In this document: piece by piece, positions 1 to 64,000 of the stretch
Numbering within the stretch: the first letter of the stretch is position 1
How the letters are laid out: each line of letters opens with the position of its first letter
NCBI GenBank assembly: GCA_947649205.1
Contig: CANSQM010000012.1
Span: 1 to 64,000, forward strand
Origin: an uncultured Enterorhabdus sp.
GTDB taxonomy: Bacteria > Actinomycetota > Coriobacteriia > Coriobacteriales > Eggerthellaceae
Direction: 5' to 3'
DNA: 64,000 nucleotides
Made by a program: the position numbers and the translations under genes
Notes under the pieces: generated by a model
What the model was told of the DNA's origin: nothing
The model's database searches: none
Seen by the model: only the letters and a program-made list of their open reading frames with translations

Positions 1-985
1 CGGCGTCCTTCTCGATGTACTTGCGGTACTCGTCCAGCGTGGTGGCGCCGATGGCGCGCAGCTCGCCGCGGGCGAGGGCGGGCTTCAGCATATTGCCCGC
101 ATCGAGCGACGAATCGCCGCCCGCACCGGCACCCACGATGGTGTGCAACTCGTCGATGAACAGGATGATGTTGCCGTTGGCTTCCTTCACCTCGCGCAGC
201 ACGTTCTTCAAGCGGTCCTCGAACTCGCCGCGGTACTTCGCGCCGGCCATCATGGCACCCAGATCGAGCGAGACGATCTCGCGGTCCTTCAGCGACGAGG
301 GAACGTCGCCGGCCACGATGCGCTGGGCCAGGCCCTCCACGATGGCCGTCTTGCCGGTGCCGGGCTCACCGATGAGCACGGGATTGTTCTTCGTGCGGCG
401 GGACAGCACCTGGATGGTGCGGCGAATTTCCTCGTTACGGCCGATAACCGGGTCCAGCTTGCCCTCGCGGGCCTGCTGGGTGAGGTTCTGGCCGAACTGC
501 TCCAAGGCCTCGAACTGGGTCTTGTCGGTCTGCGAGGTAACGCGGGTGTCACCGCGCAGGCTGTCATAGGCGGCCTCGATGTTCTTGCGAGTGATGCCCG
601 CCGTGGTAAGGATGCGGCCCGCTGCGCCCTTGTCCTCGGACAAGGCGATGAGCAAATGCTCGCTCGTGGCATAGCTGTCGCCCAGCTTCTCGGCAATCTT
701 CACGGAATTGTCGATGACCTTGATGAGGTCCTGGCCGGGCATGGCCATGGGGGTGGCACCCGTCTGCTTGGGCATCTTGGCAATTTCGTCGGCCACGTTC
801 TGGGCGAGCCAGACCGGGTCGGCACCGATGCGCTTGATGATGGCGGCGAGGTTGTTCTCGTCGGAATCGAGCAGCGCCTTCAGCAAGTGAATGGGTTCGA
901 TGACAGCCGCATCGGCATCGGCAGCAACGCTCATCGCGTTCTGAAATGCCTCCTGCGCCGTCACCGCCAATTTATCTAATCTCAT
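1..985 (-). CDS. clpB: ClpB disaggregase, N-terminal part (cut by window edge)
   Basis: Hsp100 AAA+ disaggregase that works with DnaK to rescue aggregated proteins. Only about 328 N-terminal residues are in the window; the gene runs off the left edge. The start is ATG at 985 behind AAGGAG. The N-terminal Clp repeat domain occupies roughly residues 1-150. It is followed by the first nucleotide-binding domain with Walker A GEPGTGKT near residue 205 and Walker B-like ILFIDELH near residue 278. It is the last gene of dnaK-grpE-dnaJ-hspR-clpB on this strand. Regulation by HspR is expected from actinobacterial relatives. A structured intergenic repeat separates it from hspR. Confidence 0.95.
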
Positions 986-1013
986 GGAAATCTCCTTGTT
1001 TGCATCTCTCTAT

Positions 1014-1161
1014 CGGTCGGAACCGCCGGGTATTCCAATTCGCTCAAACAGTCCTCGCTTTGTGAAAGTGCCCACTGGGCACTTTCAGTCGCTGCGGAAC
1101 TCGCTCGGTTGGAACACCCGCCGTTTCCTCTACGCTCAACCTTAGTTGAGTAGGTGAGGAA
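1014..1161. repeat. Structured intergenic repeat, copy 1
   Basis: An about 148-bp element in the hspR-clpB gap, closely similar to 9187-9333. It can fold into three hairpins. GGGT-A-TTCCAA (1028-1038) pairs with TTGGAA-C-ACCC (1109-1119). GAAAGTGCCC/GGGCACTTTC (1064-1086) has an ACT loop. CTCAAC/GTTGAG lies at 1135-1150. Copy 2 differs in the stems, but with compensating changes on both sides, so base pairing is conserved rather than sequence. I do not recognise it as a named element. Confidence 0.8.
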
Positions 1162-1200
1162 CTGCGCATGGAGGTATACCTCCTGCTCCCCACCGGACAG

Positions 1201-1575
1201 CTACGGCAGTCGTCGGGGCGATACGCGGACGATGGCGCCGACGGTTGCGCGGTTCTCGAGCTCGCGGACGCGATCGGCGAGGCGCCGCACGCGGCCATGC
1301 AGGTCCTCCACCTCGTTCTCGCGCTCATCGAGGCGGCTCTGCAGATCAAGAATGCGTGTGACGCCGGCGAGGTTGATGCCCTCGCTCGTCAGCTCGTTGA
1401 TGAGGTTGAGCCGGTCGATGTCGGCCTGGGAGTACATGCGCGTGTTGCCGCTGGTGCGACAGGGCGTCACCAGGCCCTTCTGCTCGTAGGAGCGCAAGGT
1501 CTGGGGATGTACCCCCGCCAGCTCGGCGGCAATGCTGATCATGTACAGCGGCCGGTTCCTATCGTCTAATCCCAT
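1201..1575 (-). CDS. hspR: HspR, MerR-family heat-shock repressor
   Basis: A 124-aa MerR-type winged-helix repressor. An N-terminal helix-turn-helix (about residues 10-45, including a [10 protein letters not shown] recognition segment) is followed by a coiled-coil dimerisation region (about 75-115). In actinobacteria HspR binds HAIR inverted repeats upstream of dnaK and clpB, with DnaK as co-repressor. The start is ATG at 1575 behind AAGGAG and overlaps the 3' end of the dnaJ gene, as usual for this operon. HAIR-like sites are described near 5256 and 5475. Confidence 0.93.
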
Positions 1576-2528
1576 GGCCTGATCTCCTTATCCGTTGCCG
1601 CTTGGAAATCTTCCATGGCCTTGGTCTGGGCCTCGTTCATCTCGGTGGGCACTTCCACCGCCACGCGAATCTTCAAGTTGCCGAACTGGCCCTTGTTCTT
1701 CACGTCGGGCGCGCCCTTGCCCTTGATGGTGAGCACCTTGCCGTCCTGGGTGCCCGCGGGCACCTTCACCTTGATCTTCTTGCCGTCGGGCGTGGGCACC
1801 ACGATGGATGCGCCCAGGGCCGCCTCGGCCACCGTGACCGGCAGCGTCACCGTCACATCGGCCTTGTCGCGGCCGAAGTAGGGGTGCTCGTCGATCTTCG
1901 TGGTGATGAGCAAGTCGCCGGCCGGGCCGCCGTTCTCGCCCAGGGCACCCTGGCCGCGCAATCGCACGCGGCCGCCGTCCACGGCACCGGCGGGCACCTT
2001 CACCGTGTGGGTGTCGGCCTCGCTCTTGCCGGGGATGCGCACGGTGATGCGCTTCTCGGTACCCTGCATGGCCTCGTCGAAGGTCACGTTCAGCGTGACG
2101 TTCATATCCTGGCCCTTGCGGGGCTGGGGCTGCCCGCCGAAGCCGCCGCCGAAGTCCCAGTTGCTCCCAAACGCACCTTCACCGCTGCGAATGCTCTCCA
2201 GAATGTCGGCCCAGCTGCCGCCGAAGCCGCCTCCGGTGGTGTAGCCGCCCCCGCCGCCGAAGATGTCCTCGACGCTGAATCCCTGGCCGCCGCCCCATCC
2301 ATGGGGAATCTGGTTCTCGTTCGCGGTGCCGTACTGGTCGTAGAGACTGCGCTTCTTCTCGTCGCTTAAGACCTCGTAGGCCTCGTTCAGTTCCTTGAAC
2401 TTGGCCTCATCGCCGCCGGTATCGGGGTGATGCTTGCGGGCGAGCTTGCGAAACGCCTTCTTGATCTCGTCGGCCGTGGCGGTGCGCGGAACGCCTAGCG
2501 TTTGGTAATAATCAGGCGTAGACGCCAT
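1566..2528 (-). CDS. dnaJ: DnaJ/CbpA-type co-chaperone lacking the zinc finger
   Basis: Hsp40 co-chaperone of 320 aa that stimulates DnaK ATPase activity. The J domain (residues 1-70) carries the HPD motif (KHHPDTGG). A Gly/Phe-rich linker (about 75-135) is followed directly by the C-terminal substrate-binding domains. No CxxCxGxG zinc-finger repeats are present, so it is CbpA-like rather than a full type I DnaJ. A complete DnaJ probably exists elsewhere in the genome (inference). The start chosen is ATG at 2528 ([12 protein letters not shown]) behind GGAGG, rather than an upstream in-frame ATG. Confidence 0.92.
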
Positions 2529-2597
2529 TCGTTCCACCTCCGTTACTTTTGTCTCTTGAACACGAGAGCGGACCCGCAAGTCCGCCCCCGATCAGTC

Positions 2598-3281
2598 TTA
2601 CTCTTCTTCCGGCTTCTCCCGCTTGGGTCCTCCCGTGGTGATGGTCACCATGGCGGGCCTGAGCACTTTATCGCCCATGCGGTATCCGAGTTGATATACC
2701 TGAGCGACGGTCTCGTCGGGAACGCTGGGGTCGTCCACGGTGCCCACGGCCTGGCAGGCCAGGGCATCGAAGGCCTCCCCTTCGGGGTTGATGACGGTCA
2801 GGCCGCCCTTGCCAAGGGTATCCACCAGCTTGGTCTGCACGGCCTTCACGCCGCCGAGCAGTCCGGCCTCGCCGTTGGCCTCGGCGTAGTCCACCGTGCG
2901 CACGAAATCGTCCAGCACCGGCAGGAGGCTCTCCATGAGCTTCTCGGTGGCCCGGGCCTTCTCGGCCTCGCGCTGCTCGGCCATGCGGCGACGGTAGGTG
3001 TCCCACTCGGCGTGCAGGCGCACGTACTTGTCCTGCCAGTCGGCGGCCTCGGCCTTGGCGGCGGCCACAGCTTCGGATTCCTCGATCACGCCGGCCACGG
3101 CTTCCGCGGCGGCCTTCTCGAGCTCCTCGTCCAGCTTGCCGTCCTCGTTGGCCTCGATCACCTCGGCATCGGCGACAACCTCGGCCGGCGTGGCACCGTC
3201 GGCAGGGGAAGCCGCCGCGGGGGCGGCTTCCTCGGGTTCGGGGGTAGAAGAGGTGACTTGGTCCTTATCGGGCGTCGTCAT
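2598..3281 (-). CDS. grpE: GrpE nucleotide-exchange factor
   Basis: Nucleotide-exchange factor for DnaK, 227 aa. An acidic, Ala/Glu-rich and probably disordered N-terminus (1-80) leads into the long coiled-coil helix (about 85-145) and the C-terminal beta domain (about 165-220), with the family pattern TLGKGGLTVINPEGEAFD. It lies 5 bp downstream of dnaK and upstream of dnaJ, in the standard order. Confidence 0.95.
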   Translation of the reverse strand: MTTPDKDQVTSSTPEPEEAAPAAASPADGATPAEVVADAEVIEANEDGKLDEELEKAAAEAVAGVIEESEAVAAAKAEAADWQDKYVRLHAEWDTYRRRMAEQREAEKARATEKLMESLLPVLDDFVRTVDYAEANGEAGLLGGVKAVQTKLVDTLGKGGLTVINPEGEAFDALACQAVGTVDDPSVPDETVAQVYQLGYRMGDKVLRPAMVTITTGGPKREKPEEE

Positions 3282-3286
3282 CGGTC

Positions 3287-5191
<1,905 letters not shown>

Positions 5192-5245
5192 TGTGTACTG
5201 CCTCGCTTTCACAGTTTCACGTACAGATGAATGATGTTGGGGTGC

Positions 5246-5275
5246 AGTATAAAACCTTAGTCTACTGCTGTCAAG
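5246..5275 (-). promoter_or_regulatory. dnaK promoter overlapped by a HAIR-like inverted repeat
   Basis: Read on the minus strand, TTGACA (5269-5274) and TATACT (5246-5251) are separated by 17 bases, a near-consensus sigma-70-type promoter about 55 bp upstream of the dnaK start. The same DNA contains CTTGACA-N7-ACTAAG (5256-5275), an imperfect match to the HspR operator CTTGAGT-N7-ACTCAAG. Overlap of operator and promoter would explain repression by HspR. Promoter: good match. Operator: weak match. Confidence 0.65.
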
Positions 5276-5474
5276 TTTCCTCAACGTCATTCAGTAAGCA
5301 AAGCTCACTTCCCTGCACAATACGCCCCTCATAGGGGAAGTCCGCGGTCAGAAAAACTTTGTTACCGAACCAAAACAATGCCGTCATCAGGGAGAATATA
5401 AGTGCTCCCTCACCCAATCCCTGTCACGGAGCGTCTCCTTCTTCTATGAAGGTTATGTGAACACTTGTACGAAA
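5276..5474. other. Gene-free spacer between dnaK and the divergent regulator
   Basis: No plausible open reading frame is seen. A small hairpin CCCCT-CAT-AGGGG lies at 5325-5337. The remainder could hold the 5' part of a short transcript that ends at the palindrome plus U-run at 5505-5528, but no convincing promoter could be fixed here. Confidence 0.4.
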
Positions 5475-5495
5475 CTTGAGCTATGGAAGCTCAGA
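5475..5495. promoter_or_regulatory. Second HAIR-like HspR site
   Basis: CTTGAGC-TATGGAA-GCTCAGA matches the HspR operator layout (CTTGAGT-N7-ACTCAAG) in 6 of 7 left and 5 of 7 right half-site positions. It lies about 200 bp upstream of the dnaK promoter, in the divergent gap. It could be a distal HspR site or could control a short rightward transcript. Confidence 0.4.
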
Positions 5496-5504
5496 TGAGG
5501 CCCG

Positions 5505-5528
5505 TTCCCTTAAGGGAAGTTCTTTTTT
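5505..5528 (+). terminator. Perfect 14-bp palindrome followed by a T-run
   Basis: TTCCCTTAAGGGAA (5505-5518) is followed by GTTCTTTTTT, resembling a rho-independent terminator with a short stem. No gene precedes it on this strand, so it would end a small RNA or act as an attenuator for the gene at 5576. A TATAAT at 5528-5533 sits immediately after it. Confidence 0.4.
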
Positions 5529-5575
5529 ATAATAACGCTGCACGGGTACTGACAGGGTAAGGAGAAAGGCAGCCT

Positions 5576-7012
5576 ATGGTCGCTTCCGACAGGATGCTCC
5601 CCATCGCCCGGCGCTCGGCGTGGCGAGACGACTGCCTGGAGATTGTCTGCGGCATCGCCAACGCCGGCGGCGGTCGGCTCATCCTCAATGCCGATGTGGA
5701 TAGTCGCGGCTCGGTCAAGCGCCGCACCAATCGCGTCATGAAGTCAATTCCGTCGGCGATCGATCAGGCCCTCGGCCTCGTCTGCGCTGTGGAACTAGTG
5801 CTCGACGGCGGTCGTTTCTGCCTTGAGGTGGTGATCCCGCCGGCCAGCGAGCCCCTTAGCTACCGCGGCGTATTCTACTTTTACCAAGATGGCGCGAACC
5901 ACGTGCTCGATGACGAGGCCCTCGACCGACTGCTCCAACGGGACTTGGAACCGGACATCAAATGGGAGCTGCTCCCCGTGGTGCAGGCGAGCATGGACGA
6001 TCTGAACCTTGGCCTCGTCACCCGCTTCACCGGGGCGGCGCGGGACACTGACCTCACCACCGATCTCGACGAGATGGCCGCTATCGAAGAGGCCCTGCGT
6101 CACGAAGGGCTCATGACCGGCGTGGGCACCCCCACCAATGCCGGCATCCTTCTGCTGCACGACCAGCCCCAGCGCTTCATCCCGGGAGCCACGGTGCGCA
6201 TCGGCTTCTTCGGAGCCCGCGGCATCACCCCCATCTTCGAGGACGAGGTGCGCGGGTCGCTTATCGAGCAGCTGCACGGAACTGTGGAACTGCTCTTCGA
6301 GAAATACCTGCCTCGCATGAACCCCTTCGCAGGTTCCTCGGCAACCGACCCCCACCGTGCCCTGCCGCCGCGCGATGCGATCCACGAGGCCGTTCTGAAC
6401 GCCCTCGCCCACAAGAACTACGGGAGCGGAACCCCGGTGCAGGTCAGCGTGTTCACCGATCGCCTCTGCATCGACAACGTGGGCCGGCCGCCCCGCACCT
6501 GGGATGTGGGAACCCTGCTGGGGCGCCACACCTCGCGGCCGAACAACCCGAGCCTCGTGGCCGCCCTGCGCTCCCTCGGCATCATCGACGGGTGGGGCAA
6601 CGGCATCGGCGCCATCCGCATGCACTGCATGGAAGCCGGCGTGCCCGAGCCCCTCTTCTCGCTGCGCGATGACGAGACCATGGTGTGCTTCCCCACCGAC
6701 AACGACAGCCTGCTAGCCGCCTCCCTGGCACCGTCCTCCCACCTGGCTCCCGCGCCCGTGCCCCGGACGGAACTGGCCGCCGTGCAGGTCGCGGCCCGAG
6801 CCGCGGCCAAGCAGCACGAAACGAACCTCACATTCAGCGACGAGCGGGTGCTCGCCCTCATCGATATCGACGGAAGGCTGACCGCGCCGCGCATCGCCCG
6901 CAATCTGGGGGTTTCCGAGAGCACCGTGCGCCGCTCGTTCAGGCGCCTGCGCGAGTTGGGGCTCATTACGCGCGTCGGCTCCGACAAGTCCGGCTTCTGG
7001 CAGGTGAATTGA
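5576..7012 (+). CDS. RecG-like ATP-binding transcriptional regulator (AlbA_2/HATPase_c type)
   Basis: A 478-aa protein of the COG2865 kind: an N-terminal AlbA_2-like domain (residues about 15-110), a central GHKL-like segment with the signature HEAVLNALAHKNY (about 265-278), and a C-terminal winged-helix HTH (about 420-475, ARNLGVSESTVRRSFRRLRELGLI). Such proteins are annotated as transcriptional regulators or ATP-dependent helicase-like proteins, but few have been tested. ATG at 5576 has AAGGAG about 11 bases upstream. It is divergent from dnaK, and its target is unknown. Confidence 0.75.
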   Translation: MVASDRMLPIARRSAWRDDCLEIVCGIANAGGGRLILNADVDSRGSVKRRTNRVMKSIPSAIDQALGLVCAVELVLDGGRFCLEVVIPPASEPLSYRGVFYFYQDGANHVLDDEALDRLLQRDLEPDIKWELLPVVQASMDDLNLGLVTRFTGAARDTDLTTDLDEMAAIEEALRHEGLMTGVGTPTNAGILLLHDQPQRFIPGATVRIGFFGARGITPIFEDEVRGSLIEQLHGTVELLFEKYLPRMNPFAGSSATDPHRALPPRDAIHEAVLNALAHKNYGSGTPVQVSVFTDRLCIDNVGRPPRTWDVGTLLGRHTSRPNNPSLVAALRSLGIIDGWGNGIGAIRMHCMEAGVPEPLFSLRDDETMVCFPTDNDSLLAASLAPSSHLAPAPVPRTELAAVQVAARAAAKQHETNLTFSDERVLALIDIDGRLTAPRIARNLGVSESTVRRSFRRLRELGLITRVGSDKSGFWQVN

Positions 7013-7020
7013 ACGACGGC

Positions 7021-7521
7021 CTAGGAGCGGCCGGGCTCCAAGAGCGCCGCCAGCTCACGACGGCTATGGAACGGCTGGGGCCGGTCGGGCATGGCCACCT
7101 CAACCACCTCCCCTTCCCATACGTCTCCCTGATCGGCGAATTTCGAGGTGCGCACGATGCGCTGGAAGCGCACGCGGGAGTTTGAGGGCAGTTCGGCCAG
7201 ATCGAAGCCGTAGGTGAGGCTGCCGAGCACGCGCTGCAGCTCACCGGCCACCGAGGCATCGGGTGCAATGCGCATGACGCCGGCTTCGCTGTTGTAGATG
7301 AGACCGGGCGCCAGAAACATGGTGCGAATGCGCTCTTGGCGACGCTTCTCGGTCAGGTGAATGGCGATGCAGACCCCTGCGATGACCACCCACCACACGA
7401 CGGCAACCACCAGATCGAGAGGATTGTCCACAAGGTCGAACTGGAGAGCATGCCACAGCCAGAGAAACACGACCGACGCGGCCACGAAGATGGCTATGAT
7501 GATCCCGTTGCTCTTCCTCAT
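7021..7521 (-). CDS. Membrane protein of unknown function
   Basis: 166 aa from the start chosen (MRKSNGIIIAIF). Two hydrophobic segments (about residues 5-25 and 35-55) are followed by a basic stretch (TEKRRQERIRTM) and a soluble C-terminal domain of about 100 residues. No recognised family. A longer start at 7572 would add 17 polar residues before the first membrane segment and is less likely. It is convergent with the ATP-binding regulator, 8 bp away. Confidence 0.7.
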   Translation of the reverse strand: MRKSNGIIIAIFVAASVVFLWLWHALQFDLVDNPLDLVVAVVWWVVIAGVCIAIHLTEKRRQERIRTMFLAPGLIYNSEAGVMRIAPDASVAGELQRVLGSLTYGFDLAELPSNSRVRFQRIVRTSKFADQGDVWEGEVVEVAMPDRPQPFHSRRELAALLEPGRS

Positions 7522-7631
7522 GAATTCATTCCCCGCGCTTCCCTTGCGTGTCGGCTCCCTCCGTGGCTGCATCCCGGGGCGTCCCGGGGCTTCAATATAT
7601 CATAAAAACGAACTTTCCCTGCTAAAGCGTG

Positions 7632-7673
7632 AAAAAACCCGCCGCAGCCCTTGAACGCGGGCAACGGCGGGTT
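7632..7673 (-). terminator. Rho-independent terminator of the ferredoxin gene
   Basis: Read on the minus strand, AACCCGCCG and CGGCGGGTT flank a loop and are followed by a run of T (the AAAAAA at 7632-7637 on the plus strand). It lies about 60 bp downstream of the ferredoxin stop codon. Confidence 0.75.
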
Positions 7674-7734
7674 CTTGCGCTACGCTTGCGGTATCGCAGC
7701 CTGAAAGCCCGATACCTACCGAAAGAGTCGCTGC

Positions 7735-7923
7735 TTAGTCCTCGACGATCTCGGGGATGGCGCCCATGGGGCACTCCTCGACGCAGTCGCCGCAAGCGAT
7801 GCAGGCATCCTCATTCACGGCGTCGGCGACACCGTTGACAACCTCGAGCACTTCCTGGGGGCACGCGTCAACGCAGATGCCGCAGCCGATGCACTCGTCA
7901 GCTTCAATAACCGGATGAGACAT
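7735..7923 (-). CDS. 2[4Fe-4S] bacterial-type ferredoxin
   Basis: A 62-aa ferredoxin with two CxxCxxCxxxCP clusters (CIGCGICVDACP and CIACGDCVEECP), the length and layout of clostridial-type low-potential ferredoxins. The start is ATG at 7923 with an AAGGAG ribosome-binding site; a longer reading frame upstream has no such support. It is a monocistronic cytoplasmic electron carrier with its own terminator. Confidence 0.95.
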   Translation of the reverse strand: MSHPVIEADECIGCGICVDACPQEVLEVVNGVADAVNEDACIACGDCVEECPMGAIPEIVED

Positions 7924-8050
7924 GGGAAGCTCCTTCGTGTTCAGTTCATTGATTCCTCGTCGTAGGGGCCGGAGTCCTTCGGGCCCCAACCACATTGCGC
8001 AAGATACCATGAAAGCAGCCGAGCGCAAGTAGGAATAGGGAACTTTTCAG

Positions 8051-8082
8051 GGGGGCGGTTTAGGACTTCCTAAACCGCCCCC
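8051..8082. terminator. 15-bp perfect hairpin downstream of hypE
   Basis: GGGGGCGGTTTAGGA (8051-8065) and its exact complement (8068-8082) enclose a two-base loop, 54 bp beyond the hypE stop. The T-run is modest on both sides (ATTTTG on one, CTTTTC on the other), so it may terminate leftward hypE transcripts or shield the ferredoxin promoter. Confidence 0.6.
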
Positions 8083-8136
8083 ATTTTGCCCGGTGAGCGG
8101 TACCGTGTGCCGACAGTCCGAACCGTAGCGCGAGCC

Positions 8137-9162
8137 CTAGCAGATGCGGGGAAGCTGCTCGCCGACGAGCATATCCAGGATACGGGTGCCCCCGAACGCC
8201 GTGCGCAGGAACACCTTCGGGCCCCGGGCCTCATCGGCAGCGGCCACCGCGCCGATGATGGCGGCGTCGCGGCCGTAGGGACTCGCCTGCATGGCGGCCA
8301 GGGCCCTGTCGGCCTCGTCGGCCGGCGCCACGCACACCATCTTCCCCTCGTTGGCCACCTGCAGCACGTCGTAGCCGAGCATCTCGCAGGCCCCGAGCAC
8401 GGCGTCCTTCACGGGAATGGCGTCCTCGTCCACGGCGATGTCGGTGCCCGACTGCTCGGCGAGCTCGTTCAAGGTGGAAGCCAGGCCGCCCCGGGTGGGG
8501 TCGCGGAAGCAGCGGGTAGAAGGGGCGGCGGCCAGCACGTCGGCAATGAGATGGTTCAGCGGCGCGGCGTCGCTTTCGATATCCGCCGAGAAGTTCAGGC
8601 CCTCGCGGCAGCTCATGATGGTGATGCCGTGGTCGCCCAGGGTGCCGCTCACGAGCACCACATCTCCAGGGCGAATCTGCGCGCCGCCGAGACGGCGGCC
8701 GGCCGGCAGAGCCCCCACGCCGCTCGTGTTGATGTAGATGCCGTCGCCGTGGCCCCGGTTCACCACCTTGGTGTCGCCGGTCACGATGCGCACGCCGGCC
8801 TCTTGGGCGCAAGCTGCCATGGAGGCGCAAATGCGGCGCAGGTCATCCATGGGAAAGCCCTCTTCCAGGATGAAGGCGCAGGACAGATAGAGCGGCCGGG
8901 CGCCGGAGGTGGCCACGTCGTTCACCGTGCCGCACACGGCCAAACGGCCGATGTCGCCGCCGGGGAAGAAGCGGGGCGTCACCACGAAGCTGTCCGTGGA
9001 ATAGGCCAGGCGCTCTCCCGGCTCCAGGGCCGGCAGCACGGCCGCATCGTCGCCGACCAGCAGCTCGTCGCTGCCATAAGCGGTGAAGAACACCTCGTCG
9101 ATGATGCGCTTCATCATGGAGCCGCCCGAGCCATGCCCCAGCATTACCTTCTCGTCTGCCAT
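8137..9162 (-). CDS. hypE: HypE, hydrogenase cyanide-ligand maturation protein
   Basis: A 341-aa AIR-synthase-like enzyme that dehydrates the thiocarbamate on its own C-terminal Cys to thiocyanate, giving the CN ligands of NiFe hydrogenase. The C-terminus is PRIC, with the required final Cys. The N-terminus has the family segment LGHGSGGSMMKRIIDEVF, and the ATP-binding TGDTKVV lies around residue 135. The start is ATG at 9162. No other hyp genes or hydrogenase subunits lie in the window. The neighbour nikR fits a nickel theme. Confidence 0.95.
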   Translation of the reverse strand: MADEKVMLGHGSGGSMMKRIIDEVFFTAYGSDELLVGDDAAVLPALEPGERLAYSTDSFVVTPRFFPGGDIGRLAVCGTVNDVATSGARPLYLSCAFILEEGFPMDDLRRICASMAACAQEAGVRIVTGDTKVVNRGHGDGIYINTSGVGALPAGRRLGGAQIRPGDVVLVSGTLGDHGITIMSCREGLNFSADIESDAAPLNHLIADVLAAAPSTRCFRDPTRGGLASTLNELAEQSGTDIAVDEDAIPVKDAVLGACEMLGYDVLQVANEGKMVCVAPADEADRALAAMQASPYGRDAAIIGAVAAADEARGPKVFLRTAFGGTRILDMLVGEQLPRIC

Positions 9163-9186
9163 ATCGTTCCTCTCGTGCGTCGTCTC

Positions 9187-9333
9187 CGGTCGGAGCCGCC
9201 GGGTATTCTGATTCGCTCAGACAGTCCTCGCTTTGTGGAACAGCCCACTGGGCTGTTCCAGTCGCTGCGGAACTCGCTCGGTCAGAACACCCGACGCCTC
9301 CTCTACGCTCAACCTCGGTTGAGCAGGCGGAGG
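9187..9333. repeat. Structured intergenic repeat, copy 2
   Basis: Second copy of the element at 1014-1161, here in the nikR-hypE gap and in the same orientation relative to transcription. Its stems are GGGT-A-TTCTGA (9201-9211) with TCAGAA-C-ACCC (9282-9292), GGAACAGCCC/GGGCTGTTCC (9237-9259, loop ACT), and CTCAAC/GTTGAG (9308-9323). The first two stems differ from copy 1 by paired substitutions. Confidence 0.8.
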
Positions 9334-9340
9334 ACACCGC

Positions 9341-9763
9341 CTACAAATGCCTTCCGGTTGTGGTGAGCACCAGCTTGCCGTTCTTCACGCCCTTGGTACC
9401 CAAAATGAGGTTCGCCACCGACTGCACGAGGCCCGTTTCGCCGCGCATCACAATAACCTCTAGGCACATATGCTGGTCAACGTGCACGTGCATGGTGGAG
9501 ATGATGGCGTCGAAATAGTCGTGCTGGATGGTGTGCAGCTTCTCCTGCAAGTCGTTGGAATGGTGGTCGTAGATGATGGTGAGCGTTCCCATGACCACCG
9601 ACCCCGGCGTGGAGCACTCCTCCTCCACCAGGGCATCGCGCACCAGGTCGCGCACCACTTCGCTGCGATTCTTCGCCAGGCCGCGCCGGGCCACCAGCTG
9701 GTCGAACTCGATCAGCAGATCCTCGGGCATGGCAACGGAGAACCGAACCAGATCGTTGCTCAT
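9341..9763 (-). CDS. nikR: NikR nickel-responsive regulator
   Basis: A 140-aa ribbon-helix-helix/ACT-fold repressor that binds DNA when loaded with Ni(II). The N-terminal RHH is VRFSVAMPEDLLIEFDQLV. High-affinity nickel ligands are visible as the HH pair near residue 72, the HVHVDQHMCLE segment and its Cys. It follows the 84-aa protein by 11 bp and precedes hypE across the structured repeat. It probably controls nickel uptake or hydrogenase genes, in the window or elsewhere. Confidence 0.93.
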   Translation of the reverse strand: MSNDLVRFSVAMPEDLLIEFDQLVARRGLAKNRSEVVRDLVRDALVEEECSTPGSVVMGTLTIIYDHHSNDLQEKLHTIQHDYFDAIISTMHVHVDQHMCLEVIVMRGETGLVQSVANLILGTKGVKNGKLVLTTTGRHL

Positions 9764-9774
9764 GGACGAGCCGC

Positions 9775-10029
9775 CTAGACGAGCTGCACCGTGAAGCCGG
9801 CGGCGTCTTCCGCGTCGTCCTCCATGGCCTCCTTGGCCTCGTCCAGTGTCGCGCGCACCTCGTCGAGCAGGTGCATGACGTTGTGCAGCTTCTCGCCCAC
9901 GGTGGTAAAGCCGGCATCGGAAGCCAGATGGCCCAGGTCGTGCGCATGGCGGCGCTCCAGCTTAATGTAGTCGTCGATCTGGTCGATCATCATCTCCAGC
10001 TGACCGGTGTTGACTCCGTTGGTGCACAT
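9775..10029 (-). CDS. Small helical protein of unknown function upstream of nikR
   Basis: 84 aa, almost entirely helical by composition and acidic toward the C-terminus (LDEAKEAMEDDAEDAAG). It carries several His residues (RRHAHDLGHLA, NVMHLLD) that could bind metal, which would suit its place as first gene of a nikR/hypE cluster (inference only). ATG at 10029 has GGAGGA upstream. No family was recognised. Confidence 0.7.
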   Translation of the reverse strand: MCTNGVNTGQLEMMIDQIDDYIKLERRHAHDLGHLASDAGFTTVGEKLHNVMHLLDEVRATLDEAKEAMEDDAEDAAGFTVQLV

Positions 10030-10215
10030 GGCTTCCTCCTTGGAACCGAGCGCAAGCGCCGTGCGGCCGGGGGCTTTGCTGCGTCCAGACGAGCCGCATC
10101 CGGCCCTTGCGAGCGCGATCCGCCAGCCCGGGACCGCAATGCTTTGCTACTATATAGGCAGGATTCTTTTTATCGCGAACGGCCCCGAAGCGCAAGATGG
10201 AGTGTGAATTATTCC

Positions 10216-10659
10216 GTGAGCAGTAACATGTTCGAGGTAACGGGCGAGTCGGTGCTCACCCTCTACAGTTCCCACCTTACGGGTGCCCCCACGTCCTCCC
10301 TCATGGTGGTCAGCGAAACGCCCTTGGGCGCCCCGGCCCGGGCGGCCCTGGAGAAATCGGCCGCATCCCTGGAGTTCGGCAGCGCGCCTTTGGCCGTGGT
10401 CGTCGCCGAGACCGAGGAGGGCAAGCTGGGCGCCGAAGACGCCCGCACCATCGTGGAGGGGCTCGATCCCGTGGCCCTCGTGGCCACCGACGCCTTCGCC
10501 GCCGAGCTGCTGTCGGCCGCCTACCGCACCCCCGTGACCCTCGATGCCCCCAACCGCCTGCTCGGGCGCACCGCGGTCATTTTCGAGGACTTCGAGGGGC
10601 TTTTGGCCTCCGACGACGGCAAGCAGAAGGCCTGGGCCCTCCTGAAAAAGCTCCGCTAA
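10216..10659 (+). CDS. Conserved-looking protein of unknown function
   Basis: 147 aa from GTG 10216 (GTG 10204 and ATG 10228 are alternative in-frame starts; none has an ideal ribosome-binding site). It has an alternating hydrophobic strand/helix pattern (SLMVVSETPLG, PLAVVVAETEEGK, DPVALVATDAFAAELL, TAVIFEDFEGLLAS), suggesting a compact alpha/beta domain without membrane segments. No catalytic motif is recognised. Divergent from the nikR cluster. Confidence 0.65.
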   Translation: MSSNMFEVTGESVLTLYSSHLTGAPTSSLMVVSETPLGAPARAALEKSAASLEFGSAPLAVVVAETEEGKLGAEDARTIVEGLDPVALVATDAFAAELLSAAYRTPVTLDAPNRLLGRTAVIFEDFEGLLASDDGKQKAWALLKKLR

Positions 10660-10665
10660 CGACAA

Positions 10666-10693
10666 CGGGCGGCCGTCCCAAGGCGGCCGCCCG
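10666..10693. terminator. Hairpin between convergent genes
   Basis: CGGGCGGCC and GGCCGCCCG flank a 10-base loop between the stop codons of the 10216 gene and the convergent phosphohexomutase gene. GC-rich stem, no strong T-run. Probably a shared bidirectional terminator. Confidence 0.5.
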
Positions 10694-10723
10694 CACCAAC
10701 GCGAAATGCTCGGCCCGTTGACG

Positions 10724-12136
10724 CTACAGGCTCGTCACCACGGCCTCGGCAGCATCGAGCAGCGCTTCCACTTCCTCAGTCGTGGCCGCCTCGGCGTAGA
10801 CGCGCACCAAGGGCTCGGTGCCACTCGGGCGCATCATCACCCAGGCATCGCCTTCCAGCAGAAGCTTCACGCCATCGCGGCGATCCACATCCACCACACG
10901 CTTGCCGGCGATCTCCTCGGCCGTGTAGGTGGGAACCGTTTCGGCGCGGAAGCGGGCCATCTGCTCGGGGGTGATGGACAGGCCACGACGGGCGAATTCC
11001 AAGCGGCCGATATCGGCGAGCATCTCGTCCACCAGCGCGCCCAAGTCCTTGCCGGACTGGGCCATGCACTCGGTGAGCAGCAGGGCCATGAGCAGGCCGT
11101 CGCGCTCCTTCACGTGGCCAGGCAGGCCGATGCCGCCGGACTCCTCGCCGCCGATCATCACACCGCCCTTCTCCATCTCGCCGTAGATCCATTTGAAGCC
11201 CACGGGCGTGCTCACCAGCTCAAGCCCCAGCTTGCGGCACATGCGGTCGAGCATGGCCGAGGCCGTCACGGTGGACACCACGCGGCCAGTCTCGCCGCGA
11301 TCCACCATGTGCTTGGTCAGCAGCGTGATGATGCGATGGGCGTTCACGTAGTTGCCCCGGGCGTCGCCGGCGGCGATGCGATCGGCGTCGCCGTCGTTGA
11401 TGAACAGGGCGTCGTAACCGAGGGCGCCCACCTTCGCCAGGCCCTCGTCCACCCAAGGCTGGATGGGCTCCGGGTGCAGGCCGGCAAACGTCGGGTCGGC
11501 ATCGTTGTGGATCTCCGCCACCTCCACGCCCAAATCGCGCAGCAGGTCGGCCAGATAATGGCGGCCAGCGCCGAACAGCGGATCCACCACCACGCGCAGG
11601 CCCGCGCCACGAATGGCATCCACATCCACCAGCTCGCGCAGGGCGGCCAGGTAGTCGGTCATGAGATCGGCCGTCTGGAAGGGGCCCAAGACGTCGGTGG
11701 GATCGGGCGGCAGCACCGCTTCCACCCGGTCGGTGAACTCGGCGGGGCTCGCGCCGCCATCGGCCATGCGCAGCTTCACGCCGAGGTACTCGGCCGGGTT
11801 GTGGGAGCTCGTGAGCATGATGCCGCCCACCGCGTCGTCGTTGTGCGCCACCGACCAGCAGAGCGTGGGGGTGGGGCAGTAGTCCTCGGTGAGCAGCACG
11901 GTGAAGCCGTGGCCCGCAGCCACCTGGGCCGCCAGCTCGGCATAGCCGTGGGCATCCTGGCGACAATCGTGGCCGACGATGAGCGTGCCGGGTGCGTCGG
12001 CGTCACGGCCAGCCGCCACGGCCTCTTCCTTGAAGATGCGGGCCGCCGCATCGATGACGCGGTTCAGATTATCGGGCGTGAAATCTTCCCCGATAATAGC
12101 GCGCCAGCCGTCGGTACCGAAATGAATGTCAGCCAT
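10724..12136 (-). CDS. Phosphoglucomutase/phosphomannomutase family enzyme
   Basis: A 470-aa alpha-D-phosphohexomutase. The catalytic phosphoserine loop is TSSHNP (about residue 107), the metal loop is DGDADR (about 245), and the C-terminal phosphate-binding loop is RPSGTEP (about 440). The N-terminal FGTDGWRAIIGEDF is typical of the family. It interconverts hexose 1- and 6-phosphates for sugar-nucleotide or glycogen metabolism. Whether it prefers glucose, mannose or glucosamine cannot be told from the sequence. Confidence 0.93.
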   Translation of the reverse strand: MADIHFGTDGWRAIIGEDFTPDNLNRVIDAAARIFKEEAVAAGRDADAPGTLIVGHDCRQDAHGYAELAAQVAAGHGFTVLLTEDYCPTPTLCWSVAHNDDAVGGIMLTSSHNPAEYLGVKLRMADGGASPAEFTDRVEAVLPPDPTDVLGPFQTADLMTDYLAALRELVDVDAIRGAGLRVVVDPLFGAGRHYLADLLRDLGVEVAEIHNDADPTFAGLHPEPIQPWVDEGLAKVGALGYDALFINDGDADRIAAGDARGNYVNAHRIITLLTKHMVDRGETGRVVSTVTASAMLDRMCRKLGLELVSTPVGFKWIYGEMEKGGVMIGGEESGGIGLPGHVKERDGLLMALLLTECMAQSGKDLGALVDEMLADIGRLEFARRGLSITPEQMARFRAETVPTYTAEEIAGKRVVDVDRRDGVKLLLEGDAWVMMRPSGTEPLVRVYAEAATTEEVEALLDAAEAVVTSL

Positions 12137-12204
12137 GGGATGCCTCCTGGTTAGGCGGGTACTGCACAGTGCCGTTGATTATAGTGGAAGGCCGCCCTGC
12201 TGCG

Positions 12205-13659
12205 TCAGATTACAATGGGAATATCGGCACCGCGGGAGTGAACGACCTGCTCGGTGGTATCGCGCATCCACTGGAGCGGCTTGTCCTGGGTGCTGAGGAA
12301 CGTGTGGCGCGCCACGAGCTCGTCGTTGTAGTTCTCCAGAGCGTACACCGCGTGGGCCCCGTCCTCAATATGGTTCACGAGGGGAATCCACCGCACATTC
12401 TGAATGGTGACCGGCCCCTGCTCAGCGGCCCCATCATCGCCCGCGCCGTCGCCGGCCGCTCCAGCGCCGGCCGCGTCGCCATCGGCCTGCGCCCCGGCCC
12501 CTTCCCCGTCCGATTCCGCGCCTTCCGCGGCCTCGGTGCCCGCCGCGGGCTCGCGCACGAAATCGCAGGCGAGCATGCCGGCCAGCTCGCTTTCCAGATG
12601 CGGCGTGTCATGGGTGCTCTTGAAGTCGCCGAGGGCGTAGGCCACCAGCGTCTTGTGGCCGTCGGCCCCTTCCACCCATTCCACGGGACCGATGACGTGG
12701 GGGTGCGACCCCAGCACGATATCGACGCCCAGGTCGGCGAACAGCTGGGCGTAGGTCAGCTGCTGCTCGTCGGGTTCCATCTGCTTCTCGGTGCCCCAAT
12801 GGGCCGCCACAATGACCACATCGGCCAGCTCGTGGGCCTGGGCAACCTGGGAGCGGATACGGTCCTCGTCCAGGAAGCTCACGGCGTAGGAGGGAATATC
12901 GTCGGGCTCGAAGCCGTTCAGCCCGTAGGTGTAGTCGAGCAGGGCGAAGGTGATGCCCTCGCGCTCCACCACGGGAATGGCATCGGCCTCCTCCGGGGAG
13001 GTGGCGGTGCCGGTAAAAGCCACGGGCTTAGTGTTCCACAGCTCGCGGGAATGCTCCACGGCCCCGAAGTTGCCCCAGTCATAGCAATGGTTGGAGGCGG
13101 AAACTATCAGATCGAAACCGGTGTCCACCAGGGCATCGGCCAGGTCGTCGGGGGCGTTGAACGAGGGGTAGCCCTGCACGCCTAAATCGTCGCCGCCGAG
13201 GTGCACCTCCTGGCTCACGAAGGCCAAGTCGGCGCCTTCGATATAAGAGCGCACCGGCGCGTAGATGGGCCGGTAGTCGTAGGTGCCGTCGCCGGCCTCG
13301 CCGGCCAGACCGTCGGCGTAGGCTCCCAGGGTCTTCTCGGGCAGGTTGTCCCCCACGGCCACGAAGGACACGGTTGGGCCGGGGGGCTCGCTCGCCACCT
13401 CGGCGACCTCCCCCGTGTCGGACAGGGCTGCGGGCTGAGCCGCGCACGAGGCGACGGAGGACACGATCCACCACAGCAGCAGGGCCGCGATGACCAGGGC
13501 GGCAAGGCGCAGGCTCAGACCGCTCTTCCCCGCCGGCGCGCCGCCAATGGCCCCGGGCACGCCGAAGGGCCCCATGCTTCCCAGCGATGAGTGGCCTCGG
13601 CCCCCCACGTAGATATTGCGGCGCCGCGTCGGGCCCGGCCGCCGATGATGTCGCTCCAC
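12205..13659 (-). CDS. CapA-family (PgsA-like) metallophosphatase-fold protein, membrane-anchored
   Basis: About 484 aa: a short cytoplasmic N-terminus, one transmembrane helix (AALVIAALLLWWIVSSV), then a CapA domain with FVAVGDNL, SASNHCYDWG, AAHWGTE and GSHPHVIGP motifs. These belong to the poly-gamma-glutamate capsule biosynthesis family. An Ala/Gly/Asp/Glu-rich low-complexity insert interrupts the domain near its C-terminal third. The start is uncertain. GTG 13659 has AAGGAG at the right distance, whereas ATG 13716 lies inside a TATAAT. No capBCD partners are nearby, so the capsule role is unproven. Confidence 0.82.
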   Translation of the reverse strand: MERHHRRPGPTRRRNIYVGGRGHSSLGSMGPFGVPGAIGGAPAGKSGLSLRLAALVIAALLLWWIVSSVASCAAQPAALSDTGEVAEVASEPPGPTVSFVAVGDNLPEKTLGAYADGLAGEAGDGTYDYRPIYAPVRSYIEGADLAFVSQEVHLGGDDLGVQGYPSFNAPDDLADALVDTGFDLIVSASNHCYDWGNFGAVEHSRELWNTKPVAFTGTATSPEEADAIPVVEREGITFALLDYTYGLNGFEPDDIPSYAVSFLDEDRIRSQVAQAHELADVVIVAAHWGTEKQMEPDEQQLTYAQLFADLGVDIVLGSHPHVIGPVEWVEGADGHKTLVAYALGDFKSTHDTPHLESELAGMLACDFVREPAAGTEAAEGAESDGEGAGAQADGDAAGAGAAGDGAGDDGAAEQGPVTIQNVRWIPLVNHIEDGAHAVYALENYNDELVARHTFLSTQDKPLQWMRDTTEQVVHSRGADIPIVI

Positions 13660-13804
13660 GGGCGCTCCTTCTCCCATTGCCGCGCATAGCCCCCAGGGCT
13701 TGTCTCTCCGGCCCATTATACGCCTTCGACCGCAGCCGCCCCCGCAGATCGGCAGACGACCTTCCGTGGGGCGAGCGGGCCGCGACGATCAATCAGGGGC
13801 GACC

Positions 13805-15274
13805 TCACGACCCCAATTGCTCGTCGATCAGATCCAGCAGCTCCTGTTTGGAATGCACGTCGAGCTTCCGGTAAATGCGATCACGGTGGGAGCAGACCGT
13901 CCCCGACGAGATGAACAGCTGGTTTTGAATGTAAGCCGTGCTGCGCCCCCGGGCCAGCAGCCCCAGCACCTCGCGCTCACGCTTCGACAGGCCGCTCTCC
14001 TCAGCCAGCACCTCCACCGCCTGCTCGACGGTATTCGGCGGCTGAGGAGCCCGGTCCTCCTGACCAAACAGTCCGATGGTCTTCACGATTTCCTCTGGCA
14101 GAACCAGCAGGTACACCACCATGGTCAGCAGGGCCATCACAATGACGAGGGTCGTCACCACGCCGCCCTGGGTCACGAGGCTGCCGCCGAACAGCTCTCC
14201 CTGGCAGGCCCAGAACGTGAGGCCCACCAGGGTGCTCACCCAAAACGCTACGCGGCCCGCGCCCCACACGAAGGAGGCGGGGTAGTCGAGTCGACGGTGG
14301 GAATGGCTGAAAAAGATCCAGAAGACGATTTCCAGCCAGGCCCCCGCCGAGAAGGCGATGGCGTAGGTCACGAAGGGAATGCCCCAGTGCTCGAAGAGCA
14401 AGAACAGGCAGGAGCACACGAGTAGCAGCGGGGTGAGCCGATAGAGAACCCGCAGGGGCTCCCGGGCCCAGGCGCCCACGGCGGCGAAGGCCACAGCCGC
14501 CACGACCGTGCCCACCAGGCGCGCCAGCTCGAAGGACGAGGAGAGCGACGAGGTGCTCGCAAAGTACTCCCCCGACAGCATAAGCGCGCTGCGGGCAACG
14601 AGTTCCATGATGAACATGGCCGCGCATAGCCGGACAAGGGCGTTCGCCCCGCGCCGCTTGAGCCCCGCTGGGCAGCCCAGAACCCCGCCGCCATCGGGCC
14701 CAGCGCCCTTGCTTCCCGTCGGCGCCGTCGCTGTCCCGTCGGTCTCCTCGCCCTTCACGAACAACAGCGCGAAACCCGAGGCGAAGCCGAGCGCGACGAG
14801 GGCCGCGTCCGCCAACCCAGTCGGAAGGAATCCCAAGAAGAAGCAGAGGAGCGCCGCCATGGCGAAGCCGATGCTGAGGGCAGCCATGAGCCGCTTCTCC
14901 GTCATGCGGCTGCTCACGTCGCCCCACTGCATGAGGACGAGCCCGAAGCCCAGGGCGCACAGACCGTCGGCCACGGGCAGTACCGCCGCCCCGGCGAAGC
15001 GAAGCAGGACCGTGCCGACGGCGAGGGCCGAAGCGCCGGCCACGACGGCGCGGCGGGACAGCAGGCGCAGCGGGCGGCGCAGCGACATCCCCATGAGGAC
15101 GGCCAGAGCCGCCGACAGCACGGGGATGAAAACGGCCAGCATGCTGCCTGAAACCGCCAGAGAGAAGGGCTGGGTCACCCCGCTGCTCGCAAGGAACATC
15201 AGCGCCCACGCCCGCATGCAGCCGAAGCCGAGGGAAAAGGCCGCCAACGACATCCCGCTCTTCTCTTCGCCCAT
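13805..15274 (-). CDS. Membrane-anchored LuxR-family transcriptional regulator
   Basis: 489 aa with about 12 hydrophobic segments across residues 10-400, arranged like an MFS-type transporter, then a C-terminal LuxR/GerE HTH (about 425-485: LSKREREVLGLLARGRSTAYIQNQLF). Large membrane LuxR proteins of this design are abundant in Eggerthella relatives and usually sit beside the reductase operon they control. This one is divergent from the DmsA-like operon at 15558. The start is ATG 15274 behind GAGGGG. Confidence 0.88.
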   Translation of the reverse strand: MGEEKSGMSLAAFSLGFGCMRAWALMFLASSGVTQPFSLAVSGSMLAVFIPVLSAALAVLMGMSLRRPLRLLSRRAVVAGASALAVGTVLLRFAGAAVLPVADGLCALGFGLVLMQWGDVSSRMTEKRLMAALSIGFAMAALLCFFLGFLPTGLADAALVALGFASGFALLFVKGEETDGTATAPTGSKGAGPDGGGVLGCPAGLKRRGANALVRLCAAMFIMELVARSALMLSGEYFASTSSLSSSFELARLVGTVVAAVAFAAVGAWAREPLRVLYRLTPLLLVCSCLFLLFEHWGIPFVTYAIAFSAGAWLEIVFWIFFSHSHRRLDYPASFVWGAGRVAFWVSTLVGLTFWACQGELFGGSLVTQGGVVTTLVIVMALLTMVVYLLVLPEEIVKTIGLFGQEDRAPQPPNTVEQAVEVLAEESGLSKREREVLGLLARGRSTAYIQNQLFISSGTVCSHRDRIYRKLDVHSKQELLDLIDEQLGS

Positions 15275-15557
15275 TGAATCCCCTCGCTCCCGTGACCGGC
15301 GCGGGCACGGCCGAGCTAGCTGCCGAACGCTTCCCGACTGCGCCCCGCGGCGCCCGCTTGTTTGATCTACGTCCAATTATGGGGGAAGCCCTCAGTTCCA
15401 TGCCAGCGGTTTTCACCGCCATTTTGCAGGGCAAAGACAAATTACGGCGTTTTAGTTACACGGTTTGGCCGCACTTGGGCCCTTTTATTGGCAGCATTCC
15501 AGCCGCTCGCACCCTAAGGTAAGGGGGCCCGTTCAAAGCAAGGAGAACAGAGAGGAC

Positions 15558-18233
15558 GTGACAATCGTGTCGGAGCACGCAACGACCCCACCCCTGGATC
15601 GCCGCCAATTCCTGCAAGCCGCGGCGGCCCTGGGAGCGGCATCGGCCGCAGCCCTTTCCGGGTGCGACCAATCCCTTCGGGAAACCGACGAGGCCTCCCC
15701 CACCCTCGAGGCCCTGGAGGGAGGCGAATGGATCACCTTCAACTGCACCACACCGACGTGCGCCTATCGATGCCACAACCAAGCCTATGTGGTTGACGGC
15801 ATCATCATGCGCCAGGGGACCGGCAACACCCATGAGGACAGCCCCGATTTTCCGCAGCTGCACCCCTGCATCAAGGGCATGAGCACGCGCCGCATCGTAA
15901 CCGGGGTGGAGCGGCTCAAGTACCCCATGAAGCGCAAGCACTGGTCGCCTGGCGGCACCGAGGTCAACGCCCACCTGCGCGGAGCCGACGAGTGGGAGCG
16001 CATCAGCTGGGACGAGGCCATCCGCACCATCGCCTCGGAGCTGGTCCGCATCCGAGACACCTACGGCAACCGCGCCTTCCTCGCCCTCGGCGAGCTGGAT
16101 CCGAAGCTGTCCGGCGGCCTGGTCGGCAGTCCCATCCTGAACGCACTCGGCGGCTGTCTGACCACCTGGGGCCAGGCATCCCAGGGCGGCTTCCCCGTCG
16201 TGGCCCGCAACATGCGGGGCGCCTGGTCCTCCGGGGTCGCCGACGCCCAGGACCGCATGGCCCTGCGCCATGCGAAGCTCATCGTGTTCTGGGGAACGAA
16301 CCCCGCCTGGACCGCCAGCGGGGGCAATATGTGGCACTTCCTCAACGCCAAGAAGGCCAGCGGCGCCAAGGTCATCTTCGTCGACCCCTTCCTGCACCAG
16401 TCGGCCCAGGCCATCGGCGACGAGTGGATACCCTGTCGCCCGGGCACGGACGGCGCTCTGCTGGAGGCCCTCGCCTACGAGATGATCGTCAACGACTGGC
16501 AGGACCAGGAGTTCCTGGACACCTATTGCCTGGGCTTCGACGCCGACCACATGCCGCCCGACGCAAAACTGGACGAGAACTTCAAGGACTACATCCTCGG
16601 CACCTACGACGGCATTCCCAAGACGCCCGAGTACGCGAGCGCCATCTGCGGCACGCCCGTGGAGACTATCAAGCGTTTCGCCCGGGAAATCTCCAGCACC
16701 AAGCCCATGGCCTGGAAGTCCTCCGGCGCCCCGGCCCGCACCTACTACGGCAACCGCTACGCCCAGCTCTTCTTCACCGTGGGCTGGATGACCGGCAACG
16801 TGGGCGTGCTGGGCGCGGAAATCTCGGCCGGCGCCTCGAACCCCAACAGCCAGCTCGGCACCCCGGGCGGCGTGGCCATGGTGTCCTTCGGGTCCAGCGG
16901 CTACAAATATCCGCCGAACCCCCTGTGCACCGAGCCCCGGGCGGGCAGCAAGGTGCAGAACGGCGCCTTCGATCCCGAAGAGGAGTACGGCATCCCCTTC
17001 ACCGAGACGTTCAAGGCCGTGGTGGACGGGGCCTACGCCGTGCCCGGGCCCCGCGGAGAAACCAAGCCCTGCGACATTCGCTGCATCGTCCGCGATACCA
17101 TCCACCAGCCCGCCTCCCAACAGTCCGGCGGCATCTACGTCGAGCCGGCCTTCCGCAAGGAGACCGTGGAATTCGTGCTCGTCCAAGATCGCTACCTCGT
17201 GCCCGACGCCCAGTACGCCGACATCCTGCTGCCCGTGACCTCCACCCTTGAAGAGGAGCTCTGCTGCTGCAACTTCCTGGCCCCGGCGGAGATGGCCCTC
17301 GTCGGCCGCCGGGTCATCGAGCCCTACTTTGAATCGAAGTCCGATGCCGAGATCTTCTTCCTCCTGTGCGACGAGCTCGGTATCGGGGAGGATGTCGTGC
17401 CCCGCATGACCTTGAAGCAGGCGGAGTTCACCAAGATCCTCGGCGCCACCATTCTCCAGGAGGACGGTTCCCGGGCGCCCCTCGTCACCATCACCCAGGA
17501 GCAGATCGACGCCTACGGGGTGGAAGGCGAGCCCACCGAGGGGCTCATTCCCCTGGATGACTTCATCGCCCAGGGCGGCTACCAGCTCCCGCGCGAGGAC
17601 GGCGACCACTTCATGAACATCTTCCATCAGGGGTTCATCGCCGACCCCGTGGCAAACCCCGTGGAGACCACCTCCGGCAAGTACGAGATCTACTGCCAGT
17701 CGCTCAAGGATTACTACGACCGGGCCTGCTTCAACGACATCGACGCCCTGCCCAAGTACAAGCCCTCGCCCGAGGGGGCCGAAGAGGCCCGGGCCGGCGG
17801 CGAGTACCGCTACCAGCTCATCACCGCCCACATCATCCGCCATTCCCACAGCTCCTTCGCCAACGTGAAGCAGCTTGACGAGGTGTTCGCCAACGACCTG
17901 CTCATGAACGCCGCCGACGCCCGGGCCGAGGGCCTCGGGAAGGGCGACTGGGCGCTGGTCAGCACCGCCGAGGGCGGCCGCATCGCCCGGCGCGTGAACC
18001 CGGTGCCCCACCTCATGCCCGGCGTCGTCATACTGGGTCAGGGCAACTGGCGCTCCATCGATCCGGCCTCCGGCATCGATATCGGCGCCAACGCCAACAC
18101 CCTCTGCCGCAGCGAGCTGCTCGGCGACGGCTACCAGTGCTACAACACGAACCTGCTGAAAATCGAGCCCTACACCGGAGAGGAGCTCCTGCCCGACTAC
18201 CGGCGCGCTCCCCTTGCGGTCGATCTGCCCTAG
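15558..18233 (+). CDS. Tat-exported molybdopterin oxidoreductase, catalytic subunit (DMSO reductase family)
   Basis: About 891 aa. A twin-arginine signal (LDRRQFLQAAAALGAASAAALSG) ends at a possible lipobox Cys. An N-terminal [4Fe-4S] site follows as C-x4-C-x3-C-x31-C (CTTPTCAYRC to HPCIKG). The molybdopterin domain has IVFWGTNPAWTASGG, and the C-terminal dinucleotide-binding domain includes YQLITAHIIRHSHSSF. It would reduce a small organic or sulfur/nitrogen oxide substrate outside the cytoplasm; the substrate cannot be read from the sequence. GTG 15558 or GTG 15567 is the likely start. First gene of an operon with an FeS subunit and a TorD-like chaperone. Confidence 0.92.
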   Translation: MTIVSEHATTPPLDRRQFLQAAAALGAASAAALSGCDQSLRETDEASPTLEALEGGEWITFNCTTPTCAYRCHNQAYVVDGIIMRQGTGNTHEDSPDFPQLHPCIKGMSTRRIVTGVERLKYPMKRKHWSPGGTEVNAHLRGADEWERISWDEAIRTIASELVRIRDTYGNRAFLALGELDPKLSGGLVGSPILNALGGCLTTWGQASQGGFPVVARNMRGAWSSGVADAQDRMALRHAKLIVFWGTNPAWTASGGNMWHFLNAKKASGAKVIFVDPFLHQSAQAIGDEWIPCRPGTDGALLEALAYEMIVNDWQDQEFLDTYCLGFDADHMPPDAKLDENFKDYILGTYDGIPKTPEYASAICGTPVETIKRFAREISSTKPMAWKSSGAPARTYYGNRYAQLFFTVGWMTGNVGVLGAEISAGASNPNSQLGTPGGVAMVSFGSSGYKYPPNPLCTEPRAGSKVQNGAFDPEEEYGIPFTETFKAVVDGAYAVPGPRGETKPCDIRCIVRDTIHQPASQQSGGIYVEPAFRKETVEFVLVQDRYLVPDAQYADILLPVTSTLEEELCCCNFLAPAEMALVGRRVIEPYFESKSDAEIFFLLCDELGIGEDVVPRMTLKQAEFTKILGATILQEDGSRAPLVTITQEQIDAYGVEGEPTEGLIPLDDFIAQGGYQLPREDGDHFMNIFHQGFIADPVANPVETTSGKYEIYCQSLKDYYDRACFNDIDALPKYKPSPEGAEEARAGGEYRYQLITAHIIRHSHSSFANVKQLDEVFANDLLMNAADARAEGLGKGDWALVSTAEGGRIARRVNPVPHLMPGVVILGQGNWRSIDPASGIDIGANANTLCRSELLGDGYQCYNTNLLKIEPYTGEELLPDYRRAPLAVDLP

Positions 18234-18243
18234 GAGGTGCCCC

Positions 18244-18882
18244 ATGGGACAACTCGGATTCCACCATAACGCCGATATCTGCATCGGCTGCAAGGCCTGC
18301 GTCATCGCTTGCAAGGACAAGAACGACCTTCCCCTCGGCGAGAAGTTCCGCCGCGTGTACGACTACGCCAACTGCGACTGGACCGTGGACGAGACCGGGG
18401 CCTGCGAGCCGTCGAACTTCTTCGCCTATTCGGTATCCATCGCCTGCAACCACTGCGCTGCCCCTGCCTGCCGGGACGCCTGCCCCGCCGGGGCCATCCA
18501 CAAGCGGGAAGAGGACGGCATCGTCTGGCGCGACGACAGCGTCTGCATCGGCTGCGGCAGCTGCGCGGCGGCCTGCCCCTACGGCGCTTCCTACGTCAGC
18601 GAGGCCACGGGCACGGCCCGCAAGTGCGATTTCTGCATGGATCTCCTCGAGCAGGGCGAGCGTCCCTACTGTGTCGCCGCCTGCTCCATGCGCTGCCTCG
18701 ACTACGGCGACATCGACGAGCTGAGGGCCACCTACGGCGACCGCGCGAGCATCGCCCCCATTCCCGACGACACGGCGACGGGCCCCTGTGTGGTGTTCAC
18801 GCCCTCCCGCATGAATCCCGACGGAGCCCTGGAGGGCATCGTGCTCAACGCCGAGCAGGAACTGATCTCCGAAACCGTGTAA
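18244..18882 (+). CDS. DmsB-like electron-transfer subunit with four [4Fe-4S] clusters
   Basis: 212 aa with four Cys groups: CIGCKACVIAC, CNHCAAPACRDAC, CIGCGSCAAAC and CDFCMDLLEQGERPYCVAAC. This is the ferredoxin-like electron-transfer chain of DMSO reductase-type complexes. ATG 18244 has a strong TAGGAGG site, 10 bp after the catalytic subunit stop. No membrane-anchor (DmsC/NrfD) gene follows, so the electron donor is unclear. Confidence 0.94.
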   Translation: MGQLGFHHNADICIGCKACVIACKDKNDLPLGEKFRRVYDYANCDWTVDETGACEPSNFFAYSVSIACNHCAAPACRDACPAGAIHKREEDGIVWRDDSVCIGCGSCAAACPYGASYVSEATGTARKCDFCMDLLEQGERPYCVAACSMRCLDYGDIDELRATYGDRASIAPIPDDTATGPCVVFTPSRMNPDGALEGIVLNAEQELISETV

Positions 18883-18950
18883 CCCTCCCACCGGGGGCCA
18901 AAGCGTGTTCGGCTCCGGCCCTCGGCCCCCTCCCCGAGAAACGAGACCCC

Positions 18951-19670
18951 ATGGCCACTCCCTCTCCCTTCGCGCTGCTGCTGCCGGCCCGGGCAGCGGT
19001 GTACCAGCTGCTGCGCACCCCCTTCGCTGTCGAGCCCGACGAGGCCTTCGTCCGCGCCGTGGCCGACCCCTCGACCGCCGCGGTGTTCGACGGCTTCTGG
19101 AACGCCGCCGACGAATCCCTCGCCGCCCCGGGCCGCGCCGCCATGGCCGCGTGGCAGCGGGCCGCCGACGCCCGGCTCACCGCCGAGGAGGCGCTCCGCC
19201 AGGGCGCCGGAGCATTCTGCCCGCTCTTCGTCGGCCCCGGCCCCCTCGCCGCCCCGCCCTGGGAATCGGTCTACGGGAACGGCGACCAAACCCTGTTCCA
19301 GGCCTCTACCCTCGCGGTGCGGCGCGCCTACGTCGCCCACCAGCTCATTCCCCGCACCTACCCCCATGAGGCCGACGACAGCCTGGCCCTGGAGTTGGAT
19401 TTCCTCGCCGCCCTCGGCGAGCGCATGACCGAGGCGTGGGAGCGCGGGGAGACGGGGGAGGCCCTATCGGCGGCCCGCAGCTCCGTCCAATTCCTCGACG
19501 AGCACCTCCTGCGCTGGATCGGCCCCTTCCACACGAAACTCTCCCAAACCGTTCGCGGCCTCTTCTACCGTGAAACGGCGGCCGTGATCGAGACCTTCGC
19601 CACGGCCGACCGTTCCCTTCTCGCTTCGTTGGCCGATGCGGCAGGCGCGCCGGCAACAGAGGTCGCCTGA
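18951..19670 (+). CDS. TorD/DmsD-family redox-enzyme maturation chaperone
   Basis: A 239-aa all-helical protein with the family segment YGNGDQTLFQ and the later HLLRWIGPFHTKL region. TorD-like proteins bind the Tat signal of a partner molybdoenzyme and aid cofactor insertion. Its place as third gene after the DmsA- and DmsB-like subunits fits that role. ATG 18951 is preceded only by a weak ribosome-binding site. Confidence 0.87.
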   Translation: MATPSPFALLLPARAAVYQLLRTPFAVEPDEAFVRAVADPSTAAVFDGFWNAADESLAAPGRAAMAAWQRAADARLTAEEALRQGAGAFCPLFVGPGPLAAPPWESVYGNGDQTLFQASTLAVRRAYVAHQLIPRTYPHEADDSLALELDFLAALGERMTEAWERGETGEALSAARSSVQFLDEHLLRWIGPFHTKLSQTVRGLFYRETAAVIETFATADRSLLASLADAAGAPATEVA

Positions 19671-19783
19671 GCCCCCTCCTCGCGCTTTTCCCTTGAAAAC
19701 GACCCGGCGTCCCCTCGCTCCTGATACCATGGCGATCATACGAAGGAAGCGCCCGGCGCTTCAGCGCGAGAAAGAAGGTTCCC

Positions 19784-20956
19784 ATGGCCAATGCCCTACT
19801 TGCAAAAGACCCCGCTGATACCTGCGTCCTGGTGACGGGAGGAGCCGGGTTCATCGGCAGCCACACAGTCGTGGAACTGCTGGAGCAAGGCTACTCGGTC
19901 GTCATCGTGGACGACCTGAGCAACTCCAGCCACGAGGCCGTGCGTCGCGTGGGGGAGATCACCGGCATTGCCCCCGTGTTCGCCGATGAGGCCGCCGTCG
20001 CCAACACCCCTGGGCCCTCCCTCACGTTCTACGAGGCGAGCATTCTCGACCGCGCGGCCCTGGAAGCCATCTTCGCGGCCCATCCCGTGGACGTCATCAT
20101 CCACTTCGCCGGCTTCAAGGCCGTGGGCGAGAGCGTGGCCAAGCCGCTGGAGTACTACTGGAACAACATCACGGGCACCCTCGTGCTGGCCGACGTGGCC
20201 CGTGAGCACGGCTGCAAGAACATCGTGTTCTCGTCGAGCGCCACGGTGTACGGCGAGCCGGAGTTCATCCCCATCACCGAGAGCTGCCCGAAACACGATG
20301 CCACCAACCCCTACGGCTGGACCAAGTCCATGCTCGAGCAGATCCTGTCCGACCTGTACACGGGCGACAACGAGTGGAATATCGTGCTTCTGCGCTACTT
20401 CAACCCCATCGGCGCCCACGAGAGCGGCCGCATCGGCGAGGATCCCAAGGGCATTCCGAACAACCTGCTGCCCTACGTGGCCCAGGTGGCCGTAGGCAAG
20501 CTGGAATCCGTGGGCGTGTTCGGCGACGACTACCCCACCCCTGACGGCACCGGCGTGCGCGACTACATCCACGTGGTCGATCTGGCCCGGGGCCATGTCG
20601 CCGCCCTGGACTGGATGGCTGGACGTGTGGGCACAGGCGAGGCCATGGGCGTGGGTTCTGTGGCCGGCGAGCCGGCGGCCGACGGCAGCCGTCGCGGCGT
20701 GGGCATCTTCAACCTCGGCACGGGAACCGGCTCCTCGGTGCTCGACGTCATCCATGCCTTCGAGAAGGCCTGCGGCCACGAAATTCCCTACCGCATCATG
20801 GCCCGACGCCCCGGCGATATCGCCGCATGCTACGCCGATGCCTCCAAGGCCCGCGACGAGCTGGGCTGGGTGGCTGAGTACGACATGGCCCGCATGTGCG
20901 CCGACGGCTGGCGCTGGCAGTCCCAGAACCCCGACGGCTACGGGGATGCCGCCTAA
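19784..20956 (+). CDS. galE: UDP-glucose 4-epimerase
   Basis: A 390-aa extended SDR. The NAD-binding motif [10 protein letters not shown] starts near residue 18, and the catalytic set is [10 protein letters not shown] then YGWTK (Ser and YxxxK). At 390 aa it is longer than the usual 338 because of extra segments, for example near residues 55-70 and 280-305. It interconverts UDP-glucose and UDP-galactose. Terminated by the hairpin at 20985. Confidence 0.94.
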
Positions 20957-20969
20957 GAGCCGAAGCCCC

Positions 20970-21455
20970 TTATCGCACCCCATCGGGACGGCCCTCGGCC
21001 GTCCCTCTTTTTTGTCCTGCGCGGCCGCGAGCAAAGGCCAGCGCCGAAGCCACGCCCAAAGCGGCTCCCAGGGTGTCGGTCAGCCAATCGGCCGGGTCGC
21101 ACAGGCGCCCGGGCACGAAGGCCTGGTGCAGCTCGTCGGCAACGCCGTAAGTGCTGGCCAGAGCCACGGCCACCAGAGCCGCCCACCAGCGGGAACGACC
21201 CGGAGCCGTCAGCCCCACGGCCCGAAACAGCAGCACCCCGAATACGAGATACTCGCAGAAGTGCGCCACTACGTTCACGATGTCGGAATCTTCCCCGAAC
21301 ACCGGAGCCACCAGGCTCACGAGCCAGCCCTTGACCACAGCCAAGGGGCCCGTGCCAGAGAAATCGCTGCCGGTATGGGCCGACATGAAGAAGATGAACG
21401 CCGCCCACAGAGCGACGAGCACCCAGGAGAGGGTGAGTTTCGCCCGTGCCGTCAC
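20970..21455 (-). CDS. VanZ-like membrane protein
   Basis: 161 aa with four hydrophobic segments and the VanZ-family signature ADELHQAFVPGR followed by a conserved Asp and DTLGAALG. VanZ proteins give low-level glycopeptide resistance in some hosts, but most family members have unknown roles. GTG 21455 is 3 bp from the end of the HAD gene, so the two are co-transcribed. The last codons read through the galE terminator. Confidence 0.85.
   Translation of the reverse strand: MTARAKLTLSWVLVALWAAFIFFMSAHTGSDFSGTGPLAVVKGWLVSLVAPVFGEDSDIVNVVAHFCEYLVFGVLLFRAVGLTAPGRSRWWAALVAVALASTYGVADELHQAFVPGRLCDPADWLTDTLGAALGVASALAFARGRAGQKRGTAEGRPDGVR
20985..21013 (+). terminator. Rho-independent terminator of galE
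   Basis: GGGACGGCC-CTC-GGCCGTCCC followed by TCTTTTTT, a textbook terminator 28 bp after galE. It lies inside the 3' coding end of the convergent vanZ-like gene. Confidence 0.92.
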
Positions 21456-21457
21456 GA

Positions 21458-22162
21458 CTACGCGACCCCCGGAGCCAGCGCGGCAATCTGCCCAGGCTCG
21501 GTCACCAGCCGGTCGGGCTCCCAGCCGGCGGCAGCGAAGTCGGCCGGATCATGATAGCCCCAGGCCACGCCCACGGCATAGCACCCGGCGTTGCGGGCCA
21601 CATGAATATCTCCCGGCGAATCCCCCACGTACACCGTGCGCGCAGGATCGCTGCCCAGCTCTTCGATGGTGGCCAGCAAGCCCTCCGGTGCGGGCTTGCG
21701 CGGGAAGTTCCGCACACCGCCCTCCCCATGGGCCGCGTCCACCATGCCCGGCAGGCACTTGTCCACGATAAAGGTAACGCCCCGGTCGAACTTGTTCGAG
21801 AGAATCCCCAGCTTGCAGCCATGCTCGCGCAGCGCAGCCAGCAGAGCGACAACGCCGGGGTAGGGCTTTGTGAGGTCGTTGGGGTAGGTGTCGTAGGCCT
21901 CGCGCCATCGGTTCAGACACCCGTCGGCCACCGCTTGCGGCGTGCCCTCGGGCACCGCCTGGTAAATCAGGGCCGCCGCGCCATTGCCCACGTAGGAATT
22001 GATCTCCTCGCGGGTGTGCTGGGGCAGACCGAACTCGGCGAGCACGTCGTTGGTGAGCACCACTAGATCGTCCAGGGTGTCCAGCAGCGTACCGTCCAAA
22101 TCGAATATGAACGTGTCGAAGGGCGGCTCGAGGGCCGGAGCCTTCGCTTCTTCAGCAGCCAT
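21458..22162 (-). CDS. HAD-superfamily hydrolase, phosphoglycolate phosphatase-like
   Basis: 234 aa. Motif I FDLDGTLLDT with the nucleophile Asp, a C1 cap domain, motif II GILSNK, motif III Lys in RKPAPEG and motif IV VGDSPGDI are all present. The likely substrate is phosphoglycolate or another small phosphomonoester. The start is ATG 22162 with AAGGAGC upstream. The reading frame extends further upstream but lacks a better start. Confidence 0.9.
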   Translation of the reverse strand: MAAEEAKAPALEPPFDTFIFDLDGTLLDTLDDLVVLTNDVLAEFGLPQHTREEINSYVGNGAAALIYQAVPEGTPQAVADGCLNRWREAYDTYPNDLTKPYPGVVALLAALREHGCKLGILSNKFDRGVTFIVDKCLPGMVDAAHGEGGVRNFPRKPAPEGLLATIEELGSDPARTVYVGDSPGDIHVARNAGCYAVGVAWGYHDPADFAAAGWEPDRLVTEPGQIAALAPGVA

Positions 22163-22352
22163 GGGAACGGGCTCCTTTGCATGGGGTTGTGCAGTCGTCC
22201 TCCCTAGGAAACCACGAACGAGCCGAGGCCTCCACCGCGCCCTCCAAACTGTTATCGGGGCCACATAATTGTAACGGTTGCCCCAGCCCCGTGGCTCCAA
22301 GCCGCCTCGGCTGGTAGCGTGAGTCCATCCACTGACGAAGGGAAGGGGCCCA

Positions 22353-23174
22353 ATGGAATCCTTGAAATCAGAACACTCCCCCGCACCGACCACACCAGCC
22401 GCTCCCAAGCGCGTCGCCCTCATCACGGGCGCCTCCTCCGGCCTCGGCCGGGAGTTCGCCCGCCAGCTGGACGGCCTGCAAGTGGCCGACGAGCTGTGGC
22501 TCGTGGCCCGAGACCAAACGACCCTCGCCGCCGTGGCCGCCTCCCTGGACACGCCGGCCCGGCCCATCGCCGCCGACCTCATCGATCCGGAGGCCATAGC
22601 GCACCTGCGCACTCTTCTGGCTGCCGAGCGGCCCCGGGTCACCTTCCTCGTGAACGCCGCTGGCTTCGGCAAGTTCGGCGACTGGCAGACCATCCCCGAT
22701 CATGCCGTGAACGCCATGATCGACCTGAACTGCCGCGCCCTGGTGGACGTCACCCGTGCGGCACTCCCCTTCATGGATCGCGGCGGCCGCATCATCCAGG
22801 TGGCCTCGGCGGCCGCCTTCGCGCCCCTGCCCCACCTCAACGTCTACGCGGCCACCAAGGCCTTCGTCCTCCACTACACCCGGGCGCTGCGCTGGGAACT
22901 GCACGGCACGGGCATCACCGTCACCGCCCTGTGCCCCACCTGGGTGAAAACAGGGTTCGAGAAAGTGGCCCGGGCCTCGGGCGGCGGCAGCGATGTGGGG
23001 CACCTCCTCGGCGAGCAGGACGCCGATACCGTGGTGCGCCGCGCCCTCGGCGCCAACCGCGCCCATCTCGCCGTCACCTGCGCGAGCCCTCAGGCAGCCG
23101 CCCTGCGCCTCATCGGGAAAGTCGTGCCCAGCTGCATCACCATGGCGGGGTGGAATCTCCTGCGGCGCCTCTAG
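22353..23174 (+). CDS. Short-chain dehydrogenase/reductase
   Basis: 273 aa. The Rossmann motif TGASSGLG (about residue 25), NAAG, and the active-site Ser with YAATK (YxxxK) are all present. The C-terminal 60 residues include a hydrophobic end typical of membrane-associated SDRs. The substrate is not identifiable. Confidence 0.9.
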   Translation: MESLKSEHSPAPTTPAAPKRVALITGASSGLGREFARQLDGLQVADELWLVARDQTTLAAVAASLDTPARPIAADLIDPEAIAHLRTLLAAERPRVTFLVNAAGFGKFGDWQTIPDHAVNAMIDLNCRALVDVTRAALPFMDRGGRIIQVASAAAFAPLPHLNVYAATKAFVLHYTRALRWELHGTGITVTALCPTWVKTGFEKVARASGGGSDVGHLLGEQDADTVVRRALGANRAHLAVTCASPQAAALRLIGKVVPSCITMAGWNLLRRL

Positions 23175-23291
23175 GCGGAGAGACTTGAACGGCTCCCCGC
23201 CCCAGCTCCTCTGGAAGTAGGTCGCGCTCCGCGCCGCCGAGGGGCCGAAAATGCAGCCGATGGGAAGTGGCGGCGGAAGCCCCGCCGGCCC

Positions 23292-24038
23292 CTAGTCGGC
23301 CCAGCGATAGTCAGCGCTCCCAGCGCCGATCTCGAAGTGACACTGGGCAATGCCCAAGTCCATCTGCGTGAACGGCCCGCGCCGCGTCGCCGCCCGCACC
23401 ACCGGCAGGCCGTCTTCAAGGCCCGACAGGGCAAAGGAGAACTTCTGCTGGTTCAGCGCCGTGGGTGCCAGCAGGGCCGCATCCACCCCGCGCTGAAACC
23501 AGTCGGGGGAGTCGTCGTAGCCCGGCGCCACCTCCTGGGGCGCCTTGGACTTGTGGGGCACGCCTTGCGTAGCCCCATAGCCGAGCGCCACCACGGCGGC
23601 CAGCTTCTGCCCCAGGTCCACGTTGTAGGCACGGTTCACCACCTTGTAGGTACCGCCCACCCAGCAGCTGTTCAGGCCGAGCGACTGGGTCAGAAGTACC
23701 AACTTCTCGCCGTAGTACCCCAGAATGCCGTCGAGCTCCTTGCACTCGGGTCCTACCAGCGCCAGGTAGTTGCGCACGCCCGTGAAGTTCACGAGCCGCG
23801 CCTTGAACCCCGCGAAGGCCCGCAGCTCGTTCAGCACCAGTTGGATATTCAGGTTCGTTTCCTCGTTCACTGAGGCGATGGCCTCGCGCAGCGTTTCGAC
23901 AGCCGCCTCATCGAGGGGCTCGTCGGTATAGCTGCGCACCGAATGACGTGCCTCGATGGCCTGCATCGGCGTGAGCTGGCCCGCGGAAAAGCCGAGGAAG
24001 TCTGTGGTGGAGAGATTGTCGGTGTACCTGCTGACCAT
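23292..24038 (-). CDS. Nitroreductase-family flavoprotein
   Basis: A 248-aa FMN-dependent protein of the nitroreductase superfamily. The N-terminal motif is AIEARHSVRSYTDEPL, and the C-terminal part holds LAPTALNQQKFSF and DLGIAQCHFEIGA. It probably reduces quinones or nitro compounds with NAD(P)H. It is the last chromosomal-looking gene before the mobile element. Confidence 0.88.
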   Translation of the reverse strand: MVSRYTDNLSTTDFLGFSAGQLTPMQAIEARHSVRSYTDEPLDEAAVETLREAIASVNEETNLNIQLVLNELRAFAGFKARLVNFTGVRNYLALVGPECKELDGILGYYGEKLVLLTQSLGLNSCWVGGTYKVVNRAYNVDLGQKLAAVVALGYGATQGVPHKSKAPQEVAPGYDDSPDWFQRGVDAALLAPTALNQQKFSFALSGLEDGLPVVRAATRRGPFTQMDLGIAQCHFEIGAGSADYRWAD

Positions 24039-24152
24039 GGGTCTGTCCTTTCGCTAAGCTGTGCGGTCAAGGATAGCACAGTGGTGCGCGGCGGCATCTT
24101 CGAGGGGCCACGGGCCGCTCAACCGTTTTCATTCCGCATTGCGCAGGCACAT

Positions 24153-24406
24153 GGGCTACCATCGTCCTTATTCCTCGCAAGGGAAAGGTGGCCCCTATGG
24201 CAGCAAGCGCAGGATACGCCCCGCCGAAGGAGCTCGTCAACGTTACGGTGCAGTCCCCCGAGAAGCTGGAGGGCGCGGCATCGCTCCTTGCCATGCTTGA
24301 GGACAAGGCCGACAACCAGAAGGTGACCGCGTCCGAGCTGACCGCCGTGCGATGCATCGTCGAAGCCTGCGCGGCGAACCTCGATGGGGTTCTAGAAGAG
24401 GCCTAG
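24153..24406. repeat. Direct repeat, left copy (carries the first 69-aa gene)
   Basis: A 254-bp segment repeated at 30187-30440 with about 90% identity, including about 45 bp upstream of the gene. Both copies are followed by minus-strand cargo genes. The left end of the integrative element probably lies just upstream, between the nitroreductase promoter (about 24050) and 24153. No attachment-site core can be defined because the other end is outside the window. Confidence 0.85.
24197..24406 (+). CDS. 69-aa element protein, copy A
   Basis: A small helical protein with no recognised domain (begins MAASAGYAPPKELVNV, central MLEDKADNQKVTASEL, a Cys pair near the C-terminus in VRCIVEACAANL). Its paralogue at 30231 differs at scattered positions but keeps length and frame, and both stop immediately before a defence-like cargo gene on the opposite strand. 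ATG 24197 was chosen because the paralogue starts at the equivalent ATG. Confidence 0.7.
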   Translation: MAASAGYAPPKELVNVTVQSPEKLEGAASLLAMLEDKADNQKVTASELTAVRCIVEACAANLDGVLEEA

Positions 24407-24444
24407 ATAAAACTAGAGCCAGTCCCAGCAGGACCGGCCCTTAC

Positions 24445-24462
24445 AAAACCCCGAGGGTTTTT
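24445..24462. terminator. Bidirectional terminator between 69-aa gene and Abi gene
   Basis: AAAACCC-CGA-GGGTTTT, with T-runs in both directions, between the convergent ends of the 24197 and 24486 genes. Confidence 0.7.
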
Positions 24463-24485
24463 CACGTGCGACTATAATCCCAAAC

Positions 24486-25493
24486 TCAGCTCGTGCTGTC
24501 AATCGCCTTGGCGATAAATGACAGGTACGACACGAAGCTGTTTTCCTGGCCGTAGCGCTCGGCCCTGTCGCGCAACGCTCCCCCGAGCTGCACAAGCGCC
24601 TCGACGGTCGAGGGCGACGCACCATTCCTCACGCCGTCCAGCGCAGCGAGGCAAGTCACGAGCTGCTGGGTCCGGCGGTTGCCCATCTTGGCGCGCCTCG
24701 ACTTGCCGCTCTTGAAACCGTGTTCCGCAAGCCACTCTATCACCAGGTGCGGCGTCTCGTATTCGGAGGACTTGCCCTCTGCCAGCCCGTTTATGAGGCA
24801 TGTACCGTGGGAGCAGCAGTTCCTCACCGCCTTCACCTCTGTCAGCATGCTGTGGCGCATCCTCATCGAGCGATCGTCCCACCGTGATGCGCAGAAGAGG
24901 CAGAAGGCCAGCAGGGTGCCAAACGGTACGACCTCCAAGAATACCCATATGGGCATCGCTTCGCTGCAGTGCGCTATGAGCGCCCCTGTGTACTCGTCGG
25001 CGGAGCCGTGCTTGCCGATGCGACCCTTGAGGTTCCGCTCGATGCTCACGCGGTAACCCTTCACCTGCGATTGCATGAAGTCCGCGAGGATGCCGTATCC
25101 GTCCTCTCCTGGCATGAGCGATATGCGCTCGATCAGCCTCGTCTTCACGATCCGCTCTATGTCCTGCGAGACAAGCAGAAAGCAACTGCGCACTTCGGCA
25201 TCGAGTTCGTCCATGTTCAGCAGGTCAGCAAAATCGAGGCTCACGTACTTTCCGGCGCTGTCGCCGTCCGTATGGCGCTGGAACATCTTCCTGAATGCTG
25301 CGATGTGCAGGAACGTGTCCCTGCCCGCCAACGCCTCGATGGCCTGCTCCTCGGTGCAGCGATCGAACGTGACGCCCTTGTCCTTCAGCAGTTCGACCTG
25401 CCCTTCCGGCGTCAGCATGGGCTTCAAACCTTGCGCCTCGTGCACGCCGTCGTCCAGGCCCCAAGCGGCGCATGTCTTTTCCGTTTCTTCCAT
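24486..25493 (-). CDS. Abi_2 (AbiD/AbiF-like) abortive-infection protein with HEPN motif
   Basis: 335 aa. The N-terminal half follows the Abi_2 pattern (LLKDKGVTF, FLHIAAFRKMF, LLNMDELDAEVRSCFLLVSQDIERIVKTRLIERI). The second half carries the HEPN RNase motif R-x4-H as RNCCSH (about residue 232). Abi_2 proteins confer phage resistance by abortive infection in lactococci; activity here is inferred. It lies opposite to the surrounding element genes, in cargo slot 1 between the 69-aa gene and the ParB-type leader. Confidence 0.82.
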   Translation of the reverse strand: MEETEKTCAAWGLDDGVHEAQGLKPMLTPEGQVELLKDKGVTFDRCTEEQAIEALAGRDTFLHIAAFRKMFQRHTDGDSAGKYVSLDFADLLNMDELDAEVRSCFLLVSQDIERIVKTRLIERISLMPGEDGYGILADFMQSQVKGYRVSIERNLKGRIGKHGSADEYTGALIAHCSEAMPIWVFLEVVPFGTLLAFCLFCASRWDDRSMRMRHSMLTEVKAVRNCCSHGTCLINGLAEGKSSEYETPHLVIEWLAEHGFKSGKSRRAKMGNRRTQQLVTCLAALDGVRNGASPSTVEALVQLGGALRDRAERYGQENSFVSYLSFIAKAIDSTS

Positions 25494-25525
25494 AGCCCCA
25501 TTCTACGCGAGCCGTCATCGCCCGG

Positions 25526-26110
25526 AAACCATGCGTTCCCGAAAGCAGAGCATCGGCGCAACGAGGCGGCACCCTCATCGTCATCCGACCTCCCCGCGCA
25601 CGGCCCCGAGCCCCCGGCGGCCTTTATGCCCGCATGCTCGGCCGCGAACCGAGCGCCGCGCAAGGGCCGCGAAAACTTTTCCGCAGGCGTATGCCCCCTT
25701 CCAAGCCCTCCCGAAAACTCAAGCCCTCCGGGTTTCGCATTTCCCCCTTGCGCGCCGCCCGAACCCCGTCCGATGCACGGGCCACAAGGCCCGCCCAGAG
25801 GGGCGGGCCGAACCGACAAGGAGGTCGAAGATGGAAACGACAAGAATCCCGCTCTCCCAATGCGTCGAGAGCAGCTACCAGAACCGCAAGGAGCTGGGCG
25901 ACGTGTCCGGGCTCGCCCGCAGCATCGAGGTGAACGGCCAGATCACGCCGCTCATCGTGGTGGCTGACGGCGAGACCTACCAGCTCGTCGCGGGGCACCG
26001 CTGCACCGCCGCCATGAGATCGCTCAGGCTCGACGAGGCCGACGCCCATGTGATGGACGGCTGGGACGACGCGCGCATCGCGCAGATCCTCAACGCGGAG
26101 AACAACCACC
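25526..26110. repeat. Long direct repeat, left copy (leader plus ParB-like 5' coding)
   Basis: Nearly identical to 33024-33609. It comprises about 300 bp of untranslated leader and the first about 93 codons of a ParB-like gene. Identity stops abruptly after the AACCACCGC codons near 26110, where this copy switches to YraN-like coding sequence. Confidence 0.9.
25658..25753 (+). ncRNA. Nested-stem leader element, copy A
   Basis: A leader 78 bp upstream of the 25831 start. Outer stem GCGCAAGGG (25658-25666) with CCCTTGCGC (25745-25753), middle stem GCGAAA (25669-25674) with TTTCGC (25733-25738), inner stem TTTTC (25677-25681) with GAAAA (25713-25717). The single-stranded segment CTCAAGCC is conserved in all four copies. 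Three more copies precede the genes at 33328, 35511 and 36588. Probably an RNA control element; no known class was recognised. Confidence 0.6.
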
Positions 26111-26331
26111 GCCGCGAGATGATCGCCCTCGCATGGTTCGCCGAGCACGAGGACGCCATGGACATGCCGGTTCGCTTCGACAATATCGCGATGCTCGTCA
26201 TGGGCGACAGCCGGGTGATGATACGCCACCACCTGAACGCCCTCGGCGGAGACATCGAGCAGCTGCAGCCGCAAGCCGCAGCAGGCATCCTGACCGGGGC
26301 CGATTTGCAGACCCTCCCGGAGGCCGCTTAG
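25831..26331 (+). CDS. Chimeric protein: ParB-like N-terminus fused to YraN-like C-terminus
   Basis: 166 aa. Residues 1-93 match the ParB-like protein at 33328 almost exactly (METTRIPLSQ, AGHRCTAAM). From about residue 94 the sequence instead resembles the C-terminal half of the YraN-like protein at 36588 (RREMIALAW, VRFDNIAMLV, IRHHLNALG, final LPEAA). The junction is at the shared CGCGAGATG codons. It most likely arose by deletion between a ParB-like and a YraN-like gene. It keeps an open frame and the full leader, so it may be expressed; function unknown. Confidence 0.8.
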   Translation: METTRIPLSQCVESSYQNRKELGDVSGLARSIEVNGQITPLIVVADGETYQLVAGHRCTAAMRSLRLDEADAHVMDGWDDARIAQILNAENNHRREMIALAWFAEHEDAMDMPVRFDNIAMLVMGDSRVMIRHHLNALGGDIEQLQPQAAAGILTGADLQTLPEAA

Positions 26332-26356
26332 ACCTCCTGGCCTCTTCGAGGGGCGA

Positions 26357-26387
26357 GCCCTCCGGCCTTCGGGTTGGAGGGCTTTTT
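26357..26387 (+). terminator. Terminator of the chimeric gene
   Basis: GCCCTCC (26357-26363) pairs with GGAGGGC (26376-26382), followed by TTTTT. The surrounding sequence matches the terminator after the YraN-like gene at 37031, supporting a common origin of the two gene ends. Confidence 0.88.
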
Positions 26388-26405
26388 CATGCCTCAGGAG
26401 ACCGT

Positions 26406-26618
26406 ATTCTGGCGGCCTTGGAGTTTTCGCGCCAAAAGCAACGCATCAGCGTTGCGGAGTTGGCGAGGCGCATCGGCATTGGCAAGAAGCGGCTCTGGTG
26501 CATCCTCAACGGGCAGAGAGCCATGCGGGCCGATGAGTTCGTGAAGCTATGCGCACACGCTCAGCACGGGCAAGGCATCGGAAAGCGCTACATGAACTTC
26601 CTCAAGACAGCCGCTTAG
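26406..26618 (+). pseudogene. XRE-type HTH protein, 5' end missing or unusual start
   Basis: About 65-70 residues matching the helix-turn-helix of the small regulators at 48117 and 62345 (shared ISVAELARRIGIGKKRLW, LNGQRAMRADEFVKLC). No ATG is in frame after the terminator. Candidate starts are the ATT at 26406, CTG at 26409 or TTG at 26418 behind AGGAG. It may be a remnant whose 5' part was lost when the chimeric gene formed. Confidence 0.5.
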
Positions 26619-26689
26619 GGCGCTACTCGTGAGGATTCCCTGAAATGGCCAAAGAAAAGAGGGCGGGAACGGTATAATGATCAAACAAT

Positions 26690-26750
26690 GCGGGCGTCGC
26701 CAAGTGGTAAGGCCCAAGCTTCCCAAGCTGTTAGCAGGGAGGTCGCCCGC
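26690..26750 (+). pseudogene. tRNA-Gly(CCC)-like sequence without a T arm
   Basis: A 61-nt sequence with a 7-bp acceptor stem (GCGGGCG with CGCCCGC), a D arm (GCCAAGTGGTAAGGC) and an anticodon loop TTCCCAA. It lacks the variable region and T arm and has a weakened anticodon stem. TATAAT at 26673-26678 lies just upstream. It cannot be a normal bacterial tRNA. It is either a decayed tRNA gene, perhaps from an old integration event, or a tRNA mimic. Confidence 0.6.
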
Positions 26751-26797
26751 GAAACACGCGAAATGCGTGATCGAGAAATCCCCAGTTCAACATAGCT

Positions 26798-26884
26798 TTT
26801 CTTGAAACTGGAGAAATCTCCTTCGCCTCTTGGTCTTTCGAGAAACCCCGATATTTCCAGTGCGCTTCCAGTATTTTCGCGAAA
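26798..26884. promoter_or_regulatory. Three evenly spaced TTTCNNGAAA palindromes upstream of parA
   Basis: TTTCTTGAAA (26798-26807), TTTCGAGAAA (26836-26845) and TTTCGCGAAA (26875-26884) start 38 and 39 bp apart, ending 75 bp before parA. They resemble the core of parS (TTTCACGTGAAA) shortened by two bases. Candidate ParB-binding centromere or ParA/ParB autoregulatory operator. Confidence 0.5.
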
Positions 26885-26959
26885 CGCGCCTCGTTCGCAC
26901 ATTCGATGCGAGCCGTCTGACCTCCCGTTGCGGGAAACCGCAGAAGGGAGGCACCCATC

Positions 26960-27745
26960 ATGCCATGCAGGACCATCGCCGTAGCCAACCAGAAGGGCGG
27001 AACCGGCAAGACCGCCACCACCTTGAGCCTGGGGATCGCGCTCGCGCGCCTGGGCAAGCGCGTATTGCTCGTGGACACCGACCCGCAGGGGGACCTCACC
27101 AAGTCGCTCGGCTGGAAGGACCCCGACTCCCTTGAGGCGACGGTGGCGAGCCACCTGGCCGCCGTCATCGAGGGAGAGGGGCTTGAGCCGCGCGAGGGCA
27201 TCCTCTCGCATAAGGAGGGCGTCGACCTCATGCCCGCCAACATCGAGCTCGCCGGGATGGAGATGCCCGTGCTCATGGCGATGTCGCGCGAGCAGCTTCT
27301 GAACGTGTGGGCCTCGCCCCTCAAGGCCGACTACGACTTCATCCTCTTCGACTGCGCCCCCACGCTCGGCATCATCCCCGTGAACGCGTTCGTCGCATCC
27401 GACAGCGTTCTCATCCCGGTGTCGGCCGAATATCTGCCCGCCTCCGCCATGGCAGGACTCTTGAAGACCATCGGTCGCGTGAGGCGGCAGATCAATCCCT
27501 CGCTTTCCGTGGAGGGCATCCTGATAACCCTCTCCGACGGCAGGAACAACCTGGCCCGAGAGGTCGAGGGAACCATCCGCGAGCAGTACGGGAGCGCCTA
27601 CCGGGTGTTCGACGCGGTGATTCCCCGCGCGGTGTCCGCTGCGGAGTCGCCCGCGGTCGGCGCGAGCATCTTCGCCTACGACGGGCGGGGCAAGGTGGCG
27701 CTGGCCTTCGAGCGCCTTGCGGAGGAGGTGGTCGGCCGTGGCTAG
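26960..27745 (+). CDS. parA: ParA-family partition ATPase
   Basis: 261 aa, Soj-like with no N-terminal HTH. Deviant Walker A KGGTGKTATT (about residue 11-20), Walker A' DTDPQGDLTKS and Walker B FILFDCAPTLG are all present. It positions or stabilises the element after excision together with the overlapping parB. ATG 26960 has GGGAGG upstream. It starts a translationally coupled run parA-parB-rep-like-19-aa peptide. Confidence 0.93.
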   Translation: MPCRTIAVANQKGGTGKTATTLSLGIALARLGKRVLLVDTDPQGDLTKSLGWKDPDSLEATVASHLAAVIEGEGLEPREGILSHKEGVDLMPANIELAGMEMPVLMAMSREQLLNVWASPLKADYDFILFDCAPTLGIIPVNAFVASDSVLIPVSAEYLPASAMAGLLKTIGRVRRQINPSLSVEGILITLSDGRNNLAREVEGTIREQYGSAYRVFDAVIPRAVSAAESPAVGASIFAYDGRGKVALAFERLAEEVVGRG

Positions 27746-28682
27746 GAAGAGGGTTCCCATCGACCTGCCGGGCGTGGACGACCTGTTCTCCTCGCAGGGC
27801 GAGCGCGACGGCTCCGTGCTCGCGGGCGTCGCGGAGATACCGCTGCGTCTGATCGACCCGTTCCCCGGCCATCCCTTCCAAGTACGCGACGACGAGGAGA
27901 TGGGGCGGCTGGCGGAGAGCGTCGCCGAGAGCGGCGTGCTCGTGCCGCTGACGGTGCGGCGCGCAGGAGCCGAGCGCTACGAGCTGGTGAGCGGTCACCG
28001 CCGCAAGCGCGCCGCCGAGCTGGCGGGGCTTGAGAGCGTGCCGTGCATCATCCGCGCCATGGGGGACGACGAGGCCGTCATCGCCATGGTGGACTCGAAT
28101 CTCCAAAGGGAGACCATCCTGCCGAGCGAGCGGGCGTTCGCGTACTCGATGCGCCTTGAGGCGATGAGACACCAGGGGCGGCGCACCGACCTCACTTCTG
28201 CGCAAGTTGCGCAGAAGTCGAGCGGCAGGTGGTCTCGCGACATTCTGGCCGAGGAGCTTGGGGTGAGCAAGGACAAGGTGCAGCGCTTCATACGCCTGAC
28301 CCACCTCGTGCCGGGGCTGCTCGCGCTCGTCGACGAGGGGCGCATGAAGATGCTCCCGGCGGTGGAGACGAGCCACCTCTCGCAGGAGGAGCAGGGATGG
28401 CTGCTCGACGCCATAGGCGCTCAGGCGGCAACCCCGTCCCATGCCCAGGCCGTCAAGATGAAGCGCTACTCCAAGGAGGGCTCGCTCACATCCTCCCTCG
28501 TACGCTCCATCATGGAGGAGGAGAAGCCCAACCAGATCGAGCAGTTCAAGATACCCAAGAAGAGCATCGCCCGCTTCTTCAGGCCGAGCGCCACGAGAGA
28601 CGAGATCGAGAGTCGCATCGTGCGCGCCCTTGAGCTGCTTGAGCAGGCCGAGGCGAGGCGCGACAGGCAGGGCGGTGCGTGA
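27738..28682 (+). CDS. parB: ParB-family partition protein
   Basis: 314 aa. The N-terminal ParB/CTPase domain contains the SGHRRKRAAELAG box (about residue 86). A central HTH (AEELGVSKDKVQRFIRL, about 172-190) and a C-terminal coiled region follow. GTG 27738, inside the end of parA, was chosen because GGAGGAGG precedes it. It probably loads at the palindromes upstream of parA. Confidence 0.92.
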   Translation: MARKRVPIDLPGVDDLFSSQGERDGSVLAGVAEIPLRLIDPFPGHPFQVRDDEEMGRLAESVAESGVLVPLTVRRAGAERYELVSGHRRKRAAELAGLESVPCIIRAMGDDEAVIAMVDSNLQRETILPSERAFAYSMRLEAMRHQGRRTDLTSAQVAQKSSGRWSRDILAEELGVSKDKVQRFIRLTHLVPGLLALVDEGRMKMLPAVETSHLSQEEQGWLLDAIGAQAATPSHAQAVKMKRYSKEGSLTSSLVRSIMEEEKPNQIEQFKIPKKSIARFFRPSATRDEIESRIVRALELLEQAEARRDRQGGA

Positions 28683-29908
28683 TGGGCAACGTTATCCACA
28701 GGGGCAAGGGCTCCTTCACCTTCGTCGAGAACACCATCTTCTTCGACCACGGCCTCTCCGCGAAGGCCAAGGGCATCTACTGCCAGATACGCTCGCTCGA
28801 GAACAACCCGGAGTGGGTGTTCACCATCAAGGGCTTCGCGTCGCTCGTGCGCGACGGGGTGGACGCCGTGACGGCGGGCATAAAGGAGCTTGAGTCCTCG
28901 GGCTACATCATCCGCGCCCGAAAGCGGAGCGGGAACGGGCGCTTCCTCAAGGCCGAGGAGGCCACCTGGATAACGCTCGACGACCCTGCCATGCACGATG
29001 AGGTCACGGCGGAGCTGAAGGCCGACGGCTTCGCCGTTCTCTCCGAATTCGCCCGCGATCCCGCCGCCAACGTGGAGATCGAGCTGGCCGCGCCATGCGT
29101 CGGCGAAACATGCGAAACCGGCGAGAGTTCCCAGGTCGGGGCCAGAACGGGAAAACCCGTATCTGGGAAAGCCACATCTGGGGAATTCGCCCCTATAAAT
29201 AACTCATCGGATAAAGCGCCTCAATCCGATAAAGAACCCCCCTCTTGTCCCCCCGACGGCGAAATCGGGAAGGAGAAGGGCCGTGAGGGTTTCGTCGCCT
29301 ATCGGAAGGGCGAGTTCCCGGAGGCCTTCGAGCGGCTGTGCGCCATGTCCATCAAGCCGGTGGCGTCGCTGCGCTTCAAGCGCGACTGCCTGGCGGCCTG
29401 GGAGCGCAGGGTGGCCCAGGGCTTCTCGCCGGAGCGCATCGTCGAGGCCTACTGTGCCTACGCCAAGAGCTACTGGCTGCGCAACGGCGACGACGCGACG
29501 CTCGCCAAGAACCTCGCGCGGTGGCTGGAGGGAGAGGGAGGGCTTGCCGCCTACGCCGACGAGCCGATACCGCCCGACCTGCTCGATGCCGACGGGGAGC
29601 CTCTGGACATGCCGGGACTCGCGCAGGCCGACCCCGACTTCGCGAAGATGTGGCGGCGCGTGGAGACGCAGCGATGCGTCGTCCGGTCGCTGATGGCTAT
29701 GGGTGGCAAGCTGCCCCCGGAGGACGAGGTGGCCGCCGCCTGCGAGACCGACGAGCGCTACCAGCGCTACCTCGCCGCCTGCAAGGAGCGCCACGAGCGC
29801 TACCTCAAGGTGGTGGAGATGTTCAGGAGCCCGGGCGCCGGCCTTGATCGGGCGCGGGAAGAAGTGGCGGCGGCTAGCACCATTCCGTTCGGAGGGAGGT
29901 GCGCATGA
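28682..29908 (+). CDS. Replication-initiator-like winged-helix protein
   Basis: 408 aa. The N-terminus (NTIFFDHGLSAKAKGIYCQI, then FTIKGFASLVRDGVDAV and SSGYIIRAR) is the wHTH found in replication initiator/DnaD-like proteins of plasmids and conjugative elements. The middle is low-complexity and polar. The C-terminal part (about 210-330) has a helical DnaD-like or primase-accessory look. Its start codon overlaps the parB stop. It may allow transient plasmid-like replication of the excised circle (inference). Confidence 0.7.
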   Translation: MGNVIHRGKGSFTFVENTIFFDHGLSAKAKGIYCQIRSLENNPEWVFTIKGFASLVRDGVDAVTAGIKELESSGYIIRARKRSGNGRFLKAEEATWITLDDPAMHDEVTAELKADGFAVLSEFARDPAANVEIELAAPCVGETCETGESSQVGARTGKPVSGKATSGEFAPINNSSDKAPQSDKEPPSCPPDGEIGKEKGREGFVAYRKGEFPEAFERLCAMSIKPVASLRFKRDCLAAWERRVAQGFSPERIVEAYCAYAKSYWLRNGDDATLAKNLARWLEGEGGLAAYADEPIPPDLLDADGEPLDMPGLAQADPDFAKMWRRVETQRCVVRSLMAMGGKLPPEDEVAAACETDERYQRYLAACKERHERYLKVVEMFRSPGAGLDRAREEVAAASTIPFGGRCA

Positions 29909-29964
29909 GAGCGTTGTGGAGGTTCGCGAAATGGCTCTTCCGCGCCGTGTCCCGCTTCATGTGA
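29905..29964 (+). CDS. 19-residue cationic amphipathic peptide, coupled to the rep-like gene
   Basis: MRALWRFAKWLFRAVSRFM. The start codon shares ATGA with the stop of the rep-like gene and has a strong GGAGGGAGG site, so translational coupling is likely. Five basic residues alternate with five aromatic ones, giving an amphipathic helix suited to membrane binding. It could be a small toxin, a membrane tether or a copy-control peptide. No homologue is recognised. Confidence 0.5.
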   Translation: MRALWRFAKWLFRAVSRFM

Positions 29965-30062
29965 GGGAGTAAGCACTGAGACGTGACCACTTGGAAGTGC
30001 AGCCGATCTGCTGAAGGGATGCTGATGTTCTGGGCGGCCCTCGTACGGTCTATAATGGAAGG

Positions 30063-30151
30063 GTCACGCTAATTGAATATGAACACCAAATACCGGACAG
30101 AGGGGCATCTGCCGTTTTGGGCATTTGGTGTTCAATTCCCGGCAGCGTGAC
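30063..30151. repeat. Long imperfect inverted repeat (89 nt)
   Basis: Arms 30063-30094 and 30120-30151 pair over GTCACGCT (8 bp) and GAACACCAAAT (11 bp) with a mismatched middle of equal length on both sides, around a 25-nt loop. A TATAAT lies about 15 bp upstream. It may be an sRNA, a small mobile-element relic or a recombination site bordering the second cargo slot. Confidence 0.5.
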
Positions 30152-30186
30152 AACTGAGGTGGATGCCTCTCATCTGACGTTCGCAG

Positions 30187-30440
30187 GGGCTACCATCGTC
30201 CTTATTCCTCGCAAGGGAAAGGTGGCCCCCATGGCAGCAAGCGCAGGATACGCTCCGCCGAGAGAGCTCGTCAACGTTATGATGCAGTCCTCCGAGAAGC
30301 TGGAGGGCGCGGCGTCCCTCCTCACCATGCTTGAGGACAAGGCCGACAATCAGAAGGTGACCGCCTCCGAGCTGGCCGCCGTGCGATGCATCGTGGAAGC
30401 CTGCGCGGCAAACCTCGATGCGGTCTTGGAACAGGCCTAG
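30187..30440. repeat. Direct repeat, right copy (carries the second 69-aa gene)
   Basis: Copy of 24153-24406 at about 90% identity, including the non-coding first 45 bp. It marks the left border of cargo slot 2. Confidence 0.85.
30231..30440 (+). CDS. 69-aa element protein, copy B
   Basis: Paralogue of the 24197 product (begins MAASAGYAPPRELVNV). Substitutions are scattered and conservative, and the ATG, length and stop are kept, so both copies look maintained. It is convergent with the DUF2971 gene that starts the cargo of slot 2. Confidence 0.7.
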   Translation: MAASAGYAPPRELVNVMMQSSEKLEGAASLLTMLEDKADNQKVTASELAAVRCIVEACAANLDAVLEQA

Positions 30441-30449
30441 CTCACATTC

Positions 30450-31481
30450 TTATTCGCAATAGCGCAATACTGGCACGTTTATCTTCTCTGCGATGTCTCT
30501 CAATGCTTCCTCGTTTTTGGCAGACACTCGCTCGCCCAGCTTGATGTATTCGATTGGGCACAACCTGGCAGCATAAAGGCGATGTGTCTCGTTGACCGTT
30601 TGATCGGGAATGACTATTCGCCATTCTTCCTCATGCGAAAAGAGCTTTTTGCCCTTAATGTAAATCGCCTTCAAAGCGCAAGCCAGCCAGTATCTCTGTA
30701 TTGGAGTATCGCCGGGAAGGAATGCAAAGCCGGCATCTCGCAACGCAATCATCATGGCAAGCTCACTCATGTCGGGGCGCTCTTCTTCGTAAATCACTGG
30801 AAATATCAGAGGAAGCGTTACCCCCAACGAGCCTATCCCAAAAAGGCTCTCTTTTTTATAGGCAACCTGGAAGCCCGTGCCTTCCTCGGCATACTCATCC
30901 CACATTTTCCTTGAGTCGGATCTTTCGCACAAACAGGTTACTTTTGTTTCCTTGCGTATCTGACTACAGGCATCTCGCTCAGATATAACATTTACGATTC
31001 CAGCAAAAGCTTCGGAAAGACAGTGAGCCTTATCATTGTCCGACATCCCAGCAAAGCTATCGTTTCTCCAAGTATGTTGCGGCGGAATGACCCCTTCGAA
31101 CATATTGGATATAGGATCACCGGAAAAGAAAACTTCGCTCAAAGATCTGCTACAGTCCTCCAGGCTCGTCTCCATAAGTGCAGAGAAGAACGGAAGAAAC
31201 TCGCCAGTTGCCAACGACTTCATGTCTGCAATACGATCGTGGCTGAGTGTCACATACGCATCATCTGGATCGTCTTCGTAAACTGCTGGAGCAGAAAACG
31301 CCAGAACCTCATTCTCCAGCTCAGACAAATGGCGTGGTATGCACTTTCTGTACCTATAGAGTAGATGGGGCGCAATATCAATAGATAGCTGCTGGAACTC
31401 CCTTGAAATGTTTTCAAGCGAAGGATTATTCGAATACTCGATAAGCATCTGCTTGAAGATGCTGCGCTCGTTCAGTCCCAT
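30450..31481 (-). CDS. DUF2971-family protein
   Basis: 343 aa. DUF2971 features are LLYRYRKC near residue 40, LAFSAPAVYEDDPDDAYV (variant of the fNDPFD box), CLCERSDSRKMWDEYAEEGTGFQVAYK, and HEEEWRIVI near residue 290. The family has no firm biochemical role but recurs in mobile elements and defence neighbourhoods. It lies 9 bp downstream of the AlbA-like gene on the same strand, so the two form an operon. Its base composition is AT-richer than the flanking backbone genes, suggesting later acquisition. Confidence 0.78.
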   Translation of the reverse strand: MGLNERSIFKQMLIEYSNNPSLENISREFQQLSIDIAPHLLYRYRKCIPRHLSELENEVLAFSAPAVYEDDPDDAYVTLSHDRIADMKSLATGEFLPFFSALMETSLEDCSRSLSEVFFSGDPISNMFEGVIPPQHTWRNDSFAGMSDNDKAHCLSEAFAGIVNVISERDACSQIRKETKVTCLCERSDSRKMWDEYAEEGTGFQVAYKKESLFGIGSLGVTLPLIFPVIYEEERPDMSELAMMIALRDAGFAFLPGDTPIQRYWLACALKAIYIKGKKLFSHEEEWRIVIPDQTVNETHRLYAARLCPIEYIKLGERVSAKNEEALRDIAEKINVPVLRYCE

Positions 31482-31490
31482 TGTGCAACT

Positions 31491-32972
31491 CTATCCATCA
31501 ACGACATCCGACCGAATGATTCTCCAACTGCCACGAGTGCCGCCCTCGCGCACCAGAACGCCCTCTTCGCGAAGCCCTGCTATGACTCTCTCGATGTGCC
31601 GTTTGCTCTTTCCCAAACTGTCTGCGATGCCTTGGGCACTGATCTTCGGATTGTCTGTGATGAGGCGCAGCACTTGTTCCTTGATTGCTATAGCCCCAAT
31701 GTTGGCATTACCGACATTATTACCGACATTACCGACATCATTACCGTCAGAGCCCATGGCAAGTGGCAAGAAAATGCTCGACCGCTCGGGGTTCACTTGC
31801 TCGCTGAGCACCGGTCTTCCATAACCGGCTTCTGTCCACTTCTTCACCATGTCAGGGATGCCGCCTCCGGCGCGCTCACCGATGCTGACGAGTGTGAACA
31901 TCTTCATCATGGTCTCGTTGCGCGGATCGGAATTGCCACCGATATAGGCCTCCTCAATGCCGATGCGGAAGCCGCCGGGATTCGAGAGGTGCAGCCCATC
32001 CTCCTTCCAGAGGAAGACCACGCCGCGACGCTCGTTGTAGTCCGCGTTCGTGAGGCAGTTAGCAAGGGCCTCACGCAGCGCATCGTGCGCCTCCGTCTCA
32101 TCAATGCGCTCGCTGTTCTCGTCCAGCTTGAAGGGGACGTTGATGGCCTGCTTCGTGTTGTTGAAGACGCGCCGGTAGAAGTCGAAGACGTTCCCAGACC
32201 AGCTGTCGTCCTGCGAGGTGATCCGAGCCTGCCATCTCTCGTCCGTCCCGAGCTCTTGTCGGTAGTCCAAGAAGTAATGCGGGAACTCTGCCATGATCCG
32301 CCATTCTTCGCCGAACATGAGCAAGCCCGCGCTCGTTGGATGGGCCTTTCCGTCGCCTCCGACCTTTGCCGCGCCTATGCGGCAAAGGAACTCCTCGTCA
32401 GGAAGGTCGGCCCAAGCATGGGCGCTGTGGTGCAGTTCGTAGCTCCTGCGGTACAAGCCTATCGTCTCCGCTGAGAGGTCGTCCACGGTCAGATTCTCGT
32501 GCACGCGGGTGTCAACGGACTCGTCTGATGCGTCTCGATACATCGCTTGAATCTCGTTCGAGGAGCAGCGATAGTCGCCCTTGTGATCGCGCCTGTACGT
32601 TCCAGTGACAGGGTTGCCGCTCACATACACCGGCCTCAAGCGTCTGTCGGCGCGGGGCACCTCTATGACGATAAGCTCTTTGCCGTCGACATCCTCGATG
32701 CGGGCGTCCCTGTCGGACATCACGCAGCACGACAGCTTGTCGGGGCTGTGTGCGGCGTTCCAGAAGTCATCGAGCATCTTGTCGGCATCGGCAAGCCCGG
32801 CGATCTCCAGGGTGCCGTCCTTGCGCTCCTTGGCACCGAGCACGATGATGCCGCCTTCGGTGTTGGCGAAGGCTGAGACCGTCTCCCAGACGCTCCTCGG
32901 CAGACCGCCCTGCGCCGCTTTGGCTTCGAGCCGGTTGCTCTCCTTGTAATTTTCGAGCTTGCTGATATTCAC
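31491..32972 (-). CDS. AlbA_2/Schlafen-like ATP-binding protein with C-terminal HTH
   Basis: 493 aa. An N-terminal AlbA_2 domain (RLEAKAAQGGLPRSVWETVSA, FANTEGGIIVLGAKE; about 12-130) and a GHKL-like segment (EALANCLTNADYNERRGV; about 290-307) are followed by a Val-Gly-Asn repeat linker (about 410-425) and a C-terminal winged helix (AQGIADSLGKSKRHIERVIAGL). The domain plan resembles the chromosomal 5576 protein, but the sequence is clearly different. GTG 32972 has AAAGG upstream. First gene of a two-gene cargo operon with DUF2971. Confidence 0.78.
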   Translation of the reverse strand: MNISKLENYKESNRLEAKAAQGGLPRSVWETVSAFANTEGGIIVLGAKERKDGTLEIAGLADADKMLDDFWNAAHSPDKLSCCVMSDRDARIEDVDGKELIVIEVPRADRRLRPVYVSGNPVTGTYRRDHKGDYRCSSNEIQAMYRDASDESVDTRVHENLTVDDLSAETIGLYRRSYELHHSAHAWADLPDEEFLCRIGAAKVGGDGKAHPTSAGLLMFGEEWRIMAEFPHYFLDYRQELGTDERWQARITSQDDSWSGNVFDFYRRVFNNTKQAINVPFKLDENSERIDETEAHDALREALANCLTNADYNERRGVVFLWKEDGLHLSNPGGFRIGIEEAYIGGNSDPRNETMMKMFTLVSIGERAGGGIPDMVKKWTEAGYGRPVLSEQVNPERSSIFLPLAMGSDGNDVGNVGNNVGNANIGAIAIKEQVLRLITDNPKISAQGIADSLGKSKRHIERVIAGLREEGVLVREGGTRGSWRIIRSDVVDG

Positions 32973-33023
32973 GCATCGACCTTTCTGGTTCGCTCTATTT
33001 TACCGCCCTGGATACCAGCTCGA

Positions 33024-33609
33024 TACCATGCGTTCCCGAAAGCGGAACATCGGCGCAACGAGGCGGTGCCCCCCATCGTCATCCGACCTCCCCGAGCGCG
33101 GCCCCGAGCCCCCGGCGGCCTTGACGCCCGCATGCTCGGCCGTGAACCGGGCGCCGCGCAAGGGCCGCGAAAACTTTTCGGGCGGGCGAGCGACCATCTC
33201 AGGCCTCCCGAAAACTCAAGCCCTCCGGGTTTCGCATTTCCCCCTTGCGCGCCGCCCGAACCCCGTCCGATGCACGGGCCACAAGGCCCGCCCAGAGGGG
33301 CGGGCCGAACCGACAAGGAGGTCGAAGATGGAAACGACAAGAATCCCGCTCTCCCAATGCGTCGAGAGCAGCTACCAGAACCGCAAGGAGCTGGGCGACG
33401 TGTCCGGGCTCGCCCGCAGCATCGAGGTGAACGGCCAGATCACGCCGCTCATCGTGGTGGCTGACGGCGAGACCTACCAGCTCGTCGCGGGGCACCGCTG
33501 CACCGCCGCCATGAGATCGCTCAGGCTCGACGAGGCCGACGCCCATGTGATGGACGGCTGGGACGACGCGCGCATCGCGCAGATCCTCAACGCGGAGAAC
33601 AACCACCGC
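33024..33609. repeat. Long direct repeat, right copy (leader plus ParB-like 5' coding)
   Basis: Copy of 25526-26110. Here the ParB-like gene continues intact beyond the repeat. Confidence 0.9.
33156..33250 (+). ncRNA. Nested-stem leader element, copy B
   Basis: Outer stem GCGCAAGGG (33156-33164) with CCCTTGCGC (33242-33250), middle stem GCGAAA with TTTCGC, and inner stem TTTTCGGG (33175-33182) with CCCGAAAA (33207-33214), a perfect 8 bp. The inner stem differs from copies C and D by compensating changes. Confidence 0.65.
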
Positions 33610-34686
33610 AAGGAGCTCACCGAGGCGGAGCGCGGGCGCGGCATCCAGACGATGCTCTCGCTGGGCGTGCCGGTCGCGGACGCGGCGGTGAGCGCCGACA
33701 TCCCCGAGGGCAAGGCCGAGTCCTACGTGCGGGGCACGAAGGTCGTGCCCGTGGACGCCGTGAACCTGGACTTCGAGGCCGTGGCGCTCATGGGCGACTA
33801 CGACGACGTGCTCACCGAGGACGACGTGGTGGCCGTGCTCTCCAAGAAGAGCTCCTGGGACCGCCGGGAGGTCTGCCGCAAGGCCCGCGCCCGCGCGGCG
33901 GCCGAGGAGGAGGCGGCGCGCCTGGAATCGCTCGGCGTCAAGGTGGTTGACCAGAAGGCCCTCGGCGACGGCTGCCACGGATGCGCCGGCGACTGCGGCC
34001 ACCCGGGCCTCGTGGCCGTCGTGAAGCCGAAGGCCTGGAGCGAGGGCGCCGACGTCACGTTCTACTGCGACGACCCGTCCCACGAGCACCAGCCCACTCC
34101 CGAGGAGATCGCCGAGACGGAGGCTTACCTCGGGCGCAAGGCGACGCTCGACGCCATGGACGGGCGCATCGCGGAGTTCGCCAAGTCGATCTTCCCGAAG
34201 TTCCCCGGCAAGGGCCAGTCGAAGCTGCGCCAGTGGGCCTACGAGGCCTTCGAGGCCCGCTACGAGTGCGAGCCGAGCGACGCCTGGGAGGGTTTCAAGG
34301 AGCCGCGCGGCAAGGCCCTCGACCAGTTCATCCTGATGCGCACCATCCCCGCCTGCATCCCCGGCATCCCAGAGCGCACCCTCAGGTGCGGATACGAGCC
34401 GTGGTCCTACGACCTTGACGACCTGCTCGGATTCATCTCCTTCGCCGACGACGTGCTCATGCCCGCGGGCTATGAGCTCTCCGAGGAGGAGCGCGACCTG
34501 ATGGACCACCTCCACGGGATCTTCGCGGCCGAGGACGAGGACGGAATCTTCGGCGAAGGCGATGTCGAAACCGAAGCGGACGACACTGACGACGAGCCGC
34601 CCTTCGATGTCGACGGGCAATCCCCCGACGAGCCCCCGTTCGACGTGGACGAGGAAGACGGCCCCGCCATGGCGATGGCAGCCTGA
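33328..34686 (+). CDS. ParB-like nuclease/CTPase-domain protein of the accessory module
   Basis: 452 aa. The ParB N-terminal domain (PLSQCVESSYQNRKE, AGHRCTAAMRSLRL, AENNHRKELTEAERGRGIQ) is followed by a Cys-rich patch CHGCAGDCGHPG (about residue 216) that could bind metal, a helical region, and a very acidic C-terminus with two DEPPFDVD-type repeats. It is not the partition parB (which is at 27738). Such ParB-like proteins in conjugative elements may be antirestriction or regulatory. ATG 33328 has AAGGAGG. Confidence 0.78.
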   Translation: METTRIPLSQCVESSYQNRKELGDVSGLARSIEVNGQITPLIVVADGETYQLVAGHRCTAAMRSLRLDEADAHVMDGWDDARIAQILNAENNHRKELTEAERGRGIQTMLSLGVPVADAAVSADIPEGKAESYVRGTKVVPVDAVNLDFEAVALMGDYDDVLTEDDVVAVLSKKSSWDRREVCRKARARAAAEEEAARLESLGVKVVDQKALGDGCHGCAGDCGHPGLVAVVKPKAWSEGADVTFYCDDPSHEHQPTPEEIAETEAYLGRKATLDAMDGRIAEFAKSIFPKFPGKGQSKLRQWAYEAFEARYECEPSDAWEGFKEPRGKALDQFILMRTIPACIPGIPERTLRCGYEPWSYDLDDLLGFISFADDVLMPAGYELSEEERDLMDHLHGIFAAEDEDGIFGEGDVETEADDTDDEPPFDVDGQSPDEPPFDVDEEDGPAMAMAA

Positions 34687-34766
34687 CACCCCCTTCAGCC
34701 GCCCGGCCTTCCGACGGGTCGGGCGGCCCCTTCTCTTCTCATTTCCGATTCCAAGGAGGTACCGAC

Positions 34767-35243
34767 ATGAAACGAACGCTCGACGTGATGGTCGTGCCCG
34801 TGGGGCGCGAGCCCGAGCTGAAGACCCTCGAATCCGACGAGAGCGGCAGCTTCCTCAAGGCGCTCCAGGGCTGCGTGGGCGGCCCGATCGAGCCGCTTCC
34901 CTGGCTCTTCGACGACGCTCCCGCGGGCTACTGCGACGAGGAGGGGGCGCTCGGCGCGACGTTCCTCGACGCCAACCGGGCGGTCTACGCCACGAAGGCC
35001 ATGGAGGAGGCCGGGTTCCTGAGCCAGCTCGACTTCTCGACGCCCGTGCGCGAGGGGGACCTCTACGCCATCGTGTTCGGCGACATGGTGTTCTGCGGCT
35101 TCGACCCCGAGACGGGAGAGAGCCGCGACATCGCCCCCGAGGAGTGCGAGCGCGTACGCGAGCGCTTCGGCGGCGCGGGGTCCATCGACTCGGGCGCGAG
35201 CGAGCTCCTGTCCCTCGCCCTGGCGGGCAGGTTCCGCCGATGA
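34767..35243 (+). CDS. DUF3846-like protein
   Basis: 158 aa. VGGPIEPLPW near residue 36 and the later EGDLYAIVFGDMVFCGFDPETGE resemble the DUF3846 family of phage and conjugative-element proteins; function unknown. ATG 34767 has AAGGAGG. It lies between the ParB-like gene and the unknown 35511 gene. A GC-rich hairpin at about 34692-34722 separates it from the ParB-like gene. No nested-stem leader precedes it. Confidence 0.6.
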   Translation: MKRTLDVMVVPVGREPELKTLESDESGSFLKALQGCVGGPIEPLPWLFDDAPAGYCDEEGALGATFLDANRAVYATKAMEEAGFLSQLDFSTPVREGDLYAIVFGDMVFCGFDPETGESRDIAPEECERVRERFGGAGSIDSGASELLSLALAGRFRR

Positions 35244-35346
35244 AGCGCCCCGAGAGGACGCCGCCGCTTCCCAGGCCGCCTCCCGCACTCGCCCCTCACT
35301 GAGCGGCGTCCACCTTGGGCGCAGGCTGCGCGGGACGGCGCCCGGC

Positions 35347-35431
35347 CGCAAGGGCCGCGAAAAACCTTCCGCTGAAAGACCACGTTCGTGACCGGAAGCT
35401 CAGGCCTGCGGTTTTCGCTTGCCCCCTTGCG
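35347..35431 (+). ncRNA. Nested-stem leader element, copy C
   Basis: Outer stem CGCAAGGG (35347-35354) with CCCTTGCG (35424-35431), middle stem GCGAAAA (35357-35363) with TTTTCGC (35412-35418), and inner stem CTTCCG (35366-35371) with CGGAAG (35393-35398). This is the most diverged copy, and pairing is kept in all three stems, which is the strongest evidence for structure. Confidence 0.65.
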
Positions 35432-35510
35432 CCCGGGCGCCCTCCCGCGCGGTCGCCGACCCAAGGAGGCGCCCCGAAGGGAGGGGTGCCGCGAGCACCA
35501 GGAGGTCATC

Positions 35511-36233
35511 ATGGGAAACCGAGCGGTCATCACCACGCCGGAGCGCAAGGTCGGCGTCTACCTGCACTGGAACGGCGGGCGCGACACCATCGAGCCCTTG
35601 CTCAAGTACTGCGAGCTGCAGGGCTACAGGCCGCCGAGCTCGGACGAGTACGGCTTCGCCCGCATCTGCCAGGTGATGGGCAACTTCTTCGGAGGCTCCA
35701 CGTCCCTGGGCGTCGGCGCGTACACCACCGACCGGCAGATGGACCCCGGCGACAACGGCATCTACGTCATCGAGGGCTGGCGCATCGCCGACCACCTGCG
35801 CACCGAATACGACTCGGAATGGAACCCCGTCGGGATGCGCTCCTTCGGCCCCTCCGAGGAGGAGGACTGGCACGACTTCGGCGACATGCTCCGCAGCTTC
35901 GACGCGTCCATGCCCGAGGAGCTTCGCCTCGGCGAGTTCCTGGACTCGGTGGAGGTGCCCGCCCGCGAGCTGCGAGTCGGCGACGAGGTGTGGATGTTCG
36001 ACAGCATTTGCGGTAAGTGGGAGGCCTATCCCGTCGCCGGCTTCGGGCAGCCGAACGGCAACCGCATCGCGGTGGAGGCCGATGCCGGAGGCGGCAGGAA
36101 GAAGGTGACCTACCCCGACCTGCCCTACGTCGCCCACTACGACCACGATGGCGACTTCTCGTGGAACTGCAACAACTACGTCCACGGCGACATGGCCCGC
36201 ATCCGCCCGCGAAGCGAGCAGGCCGCAGCCTAA
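35511..36233 (+). CDS. Conserved conjugative-element protein of unknown function
   Basis: 240 aa. The start MGNRAVITTPERKVGVYLHW with WNGGRDTIEPLL resembles a group of proteins common in conjugative elements of Clostridia and Coriobacteriia, but no function is known. No membrane segment. The C-terminal half contains VWMFDSICGKWEAYPV. ATG 35511 has CAGGAGG. Confidence 0.65.
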   Translation: MGNRAVITTPERKVGVYLHWNGGRDTIEPLLKYCELQGYRPPSSDEYGFARICQVMGNFFGGSTSLGVGAYTTDRQMDPGDNGIYVIEGWRIADHLRTEYDSEWNPVGMRSFGPSEEEDWHDFGDMLRSFDASMPEELRLGEFLDSVEVPARELRVGDEVWMFDSICGKWEAYPVAGFGQPNGNRIAVEADAGGGRKKVTYPDLPYVAHYDHDGDFSWNCNNYVHGDMARIRPRSEQAAA

Positions 36234-36251
36234 GCGCCCGTTACTCTATCC

Positions 36252-36287
36252 AAGCCCGTCGGCCATCCGGTCGGCGGGCTTTCTCTT
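36252..36287 (+). terminator. Terminator after the 35511 gene
   Basis: AAGCCCGTCGGCC (36252-36264) pairs with GGTCGGCGGGCTT (36269-36281) through 13 bp including two G-U pairs, followed by TCTCTTT. Confidence 0.85.
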
Positions 36288-36417
36288 TGCCCCTCTCGCC
36301 CTGGCTTGCGAGAAGCCGCCCTCTCGCATTGCCCTTCATCTCGCATGACCGACCTCCGCATCCGGACAGCCCCTCCCACCTCTGAACCCGCAGGCTCGCC
36401 GAGAACCGCGCGCCCGC

Positions 36418-36509
36418 GCAAGGGCCGCGAAAACTTTTCCGCAGGAAGCGCCCCTTTTCCAAGACCTCCGGAAAACTCAGGCCCTTTCGGGTTTCGCTTC
36501 CTCCCTTGC
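36418..36509 (+). ncRNA. Nested-stem leader element, copy D
   Basis: Outer stem GCAAGGG (36418-36424) with CCCTTGC (36503-36509), middle stem GCGAAA (36427-36432) with TTTCGC (36492-36497), and inner stem TTTTCCG (36435-36441) with CGGAAAA (36469-36475). It lies 78 bp upstream of the YraN-like start, the same distance as the leader-to-start gap in copies A, B and C (about 77-79 bp). Confidence 0.65.
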
Positions 36510-36587
36510 ACGGCCGGGCGAACCTCGGCGGCGAACGGGCCACGAGGCGGGACAAAAGGGCCCGCCCGGGACTTTAGGAGGTCTACC

Positions 36588-37004
36588 ATGAGCAGCTTTG
36601 ACGAGAGGGCGAAGCAGGCGGCCGCGGAGTTCCTGCGCAACCGCGGGTACACCGTGATCGAGGAGGGCTGGAAGAGCCCGGCAGGCACGGCCGACGTCAT
36701 CGCCGAGGGCGACGGGACGCTCGTGTTCGCGGACGTGCAGGCGCGCAGCGGCGCCGACAAGGGCTTCGCGTTCGAGGTCGTCGGCGCGGGCGAGCGCGCG
36801 AGGCGCGAGATGGTCGCCCTGGCCTACCTGGCCGCCCACGACCTGCCGGCGACGGCGGTGCGCTTCGACAACATCTGCCTGACCGCGTTCGCCGAGGACC
36901 GCGCGCTCATCCGCCACCACGTCAATGCGCTGGGCGAGGCCCTTCTGGAGCATCCCGCCTCTACCGCCGCACCCATTCCCGATGCCCTCCCGGAGGCCGC
37001 CTAG
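36588..37004 (+). CDS. YraN-like (UPF0102) endonuclease-fold protein
   Basis: 138 aa. The sequence DERAKQAAAEFLRNRGYTVIEEGWKS, GTADVIAEGDGTLVFADVQAR matches the YraN/Holliday-junction-resolvase-like PD-(D/E)XK core, with Asp and V-Q-A-R in place of the usual E-V-K, so catalysis is uncertain. Its C-terminal half is the donor-like partner of the 25831 chimera. It ends in a shared terminator and overlaps the convergent KAP NTPase stop by 4 bp. Confidence 0.75.
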   Translation: MSSFDERAKQAAAEFLRNRGYTVIEEGWKSPAGTADVIAEGDGTLVFADVQARSGADKGFAFEVVGAGERARREMVALAYLAAHDLPATAVRFDNICLTAFAEDRALIRHHVNALGEALLEHPASTAAPIPDALPEAA

Positions 37005-38965
37005 ACCTCCAGGCCTCCATCGCGAGGGGCAAGCCCTCCGGCCTTCGGGCCGGAGGGCTCTTCTTGCTGATCCTCTCTTGGCACGCCGAGCATTTTCCAG
37101 ATGCTCCCCCTAATCCACCCTAAGACATCTCTGTTCGCCAACTCGCTTGCCGAGGACGGCTCGATCGCCTCAGCGAACGCAAGGAGCCATCCGCGCACCG
37201 CCGCACCTTCGTCCGCATACAGCATCGCCCCCGTCTTTGAGGACAGAATCGCCGTATGCACCTCATGGACGCCCTCGTTGCTGCATTCGGCAAGTTTCCT
37301 CGCCGCGAGCTCCGGGCTCAAAGACGTCAGCACATACGCGCTTCTCGTCAGTCCCCGCTCTCCGTTGATAATGGCGATGATCTCACCCGGACGCAAGCCT
37401 TCTGATTTTTCTAGTATTGAACGGGCCGCATCGACACTGGAAGAAAGGGACTTCTGGCAGATGTATTCCCGGAGCTCGTCGATGTCCCCGATCCTCTCCA
37501 TGCTTTTCGGGAAGCCTCCCGTCTGCCAGCAGATGATTCCGTGCTCGACAGAGCTTAGCGCGGCCTCGGGCTCGGCGTCTATCGCTCGCTTCATATTGGA
37601 AACGACATCTTGTACTCTGACGTTCTGATCGGGGATGCACTTCTGAATCCCATAAAGGACTTCCAGGGCGTCACGGTATCGGTCAAAGCTGAGGCCGCCG
37701 TCGGATGGGGGAATAATCGAAGAGGCTATGTCTTCCACAATAACGGGGATGTCGGAGTTCTGGAACGAGCGGTGCTGCCATCTCGATATGGAGGCATCGG
37801 CCCTTTGGGCCGCAGCTCCTTCGGGATGATAGGCCAACTGGAACTCCCTGAGCTCTGCCGCTATGGTTTCGCTCTCGGCAACCTGGCCATGCTTCAGGTA
37901 TCTCTCGATAAAGGGGAGTGCGGCCATCCCCTCACTTGAGGAGGCCTCCATGAAATGCTCCACGAAAGACTGCCCGCGCGAATCGTTTTGATCTGCCTCA
38001 TCGCTCCCGCTGCGCATGGTGTCCCGTACGACCTTGCCCGACAATGCGAGGACGTTCTCCAGGGTCGCTATGCGGCGCGGGTCATCGCAGGAGCCCATAA
38101 AGTACCTAGTGCTCTCCAGCACATCGCATATGGACATGGCCCGCTTCAGCAGCCGCACATTGCTCTCGCCGGTTCCAAATAGGGATGCCAGACACCTGTT
38201 GATTGCGTCGGAGCATTCGCCTTCTTCACATCCCAGCAAGTCCTCTAGGCGTTTTCGAAAGAGCTCATGCGCCAATGCTTTCATGTCGGGCCCGAATGGA
38301 TAAACGTGCCAGACCAGCTTTTCCTTGGCGGCGAGGTACTTTCTGCCTGCGTCTCCATCCTCATCACTCGCAGCGAGTTTGCTCCGAAGCTCCTTCTCGT
38401 TGGCAAGCAGTATCACTTTCCTCCCTTGGGATTCGATCATGGCATCCATCAATCCCAGGAGTCGAGTTTCATCCAAGAGGCATCGCTCCAAGTCGTCGAA
38501 AACGATGACCTTATCCTTACCGAGTAATAGCTCTACGAGGCTCCTCGCCTCGACGCTCATCTGAATTCCCGCTTTCTTCATCTGCCCCATCAGAGCTGAG
38601 ATGCCCACATTTTTGCTAATCTGCTTAAAGCGAGAAGGGTTCTCAGGGCTCTTCTTCTTATGATGGAAAAAGCGCCCGAGCCTTCCCGAGAAGCTGCCGA
38701 TATCGGCAAGGCTATTGCGGATATCGGACTCTTTCGAGGAGAGGATGGCTGATAGGAGCCGATCATAGAAAATGTCTTCGGAGGTTATCCCGAACATCGA
38801 AACTCGAATGATATGCCACCCGTCGGATGCTACTTCGCGTCTTAGACAGTTTTCGACATAGTGTGTCTTACCGCACCCCCATGGTCCGGTGACCATGATG
38901 GCGTAGTTGTCGCTATCGTCCCCAAGATACCGCTTGATTGCCTGCGTCAGCTCTTTTTCTTCCAA
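37001..38965 (-). CDS. KAP-family P-loop NTPase
   Basis: 654 aa. Walker A GPWGCGKTHY (residues about 28-37) is followed by a KAP-type insert, and Walker B KVIVFDDLERC lies near residue 172. No membrane segments are evident, unlike many KAP proteins. KAP NTPases occur in several phage-defence contexts; a defence role here is an inference from its lone, opposite-strand position as cargo. The last about 15 residues (ending RDGGLEV) are encoded by the terminator region of the convergent YraN-like gene, implying a fused 3' end. Confidence 0.8.
   Translation of the reverse strand: MEEKELTQAIKRYLGDDSDNYAIMVTGPWGCGKTHYVENCLRREVASDGWHIIRVSMFGITSEDIFYDRLLSAILSSKESDIRNSLADIGSFSGRLGRFFHHKKKSPENPSRFKQISKNVGISALMGQMKKAGIQMSVEARSLVELLLGKDKVIVFDDLERCLLDETRLLGLMDAMIESQGRKVILLANEKELRSKLAASDEDGDAGRKYLAAKEKLVWHVYPFGPDMKALAHELFRKRLEDLLGCEEGECSDAINRCLASLFGTGESNVRLLKRAMSICDVLESTRYFMGSCDDPRRIATLENVLALSGKVVRDTMRSGSDEADQNDSRGQSFVEHFMEASSSEGMAALPFIERYLKHGQVAESETIAAELREFQLAYHPEGAAAQRADASISRWQHRSFQNSDIPVIVEDIASSIIPPSDGGLSFDRYRDALEVLYGIQKCIPDQNVRVQDVVSNMKRAIDAEPEAALSSVEHGIICWQTGGFPKSMERIGDIDELREYICQKSLSSSVDAARSILEKSEGLRPGEIIAIINGERGLTRSAYVLTSLSPELAARKLAECSNEGVHEVHTAILSSKTGAMLYADEGAAVRGWLLAFAEAIEPSSASELANRDVLGWIRGSIWKMLGVPREDQQEEPSGPKAGGLAPRDGGLEV
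37031..37062 (+). terminator. Terminator of the YraN-like gene
   Basis: GCCCTCCGGCC-TTCG-GGCCGGAGGGC (37031-37056) with a stable TTCG loop, followed by TCTTCTT. It is read through, on the other strand, as the last codons of the KAP NTPase. Confidence 0.88.
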
Positions 38966-39275
38966 CTGTGCTCCTTAGTGCCGGATTCTGTCTCCCAAAT
39001 CATCTTTCTAATCTCGCAACAAAGCAAGAGGCCTATTCCGTGTACACAGTCCACGGAATAGCTCTTGGCCGCTGCGCGCCCTCTCCTTCCGAAGGCACGA
39101 TTCGCTCACGTTCCGGGCAGCATCGCCATGGGGACGAACCTTCCCGAAACGGTACGGCGGCATCGCCCGCCTCGCTGCGCTCGGCTACGCTCTTTGCGGG
39201 GGATTCCCCGCGCCCCTGAAAGCGTCGGCCGAGCCTCCCTGGAAACCCAACTCGGAGGGAGGCCCGGCCGACGCG
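38966..39275. other. Candidate origin of transfer (oriT) region
   Basis: A 310-bp gene-free stretch directly upstream of mobC and the relaxase. It holds three inverted repeats: CTATTCCGTG/CACGGAATAG (39033-39042 with 39052-39061), GCGGGG-GATT-CCCCGC (about 39197-39212), and an 18-bp pair with one G-T mismatch (39222-39239 with 39257-39274). The last ends one base before the mobC start codon and includes its GGAGGGAGG. The position and dyads fit oriT; the nick site is not identifiable. Confidence 0.55.
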
Positions 39276-39686
39276 ATGGAGCGACATCCCAAGCAGATCC
39301 ATGTGCGCATGTCCGAGGGCGAGATCAATCGCGCGAGGGCGCTTGCCCGAGGCCTCGGCATGACGCTCTCCGACCTCATCCGCATACTCCTGCAGCTGCC
39401 CGCATCCTCCATCGCGGAAGGCGGTCGCCTCGTCGTCGTAGATCGAGTGACCGCCGTGAAGCTCGCTCGCGAGATGCGGCGGTGGGGGCATCACTACAAC
39501 CAGGCGGCGCATGCCCTGAACGCCATCGCCTACTATCTTCGCGCCAACGACATGGACGCTGCGGACGTGCTGGAAGAGCTCGACCGGGCGTCGGAAAAGC
39601 TTGCCGCCATGCAGCTGGGCATCGAGGCGCTGCGCCGCGAGACGGAGGCCATATCGCAGCGCGCCATCGCGGGAATCGGCCGGTGA
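39276..39686 (+). CDS. mobC: MobC-type relaxosome accessory protein
   Basis: 136 aa. The N-terminal ribbon-helix-helix segment (KQIHVRMSEGEINRARALARGLGMTLSDLIRILL) and the MobC signature RRWGHHYNQAAHALNAIAYYLR are both present. It binds oriT and helps open the nick region for the relaxase that follows after 6 bp. ATG 39276 lies at the foot of a large hairpin that would bury its ribosome-binding site; ATG 39309 is an alternative. Confidence 0.88.
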   Translation: MERHPKQIHVRMSEGEINRARALARGLGMTLSDLIRILLQLPASSIAEGGRLVVVDRVTAVKLAREMRRWGHHYNQAAHALNAIAYYLRANDMDAADVLEELDRASEKLAAMQLGIEALRRETEAISQRAIAGIGR

Positions 39687-39692
39687 CTCGTC

Positions 39693-40919
39693 GTGCCGAT
39701 GCTCAAGACCATTGCCGGACACACCTCCTCCCGCGGCATCTGCCGCTACCTCACGCGCAAGAATCGTGCGCTCGCGAGCGACTACATCAACATCGATGCC
39801 CCCGACCCCGCGCACCCGGAGGCGGCCTTCGACTGGGCGCGCGTCATGGACTCCACACGTTGCGCCTTCGGCAACGACCTCCCCTGGCGGGGCAAGCGCG
39901 TGCGCACCTACAAGCACTACGTCGTGTCTCCCGACCCCAAGGACGGGATAGGGCTTGAAGCCCTGCGAAAGCTTGCGACGACCTGGGCGGCCGAGCACTT
40001 CTCCGAGTACGAGGTCGCCATCGTCTACCATGACGACAACGAGCGCGGCATCCCGCACGCGCACGTGGTCGTGAACAATACCAACATCGAGACGGGAAGG
40101 CGCCTGCAGGATCCCGCCCCCAAGGCCCTAGCCATATCCCTGCAGGATATCGCAGAGACGCAGGGACTATCCGCTCTGAGACCCCCCGAGCCCAAGGGAT
40201 TGGCCGCGCGAGCGGCGAGACGTAACTCCAAGAGGAGCCCCGAGACCCATCGCAGCGAGTACGTGCGCCGCGCCGAGAAAGAACTCACAGAGCGCGGAGA
40301 GTACTCCTGGACGGCCGATATCCGCGCACGAGTGCGCATAGCCCGCACCGTGGCGAGGAGCGATACCGAGTTCAGGAACGTGCTTGCGGCCATGGGCGTC
40401 ACCGTGTCCGACAACTCTCCCAAAGCACAGAGACGCGACTGGCTATACGCCCTCGCCGAACATCCCTCGCGGCGGATCTCAGGCGAACGCATGGGGCTCG
40501 CTTACGGTCGCGAGCGCCTTGAACCCGTTCTCCGCATGGGCGGGATGCGTAGGCTGGAAGACGCTGGGGAGCGCGCCATCGCAGCTATTGCCCGCCGCGC
40601 TCTTGCAGTTGGTGATCTGCGGGAGCTCGGAAGGCTGTCGGCGGCAGTGGCCTTAATCGAGTCGTCGCATGTACGATGTCTGGGGGACCTTGACGCGCTT
40701 ATGCAGGAGGCCAGCGTGAATAACGCCGACGCTGCTCGCTACATAAGGGAAAGAGCCCTGCTTCCCGAGGAGCGTCCTGCAATTGCCCTTCAACATGCTG
40801 CAAAAGCACCGTCTACCGTGAAAAGCGCTCAGGACGCCGCAAGACGAACCCGGCCCAGCGCTCTTCAACCCATGAGGCAAAACACCCAAGAAAAACGAAG
40901 AGGAGGGACACAGAGATGA
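39693..40919 (+). CDS. MOBP-type relaxase
   Basis: About 408 aa. The N-terminal relaxase domain contains the metal-binding HUH motif (IPHAHVVVNNTN, about residue 125) and Tyr residues near the N-terminus (YLTRKNRALASDY) as nicking candidates. The C-terminal half is basic and helical. It nicks oriT and pilots the DNA through the VirD4/VirB4 channel. GTG 39693 or ATG 39699 is the start. Its stop overlaps the next start (ATGA). Confidence 0.9.
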   Translation: MPMLKTIAGHTSSRGICRYLTRKNRALASDYINIDAPDPAHPEAAFDWARVMDSTRCAFGNDLPWRGKRVRTYKHYVVSPDPKDGIGLEALRKLATTWAAEHFSEYEVAIVYHDDNERGIPHAHVVVNNTNIETGRRLQDPAPKALAISLQDIAETQGLSALRPPEPKGLAARAARRNSKRSPETHRSEYVRRAEKELTERGEYSWTADIRARVRIARTVARSDTEFRNVLAAMGVTVSDNSPKAQRRDWLYALAEHPSRRISGERMGLAYGRERLEPVLRMGGMRRLEDAGERAIAAIARRALAVGDLRELGRLSAAVALIESSHVRCLGDLDALMQEASVNNADAARYIRERALLPEERPAIALQHAAKAPSTVKSAQDAARRTRPSALQPMRQNTQEKRRGGTQR

Positions 40920-41410
40920 TAATCAAAGCCTACTATGCCGGTGGTCGCATAGACGTGTTCGACACCGATCGCATGACTGACGGTATGCCGCAGCCGGGAA
41001 ACCTACTTACGAACTACGCGCTCGATCTTGCGGACGCAGAAGAAGATAGCCTGTGGCTCCGCTCCTATTACTATGAAGCTACTGCTGCCTACAAAAACGA
41101 CAGGGAGCCGACGGGCCTACCTATCGCCCGCAGACGCGACGGCTGGAGCTTTCTCCTCGCCGATGCCGAAGACCTGCAAAACATTAGCCGCGTTACTCTA
41201 GACGGGGAAACCATTCTCATCGCGATTTCAGGCGAGCTAATAAATACAGCAGCCCTCAACTGGGCTTGGGACATCATTGAAGAATACGCCCCGAAGGCCC
41301 TTGCTGCACATCGCAGCATCATGGGAGTCCTGCGTAACGAGAGCGAAGTCGACCCTATTGGTTTGAGCAGCGATGTCTTATTGATGTTGTGCGATCTTAT
41401 TCCAAAATAG
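40916..41410 (+). CDS. Relaxase-linked protein of unknown function
   Basis: 164 aa, start overlapping the relaxase stop, behind GAGGAGGG. It begins MIIKAYYAGGRIDVFDTDRM, then LRSYYYEA and GWSFLLADAEDLQNI. No recognised domain or membrane segment. The overlap suggests a role linked to the relaxosome or its regulation. Confidence 0.7.
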   Translation: MIIKAYYAGGRIDVFDTDRMTDGMPQPGNLLTNYALDLADAEEDSLWLRSYYYEATAAYKNDREPTGLPIARRRDGWSFLLADAEDLQNISRVTLDGETILIAISGELINTAALNWAWDIIEEYAPKALAAHRSIMGVLRNESEVDPIGLSSDVLLMLCDLIPK

Positions 41411-41441
41411 TGTCTGCCCGGATTGTGCCGCCTTTGCGGTT

Positions 41442-41708
41442 CTATTCGGGCAAATTCTCTTCCTCGAATGGCCCTTCTCGCTGCAAAGGGGTCCTGAGTT
41501 CTTCCCGCTCACAGTACTTCAATATATCTCCGGGCTGACAATCAATTTCTCGACAAAGAGCATCCAACAGTTGAAAGCGTATTGCGTTTGCCTTTCCGGT
41601 TCGCAATCGGCTCAAATTGGCCTCGGTTATCCCAATTCGAGCTGATAATTCTTTTGCAGTTAGTCCCCGATCACGGAGAATGCCGTTAAGTTCAACCGAA
41701 ATGGTCAT
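41442..41708 (-). CDS. XRE/Cro-family regulator
   Basis: An 88-aa single-HTH protein (LTAKELSARIGITEANLSRLRTGKANAIRF), Cro-like. It is the same type as the 43415 product (shared LRxGKxxxxRFxxLxAxCxxxxCxPGDIL). Divergent from the 41806 HTH gene across a 34-bp palindrome, a typical operator layout. Confidence 0.85.
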   Translation of the reverse strand: MTISVELNGILRDRGLTAKELSARIGITEANLSRLRTGKANAIRFQLLDALCREIDCQPGDILKYCEREELRTPLQREGPFEEENLPE

Positions 41709-41751
41709 ACTCTCCCCATGTGCATATAGCGTCCTTTTCTCAGAATAAAGA

Positions 41752-41785
41752 TCTCAACTGGCAGGATATATCCAGCCAGTTGAGA
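41752..41785. promoter_or_regulatory. 34-bp near-perfect palindrome between divergent XRE genes
   Basis: TCTCAACTGGC (41752-41762) and GCCAGTTGAGA (41775-41785) flank a GGATATATCC palindrome; the only unpaired position is A-A. It lies between the two divergent regulator genes and is probably a shared operator. A recombination site is possible but unsupported. Confidence 0.6.
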
Positions 41786-41805
41786 ATAATCATAGCATAG
41801 CCTAC

Positions 41806-42057
41806 TTGTATGAAACACAGGGAAAATACTGTCGCTGTTTATCACGACCCGAGACCTTTGTTGGCACGAAAATTAGAGCATGCCGCGAAGCGCAGGGTTT
41901 ATCGCTTCGAAAGCTGTCTGGAATGATCGGAGTTGATCGCACTGTTCTAAATGATATAGAACTCGGACGCGGCAATCCCAGAGTGATGACACTTGCTAAA
42001 ATAGCCTCTGGTCTTGAGATTTCCCTCTCCGACCTGCTTATTGAGGATGATTGCTAG
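41806..42057 (+). CDS. XRE-family regulator
   Basis: 83 aa. The HTH covers about residues 22-75 (IRACREAQGLSLRKLSGMIGVDRTVLNDIELGRGNP, then SDLLIEDDC). TTG 41806 is the only in-frame start visible and lacks a clear ribosome-binding site, so the start is uncertain. Its 3' end overlaps the convergent radical SAM gene by 20 bp. Confidence 0.7.
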   Translation: MYETQGKYCRCLSRPETFVGTKIRACREAQGLSLRKLSGMIGVDRTVLNDIELGRGNPRVMTLAKIASGLEISLSDLLIEDDC

Positions 42058-43285
42058 CGAGGTTCGCCAGTGAGGCCCCCAATTTCTCGTAGTAATGATA
42101 ATTGAAGTCACAGTATGGATCACACCCGTCGATGCCTGCGCCTTCGTATACCGAGCGCGCTCTGCATCCCCCTCCACACAATAGGCGGTAGTCGCATTCG
42201 TTGCACTTAGTTATACGTGCGACATTTAGCGATGCAAAACTCTGTGCGAGATTTCCCTGCAAGATATTTTCTAGCGGCTCATCGAATATATTCCCCATTG
42301 CATAGTCTGGCCGATGAAGCATGTGGCACGGATATACGGTGCCGTCGGCGTCAACGCTTATCTCTTTGCAGCCAACACCGCAACTTGTTCGGGCAGACAG
42401 GTTGATGCCAAGCGAATCACGTGCATCTGTTAAAGGCATTCCCAAATCTAACAGACAATTCGCCAATCGGGTCAGTGCTTCCCTGTCGGGCAGTAAGTCG
42501 GCCAATGGATCCTCATTGCGAGGCTCACACGACAGCAAGCTATAATTCATGGTCACGCCAAGAGATCGAGATAGTTGTGCATATTCATCCAAATCTCCCA
42601 CGTTTAAACGATGAATCGTCGGAATAATGTGAGCGTGTATGCCGAATTCCTGAATATTACGAACGGCTTGAACGAGGAGGCTAAAGCGTTGCTTTCCTCG
42701 AATGTAGGATGGCGTTGTTTCGCTATATCCGTCAAATGATACTGCAATAGAATCCACATAGGGACTCATTTCTTCAAGGGTTCTTTTGTTGAGACAGGTG
42801 CCGTTGGTTATGACGGTAGTTTTTTCGATGCCGCACTTTTTCGCATGGCGCACCAGAATTGTCAGGTCAGCGCGCAGAAAAGGCTCCCCTCCAGAAAAGA
42901 ACAGGGAACGTGCCCCGGCTTGTGCTAACTGCTCGATTGCCCCCAGCATCTGTGTCGTAGACGAATCCTGGGATGAGTTACGAGAGTCACTCAAGGAATA
43001 GCATCCGGCGCATCGAAGATTGCAGTGTTGGGTCACGTGAAGATATGCGGACTGCAAGCTGTTATTTACACGAGGCATAGGCTCGAAATAGCCTGCTCGT
43101 TCGAGACATGCGATAAGAGGGGCATCTATTTCTTTGGCTTCCTGCGCAGACATGTCTTCCGTCAATAGCCTGTGACATAGCTCTTCCCCACGAGCAGTCA
43201 GCCCGACAACGAATCCGTTACTCAAATTGGCGATCATGGGTATGCCAGAATATTCAAACAATGTGACTAAGGGACTGAACTCCAC
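42038..43285 (-). CDS. Radical SAM/SPASM peptide-modifying enzyme
   Basis: About 415 aa. An N-terminal wHTH/RRE-like region (about 1-95) precedes the radical SAM cluster motif CNLRCAGC (CxxxCxxC, about residue 113). The later SPASM-type Cys set includes CGVGC, DADGTVYPCHM, CNECDYRLLCGGGC and CDPYCDF. SPASM enzymes of this size install thioether or C-C crosslinks in ribosomally made peptides or act on partner proteins. GTG 43285 with GGAGG was chosen over an upstream TTG. Downstream in the run of 35-aa peptide, DUF2975 and XRE genes, after a 129-bp gap. Confidence 0.85.
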   Translation of the reverse strand: MEFSPLVTLFEYSGIPMIANLSNGFVVGLTARGEELCHRLLTEDMSAQEAKEIDAPLIACLERAGYFEPMPRVNNSLQSAYLHVTQHCNLRCAGCYSLSDSRNSSQDSSTTQMLGAIEQLAQAGARSLFFSGGEPFLRADLTILVRHAKKCGIEKTTVITNGTCLNKRTLEEMSPYVDSIAVSFDGYSETTPSYIRGKQRFSLLVQAVRNIQEFGIHAHIIPTIHRLNVGDLDEYAQLSRSLGVTMNYSLLSCEPRNEDPLADLLPDREALTRLANCLLDLGMPLTDARDSLGINLSARTSCGVGCKEISVDADGTVYPCHMLHRPDYAMGNIFDEPLENILQGNLAQSFASLNVARITKCNECDYRLLCGGGCRARSVYEGAGIDGCDPYCDFNYHYYEKLGASLANLASNHPQ

Positions 43286-43414
43286 TTCAATTACCTCCGT
43301 GTTTCTGGAAATGTTGCTCAACCGCGCTTTTTGCGCGTAACACAATTCTCAAATGTATAGCTTGCATTTGAATCAGGTTTGTGATTCGGAGGATGTCACG
43401 TTCCCCTAGATGCG

Positions 43415-43681
43415 CTACTCTTCTGCATTCTCCAGGTCTATAATATACACTCCTTTTTCAAGGTGCTCTGCTTCCTCATCGGTGATACGAATGAGGATGT
43501 CGCCCGGAGAGCAGTTGAGTTTGTCGCAAATTGCAAACAGTGTTGAGAAGCGTACGGATCTGATCTTTCCTTTTCGTAAACGCGATATATTTGCAGGGGT
43601 ATGACCAGTTAGCTCCACCAGGTCTATACCTAGCACTCCGCGTTCTTTCATTAGCTTGCCAAGTTGAATTGCATATTTCAT
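43415..43681 (-). CDS. XRE-family regulator paired with DUF2975 protein
   Basis: An 88-aa Cro-like HTH (LVELTGHTPANISRLRKGKIRSVRFSTLFAICDKLNCSPGDIL). It lies 9 bp downstream of the DUF2975 gene. DUF2975-XRE pairs are a recurring two-gene unit, probably a membrane-linked regulatory couple. Confidence 0.87.
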   Translation of the reverse strand: MKYAIQLGKLMKERGVLGIDLVELTGHTPANISRLRKGKIRSVRFSTLFAICDKLNCSPGDILIRITDEEAEHLEKGVYIIDLENAEE

Positions 43682-43690
43682 ATATCCAGT

Positions 43691-44230
43691 CTACACCAAG
43701 TCATCCGTCTCTCGTTCGAGCGTAGAGCCATATTTGAACACCAACGATAGCGCGAAGCACACTATAGCAACGAGGATGCTTTCAAAATCTATGTCTACGG
43801 CAGTGCCCTCGGGCGCGGCACTGTAGAATGCCATCTTAGCCGCTCCGTCCTGCGCGCCAATTTGTGACCCCGGTGCAACGAGGAAATTGGCGACAGCAAT
43901 CAACAGAAACAACACTCCGAGCAGTCGAATCTGATGCACTCGCAGCGTGTTAAATGGCGACTCTCCTCGGCCTATTTCCCAACAAACTCTCTCTAAAAGA
44001 AAAAGAACGAAACACGTCGCAAGGCTGCCAAGCAAAAACGGAGCTAAAGTTAGAAGTGACGCAGATCCGAAAGAGACGAAACCCAAAGGAGGAACTAGGA
44101 TCCACGCCGCTATTGCCCCAATTGTGATCGCAAAAACTACGAGCACGACAAGAAAAAGGAGTCGCAATCTGCGGCACGTGACGGCAAGGCGAGATTTTGC
44201 GCTCTGGATGCGCAATAGCTGGTTATCCAC
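43691..44230 (-). CDS. DUF2975-family membrane protein
   Basis: 179 aa with four hydrophobic segments (about 22-48, 58-80, 100-122, 146-165). The family signatures are WEIGRGESPF before the third segment and VFKYGSTLERETDDLV at the C-terminus. GTG 44230. Family function unknown. Usually adjacent to an XRE gene, as here. Confidence 0.85.
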   Translation of the reverse strand: MDNQLLRIQSAKSRLAVTCRRLRLLFLVVLVVFAITIGAIAAWILVPPLGFVSFGSASLLTLAPFLLGSLATCFVLFLLERVCWEIGRGESPFNTLRVHQIRLLGVLFLLIAVANFLVAPGSQIGAQDGAAKMAFYSAAPEGTAVDIDFESILVAIVCFALSLVFKYGSTLERETDDLV

Positions 44231-44245
44231 AAAAGCCCAGCTTGT

Positions 44246-44353
44246 CTACTGCTTGTTTTCGCTGACCGCGATGGCACCATGGCTAATGCAAAACCCTGTA
44301 GGCCCAACATAGATACAGCCTGCCATGCAATCAAAATTCGAGAAGAACAGCAT
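44246..44353 (-). CDS. 35-aa Cys-containing peptide, candidate modified-peptide precursor
   Basis: A short gene with an ideal AAGGAG ribosome-binding site 5 bases before ATG 44353, ending 15 bp before the DUF2975 gene. Begins MLFFSNFDCMAGCIYVGPTG, with Cys at 9, 13 and 22 and a Gly/Ala/Ile-rich tail after Cys22. The Cys spacing and GCI...C(I/V)S pattern recall thuricin-CD-type sactipeptides, but the likeness is slight. A radical SAM/SPASM gene lies about 1 kb downstream on the same strand. Confidence 0.5.
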   Translation of the reverse strand: MLFFSNFDCMAGCIYVGPTGFCISHGAIAVSENKQ

Positions 44354-44656
44354 CGCAACTCCTTATGACTTATTACACTACGATAATTCATAATAATTCA
44401 CGCTTTGCCCTTTGTCCAGACTGACTCGGCCTTGCAAATACGAGGTAATAAATCCGATGAGTCCAGTCGAGAATTGATCATTGTGGAGAAAAATGACCGT
44501 TTACATGGCTATTTGTCGCGCATACATCCCTACTCTAGTTTCAAAAGCGGGTCAAAAATTTTCAAAAAACAATAATTTGTTCTTGTGATTGTAAGATAAT
44601 TGTTATATAGTAATTTTGCTGATCAGCTCAAATCCTATTGGATGAACGGAGGAGAC
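44354..44656. other. AT-rich divergent spacer with candidate bacteriocin promoter
   Basis: No further gene was seen. A candidate rightward promoter is TTGTGA (44583-44588), 17 bases, TATAGT (44606-44611), about 46 bp before the bacteriocin start. A short direct repeat of ATAATTCA lies near 44383-44400, in front of the leftward 35-aa peptide gene. The stretch is clearly richer in A and T than the element backbone. Confidence 0.5.
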
Positions 44657-45004
44657 ATGAAGAGATTCAAAAAGATCGCTGCGTGTTGCGTGGCCTCGCT
44701 AATGCTTACTTGCGCTGTCGGGGTATCACCGGCTCTGGCGGACACCGCAAGCAAAGGTAATGTTCCGATCAATCGAACTTACAATGTATCTATCTTGGGC
44801 GGCACATGGCATAACCAAGGAACATCGGCCAATGCATATTCCAATTTCTATCACAAAACCAAGCGCCACACTTCAACAGTGAGCAGCTCCAAATCGACGA
44901 CCGCAAAAACGGCGTCTGCAAATGCTGGCAGCTGGTCCTACGCCACTCTGGCTGGCCCCTTTGGCCCTTCGACTCTGTTTGCCTTTAAGTGCACGACGTC
45001 GTAG
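44657..45004 (+). CDS. Lactococcin 972-family bacteriocin precursor
   Basis: 115 aa. A Sec signal peptide (residues 1-28, cleavage after VSPALA) and a mature region with the family layout: GGTWHNQGTSANAYSNFYH, K-x-H-T-STV, then AGSWSYATLAG. Lactococcin 972 blocks septum formation by binding lipid II. ATG 44657 has GGAGGA; an upstream in-frame ATG would disrupt the signal peptide. It is followed by a DUF1430-type protein and an ABC ATPase, the standard immunity/export set. Confidence 0.88.
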   Translation: MKRFKKIAACCVASLMLTCAVGVSPALADTASKGNVPINRTYNVSILGGTWHNQGTSANAYSNFYHKTKRHTSTVSSSKSTTAKTASANAGSWSYATLAGPFGPSTLFAFKCTTS

Positions 45005-45049
45005 TGGAAGCGGAACGGAAATGCACTCTGGTGACAAAAGGACACGCCT

Positions 45050-47299
45050 ATGATTAGGCGTGTCCTTTCCTTCATGCTAGTGTTAGTGGGTGCACTGGTA
45101 CTAGTGAATACCGTCAATACCGCCGACCTCGCCGAACGCATTCAACGCAATGATGCTTTGAGCGGCTACACGCCGGTTCACGTCTGTAATGCAGAAGAAT
45201 CTGTCGACCCCTCTTTATTTTGGAAATCATTGAAAAGATCTGCCGACGAAGCTGGAATTAACCTTTTTCGCAAGGTCAGTGGATGGACTCCGGCAGATCA
45301 GCCTTTTTCCTCCTACTATGCATATTTCTCACAAGACAATACGAGCTTTTTTGAATCATTCTCAATAGTTGGAATGAATCCACGTAATGTCAGCTTGACA
45401 AGCAGCGACTGGTCTTTCGGAACGAGCAACGCCGAACCGTTGCACCATAGCAGCGGCACAATAAGCGACATCGCGGCAAACGACCAGTGTCTCATTGTTC
45501 CTTTAGAGAAGGCGTTTGATTCGTATCCGATAATCGGCATATACTATGTTGAAGCACCAGTAGAAAATAGGGCTGAAGAATTCGTTTCGCTCGCAAATAA
45601 ATACTTGCAGCAAGCCGATATATCGGCAACCCTGGCGTTTAGCTCAACTAATCAAGAAGCAACGGACTTGAGTTATGATGCGGGAGAAGTTGATGAGGGC
45701 CTCACTAACTTCGCTGTACTTTTATCTGTGCTCATTGTGGTTGCCATTATCGGCTACTACCAGCTAAGCGAGGCAAAGCGTTTTTCGATCCTAGCTCTTT
45801 ACGGAAATGGCATTGTTTCGACTTGGTTCCAGGCATGCGGAAAATACCTATTCAAGGTAATCGGAATCTCGCTTGTGCTTTATGCTCTACTGGTAGCTTT
45901 TATTCCGGGCAGCTCGGCCGGATTAATTGTTCAAGTTGGCGCCAATCTAGCATACGCTTTTGGCATCATTCTCGTATCGTCTTGCGTAATTGCGCTTATA
46001 GTGCGTCCTCGAAATAACGCTCTTGCCCTAAAAGGAAGAAGTAGCGCCAAGAAACTTGCAATGGTATGTCTGGGAGCAAAAGCGGTGTTGTGTATAACAT
46101 TGGCTGGCATGTGTGCATCCACTCTTGGCATGCAAGAAGCCCTCCAAGAAGAGGCTGCACGATACAAAAGTTGGTCTCAAGCCTCTCAGTACGGGATTTT
46201 TTCTCCACTAAGCTTAGGCTATGATGGCAATGAGCTGGAAACCAAGGTTATTCCAAGTATCGTATTCGATTTCTACCCGACTGCGACGAAAAAAGGGGCT
46301 CTCTATATTGATTCGTCGCAGTACCTTCCAATCGCATTAGCGAATAGCAGCCAAGAGTACCGTTCAATTACAGTAAACCCAAATTACCTCAAGGCATTCC
46401 CTATTGTTGATTGCCAGGGGAACATCGTAAACATTCAAGAAGTTGAGCAAAACTGGATTCTTTTGGTTCCCGAAGCCTATCGCGCCGAGGAGCAATCCAT
46501 TCGAGAAAAGTGGGACCTCATGCGCAATCCAGATGAAGAGGGATTGACGCTTTGGGACAAAGACGTCGTGTGGTGCGGGCGAACCGTAGAATCGGTGCCT
46601 AGTGATCAAGCCATTGAAATAATCTGGGTGAAAAATAATCAGCAGATATTCGGCTTTAATCCCGAGATTGGTAAAGAGAACGACGGGAATATCAGCGACC
46701 CGATCATTGAAGTGCTCACGCTTTCAAATAGCTGCGGCATGGAACGATGGAACGCTATAACGGGAGGAATGGAGTCCGCATTAAAGATTCCTCTCGCTGA
46801 AGGCGATCCTGTAAGATCCTACGAAGAGTATCGCCCTCTTCTCTCAGAGTATGGGCTAGATGATAATTTAAAACAACTAGTCACACATGAGGGCGCAGTC
46901 TTTGAGGCGTTGCAAGGATTTCGTGATGCTCGAAATGGCCTAATCCTACAAATGTCATTAGTCTTGGTCGCCTTCATTATCATTAGCGTTCAGTGCTCAA
47001 CGCTCTTATTCGAGATGAACCTTCGCCTTGCTGCTGTAAAAAAGGTTTTTGGTTACGGATTCTTTTCTCGCGAGGCGAGACCTATCATTGTTTGGGGATC
47101 ACTATGGATTGCAACAGTCACGGGAATGGGCCTACTCCAATGGACCACGAGTTGGCCGACTGACGTCATGCAAATTGGCGCCACGAATCTCTTCAACGCA
47201 GTTGCTTGTCTCTTGATCATTGATACATGCGTCACATTCATGGCGCTTTACTTGAGTGACAGACGGCGATCAATTGATGTTTTGAAGGGGAATCACTGA
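45050..47299 (+). CDS. Bacteriocin-associated integral membrane protein (DUF1430 type, putative immunity/permease)
   Basis: 749 aa. An N-terminal transmembrane helix (about 5-23), an extracellular domain, three or four helices (about 220-360), a second large extracellular domain and three C-terminal helices (about 640-735) give an FtsX/MacB-like permease topology. In lactococcin 972 loci this protein with the following ATPase confers immunity and possibly export. ATG 45050, 45 bp after the bacteriocin gene. Confidence 0.85.
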   Translation: MIRRVLSFMLVLVGALVLVNTVNTADLAERIQRNDALSGYTPVHVCNAEESVDPSLFWKSLKRSADEAGINLFRKVSGWTPADQPFSSYYAYFSQDNTSFFESFSIVGMNPRNVSLTSSDWSFGTSNAEPLHHSSGTISDIAANDQCLIVPLEKAFDSYPIIGIYYVEAPVENRAEEFVSLANKYLQQADISATLAFSSTNQEATDLSYDAGEVDEGLTNFAVLLSVLIVVAIIGYYQLSEAKRFSILALYGNGIVSTWFQACGKYLFKVIGISLVLYALLVAFIPGSSAGLIVQVGANLAYAFGIILVSSCVIALIVRPRNNALALKGRSSAKKLAMVCLGAKAVLCITLAGMCASTLGMQEALQEEAARYKSWSQASQYGIFSPLSLGYDGNELETKVIPSIVFDFYPTATKKGALYIDSSQYLPIALANSSQEYRSITVNPNYLKAFPIVDCQGNIVNIQEVEQNWILLVPEAYRAEEQSIREKWDLMRNPDEEGLTLWDKDVVWCGRTVESVPSDQAIEIIWVKNNQQIFGFNPEIGKENDGNISDPIIEVLTLSNSCGMERWNAITGGMESALKIPLAEGDPVRSYEEYRPLLSEYGLDDNLKQLVTHEGAVFEALQGFRDARNGLILQMSLVLVAFIIISVQCSTLLFEMNLRLAAVKKVFGYGFFSREARPIIVWGSLWIATVTGMGLLQWTTSWPTDVMQIGATNLFNAVACLLIIDTCVTFMALYLSDRRRSIDVLKGNH

Positions 47300-47332
47300 A
47301 ATAAGCTGGCCGCGAGTTGGAAAGATGCCCGT

Positions 47333-47971
47333 ATGATAGTAGAAATTAACAAGCTTTGCAAAAGCTATGCTGACCGTATTGTTCTTAGCAACCTAAGCAT
47401 GAGCATAGGGCGAGAAGAACTCGTCGCCATTGTTGGCCCAAGTGGTTCAGGTAAGTCCACCCTGCTCAATATTATTGGACTGCTCGATAGTCCAGACAAC
47501 AATGGATTGAAGCTTTTTGGACAGACCGCCCCAAAGCCCAACTCTTCGAAAGCAAGACAGCTGCTGCGCACCAGAATTGCTTATATGTTTCAAGAGCCCG
47601 CGCTTGTAGACACTGAGACGGTGGAGGCAAATCTAAAATTAGCTCAGCGTTACTCGGATGTACCACGAAAAAAGCGCCAAGAGCAGAGGGAGGCCATTTT
47701 GGACGACATGGGCCTCGCTCATACCCTAAAGCAAAAAGTGTTTCGTCTTTCCGGGGGAGAGCAGCAGCGATTGGCGCTTGGGTGCATACGTATGCACCCA
47801 AGCGATCTCATCTTAGCGGACGAGCCCACGGGTTCTTTAGATGCAGCAAACAGGGATATTATCTTGAATTACATCGAAAACCTCGTTGCAGAAGGGAAGA
47901 CCGCCGTGGTTGTTACGCACGATCCAGTCGTAGCTAACCGCGCCACAAGAGTGATTGAACTAATCTCTTAG
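47333..47971 (+). CDS. ABC transporter ATPase of the lactococcin 972 locus
   Basis: 212 aa. Walker A GPSGSGKST, Q-loop YMFQEPALVDTET, signature LSGGEQQRLALG, Walker B LILADEPTGSLD and H-loop VVVTHD are all present. It is a MacB/LolD-type ATPase that pairs with the preceding membrane protein. Confidence 0.93.
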   Translation: MIVEINKLCKSYADRIVLSNLSMSIGREELVAIVGPSGSGKSTLLNIIGLLDSPDNNGLKLFGQTAPKPNSSKARQLLRTRIAYMFQEPALVDTETVEANLKLAQRYSDVPRKKRQEQREAILDDMGLAHTLKQKVFRLSGGEQQRLALGCIRMHPSDLILADEPTGSLDAANRDIILNYIENLVAEGKTAVVVTHDPVVANRATRVIELIS

Positions 47972-48116
47972 CTAGTCGACAGATGCGCCATCGGCTATTG
48001 GCCGGATGCACTTCTGCAGAAAGTGGCTGGCTCCAATGGGGCAAGTTTGGCCACCAAGCTAGTCATCCCATTCGGCTTAATCCGACAGGCACCCAACCCC
48101 CCGTGCATTATCCGTT

Positions 48117-48407
48117 ATGACGAACTATTTATTTGGCCGGACGGCGGAGAGGCCTTCGGCAGTAATTAATCTCGAAAGGACCAGGCAGGGGATGAGCGTG
48201 GCCGAACTTGCTCGTCGATGCGAGATAGACCGCAAAAGGCTCTGGTACGTTCTTGGCGGTCAGCGAGAAATGCGCGTTGATGAGTTCCTGAAGCTCTGTA
48301 TCGCCTTGAAGCTTGACCCACGCAGCTTTGTCACCAGAAAAATGGTCAAAGAAGTGGCCGAGGCGACAGGGCGCAGCCTCAGCCGCTGCGATGACCAGGG
48401 CATATGA
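48117..48407 (+). CDS. Small XRE-type regulator of the element
   Basis: 96 aa. HTH MSVAELARRCEIDRKRLWYVLGGQ, then MRVDEFLKLCIALKLDPRSF. It belongs to the same family as 26406-26618 and 62345-62722, so three related regulators are spread along the element. It is convergent with the surface-protein gene across a strong hairpin. Confidence 0.82.
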   Translation: MTNYLFGRTAERPSAVINLERTRQGMSVAELARRCEIDRKRLWYVLGGQREMRVDEFLKLCIALKLDPRSFVTRKMVKEVAEATGRSLSRCDDQGI

Positions 48408-48410
48408 AGT

Positions 48411-48436
48411 GAAGAGCGCCCTATGGGGCGCTCTTC
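48411..48436. terminator. Hairpin between convergent genes
   Basis: GAAGAGCGCCC-TATG-GGGCGCTCTTC, 11 perfect base pairs, between the XRE gene and the end of the surface-protein gene. Probably a bidirectional terminator. Confidence 0.75.
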
Positions 48437-48468
48437 TGTGATTCCCTGTCCATTTCCGTCAGTGCAGA

Positions 48469-51400
48469 CTATTCCTCCTGCGGCTTTTCCTCTTCTTCCG
48501 AATCCCCCTCTCCCGTCTCTTCGCTTTCTGAGGAGTCCTTGCGCTTGCCGCGGCGCTCGCGCAGGGCGGTAAGAGCGGCGATGAGGGCCGCTGTGACTAC
48601 AAGGCAAATGAGCGGCACGACGTTGTTGGTGTCGCCCGTCTGGGCGAGCACGGCCTTGGGCGTGCCCGGGGCAGGGGGCGCAACAAGGTCGACGCTCTGC
48701 CCCTCGTCCTCGATGTCCTCATGGGTCGCCACGACCTCGCCTTCGAGCGCCAGGCTCTCGAAGGCCACCGTGCGGTGCCCGGCGAGCTGGCTTCCGTCGA
48801 AGGAGAACTCCACCTTGACCGAGCCGTTCGGCTCTTCCGGCGTGAACGCCACGACGGAGGTGAGCGGAAGACCGTTAGTCTCCACGGCCTTGGCGGTCGT
48901 CTTGTCGATGAGCGTGCCGGTGAGCACGTACTCGCGGCCGGGCTCCAGGTTCTCGTAGCGCACCTCGTCGACGATGGTCACGGAGTCGTCCGCTGTAGCC
49001 TCGTGATCGCCGTCGTCGGCGTCGGTCGCGGTCGTGGCTATCTCGGGCACGGGCCCGGTCATGCGCACTGTCTGGTTCGCGTTGTCGAGCTCTGCGTGCT
49101 CGTACACCGCCTCGCCGTCGCGGTACAGCGTCTCGAAGATCACAATGTCCGTTCCTTCGAGGCCCGTTCCGTCGAACTCGAAGCTAACGGTTGTGAAGCC
49201 GCTTCCCGCCTCGGGCGAGAACTCGGCCGAGGCCTCCACGGGACTGCCGCCCACGAGCAGGGGCTCGCCCGATGCCTTGTCCATGAGGATGCCCTTCACG
49301 GCGTAGGCGCCTCCCGGGACAAGGCCCGAGTAGAACACCTGGTCCTCGATGCGCACGCTGGCGTCGGCCGAGGCCTCGTGGTCGCCGTCCGTCGCATCGG
49401 AGGCCACCGTGCCGATCTCGGCCGCGGGCTCGACCTTCACCGTCTGGCCCTCGTCGTAGATGTCCGCGTGCGCCGCAATCTCGCGCCCCTCGTGCTCAAG
49501 GCTCTCGAAGGCCACGATCTCCTTGCCCTGAAGCGCAGAGGCGTCGAAGGAAAACTCGACCTTGACGGTGCCGAAAGGCGCGATGGGCGAGAAGTCCTTC
49601 TCGGACGCGATCTCGTTGCCGTCCACTAGCAACGGCTGGCTCGTCGCCTTGTCCATGAGCATGCCCTTGACCTTATAGGACTTTCCGGGCACGAGGTTGG
49701 CGTAGGCCACCTCGTCCACGACCGTGACCTTACCTTCGGGCGCGAGCGTGTGGTCGCCGTCGGACTTGTCGGTCGCCTCGGTGGATAGCTTGGGAATGGG
49801 CTGGTCGTCCACGGTTCCCAGGTCGATGTCGAGGCCGGTGGCCGTGGTGTCGCGGCTCACGTTGAAGGTGTCCGACCAGAGTGCGTAGCCCTCGTTGGCC
49901 TCGCAGCGCAGCTCCTCGATGTGGTACTCGCCGAAGGGAAGCGCGCCCAGCATGTCATCGGGTTCGGCCACCGATCCGTGCTCGCCCTGCCCGAACCAGA
50001 TGCCGGAGCCCTCATCCACGTCTGCCGTGTCGATGTGGTCCTCGTTGAGCAGCACGTCGTTTGCGTTCACCGTGCCCTGGCGGCTGCGCCAGTCCGAGGA
50101 GGTTGAGAGCATCCCGTTGCGGTCGGTCACGGCCACGTGGGCCTCTCCGGTGGTCTCGTTGGTGATGAGGAAGGGGACATGGGCGAGCTTGCCGCCCAGG
50201 ATCGCGCCCTTCTTCTGCAGGTGCATGTCGTGGCGCACCACCTGGTCATGCCAGAGCAGGGCCGCACCATCGCGGTCGGCCGCGACCACCTTGCCATCCT
50301 CGCGCACCTCGAAGGTGCGGGGAGCGCCGTCGGTGAGCAGGTAGCTGTCGTTGGTGGCCGTCTCGGCGATGGTATAGGTTCCGTAGGGCAGCGCGTCGGA
50401 TGCGGTCTGGGCTGTGTAGGCCTCCTTCTCGGGGTTCCAGGCCGTCTCGACGACGGCCACGACCGAGCCTTTGGGACGGTAGGTATCCCCGACCATGACC
50501 CCGTGCTCGGAAGCGTTCATCACCGTGAACTCGATACCCTCAAGGGAGGCGCCGAGATAGCCCTCGTCGCTTAGCGCGGAGTGGTCGGCCCCGCCCAGGG
50601 CCTCGCTCGCCCCGAGCTCAAGGTCGTCCTTCTGCACCTGCACGCCGCCGCGCACCACCTCGTTCAGCATCCCGTCGGCCTCCACGAGCTGGTCGAACTG
50701 GCCGTCCTCTCGGATCTCCACCACGTGGCTCACGATGCCCTCGCCGGTGTAGCCGACGGGCGCTTTCGTCTCCACGATCTCGTAGGTGCCGAAGGGAAGG
50801 GCGCGGACGCCGGTCGTGGCCGTCCAGGCGTCGAGCGATTTGTTGTACTCGGTCGCGATAATCATGACGGCATCGCCGGGGGCGAACTCCTCGGATGCCT
50901 GGAAGCGCCCGTCTCCGTTAGAATCGTGCCAGATGGGGCTGGCGGAGCGGTTGTAAACGGTGAACTCGGCCCCCTCGAAGGTGGCGTCGCCCTGAGCGTA
51001 GTTCCAGAAATCGCCGTCCTCGTGTTCGTAGCGCTCGACGTCGCCCTTGCCGATGAGGATGCCGCCTCGCTGCACCTGCTCGCCGAACACGCCCTGCGGC
51101 TGCACCTCAATGACGGGCACGTCTCCCTGGGCCATTTCGGCCGAGATCTCGATGCGGTGAGCCTGGTGGTCGAGCAGATAACCCTCGGGGGAGTCGACCT
51201 CTCTCACCTCGACCTCGCCGAGAGGCAGTCCCTCGAACACGATGGTGGTACCGGAGGTCTCGCCGATCTGCGTCTCCACAGCACCGCCGCGCTCGTAGCG
51301 CGCCTGATAAGTCGCGCCGTCCAGCGATCCGTCACCTTGCGGGAAGGGACGCGACGTCTCGGCGTCGAACTTCTTCAACACGAGGCGCGCCGTGATGGGG

Positions 51401-52338
51401 GGCTCTTGGGACTTGAAGGCGTACCCGTTTTCCGGGCTCACCTCATGCACGTCCGGGTCGAGGGCGTAGCCGGGGGAGGGCTCGACCTCCTTAGCCCAGA
51501 ACGTGTCGCGGGTCGCGCCCAGGCTCCCCGACTCGCCCGCGCCGCTCGCATCGGTGGTAATGGTCGTCAGCCGGTTGCGATCCGCCTTGGCATCGGCGCG
51601 GCTGGCATAGACCCCGTATACCGCTCCGGCGAGGGAGTAGTCGGGGTCGTACTCCGCCCATGTTTGAGAGGGTGCCTTCGACACGGCCACTATGGTGTGG
51701 TAGGTGAACGAAGCGATGACCTGTGTCGATGAGCCGGTATAGAGAAGAAAGGGTTCGAATGTCGAGGGAACTTCTCCCTTGCGCGCGGCAATCAGCCGAC
51801 CCGTGGCTTCGTCGTTGGACAAGCCCCCCTCCTCGTCGAACCCGATCACGCTCCAGCGCGCCCAGCGGCGGAACTCCTCCGAGCACCCGAACAGAGCGTA
51901 GTCTCCGTCGCCCTCGTAGGTATCGGACATGAGGATATGGGCGAGGGCCATGTAACGCGAGGGAGTCATGGCTGTCCCGTCCTGCCATTTGGAGGGCCAC
52001 AGCGACCTGTCAAACCCGGGCGAGCCGTAGGCGAACCACATGTCCGCCGCCATCTCGGCATCGCGGCCGCTGGGGGTCGAGAGCGGCTGCTTGTCGTAGG
52101 TGCCGGCATCGGGGGCAGCTTTGGAGGGGTTCGCGCACCAAGCCGGCTGGCCGTCGGCCTCGAACCACGTGGTGCAGTACGAGTCGTAGTCGATCTTGGA
52201 GCCCACCGTCAGCTCGACGCCCTGCGCGGCCCGCGCCTGCGCCGGGGCGAGGGCGGGCAGCAGCGCCCCGAGGGCGAGGGCGGCGGCCAGCAGGACGCGG
52301 ATCGCCCGTCCGCCGCCGGCCGCCTCGGCCGCCCTCAT
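48469..52338 (-). CDS. Large cell-wall-anchored surface protein with thioester-like, SpaA/CnaB and three VaFE (T-Q ester) domains
   Basis: 1289 aa. A signal peptide (1-about 38) precedes a TQXA/thioester-like domain (AWCANPSKAAPDAGTYDK, MALAHILMSDTYEGD; about 40-215). SpaA/CnaB-type domains follow (about 235-900). Three tandem VaFE/T-Q ester repeats (about 905-1225) each start TD-x-x-DGDHxAxxxxxVTI and contain VxFESL or IFETL. LAQTGD replaces LPxTG, then come a membrane helix, RERRGKRK and an unusual 20-residue acidic tail. It is a probable adhesin or mating-contact protein made with the transfer operon (ATGA overlap with the upstream gene). Confidence 0.85.
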   Translation of the reverse strand: MRAAEAAGGGRAIRVLLAAALALGALLPALAPAQARAAQGVELTVGSKIDYDSYCTTWFEADGQPAWCANPSKAAPDAGTYDKQPLSTPSGRDAEMAADMWFAYGSPGFDRSLWPSKWQDGTAMTPSRYMALAHILMSDTYEGDGDYALFGCSEEFRRWARWSVIGFDEEGGLSNDEATGRLIAARKGEVPSTFEPFLLYTGSSTQVIASFTYHTIVAVSKAPSQTWAEYDPDYSLAGAVYGVYASRADAKADRNRLTTITTDASGAGESGSLGATRDTFWAKEVEPSPGYALDPDVHEVSPENGYAFKSQEPPITARLVLKKFDAETSRPFPQGDGSLDGATYQARYERGGAVETQIGETSGTTIVFEGLPLGEVEVREVDSPEGYLLDHQAHRIEISAEMAQGDVPVIEVQPQGVFGEQVQRGGILIGKGDVERYEHEDGDFWNYAQGDATFEGAEFTVYNRSASPIWHDSNGDGRFQASEEFAPGDAVMIIATEYNKSLDAWTATTGVRALPFGTYEIVETKAPVGYTGEGIVSHVVEIREDGQFDQLVEADGMLNEVVRGGVQVQKDDLELGASEALGGADHSALSDEGYLGASLEGIEFTVMNASEHGVMVGDTYRPKGSVVAVVETAWNPEKEAYTAQTASDALPYGTYTIAETATNDSYLLTDGAPRTFEVREDGKVVAADRDGAALLWHDQVVRHDMHLQKKGAILGGKLAHVPFLITNETTGEAHVAVTDRNGMLSTSSDWRSRQGTVNANDVLLNEDHIDTADVDEGSGIWFGQGEHGSVAEPDDMLGALPFGEYHIEELRCEANEGYALWSDTFNVSRDTTATGLDIDLGTVDDQPIPKLSTEATDKSDGDHTLAPEGKVTVVDEVAYANLVPGKSYKVKGMLMDKATSQPLLVDGNEIASEKDFSPIAPFGTVKVEFSFDASALQGKEIVAFESLEHEGREIAAHADIYDEGQTVKVEPAAEIGTVASDATDGDHEASADASVRIEDQVFYSGLVPGGAYAVKGILMDKASGEPLLVGGSPVEASAEFSPEAGSGFTTVSFEFDGTGLEGTDIVIFETLYRDGEAVYEHAELDNANQTVRMTGPVPEIATTATDADDGDHEATADDSVTIVDEVRYENLEPGREYVLTGTLIDKTTAKAVETNGLPLTSVVAFTPEEPNGSVKVEFSFDGSQLAGHRTVAFESLALEGEVVATHEDIEDEGQSVDLVAPPAPGTPKAVLAQTGDTNNVVPLICLVVTAALIAALTALRERRGKRKDSSESEETGEGDSEEEEKPQEE

Positions 52339-52841
52339 CGGCCCTCACGATCCAAAGGGCGGCTCGCGCCGTCCTTCTCCATCGAGTCCGATGCCTCCTT
52401 GGCGGCGTCGGCGCGCTCGGCCAGCCCGCGCTCGTCCTTGGCGTGCTCCTCCGCGTAGCGCTTGCGCGCCTCGGACAGCGCCGTCTTGATCTGGTCGGGC
52501 ATGACCTTGATGACCTCCTTCTCGCGCTTGCCGTCCTCGCCGACGATGGGATTGCCCTCGATGTCGCGCACGTCGCGGCGCAGCTGCACCTCGCGGTCGG
52601 CCAGAAGCGGGATGTCTCGCCAGTTCTCACCCCGGAACTTCGAGGGGTTCACGTACAGCGGGCTGAACTCGCAGCCGCCCACATCCTTGCCGTCGATGAC
52701 GGTGTCGCCGGGCAGGCGCACGACGTTGAAGGTCTTCTCCTGCCCCGTCTTCTTGTCGGTATACTTGATGCCCTCGTGGACGAACGACTTGTGCAGCGAG
52801 ATGTAGACGTTCTTCTTGGGGGCAGCGGTTTCCTCTGCCAT
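52335..52841 (-). CDS. Transfer-operon protein of unknown function
   Basis: 168 aa from ATG 52841 (MAEETAAPKKNVYISLHK); an in-frame MQRR start 18 nt upstream is possible. The N-terminal half is a compact domain (KTFNVVRLPGDTVIDGKDVGG, FSPLYVNPSKF), and the C-terminal half is a charged helix. Proteins of this kind accompany Tn1549-like transfer genes; role unknown. Confidence 0.7.
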   Translation of the reverse strand: MAEETAAPKKNVYISLHKSFVHEGIKYTDKKTGQEKTFNVVRLPGDTVIDGKDVGGCEFSPLYVNPSKFRGENWRDIPLLADREVQLRRDVRDIEGNPIVGEDGKREKEVIKVMPDQIKTALSEARKRYAEEHAKDERGLAERADAAKEASDSMEKDGASRPLDREGR

Positions 52842-52977
52842 AGCTTGTCTCCTTTGCATCTTGTCCAGGGCCTCCCGCCGCCGTGATGAGGAAAGGGCGG
52901 AGCCCTGCTTTCCTGGGGTTCTCTTCGGTTGCATGCGCGTCGCCTTTAAGGCCCGCGCGCCGATGCGCCCACGGCTG

Positions 52978-53979
52978 TCACCCGCCCATGATGTCGCGCG
53001 CCCAGGAACCGCTCTTCACGAGCGAGAGGATGAGCAGCACGCACATCGCCAGGTACTGCAGGGCGTAGGAGAGGCCGCCCACGATGGAGTCCACCACCGG
53101 CACGCCCGCGCCCGCGGCGTTGAGGCCTCCGAGCACTATCGGGAAGGACACCAGCAGCACCAGGATGATGACGCCCGCCAGACATACCGCGACGAAGTTC
53201 TTGAGGTAGCCGACTCCCATCTGGCGCGTCTCGTCGATGGAGGTGAGGGCGAGCGGGATGGGGCTGAAGGCGGCCATTATGTAGATCTGTATGGCGCGTG
53301 CCCAGCTCACGACGAGCGCCACCACGTAGGCGACGATGACCACGAGCCAGCTCACGAGGGCGACGACCAACATCGCGATCAGCGCCGCCACGTCGTCGTC
53401 GGTGGTGGTGATGGACACGGCGGCAAGGTCCATGGGCATTCCCGTCCCAAAGAGCGCGACCACCCGGTCGATGGCGAGCTTCACCACCTCGTAGACGGCC
53501 GCCATCAGCTCGAAGCTGTGCTGGATGAGGAAGAGGAACACCGCGAAGAACACCAGCATGAAGACGACTTCCTTCACGCCGGGCATCGAGGCATTGCCGT
53601 CCATCCTCTGCGACACCTTGATGAGCTGAACGGTGAACACGAACGAGAGCATCCCGCAGCCGATGGGCAGTATCGCGTGCTCCCAGACGCCCCGCACGAG
53701 GTCGTACATGGTGACGGTGCCCGCGCTCCCGAGCATCTGCCCGAAGTCGGAGGAGAGCACCCCTCCCGCGCCTATGGATTTCAGCATGTCGGCCTGGCTC
53801 GAGAATATCCAGTTGCAGGTGTCCCGCAGGATGCCGCAGAGCCATGCGTTGATGTCGCCCGCAATGTCCGCGAACGCGAGGTCGGGACAGGCAAAGGCAA
53901 GTGCGCACAGGAGCGCCGTCGCGCCGAACGCGAGGGCGAAAGCGCGGGCCGAGAGCGCCTCTTTTGCGAGTGAGGGCAT
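52978..53979 (-). CDS. VirB6/TrbL-like membrane channel protein
   Basis: 333 aa. A signal-like N-terminus (cleaved about residue 37) is followed by about seven hydrophobic segments, with the family region WARAIQIYIMAAFSPIPLALTSIDETRQMG in the second half. It is the inner-membrane component of the type IV secretion channel. ATG 53979, 9 bp after the preceding gene. Confidence 0.87.
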   Translation of the reverse strand: MPSLAKEALSARAFALAFGATALLCALAFACPDLAFADIAGDINAWLCGILRDTCNWIFSSQADMLKSIGAGGVLSSDFGQMLGSAGTVTMYDLVRGVWEHAILPIGCGMLSFVFTVQLIKVSQRMDGNASMPGVKEVVFMLVFFAVFLFLIQHSFELMAAVYEVVKLAIDRVVALFGTGMPMDLAAVSITTTDDDVAALIAMLVVALVSWLVVIVAYVVALVVSWARAIQIYIMAAFSPIPLALTSIDETRQMGVGYLKNFVAVCLAGVIILVLLVSFPIVLGGLNAAGAGVPVVDSIVGGLSYALQYLAMCVLLILSLVKSGSWARDIMGG

Positions 53980-53988
53980 GGGCGCCTC

Positions 53989-54750
53989 CTATCCTGCCAC
54001 AGTGAACGAGCCGCCCTCGTAGACGGCGGTGACGATGGTGGAGACCGCGTCGTCCAGGTGGAAGGTCGCGCTCACGCGGCCGCCCCGCACGTCCACGTAC
54101 ACCTCGCCGTCGAAGGAGGCAGACGTGGATGTGGGCGCATGGCTCTTGCACCACTGCCCGATGGCCGATGCCAGCTCTCCGGCCTTCCCGTCGATGAGGC
54201 CCGTGTAGGGCTCGGCGAGACCCGTCACGGCCACCTCGGCGTTTGAAGGCGCGCCCTGGACGTAGCGCTTCTCGATCGCGAAGCCGTCGCAGGCGACCGA
54301 GAGAACCCCGTCCTGCTTGTCGACGATGAGCGTGGTCGGGGCCGGGTAGGGGTCGCCCTCTCGCATGAGGTCGATGTCGAGGTAGCGCTGGCCCTCCGTC
54401 TCGCCCGCGTCCTTCACCTCGAAGGCGGTCAGGCGCACGAACGCGCCGTCGGACTCGACGAAGGAGTTCTCGCGAAACGCCAGCGTCCTCTCGGGCGCTC
54501 CTTCCGCCTGCCAGGCGCTAGAGCGCAGGAGCGCCAGGGTCTCAGCCGCCGCGTCCTCCTCGGGGGCTTCCTGCGCAGCCTGGCTCGCTTCTTGGGCCCG
54601 CACCGCGTTCTCGACGGCAGCGGCGGTGCCCGTGGGCTCCGCCCCCTCCTCGACCGTGTGGGCCACCGAGCAGCGCACGGCTGTGCTGCCGACGACGATC
54701 GCCACCATGCCGATGGTCGCCGCCAGCATCAACTTGTTCTTCTTCTGCAT
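53989..54750 (-). CDS. Membrane-anchored secreted transfer protein
   Basis: 253 aa from ATG 54750 (MQKKNKLMLAATIGMVAIVVG). One N-terminal transmembrane helix, an Ala/Glu-rich linker (about 35-80), then an extracytoplasmic domain of about 170 residues whose C-terminal part (SASFDGEVYVDVRGGRVSATFHLDD) has an NTF2/VirB8-like feel. Position between the wall hydrolase and VirB6 fits a channel scaffold; assignment tentative. Confidence 0.7.
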   Translation of the reverse strand: MQKKNKLMLAATIGMVAIVVGSTAVRCSVAHTVEEGAEPTGTAAAVENAVRAQEASQAAQEAPEEDAAAETLALLRSSAWQAEGAPERTLAFRENSFVESDGAFVRLTAFEVKDAGETEGQRYLDIDLMREGDPYPAPTTLIVDKQDGVLSVACDGFAIEKRYVQGAPSNAEVAVTGLAEPYTGLIDGKAGELASAIGQWCKSHAPTSTSASFDGEVYVDVRGGRVSATFHLDDAVSTIVTAVYEGGSFTVAG

Positions 54751-54764
54751 GTCTTTCTCCTTGC

Positions 54765-56423
54765 CTATCGGTATCTGATGGCGCACGTGAAGTAGGCGAT
54801 GCCGCTCGCGCGCCTGCAGACGTCGCCCGTATGGGGCTCGTGGATGTACTCGTCGCCGCCGACGTAGATGGCGACGTGGCCCGGCCGCCAGAGGATGTCG
54901 CCCGGCCTTGCCTCCGAGAGCGGCACGCGCCTGCCGGAAGCCGCCTGGTCCTCGGAGTTGCGGGGGATGGAGATTCCCGCCTGGGCGTAGCAGTACTGGG
55001 TGAGCCCCGAGCAGTCGAGCCCAACACCGGGAGAGGTGCCGCCCCAGACATAGGGCACGCCTAGCTGGCTCACGGCAGCGGCGATGATGGCGTTGCCGTC
55101 CGCCGCGCCTGAGCGGAAGTCCTCAAGGCTCATGCCGTCGAAGCGGCGCAGGCCCCAGGCGTCCATGGCGGACTTGAGGGAGGCCACGTAGTCGGAGGAC
55201 GTGGCGTATCCCGCGTCCTTCAGGCCCTCTGCCATCTTGTCGGAGTCCTTCTCGGCGATGGCCTGGCGGATGAGCGCATTTCCCGCGTAGCGCTGGTTGG
55301 CGAGCAGCACGCGGCTCCGGAACTCGATGCACTCGCGGTGCCCCTTGAATACGGTGAAGTCCGCCATGATGCCGACCGTCTGGCCCCCGTACTCCTCGTT
55401 GGTGGCCCACGAGCTCTTGCCCGCCACCTCGGGGCAGCCGAGGAAGGACGATGCCCACTTGATGCCGAAGAGGTTCTTGTCGCGCTCGGCGAGCAGCGAC
55501 AGGCGGTCGCCCATGCCGGACTCGCATATGATCTGGGCGATCGTGCACCCGGCGGGGTGGCCGTACCTCTCTTGGCATTCGAGGGCGGATTCCACCATCT
55601 CCATCGTGATGTAGGGCGGAAGGCCGTCGAGGGATGCCTTTGCGGCCTCGTTCTTCCAGAACCCGAAGATGGCGCTCGCGAGCTGGGAGACGACGAGCAC
55701 GGCGAGCACGAAGCAGAGCACGCCCGAGAGCGCGCCCGCCACGGGCGCTGCTGCGGATGCGGCCGCCCCGGCGAGCGCCTTCGCGGCGCCCTTCCTCGCC
55801 CCCTCCCCGGCAGCCTTGGCGGCGGTCGCGGATTGGGGGGCCTTCGCCGCCCTTGCCCGCAGCCACGTCCGGCGCGACTGGGCGCGCCTCGCCTCGACCG
55901 CCCTCGCCTTGCCCTTGGAGCCAGTTCGCTTTGCCGCTGTGGTTCCGGCTTCGTTCCCGGTCGCGGCAGCGTTCGACGCGGATGCGGCATCGGCGTGCGC
56001 TCGGCGCCCAAGGGCCCTGGAGCCGGCGCGGGCCGTTCGCCAGATGCTCCCCGTGCCCTCAAGCTCGTCGGAGTCGTCGGCCTCGTCTGCTGCGGCGTCC
56101 GCCGCGAGCGCAGCTATATGCCGCCTTGCCTGCCATGCCGCCTTCCCCTCGCGGGCCGCGCCCGCGCTTTCGGTAGATGAGACCTTCAAGGCGCTCTTCC
56201 CATCTTCCGCGCCGTCTCGGCGCTGCCTCGTCGGGCTTTTCGGGCATCGGGGCTTTCTCCCCTCGGCCTTCCTGCCCGACGCTTTGCGCACGAGACCTTC
56301 GGAGGCTGCGTCGGCTCGCCCGGCGCGCGCCACCTCGGCAGCGTCCGGGGCGCCTTCCTTGGCCGTGAGCGCTGCGTTTGCGGAAGCGGCCGCGATGCCC
56401 GATCCCTTGGCGACGCCCGTCAC
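54765..56423 (-). CDS. Bifunctional wall hydrolase of the conjugation system (glucosaminidase + NlpC/P60)
   Basis: 552 aa from GTG 56423 (GTGA overlap with the VirB4 stop). The N-terminal about 200 residues are Ala/Arg/Lys-rich and disordered, then a transmembrane helix (VAGALSGVLCFVLAVLVVSQL). A glucosaminidase-type domain follows (CTIAQIICESGMGDR...NLFGIKW; catalytic Glu in CESG), and an NlpC/P60 domain with catalytic Cys in GLDCSGLTQ and His in RPGHVAIYVG. It opens peptidoglycan locally for the secretion channel, like CwlT/VirB1. Confidence 0.9.
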   Translation of the reverse strand: MTGVAKGSGIAAASANAALTAKEGAPDAAEVARAGRADAASEGLVRKASGRKAEGRKPRCPKSPTRQRRDGAEDGKSALKVSSTESAGAAREGKAAWQARRHIAALAADAAADEADDSDELEGTGSIWRTARAGSRALGRRAHADAASASNAAATGNEAGTTAAKRTGSKGKARAVEARRAQSRRTWLRARAAKAPQSATAAKAAGEGARKGAAKALAGAAASAAAPVAGALSGVLCFVLAVLVVSQLASAIFGFWKNEAAKASLDGLPPYITMEMVESALECQERYGHPAGCTIAQIICESGMGDRLSLLAERDKNLFGIKWASSFLGCPEVAGKSSWATNEEYGGQTVGIMADFTVFKGHRECIEFRSRVLLANQRYAGNALIRQAIAEKDSDKMAEGLKDAGYATSSDYVASLKSAMDAWGLRRFDGMSLEDFRSGAADGNAIIAAAVSQLGVPYVWGGTSPGVGLDCSGLTQYCYAQAGISIPRNSEDQAASGRRVPLSEARPGDILWRPGHVAIYVGGDEYIHEPHTGDVCRRASGIAYFTCAIRYR

Positions 56424-58927
56424 TTCGAGCTGTCCTTTCGGCGCTGCGCCCGCTTGGCGAAGTCGCTCTCGCGCTTCTTGGCGGCGACCTCCTCGGGCTT
56501 GGTGTTGAACAGGTCGTAGAGCCTGCCCTTCGGGAAGTCGTCCTTCAGGGGCACCCGCGCCCCTCCCGCGATGAGAAGCCCCTCGCCAGCCCGCACCGAC
56601 TCGTCGATGTAGGCGGCCTCCTGGGCGCTCATGTCGAGCAGTTCCGCCCAGGCGCGGCGGTCGAGCGGCGACTGCTTGTGCAGCAGCACGAAGTCGGAGT
56701 TGAGAACCATGTTGCGCGCCTCCTCGTGTTCGAGCATGCAGACGCTGTTCTGGGTGATGCCAGTGGCGATGAGGTTGAACTTGCGCCCCTCCGCCCAGTA
56801 CTTCGAGAAGTAGCTGATGATGGCGGGGTGACCGAAGAGCGACTGCACCTCGTCGATGTAGAGCCAGGTTGTGACGCCCCGCTCGTAGTTGTAGTACATG
56901 CGGTTGCGCACGCACTCGAGCACCGCGATGATGCCGAAGGCGCGCATGTTCTCAGAGAGGTCCTTGAAGTCGATGTTGGTGATGCGCCTCTCGAAGCCGA
57001 CGTTGGAGGGATGGTTGAAGAACGAGAGCGCCCCTTCCACGTAGCGCTCGTAGCGAAGCGCGATGTCGCGGGCCTCGGGCTCGGGCTGTCCTTTGAGGAT
57101 GCGGTGGAAGTCGCCGAGGAGCGGGTCGCGCTCGTCCTCGGTCGCCTCGCGGTACGCCGCCTCCACGCACCGGCTGATGATGGACTTGTCGGCCTCGGGA
57201 AGGCCCTCGGCTCCCTCCGCCATGGTGGCGGAGGACAGCGCCAGGAAGGCATCTATCTTGAAGGCCATCTGCGCCGAGGGCGACTGGTGCGCCACGTCCG
57301 CCAGGTCGAAGGGGTTCAGGTGCGTGTCGGAGTCGGGGGCGAAGCGGATGGACTCGCCGCCGTTGGCGACGACCACCGGCGAGTACTCGCCCGCGGGGTC
57401 GAGGATGATCACCTCGTCATCAGGGTAGGCCAGGATCGTGTTCTCGATCTCTCGCTTGACCGAGAACGACTTGCCGGACCCGGGCTTGCCCGCGACGAAG
57501 CCCATGGGGGAAGCCAGCCGCTTGCGGTTGCAGAGCACGAGGTTGGAGGACTGCTTGTTCTGCCCGTAGTAGCCGCCGCCCGCCTGGGCGAGCTCCTGGG
57601 TGGCGAAGGGCATCTGGATGGCGACCTGGGCGGTCGTCATCATGCGGGACACCTCCACGTGGTTGTGCCCGAGCGGCAGCACCGAGTTCAGGCCCTCGCG
57701 CTGGCGGTAGTCGAGCGCGTCGGCCTCGATGGAGTTGCGCCGGGCGGTGGACACGATCTGCGTCACCTGGTCGTCGAGCTCGGCGCGGGTCCCCGCGTAG
57801 GTGTAGACGAGCCCGGTGTAGACGTAGAGGCGCTGGTTCCTGTTCTGCAGGTGGTCGAGAAGGTCCTCGGCCTCCTCCTTGGAGTACTTGAGCTCCGAGG
57901 GCAGTATCTGGAAGTCGTATCCCTTCTTCACCGCGCTCATCTGCTCGTCGATGATCTCCTTGTCCATCCAGGCAATGCGCTTCTTCACGAAGGCGACGGC
58001 CTTGGACTTGTCCATGGCCTGCACGTGGATGGACACGGCAAGCGGTATGGGGAGGTCGATGATGTCGGCGAGGCACCGGTCGGAGAGCTCGCTCCCGAAC
58101 CGGTTCATGGAGAGCACCTGCCCCCATGTGCCCTCGGTCCTGAAGCACGCGCACGACCCCTCCGGCTTGAAGTCGAGGGAGGCGGGGCAGATGAGGTCCT
58201 TGCTGGTGAGGCCGCTTGCAGCGCCCACCGCCTCCCATGAGAACAGGTTGGGTTTCCCGGGGCGCAGGAGGCCGTGGATGGCGTCCAGCCGCTCCTCGCC
58301 GGAGAGCGGCCGCGCCGTGCTCCTCATCTTCGCGAGCGTCTGCTCGGCGTCGGTCCTCATGCGGGCCAGCTTGGGCACGGCCTCGTCGATGCTGGCCGCC
58401 CCCACGGAGAACGTGAGGTAGCGCTCGCGCGTGAGGTTCGACACGCCCTCGCGCATCTTCTCGTTGAGGATGCGGTTGTACTCGGCGGCGTAGGCCGCGG
58501 TGTCGGGGTCGTCCTCGGCGAAGAAGCGCTTCCTTCCGATGAGGTCGGCCGGGATGGGGCGGTTGACGATGGACAGCTGTACGCAGCTCTCCGCGCCGAA
58601 GTAGTCGAACAGCTGGCACCATCCGCTGAAGATGGCCTGCTGGTTCTCCTCGCGGGCGGACTGGTAGCTGATGTCGTCGAAGGCGAGCGTCTGGCTGAAA
58701 AGCCCTTCCTCCACCTGCGCGATGCCGTTCTCGTACATGAGGTCGAACCCGATGGCGGCGTACACGTCGCGCGCCGCCCGCCGGGCCTTCCTCTTCTCGG
58801 CCATGCGGTCGGTGAGCTGGCGCTCCTGCTCGGCCATGCGGCGACCGAGCGACTTGCCGAGTTTCGGGTTTCGCGAGGGCTTCACGAGCGGCTTCTGCTC
58901 AACCTGCTCCTTAGATCTCTTTGACAC
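56420..58927 (-). CDS. VirB4-like secretion ATPase
   Basis: 835 aa. Walker A GKPGSGKSFSVKRE (about residue 474) with VIILDPAGEY (Walker-like) and later WLYIDEVQSLFGHP as Walker B. The N-terminal half is the TraE/TrsE-like domain. It energises the type IV secretion channel. It starts 17 bp inside the PrgI gene. Confidence 0.93.
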   Translation of the reverse strand: MSKRSKEQVEQKPLVKPSRNPKLGKSLGRRMAEQERQLTDRMAEKRKARRAARDVYAAIGFDLMYENGIAQVEEGLFSQTLAFDDISYQSAREENQQAIFSGWCQLFDYFGAESCVQLSIVNRPIPADLIGRKRFFAEDDPDTAAYAAEYNRILNEKMREGVSNLTRERYLTFSVGAASIDEAVPKLARMRTDAEQTLAKMRSTARPLSGEERLDAIHGLLRPGKPNLFSWEAVGAASGLTSKDLICPASLDFKPEGSCACFRTEGTWGQVLSMNRFGSELSDRCLADIIDLPIPLAVSIHVQAMDKSKAVAFVKKRIAWMDKEIIDEQMSAVKKGYDFQILPSELKYSKEEAEDLLDHLQNRNQRLYVYTGLVYTYAGTRAELDDQVTQIVSTARRNSIEADALDYRQREGLNSVLPLGHNHVEVSRMMTTAQVAIQMPFATQELAQAGGGYYGQNKQSSNLVLCNRKRLASPMGFVAGKPGSGKSFSVKREIENTILAYPDDEVIILDPAGEYSPVVVANGGESIRFAPDSDTHLNPFDLADVAHQSPSAQMAFKIDAFLALSSATMAEGAEGLPEADKSIISRCVEAAYREATEDERDPLLGDFHRILKGQPEPEARDIALRYERYVEGALSFFNHPSNVGFERRITNIDFKDLSENMRAFGIIAVLECVRNRMYYNYERGVTTWLYIDEVQSLFGHPAIISYFSKYWAEGRKFNLIATGITQNSVCMLEHEEARNMVLNSDFVLLHKQSPLDRRAWAELLDMSAQEAAYIDESVRAGEGLLIAGGARVPLKDDFPKGRLYDLFNTKPEEVAAKKRESDFAKRAQRRKDSSK

Positions 58928-59318
58928 GGCGCTCCGCCCCCCTCCGCTTGGACGCGCGGCGGGCGCGCCTGTCCGTCTTCCCGCACCTGACGCCGCCCGC
59001 GAGGGCGTCCGGGCGCGAGCCCGTGGCGTAGGCGAGCTTGCCGTCGCCGAGGACGTGATCGGCGAGGAGCGGGAGGAACCTCTCGGCGGGAAGCCCTTTG
59101 GGCCGCCAGAAGCCGAGGAGCCAGAAGGGCATGGAGGCCGCCATGACGGGAAGCGTCATGGCGTCTGCGGGAACGCCCAGGGCGAGGTTGCCGAGGGCGG
59201 CCACGGCGACGGCCGAGGAGAGCCCTCCCGCGGTGCAGGCGAGCGTGCGGGCGGAGAGCTTGCCCACCACCTTCTCGGTGTACTCGCCGATGTCCTTGTG
59301 CACTGATACGCTTAACAT
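58911..59318 (-). CDS. PrgI-family membrane protein
   Basis: 135 aa from ATG 59318 with GGGAGG. VSVHKDIGEYTEKVVGKLSARTL leads into two closely spaced hydrophobic segments (about 27-75), then FWRPKGLPAERFLPLL, the PrgI signature. It is the VirB3-like partner found immediately upstream of VirB4 in Tn1549-type systems. Its final residues are highly basic. Confidence 0.88.
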   Translation of the reverse strand: MLSVSVHKDIGEYTEKVVGKLSARTLACTAGGLSSAVAVAALGNLALGVPADAMTLPVMAASMPFWLLGFWRPKGLPAERFLPLLADHVLGDGKLAYATGSRPDALAGGVRCGKTDRRARRASKRRGAERRVKEI

Positions 59319-59329
59319 GGCCGCCTCCC

Positions 59330-59545
59330 TTACGCCGGCAGCCAGCTCGTGTCGAGCATGCCGAAGTAGACGGCGGCCGCGATGATGATGCCGCCGCCCG
59401 CGATGGTGGATATGGCGCTCGCGATTTGCGCGCCGCCCTGCTGCTCGCGGATGGCGAGGCCGAGCGACACCGCGCCCCAGACGACGAGGAAGCCGCCCAG
59501 GAACGTCACGCATCCCGAGACGAGGTTGATGATGTTTGCCAGCAT
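59330..59545 (-). CDS. Maff2-family small membrane protein
   Basis: 71 aa with two transmembrane helices (LVSGCVTFLGGFLVVWGAVSLGLA and ISTIAGGGIIIAAAVYFG), matching the Maff2/VirB2-like proteins encoded next to PrgI in conjugative transposons. It may be a pilin-like subunit. ATG 59545 with AAGGAGA. Confidence 0.87.
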   Translation of the reverse strand: MLANIINLVSGCVTFLGGFLVVWGAVSLGLAIREQQGGAQIASAISTIAGGGIIIAAAVYFGMLDTSWLPA

Positions 59546-59736
59546 TGGGTCGTGTCTCCTTTGCATCTTGCCGCGCGGCCGGGCGTGCGCCTTAGGGATT
59601 GGCCGCGCTGTCGGGTAGAATCCTGTTCGGGGGCGGGGCGGCTCCCCGCCTCCTTTGCATCGCGGCGGCCTGCCGCTTCGGGTTGGGAAGCCCGGTCGCG
59701 GCGCGGTGGCGCCATCTAGGGCGCGGCCGCCGCGCG

Positions 59737-61587
59737 TCATTTCCTCTCACGCCCCCTCTCCATGTGGTCGGCGAAGTCGAAGGGGTGCCCGTAGAGGGCC
59801 CCGTCATGGCCGGGGTAGACCGATTGCCACCTCGGATGGGCGGTGATGTCGAACTTCCTGTCGCGCAGGGGGTTGGCGCCCGCGATGAGCACGATGGCCG
59901 TATCCCTCGGCAGCTTCGCCACCTCGGCCGGCTGCATGAGGTCGCGCTCGATGGTGTTCCAGTTGCGGGTGGACGAGGCGGACTGCCCCCGGCTCTCGTT
60001 CCAGGTGATGGTGGCGACCGTCTCCTTGCCGATGGACTCCGCGATTTCCTTCACGGTGTCGGTGGACTTGCCGCCGAGGAATAGCGTCGTGTCGCAGCAG
60101 TCGATGATGGTCGCGGCATCGTCCTTGTAGGCGCTCTTCAGCTGGGAGAGCGATTGCAGCCCGAAGGCCATGGAGATGTTGCGGCTGCGCACCACGGCCA
60201 CCATCTTCTCCACGTCGGGGAGCCGCCCTATGTTGGCGAACTCGTCCATGAGCATGACTACCGGCGTGGGAAGCGCACCCTCGTAGAGCTTGATGGCCCG
60301 CTTGCAGAGGATGTTCATCGTCTGCCACATCATGATCGCGAAGAGGAACGAGTAGAGCGACGAGGTGTCCGACATGACCGCGAAGACGGCGCGGCGCTCC
60401 CCCGCGTCGCCGAGCAGGTCGAGCCCCATCTCGTCGAAGCTCACGAGCTCGCGTACCTGCGGGATGGCGAAGGGCTCCATGCGCGTGTTGCAGGAGACGA
60501 GGATGGACTTCAGGGTCTTTCCCGCCGCGTCCTTGAACATCTTGTAGTGCAGCAGGCAGAAGTCGGCGTCCACAGGCGTCGGCTCGGCCACGCGCACCCA
60601 GCGGTGCGCCCCCGCGCCCGGCCTGTACGACACGCGGCGCGTGGGGTCGAACGGCTCGTCCTCGGCGCCGTCGGCCCTCACGTAGCGCATGCCCGTCTCG
60701 GCCTCCTCGAACAGCAGGTCGAGTGGGCTTCGGTAGTCCTCGTCGGACTCCTTGGCCTTGGCGAGCGAGAGCAGGGTGACAAGGCCCGAAAGAGACCGGT
60801 CGGCCTCCGGGCAGTGGTAGACGAGGTAGCCGATGAGCGCCACATAGAGGAGCCTCTCGGCGTTCTCCCAGAAGGGGTCGCCCGCGTGCTCCTTGTCGCC
60901 CGTGGTGTTGTCGATGAGGCACGTGACGAACTCAAGGATGTCCGCCTCGTCCTGCACGTACGCGAGCGGGTTGTAGTGGAGGGACTTGCTGAAGTCCACG
61001 GTGTTGAAGGAGAGCACCTTGTAGCCCGCGGCATCGAGCATGTGTCCGAGGCGCGGGAGCGACTCGCCCTTGGGGTCGGTGACGAGGTAGTTGGCCGACA
61101 TCTGCATGACGTTGGGCTCGAAGAAGCCGCGCGTCTTGCCGGAGCCCGAGCCTCCCACGACGAGCACGTTGCGGTTGCGCTCGTAGCGGCGGTCGTGGTC
61201 GGGGCGGCTCATGGCCATGCCGAAGCGCTCGGTGAGGATGATGTTCCGGTCGGGGTCGGCCAGGTCCATGAACCTGCGCCCCTCGCGCACGGTGCCCCAG
61301 CGGGCGCTCCCGTGCTCCTCGCCCTGGCGCTGGGCGCGCCCGTGGGTGAGCGACCATGCCCATGCGCACCAGACCGAGCAGGCGGCCACGAGCCCCGTCG
61401 CGAGCGCGGCAGCCTCGAGCGAGAGGGGGCCGTAGCCTATGAGATAGGAGGGAAGTTCGGTTATCGCTGCGGTTAGGTTAGACAGGGGGCTTCCGGGAAG
61501 CGACAGCAGACAGGCGGTGTACGTGTTCGCAGCGAGGAAGGATATGACCGAGAGGACGAGGGCCCCGGTGACGCCCGCCGCCGTCAC
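59737..61587 (-). CDS. VirD4/TraG-type coupling protein
   Basis: 616 aa from GTG 61587, which overlaps the upstream stop (GTGA). Two N-terminal membrane segments (about 8-30 and 55-85) precede Walker A VVGGSGSGKTRGFFEPN (about 165) and DPKGE. Walker B VVMLMDEFANIGRLPDVEKM (about 465) follows. It brings the relaxase-DNA complex to the channel. Confidence 0.93.
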   Translation of the reverse strand: MTAAGVTGALVLSVISFLAANTYTACLLSLPGSPLSNLTAAITELPSYLIGYGPLSLEAAALATGLVAACSVWCAWAWSLTHGRAQRQGEEHGSARWGTVREGRRFMDLADPDRNIILTERFGMAMSRPDHDRRYERNRNVLVVGGSGSGKTRGFFEPNVMQMSANYLVTDPKGESLPRLGHMLDAAGYKVLSFNTVDFSKSLHYNPLAYVQDEADILEFVTCLIDNTTGDKEHAGDPFWENAERLLYVALIGYLVYHCPEADRSLSGLVTLLSLAKAKESDEDYRSPLDLLFEEAETGMRYVRADGAEDEPFDPTRRVSYRPGAGAHRWVRVAEPTPVDADFCLLHYKMFKDAAGKTLKSILVSCNTRMEPFAIPQVRELVSFDEMGLDLLGDAGERRAVFAVMSDTSSLYSFLFAIMMWQTMNILCKRAIKLYEGALPTPVVMLMDEFANIGRLPDVEKMVAVVRSRNISMAFGLQSLSQLKSAYKDDAATIIDCCDTTLFLGGKSTDTVKEIAESIGKETVATITWNESRGQSASSTRNWNTIERDLMQPAEVAKLPRDTAIVLIAGANPLRDRKFDITAHPRWQSVYPGHDGALYGHPFDFADHMERGRERK

Positions 61588-62165
61588 TTCGCCCGCGTTT
61601 CCTGGAAGCGGGGCTCCCGGTTCAGGGCCTTGCTGGTGGGCCTCTCGGCTTCGAGCGCGGCCGCCGCCTCCCGCGCCTGCTCGGCGCGCTCGTCGAGGGT
61701 GCGCCCGTCGCGATTCCGGCCGGGGGCCTTGTCGCGCTGCTCCCTGATCCTCTCGGCGGCCTTGGCGGCGATGCCATCGGTTTCCCGCGCCAATTCGTCG
61801 AAGGACTGCCAGACCTCCTGGGCGTCGGCGATGCGGAAGAGCAGGTACTCGCGGCCGGTCTCGGGGTCGGCGAACCACGCCGACGAGACGCCGTGGCTTC
61901 CGAGCCTGTCCTCGATGACGCCCTTGATGCTGTCATAGTCCTCGATTCGCTGGAACTCTTGCATGTCGAGCTTGGCCCACTCGGGGGGATCATCCTTGCC
62001 GGGATTCTCCCCCGCGACCCCGCGAGCGTCGCGCGTCGCGCTCTCAAATGCCTGGCGCATCTGCACCGCGCGGGCGTACATCGCCCGCTCTCCCATGCGC
62101 TCCCCGAAGCGCATGAAATCGTCCATCATCTTGCCTCCGGCCTCGTCGCCGTAGTCGCTCGCCAT
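61584..62165 (-). CDS. Conjugative-element protein of unknown function upstream of virD4
   Basis: 193 aa, soluble, rich in charged residues. DDFMRFGERMGERAMYARAVQMRQAF is followed by a small alpha/beta patch (SSAWFADPETGREYLLFRIADAQEVWQSF) and a coiled Arg/Glu/Ala-rich C-terminus. First gene of the leftward transfer run. No family recognised. Confidence 0.7.
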   Translation of the reverse strand: MASDYGDEAGGKMMDDFMRFGERMGERAMYARAVQMRQAFESATRDARGVAGENPGKDDPPEWAKLDMQEFQRIEDYDSIKGVIEDRLGSHGVSSAWFADPETGREYLLFRIADAQEVWQSFDELARETDGIAAKAAERIREQRDKAPGRNRDGRTLDERAEQAREAAAALEAERPTSKALNREPRFQETRAK

Positions 62166-62344
62166 TGCCGAGGTTCCTTCCCATGGGCGGGAAGGTCTCT
62201 TCCCGCGCTCCTACCGAATCAAGTGCTTCTCCTTGGCTGGATATGGGGATGGCGATGGGACGATGGAGGGGGTTGCGGGCACGACGCACAGCGAGGCCGC
62301 GCCGAGCGGCGCAGCCTCGCAGCAGGTTGCTTCGGTGTATGTGC

Positions 62345-62722
62345 CTAGCGTGCGCAGGGGTCTTCCTCCCGGGTCGAGCAGGCGGCCGCAAGGGTGTGTC
62401 CCGCGAGGGTGCCCGCTCCGAGGCGGCTGCGCCTCATCTCGTCGGCGATGGCAGGGGTCAGGAATGTGCGCAGGCCCAGGTTCAGCACTGCGCACACGCG
62501 CACGAACTCGTCCGCCCGCATCTGCCTCTGCCCGTCCAGGATGTACCAGAGCCTCTTGCGGTCGATCATGGAGCGCCGTCCGAGCTCGGCCACGCTCATG
62601 CCGCGCTCGCTTCGCGCCTCCTCTATCCTCACCGCTATCAGCTTCGAGTGTTCCACCTGACGTATCGCCTGCTGTTTTCTAATCAGGCCCGGCGGCCGCA
62701 CGGACGCCGGGCTCTCTGACAT
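62345..62722 (-). CDS. Small XRE-type regulator of the element
   Basis: 125 aa. The HTH lies at about 40-85 (MSVAELGRRSMIDRKRLWYILDG, MRADEFVRVCAVLNL). Related to the 48117 and 26406 products. Divergent from the xis/int genes and upstream of the transfer run, so it may govern excision or transfer. Confidence 0.8.
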   Translation of the reverse strand: MSESPASVRPPGLIRKQQAIRQVEHSKLIAVRIEEARSERGMSVAELGRRSMIDRKRLWYILDGQRQMRADEFVRVCAVLNLGLRTFLTPAIADEMRRSRLGAGTLAGHTLAAACSTREEDPCAR

Positions 62723-63086
62723 AACGGGTTCAAACCTACCGATGGTTCCGGCTCGCGCCTAGGGGCCAGCATCAATAGCGGAACAGACTGTCCGTTTTTA
62801 GGAACGCCGGTCGAGCGGCGATGACATTCGTTGATTCTCGCTCCCGGCGAAACTAGCGTGGGAACCGCTGACGGCGTGAGTGCTCCCGAAACATCCGAAA
62901 TGCTCGTACGGGACCGCGGTCGCGGTGCGCACCTTGACAGTCGAATGCGTTCACATCTAAACGACCACAGCAGCGAGGGCGTCAACCATGCGTTCGGGAC
63001 GCTCGCATCGTTGGCTCACGAGGCCGGCGCGAGCATGATTGCCCCGGCGCTCCCTCGCTGCATGAAGAAAAGAGAAGGGAGGGTCT
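62723..63086. other. Regulatory spacer between the XRE gene and xis/int
   Basis: 364 bp without a convincing gene. It holds a small dyad ACAG-A-CTGT followed by CCGTTTTT near 62780-62797 and a TTGACA at about 62935-62940 that could be a -35 element for xis, though the -10 is poor. The attachment site is expected beyond the integrase, outside the window. Confidence 0.4.
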
Positions 63087-63392
63087 ATGGAATTGAAGAC
63101 AGGCGAACTTGAGATAGACGAGGCCAGGCTGCGCACGGCCGACCCGGACGGGCTGTACCTCTTCATGCTGCAGGATTACCCCTACATGATGACGCCCGAC
63201 CATGTGGCGGCCTTCACCGGCACGACGAGCCAGGAGATCCGCAAGCTCCTGTGCCGCGGAGACATGCAGGGATGCCGCATCGGCATCCGCTGGTTCATCC
63301 CGAAGCTGGGGCTGCTCAACTACCTCTACAAGGATCGCCGCCAGGAAGAAGGCGACGCACATGAAGAAGCTCCGCTGCGACAAGCCCTATGA
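63087..63392 (+). CDS. Excisionase-like HTH protein
   Basis: 101 aa. The core MMTPDHVAAFTGTTSQEIRKLLCRGDMQGCRIGIRWFIPKLGLLNYL is an excisionase/MerR-like winged helix that would bend DNA at the attachment site. ATG 63087 has GGGAGGG. It overlaps the start of the integrase gene by 32 bp, tying excision to integrase expression. Confidence 0.82.
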   Translation: MELKTGELEIDEARLRTADPDGLYLFMLQDYPYMMTPDHVAAFTGTTSQEIRKLLCRGDMQGCRIGIRWFIPKLGLLNYLYKDRRQEEGDAHEEAPLRQAL

Positions 63393-64000
63393 CATCGACG
63401 AGGCCCGCAAGAAGAAGGGCCTCCCGCGCCGAAAGCGCAGGGACTCGCGCACCACGGCCTACGAGCTGACCATCCGCATCCCAGAGGAGTACCGCACCTA
63501 TTTCGAGAACAAGAAGAAGCTCACGCGCACCGTGTTCGCCCTCAACAGAAAGGACGACCTCAAATCACAGATAGAGGCATTCGAGGACGAGAAGAACGCC
63601 GAGCTTGAGCGCAAGCAGGAGGAGCGCGGGTGGGTGCGCCAGGGAGAAGGCAAGGGCGAGCCCGGGCGCTGCATGACGCCGCTGGGGAGCTATGCCGAGC
63701 GCTACATAGAGATCCGCAGCAACGGCTCGGTCGGCAAGGACACCATCAGGAACGAGCGACGCTACCTGCGGTACATCGACGCCGCGATAGGCGCGATACC
63801 CGTCTGCAAGGTGACTGCGGAAGACGTCGAGACCTGCCTGCTGATGGTGCCGGAACTCTCCGAGAGATGGGCCCTTGAGCGCCAGGCCGCATGGGAGGAG
63901 AACCGAAGAACCGCGCGGTGGGCCAAGAAGCACGGAACGCTGGTCAAGCCCTTCAAGCCGATCAAGGTGGCAGGCGCGGACATGCAGTCGAAGGTGCTCA
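63361..64000 (+). CDS. Tyrosine site-specific integrase, N-terminal part (cut by window edge)
   Basis: At least 213 residues from ATG 63361 (MKKLRCDKPYDIDEARKKKG). An Arg/Lys-rich arm-binding region (about 1-95) precedes the start of a SAM-like core-binding domain (LGSYAERYIEIRSNGSVGKDTIRNERRYLRYIDAAIGAIPV). The catalytic R-H-R-Y domain lies outside the window. With xis it catalyses integration and excision of this element. Confidence 0.88.
   Translation, partial: MKKLRCDKPYDIDEARKKKGLPRRKRRDSRTTAYELTIRIPEEYRTYFENKKKLTRTVFALNRKDDLKSQIEAFEDEKNAELERKQEERGWVRQGEGKGEPGRCMTPLGSYAERYIEIRSNGSVGKDTIRNERRYLRYIDAAIGAIPVCKVTAEDVETCLLMVPELSERWALERQAAWEENRRTARWAKKHGTLVKPFKPIKVAGADMQSKVL

Follow-up and report, generated by a model that had tools for sequence, protein, structure and literature searches.

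Streptosactin carries two small, consecutive, unnested sactionine rings, Cys25-Ser28 and Cys31-Gly34 (PMC8172795). Its system (GGG family, GggA; maturase GggB/StsB) likewise joins a short Cys peptide to a radical SAM/SPASM enzyme, and streptosactin is the nearest known product to the one described here. The streptococcal RaS-RiPP subfamilies CGx, CGG and VSA are uncharacterized and are tied to Rgg regulators (PMC13361665).

We have found a compact RiPP cassette that probably encodes a leader-poor, thioether-bridged peptide and an allele-specific membrane immunity protein or receptor. A radical SAM RiPP is a known kind of product; the leader-poor precursor and its co-varying DUF2975 partner are new. 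No description of the peptide family was found in searchable open-access papers and family libraries, and an open-access library without preprints yielded no paper on DUF2975 with RiPPs or on Coriobacteria with this kind of radical SAM RiPP.

The cassette and its surroundings

The window, i.e. the whole stretch of 64,000 nucleotides that was analyzed, is part of contig 12 of a 2.7-Mb genome. Its minus strand encodes, in this order, the peptide, a DUF2975-like protein, an XRE regulator and a radical SAM/SPASM enzyme (Table 1). The original prediction of a peptide gene with an ideal ribosome-binding site close to DUF2975 was borne out by the AAGGAG element and by a spacer of exactly 15 bp from the peptide stop codon to the GTG start of DUF2975. 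The peptide starts with MLF, contains cysteines at positions 9, 13 and 22 and has two CxxxG repeats (C13-G17 and C22-G26) followed by a 9-residue tail. All three predicted cysteines are thus present; Cys13 and Cys22 are conserved in relatives and Cys9 is not. The thuricin-CD-like pattern that had been perceived in the peptide showed no similarity on analysis, the actual pattern being the two C-x-x-x-G repeats. Neither the window peptide nor ten of its relatives matched an NCBIfam model, and thuricin CD or another known precursor was rejected for lack of a precursor-model match.

Table 1. Features of the cassette and its surroundings in the window
Feature	Position	Strand	Evidence or remark
Precursor peptide MLFFSNFDCMAGCIYVGPTGFCISHGAIAVSENKQ, 35 aa	44246..44353	-	ORF and ribosome-binding site; family position before DUF2975
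Peptide ribosome-binding site AAGGAG	44359..44364	-	5 nt before ATG
DUF2975-like membrane protein, 179 aa	43691..44230	-	PF11188, 17 bits; AF2 model; co-variation with peptide
XRE/Cro-C1 regulator (HTH_26), 88 aa	43415..43681	-	PF13443, E 8e-18; after DUF2975 in nearly all cassettes
Putative radical SAM/SPASM maturase, 415 aa, GTG start	42038..43285	-	PF04055, PF13186; invariant Cys; CteB fold
RRE-like N-terminal domain of maturase, about residues 1-70	43076..43285	-	AF2 secondary structure; profile match
Second HTH_26 gene, possible extra regulator, membership unsure	41442..41708	-	XRE-family closeness
Lactococcin-972 locus, divergent	44600-47971	+	Bacteriocin, membrane protein, export-type ABC ATPase

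The open reading frame of the enzyme starts too early, at 43345; the true start is the GTG at 43285, which has CGGAGG in front, and relatives also start at the matching position (MEFSPLVTLFEYSGIPMIAN versus MKFGPHIKLFEFADIPMIGN). The protein matched PF04055 with 83 bits and PF13186 with 47 bits (cut-off, 21.5). As predicted from the window, the CxxxCxxC motif (C88, C92 and C95) and the SPASM cysteines (C302, C320, C361, C364, C370, C374 and C392) are all present, and they are invariant in 19 sequences, which identifies the protein as a putative radical SAM/SPASM peptide maturase. Its AlphaFold model (pLDDT 89) had CteB, which forms thioethers, as the top structural match (Foldseek E 2e-20, Z 29.6). 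The two best NCBIfam matches were the streptosactin-type StsB model (NF045574; 149 bits against a cut-off of 625) and the mycofactocin MftC model (114 bits against a cut-off of 265), and the enzyme belongs to none of the curated NCBIfam maturase families. Since all scores lie far under these cut-offs, the chemistry could differ and might consist of epimerization, a beta- or gamma-thioether, or a C-C bond.

In the AF2 model, residues 1-70 of the enzyme fold with high pLDDT into a strand-strand-strand-helix-helix arrangement, and a profile of this region had the RRE of TbiB1 (5V1U) as its best PDB match (E 0.003). PqqD was matched in 1 of 30 members, so that sequence support is modest, and because VIA-align barely tested the first 68 residues, the RRE reading rests on topology and on the profile match. 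With this modest support, the N-terminus is considered a candidate RiPP recognition element.

The match behind the DUF2975 label, PF11188, scores 17 bits, under the Pfam gathering score of 27. Among 32 family members, 17 matched PF11188 at E values up to 0.1, the best being 6e-7. The AF2 model of the window protein (pLDDT 85) has four predicted long helices, and a fold search with it gave no match at E < 0.001.

The second HTH_26 gene and the cassette’s own member are equally close to the cassette XRE family. A further XRE gene (41806-42057, plus strand) is convergent to the maturase gene and lies downstream of it. A conserved XRE operator was looked for upstream of the operon, and just lineage-specific palindromes were seen. 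In Eggerthellaceae (e.g. L050, L054 and L057), the palindrome GTAAyC-N4-GrTTAC occurs about 130-160 bp before the maturase; several such loci have a divergent LysR-type gene upstream, of which the palindrome is probably the site. Some Atopobiaceae have the palindrome CCGTTAACGG instead. Matches in a promoter and terminator scan of the window were no more numerous than in shuffles.

The lactococcin 972 gene on the other side of the cassette (44600-45004) scored 40.9 bits against TIGR01653 (cut-off, 32.1), and the membrane protein of its locus is bacteriocin-associated (TIGR01654). This locus is separate from the peptide cassette; the functional link between the two was rejected and the original prediction’s association with it dropped, as gene families of this kind do not turn up next to other cassettes. 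The products of two consecutive plus-strand open reading frames (39276-39686 and 39693-40919) resemble, by eye, a mobilization protein and a relaxase, which makes it possible that the cassette is carried by a mobile element.

Distribution, selection and co-variation of the peptide family

Relatives of the enzyme were drawn from related genomes, from a scan of GTDB contigs and from larger genome draws. The GTDB contigs contained 80 loci, about 60 of them with the four-gene cassette, and of 398 genomes sampled from the class Coriobacteriia, 67 have the enzyme. The commonest order is enzyme-peptide-DUF2975-XRE. The order DUF2975-XRE-enzyme of the window is shared with L049, L060, L061, L062, L074, L107 and L113, and here the peptide leads the run in each case where the contig is not cut off. 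In both arrangements, the peptide lies directly before DUF2975. The genome of the window has two further complete cassettes, on C16 (L032; peptide MLFYGEPEPQNVCFYVGPSAPCLKVGI) and C9 (L033; peptide beginning MLFHSDLDDFDVPSHSRCQHIGFGGVCVNVGYAKQ), and a DUF2975-XRE pair without a peptide on C6 (L199).

An upstream-ORF rule that is blind to Cys was applied to 60 DUF2975-like loci. An ATG-MLF open reading frame lay directly upstream in 57, each with a Shine-Dalgarno-like site (57/57); of the other three, one is at a contig end and two are nearly identical loci in which an MQF variant starts with GTG. Because MLF starts make up just 0.9% of background short open reading frames, the position of the peptide is beyond chance. 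A blind whole-genome pattern scan of 138 bacterial-family genomes found in-frame two-repeat peptides in 31, of which 30 have the enzyme, as compared with 7 of the 107 others (Fisher p = 1.5e-22). The small Cys peptides expected upstream of DUF2975 in loci with close enzyme homologues were present in nearly every case: the peptide is conserved in relatives, and no pairing of the enzyme with another precursor was found. A short precursor that is genetically tied to a maturase qualifies the cassette as a putative RiPP system.

Peptides of the family start with MLF, have 21-38 residues (a few are longer) and contain a single C-x-x-x-G repeat or two. In 46 of 75 peptides there are two CxxxG units, separated by 3-6 residues; in 36 of these 46 the first Cys is at position 13, which fits the predicted short precursor with a very short leader, and in 42 the residue before the Gly of the first repeat (C+3) is I, V, L or F. 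Most peptides of Atopobiaceae and Coriobacteriaceae have 21-25 residues and end in a conserved hydrophobic-G; with a single conserved Cys each, they imply that a second ring is dispensable. Peptides of the window type have a tail of 8-12 residues, and the nearest relatives of the window peptide (L049 and L113) have both gene order and tail type in common with it. Synonymous change exceeded non-synonymous change in most peptide pairs (L055/L058: pS 0.60 versus pN 0.05; L049/L113: pS 0.79 versus pN 0.26), which indicates selection at the protein level.

Between the conserved radical SAM and XRE genes, the peptide and the DUF2975-like protein are hypervariable and co-vary as a module. Between L058 and L056, the enzyme (96% identity) and XRE protein (97%) are nearly fixed, as opposed to the peptide (63%) and DUF2975 (48%); between L065 and L092, the peptide is 100% and DUF2975 93% identical. 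DNA identity between L086 and L087 is 86-95% in the enzyme gene, drops to 72-76% in the peptide and to 40-65% over most of DUF2975, and is back at 95-97% in the end of DUF2975 and XRE. Across 31 close pairs, which represent few genera and cannot count as independent, peptide identity followed that of DUF2975 (Spearman 0.71) rather than that of XRE (0.18), and DUF2975 was less conserved than XRE in 30 of 30 close pairs. A partial Mantel test of peptide against DUF2975 given enzyme identity gave r = 0.55 (p = 0.0002; 15 Eggerthellaceae), and over all 54 loci the partial correlation given the radical SAM enzyme was a weak 0.13; the co-variation stands out only between closely related loci, whose distances are still unsaturated. 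Given the dependence among close pairs and the generally fast evolution of membrane proteins, we regard the co-variation as strong rather than final. Because peptide and DUF2975 change together while their neighbors are nearly fixed, a peptide with a matched immunity protein or receptor is suggested, and the DUF2975-like protein would be this allele-specific partner. Such a partnership goes beyond the original prediction, whose main idea of a ribosomal peptide with a very short leader and a radical SAM enzyme is supported.

Satellite modules and Firmicutes relatives

Twenty regions were examined in which a DUF2975-like gene lies apart from the enzyme. An MLF Cys peptide lies in front in nine (L183, L184, L185, L187-L191 and L198), and a tenth satellite peptide, at L194, was seen in the pattern scan. 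No enzyme homologue occurs within these ten stretches; all eight satellite-bearing genomes carry the enzyme elsewhere, so that several peptides may share a single enzyme. Genome G093 has three satellite modules and a full cassette. One region (L193) is cut off by a contig end; the remaining nine lack a peptide and have DUF2975 genes that are nearly all accompanied by XRE. The enzyme is absent from five genomes with peptide-less DUF2975 (G155, G019, G064, G156 and G133), as would be expected of orphan immunity or eavesdropping.

In Firmicutes relatives, as many as four MLF or MLK peptides stand in tandem, often adjoined by a LytTR/histidine-kinase two-component pair. Here, the maturase is accompanied by a CPBP intramembrane protease, an exporter ABC and further ABC genes (L100-L112 and L121), and these loci are likely a bacteriocin cluster family of their own. 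In one Lachnospiraceae locus (L069:7287-7754), four tandem MLF/CxxxG peptides follow the maturase and are followed by ABC transporter genes. The tandem copies of Firmicutes and of L082 occur without DUF2975. The Coriobacteriia cassette has no exporter or protease gene, whereas the Firmicutes relatives encode both.

Proposed function and comparison with known systems

It is hypothesized that the first ~12 residues of the peptide (MLF...) serve as a very short leader that is bound by the fused RRE-like domain of the enzyme. The enzyme would then form a thioether from each CxxxG Cys to the hydrophobic residue or to the invariant Gly, 3-4 positions downstream. One or two small unnested rings would result, in a streptosactin-like topology. 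The product, whose secretion is assumed, would act at the membrane on close relatives; the four-helix DUF2975-like protein would be its allele-specific partner, as immunity protein or receptor, and the XRE protein would set expression of the cassette.

A narrow bacteriocin is the most likely product. The modified peptide might instead be a self-signal, with DUF2975 as a membrane receptor that holds or releases an XRE repressor, following SdpI/SdpR-like logic, and with the allelic pairs as pherotypes, as in agr. The many alleles on one scaffold, the co-variation of peptide and DUF2975, the XRE gene directly after DUF2975 in nearly all loci and a cassette without exporter or ABC immunity genes would all suit such a pheromone, which we nevertheless think unlikely. 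The XRE protein is nearly constant and shows no co-variation with the peptide, the peptide-less DUF2975-XRE pairs, some of them in enzyme-free genomes, resemble orphan immunity more, and sensing in the Firmicutes relatives is served by a two-component system of its own. A bacteriocin with its immunity protein is therefore preferred to a pheromone on the basis of the lack of XRE co-variation, the orphan DUF2975 genes and the bacteriocin-like Firmicutes clusters.

Two further explanations are far less probable. That the open reading frame is an unmodified microprotein subunit or translational attenuator of DUF2975, with the enzyme there by chance, would agree with its location near DUF2975, whose start region it overlaps in a few loci; selection on Cys and Gly at the amino-acid level, the near-constant presence of the enzyme in peptide genomes (30/31) and the tandem peptides without DUF2975 in Firmicutes and L082 make this very improbable. 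We find it scarcely credible that the peptide is the source of a redox cofactor, like PqqA or MftA, and the enzyme a PqqE/MftC relative. The precursor is indeed very short with little leader, many peptides have, at their C-terminus, a Gly followed by an aromatic or aliphatic residue, and MftC is the second NCBIfam match. The MftC score is nevertheless far under its cut-off, the core is hypervariable between close species, contrary to what would be expected if it gave rise to a cofactor, the loci have no dehydrogenase or cofactor-processing gene in common, and tandem and satellite peptide copies exist.

It is possible, though we propose it tentatively, that the cassettes constitute a widespread recognition system of gut Coriobacteriia, in which allelic mini-peptide/DUF2975 pairs are swapped as a module while the maturase and regulator genes around them stay conserved, satellites are matured in trans by a single enzyme and orphan DUF2975 proteins provide immunity or eavesdropping. 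Such a system would give a role to DUF2975-type proteins, whose function is unknown, as matched partners of a modified peptide. It would also add to gut bacteria a common RiPP family of a sort little of which was found described. Radical SAM RiPP precursors would be brought down to 21-38 residues, almost leaderless and short enough for usual gene callers to miss.

Compared with streptosactin, whose two consecutive rings have their counterpart in the two consecutive CxxxG units, with rings that are predicted, the cassette has DUF2975 and XRE as partners in place of Rgg/SHP, a protease and an exporter, and almost no leader. The CteB/SCIFF maturases and SuiB, which gave the best fold matches, likewise combine an N-terminal peptide-binding domain with radical SAM and SPASM domains; they share about 20% identity with the cassette enzyme, and the cassette has no SCIFF precursor and has other partners. 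The Streptococcus and Enterococcus relatives found here are, like the CGx, CGG and VSA families, Cys-Gly peptides with radical SAM enzymes, and the Firmicutes branch, compared by description only, might overlap with these streptococcal families, which are Rgg-linked whereas the Firmicutes loci have a LytTR/histidine-kinase-type pair. In specificity loci of the agr, ComQXP and bacteriocin/immunity type, a hypervariable peptide and its partner lie between conserved genes. The layout of such loci is the same as that of the cassette and all proteins are different, the cassette having a radical SAM peptide and a DUF2975-like protein.
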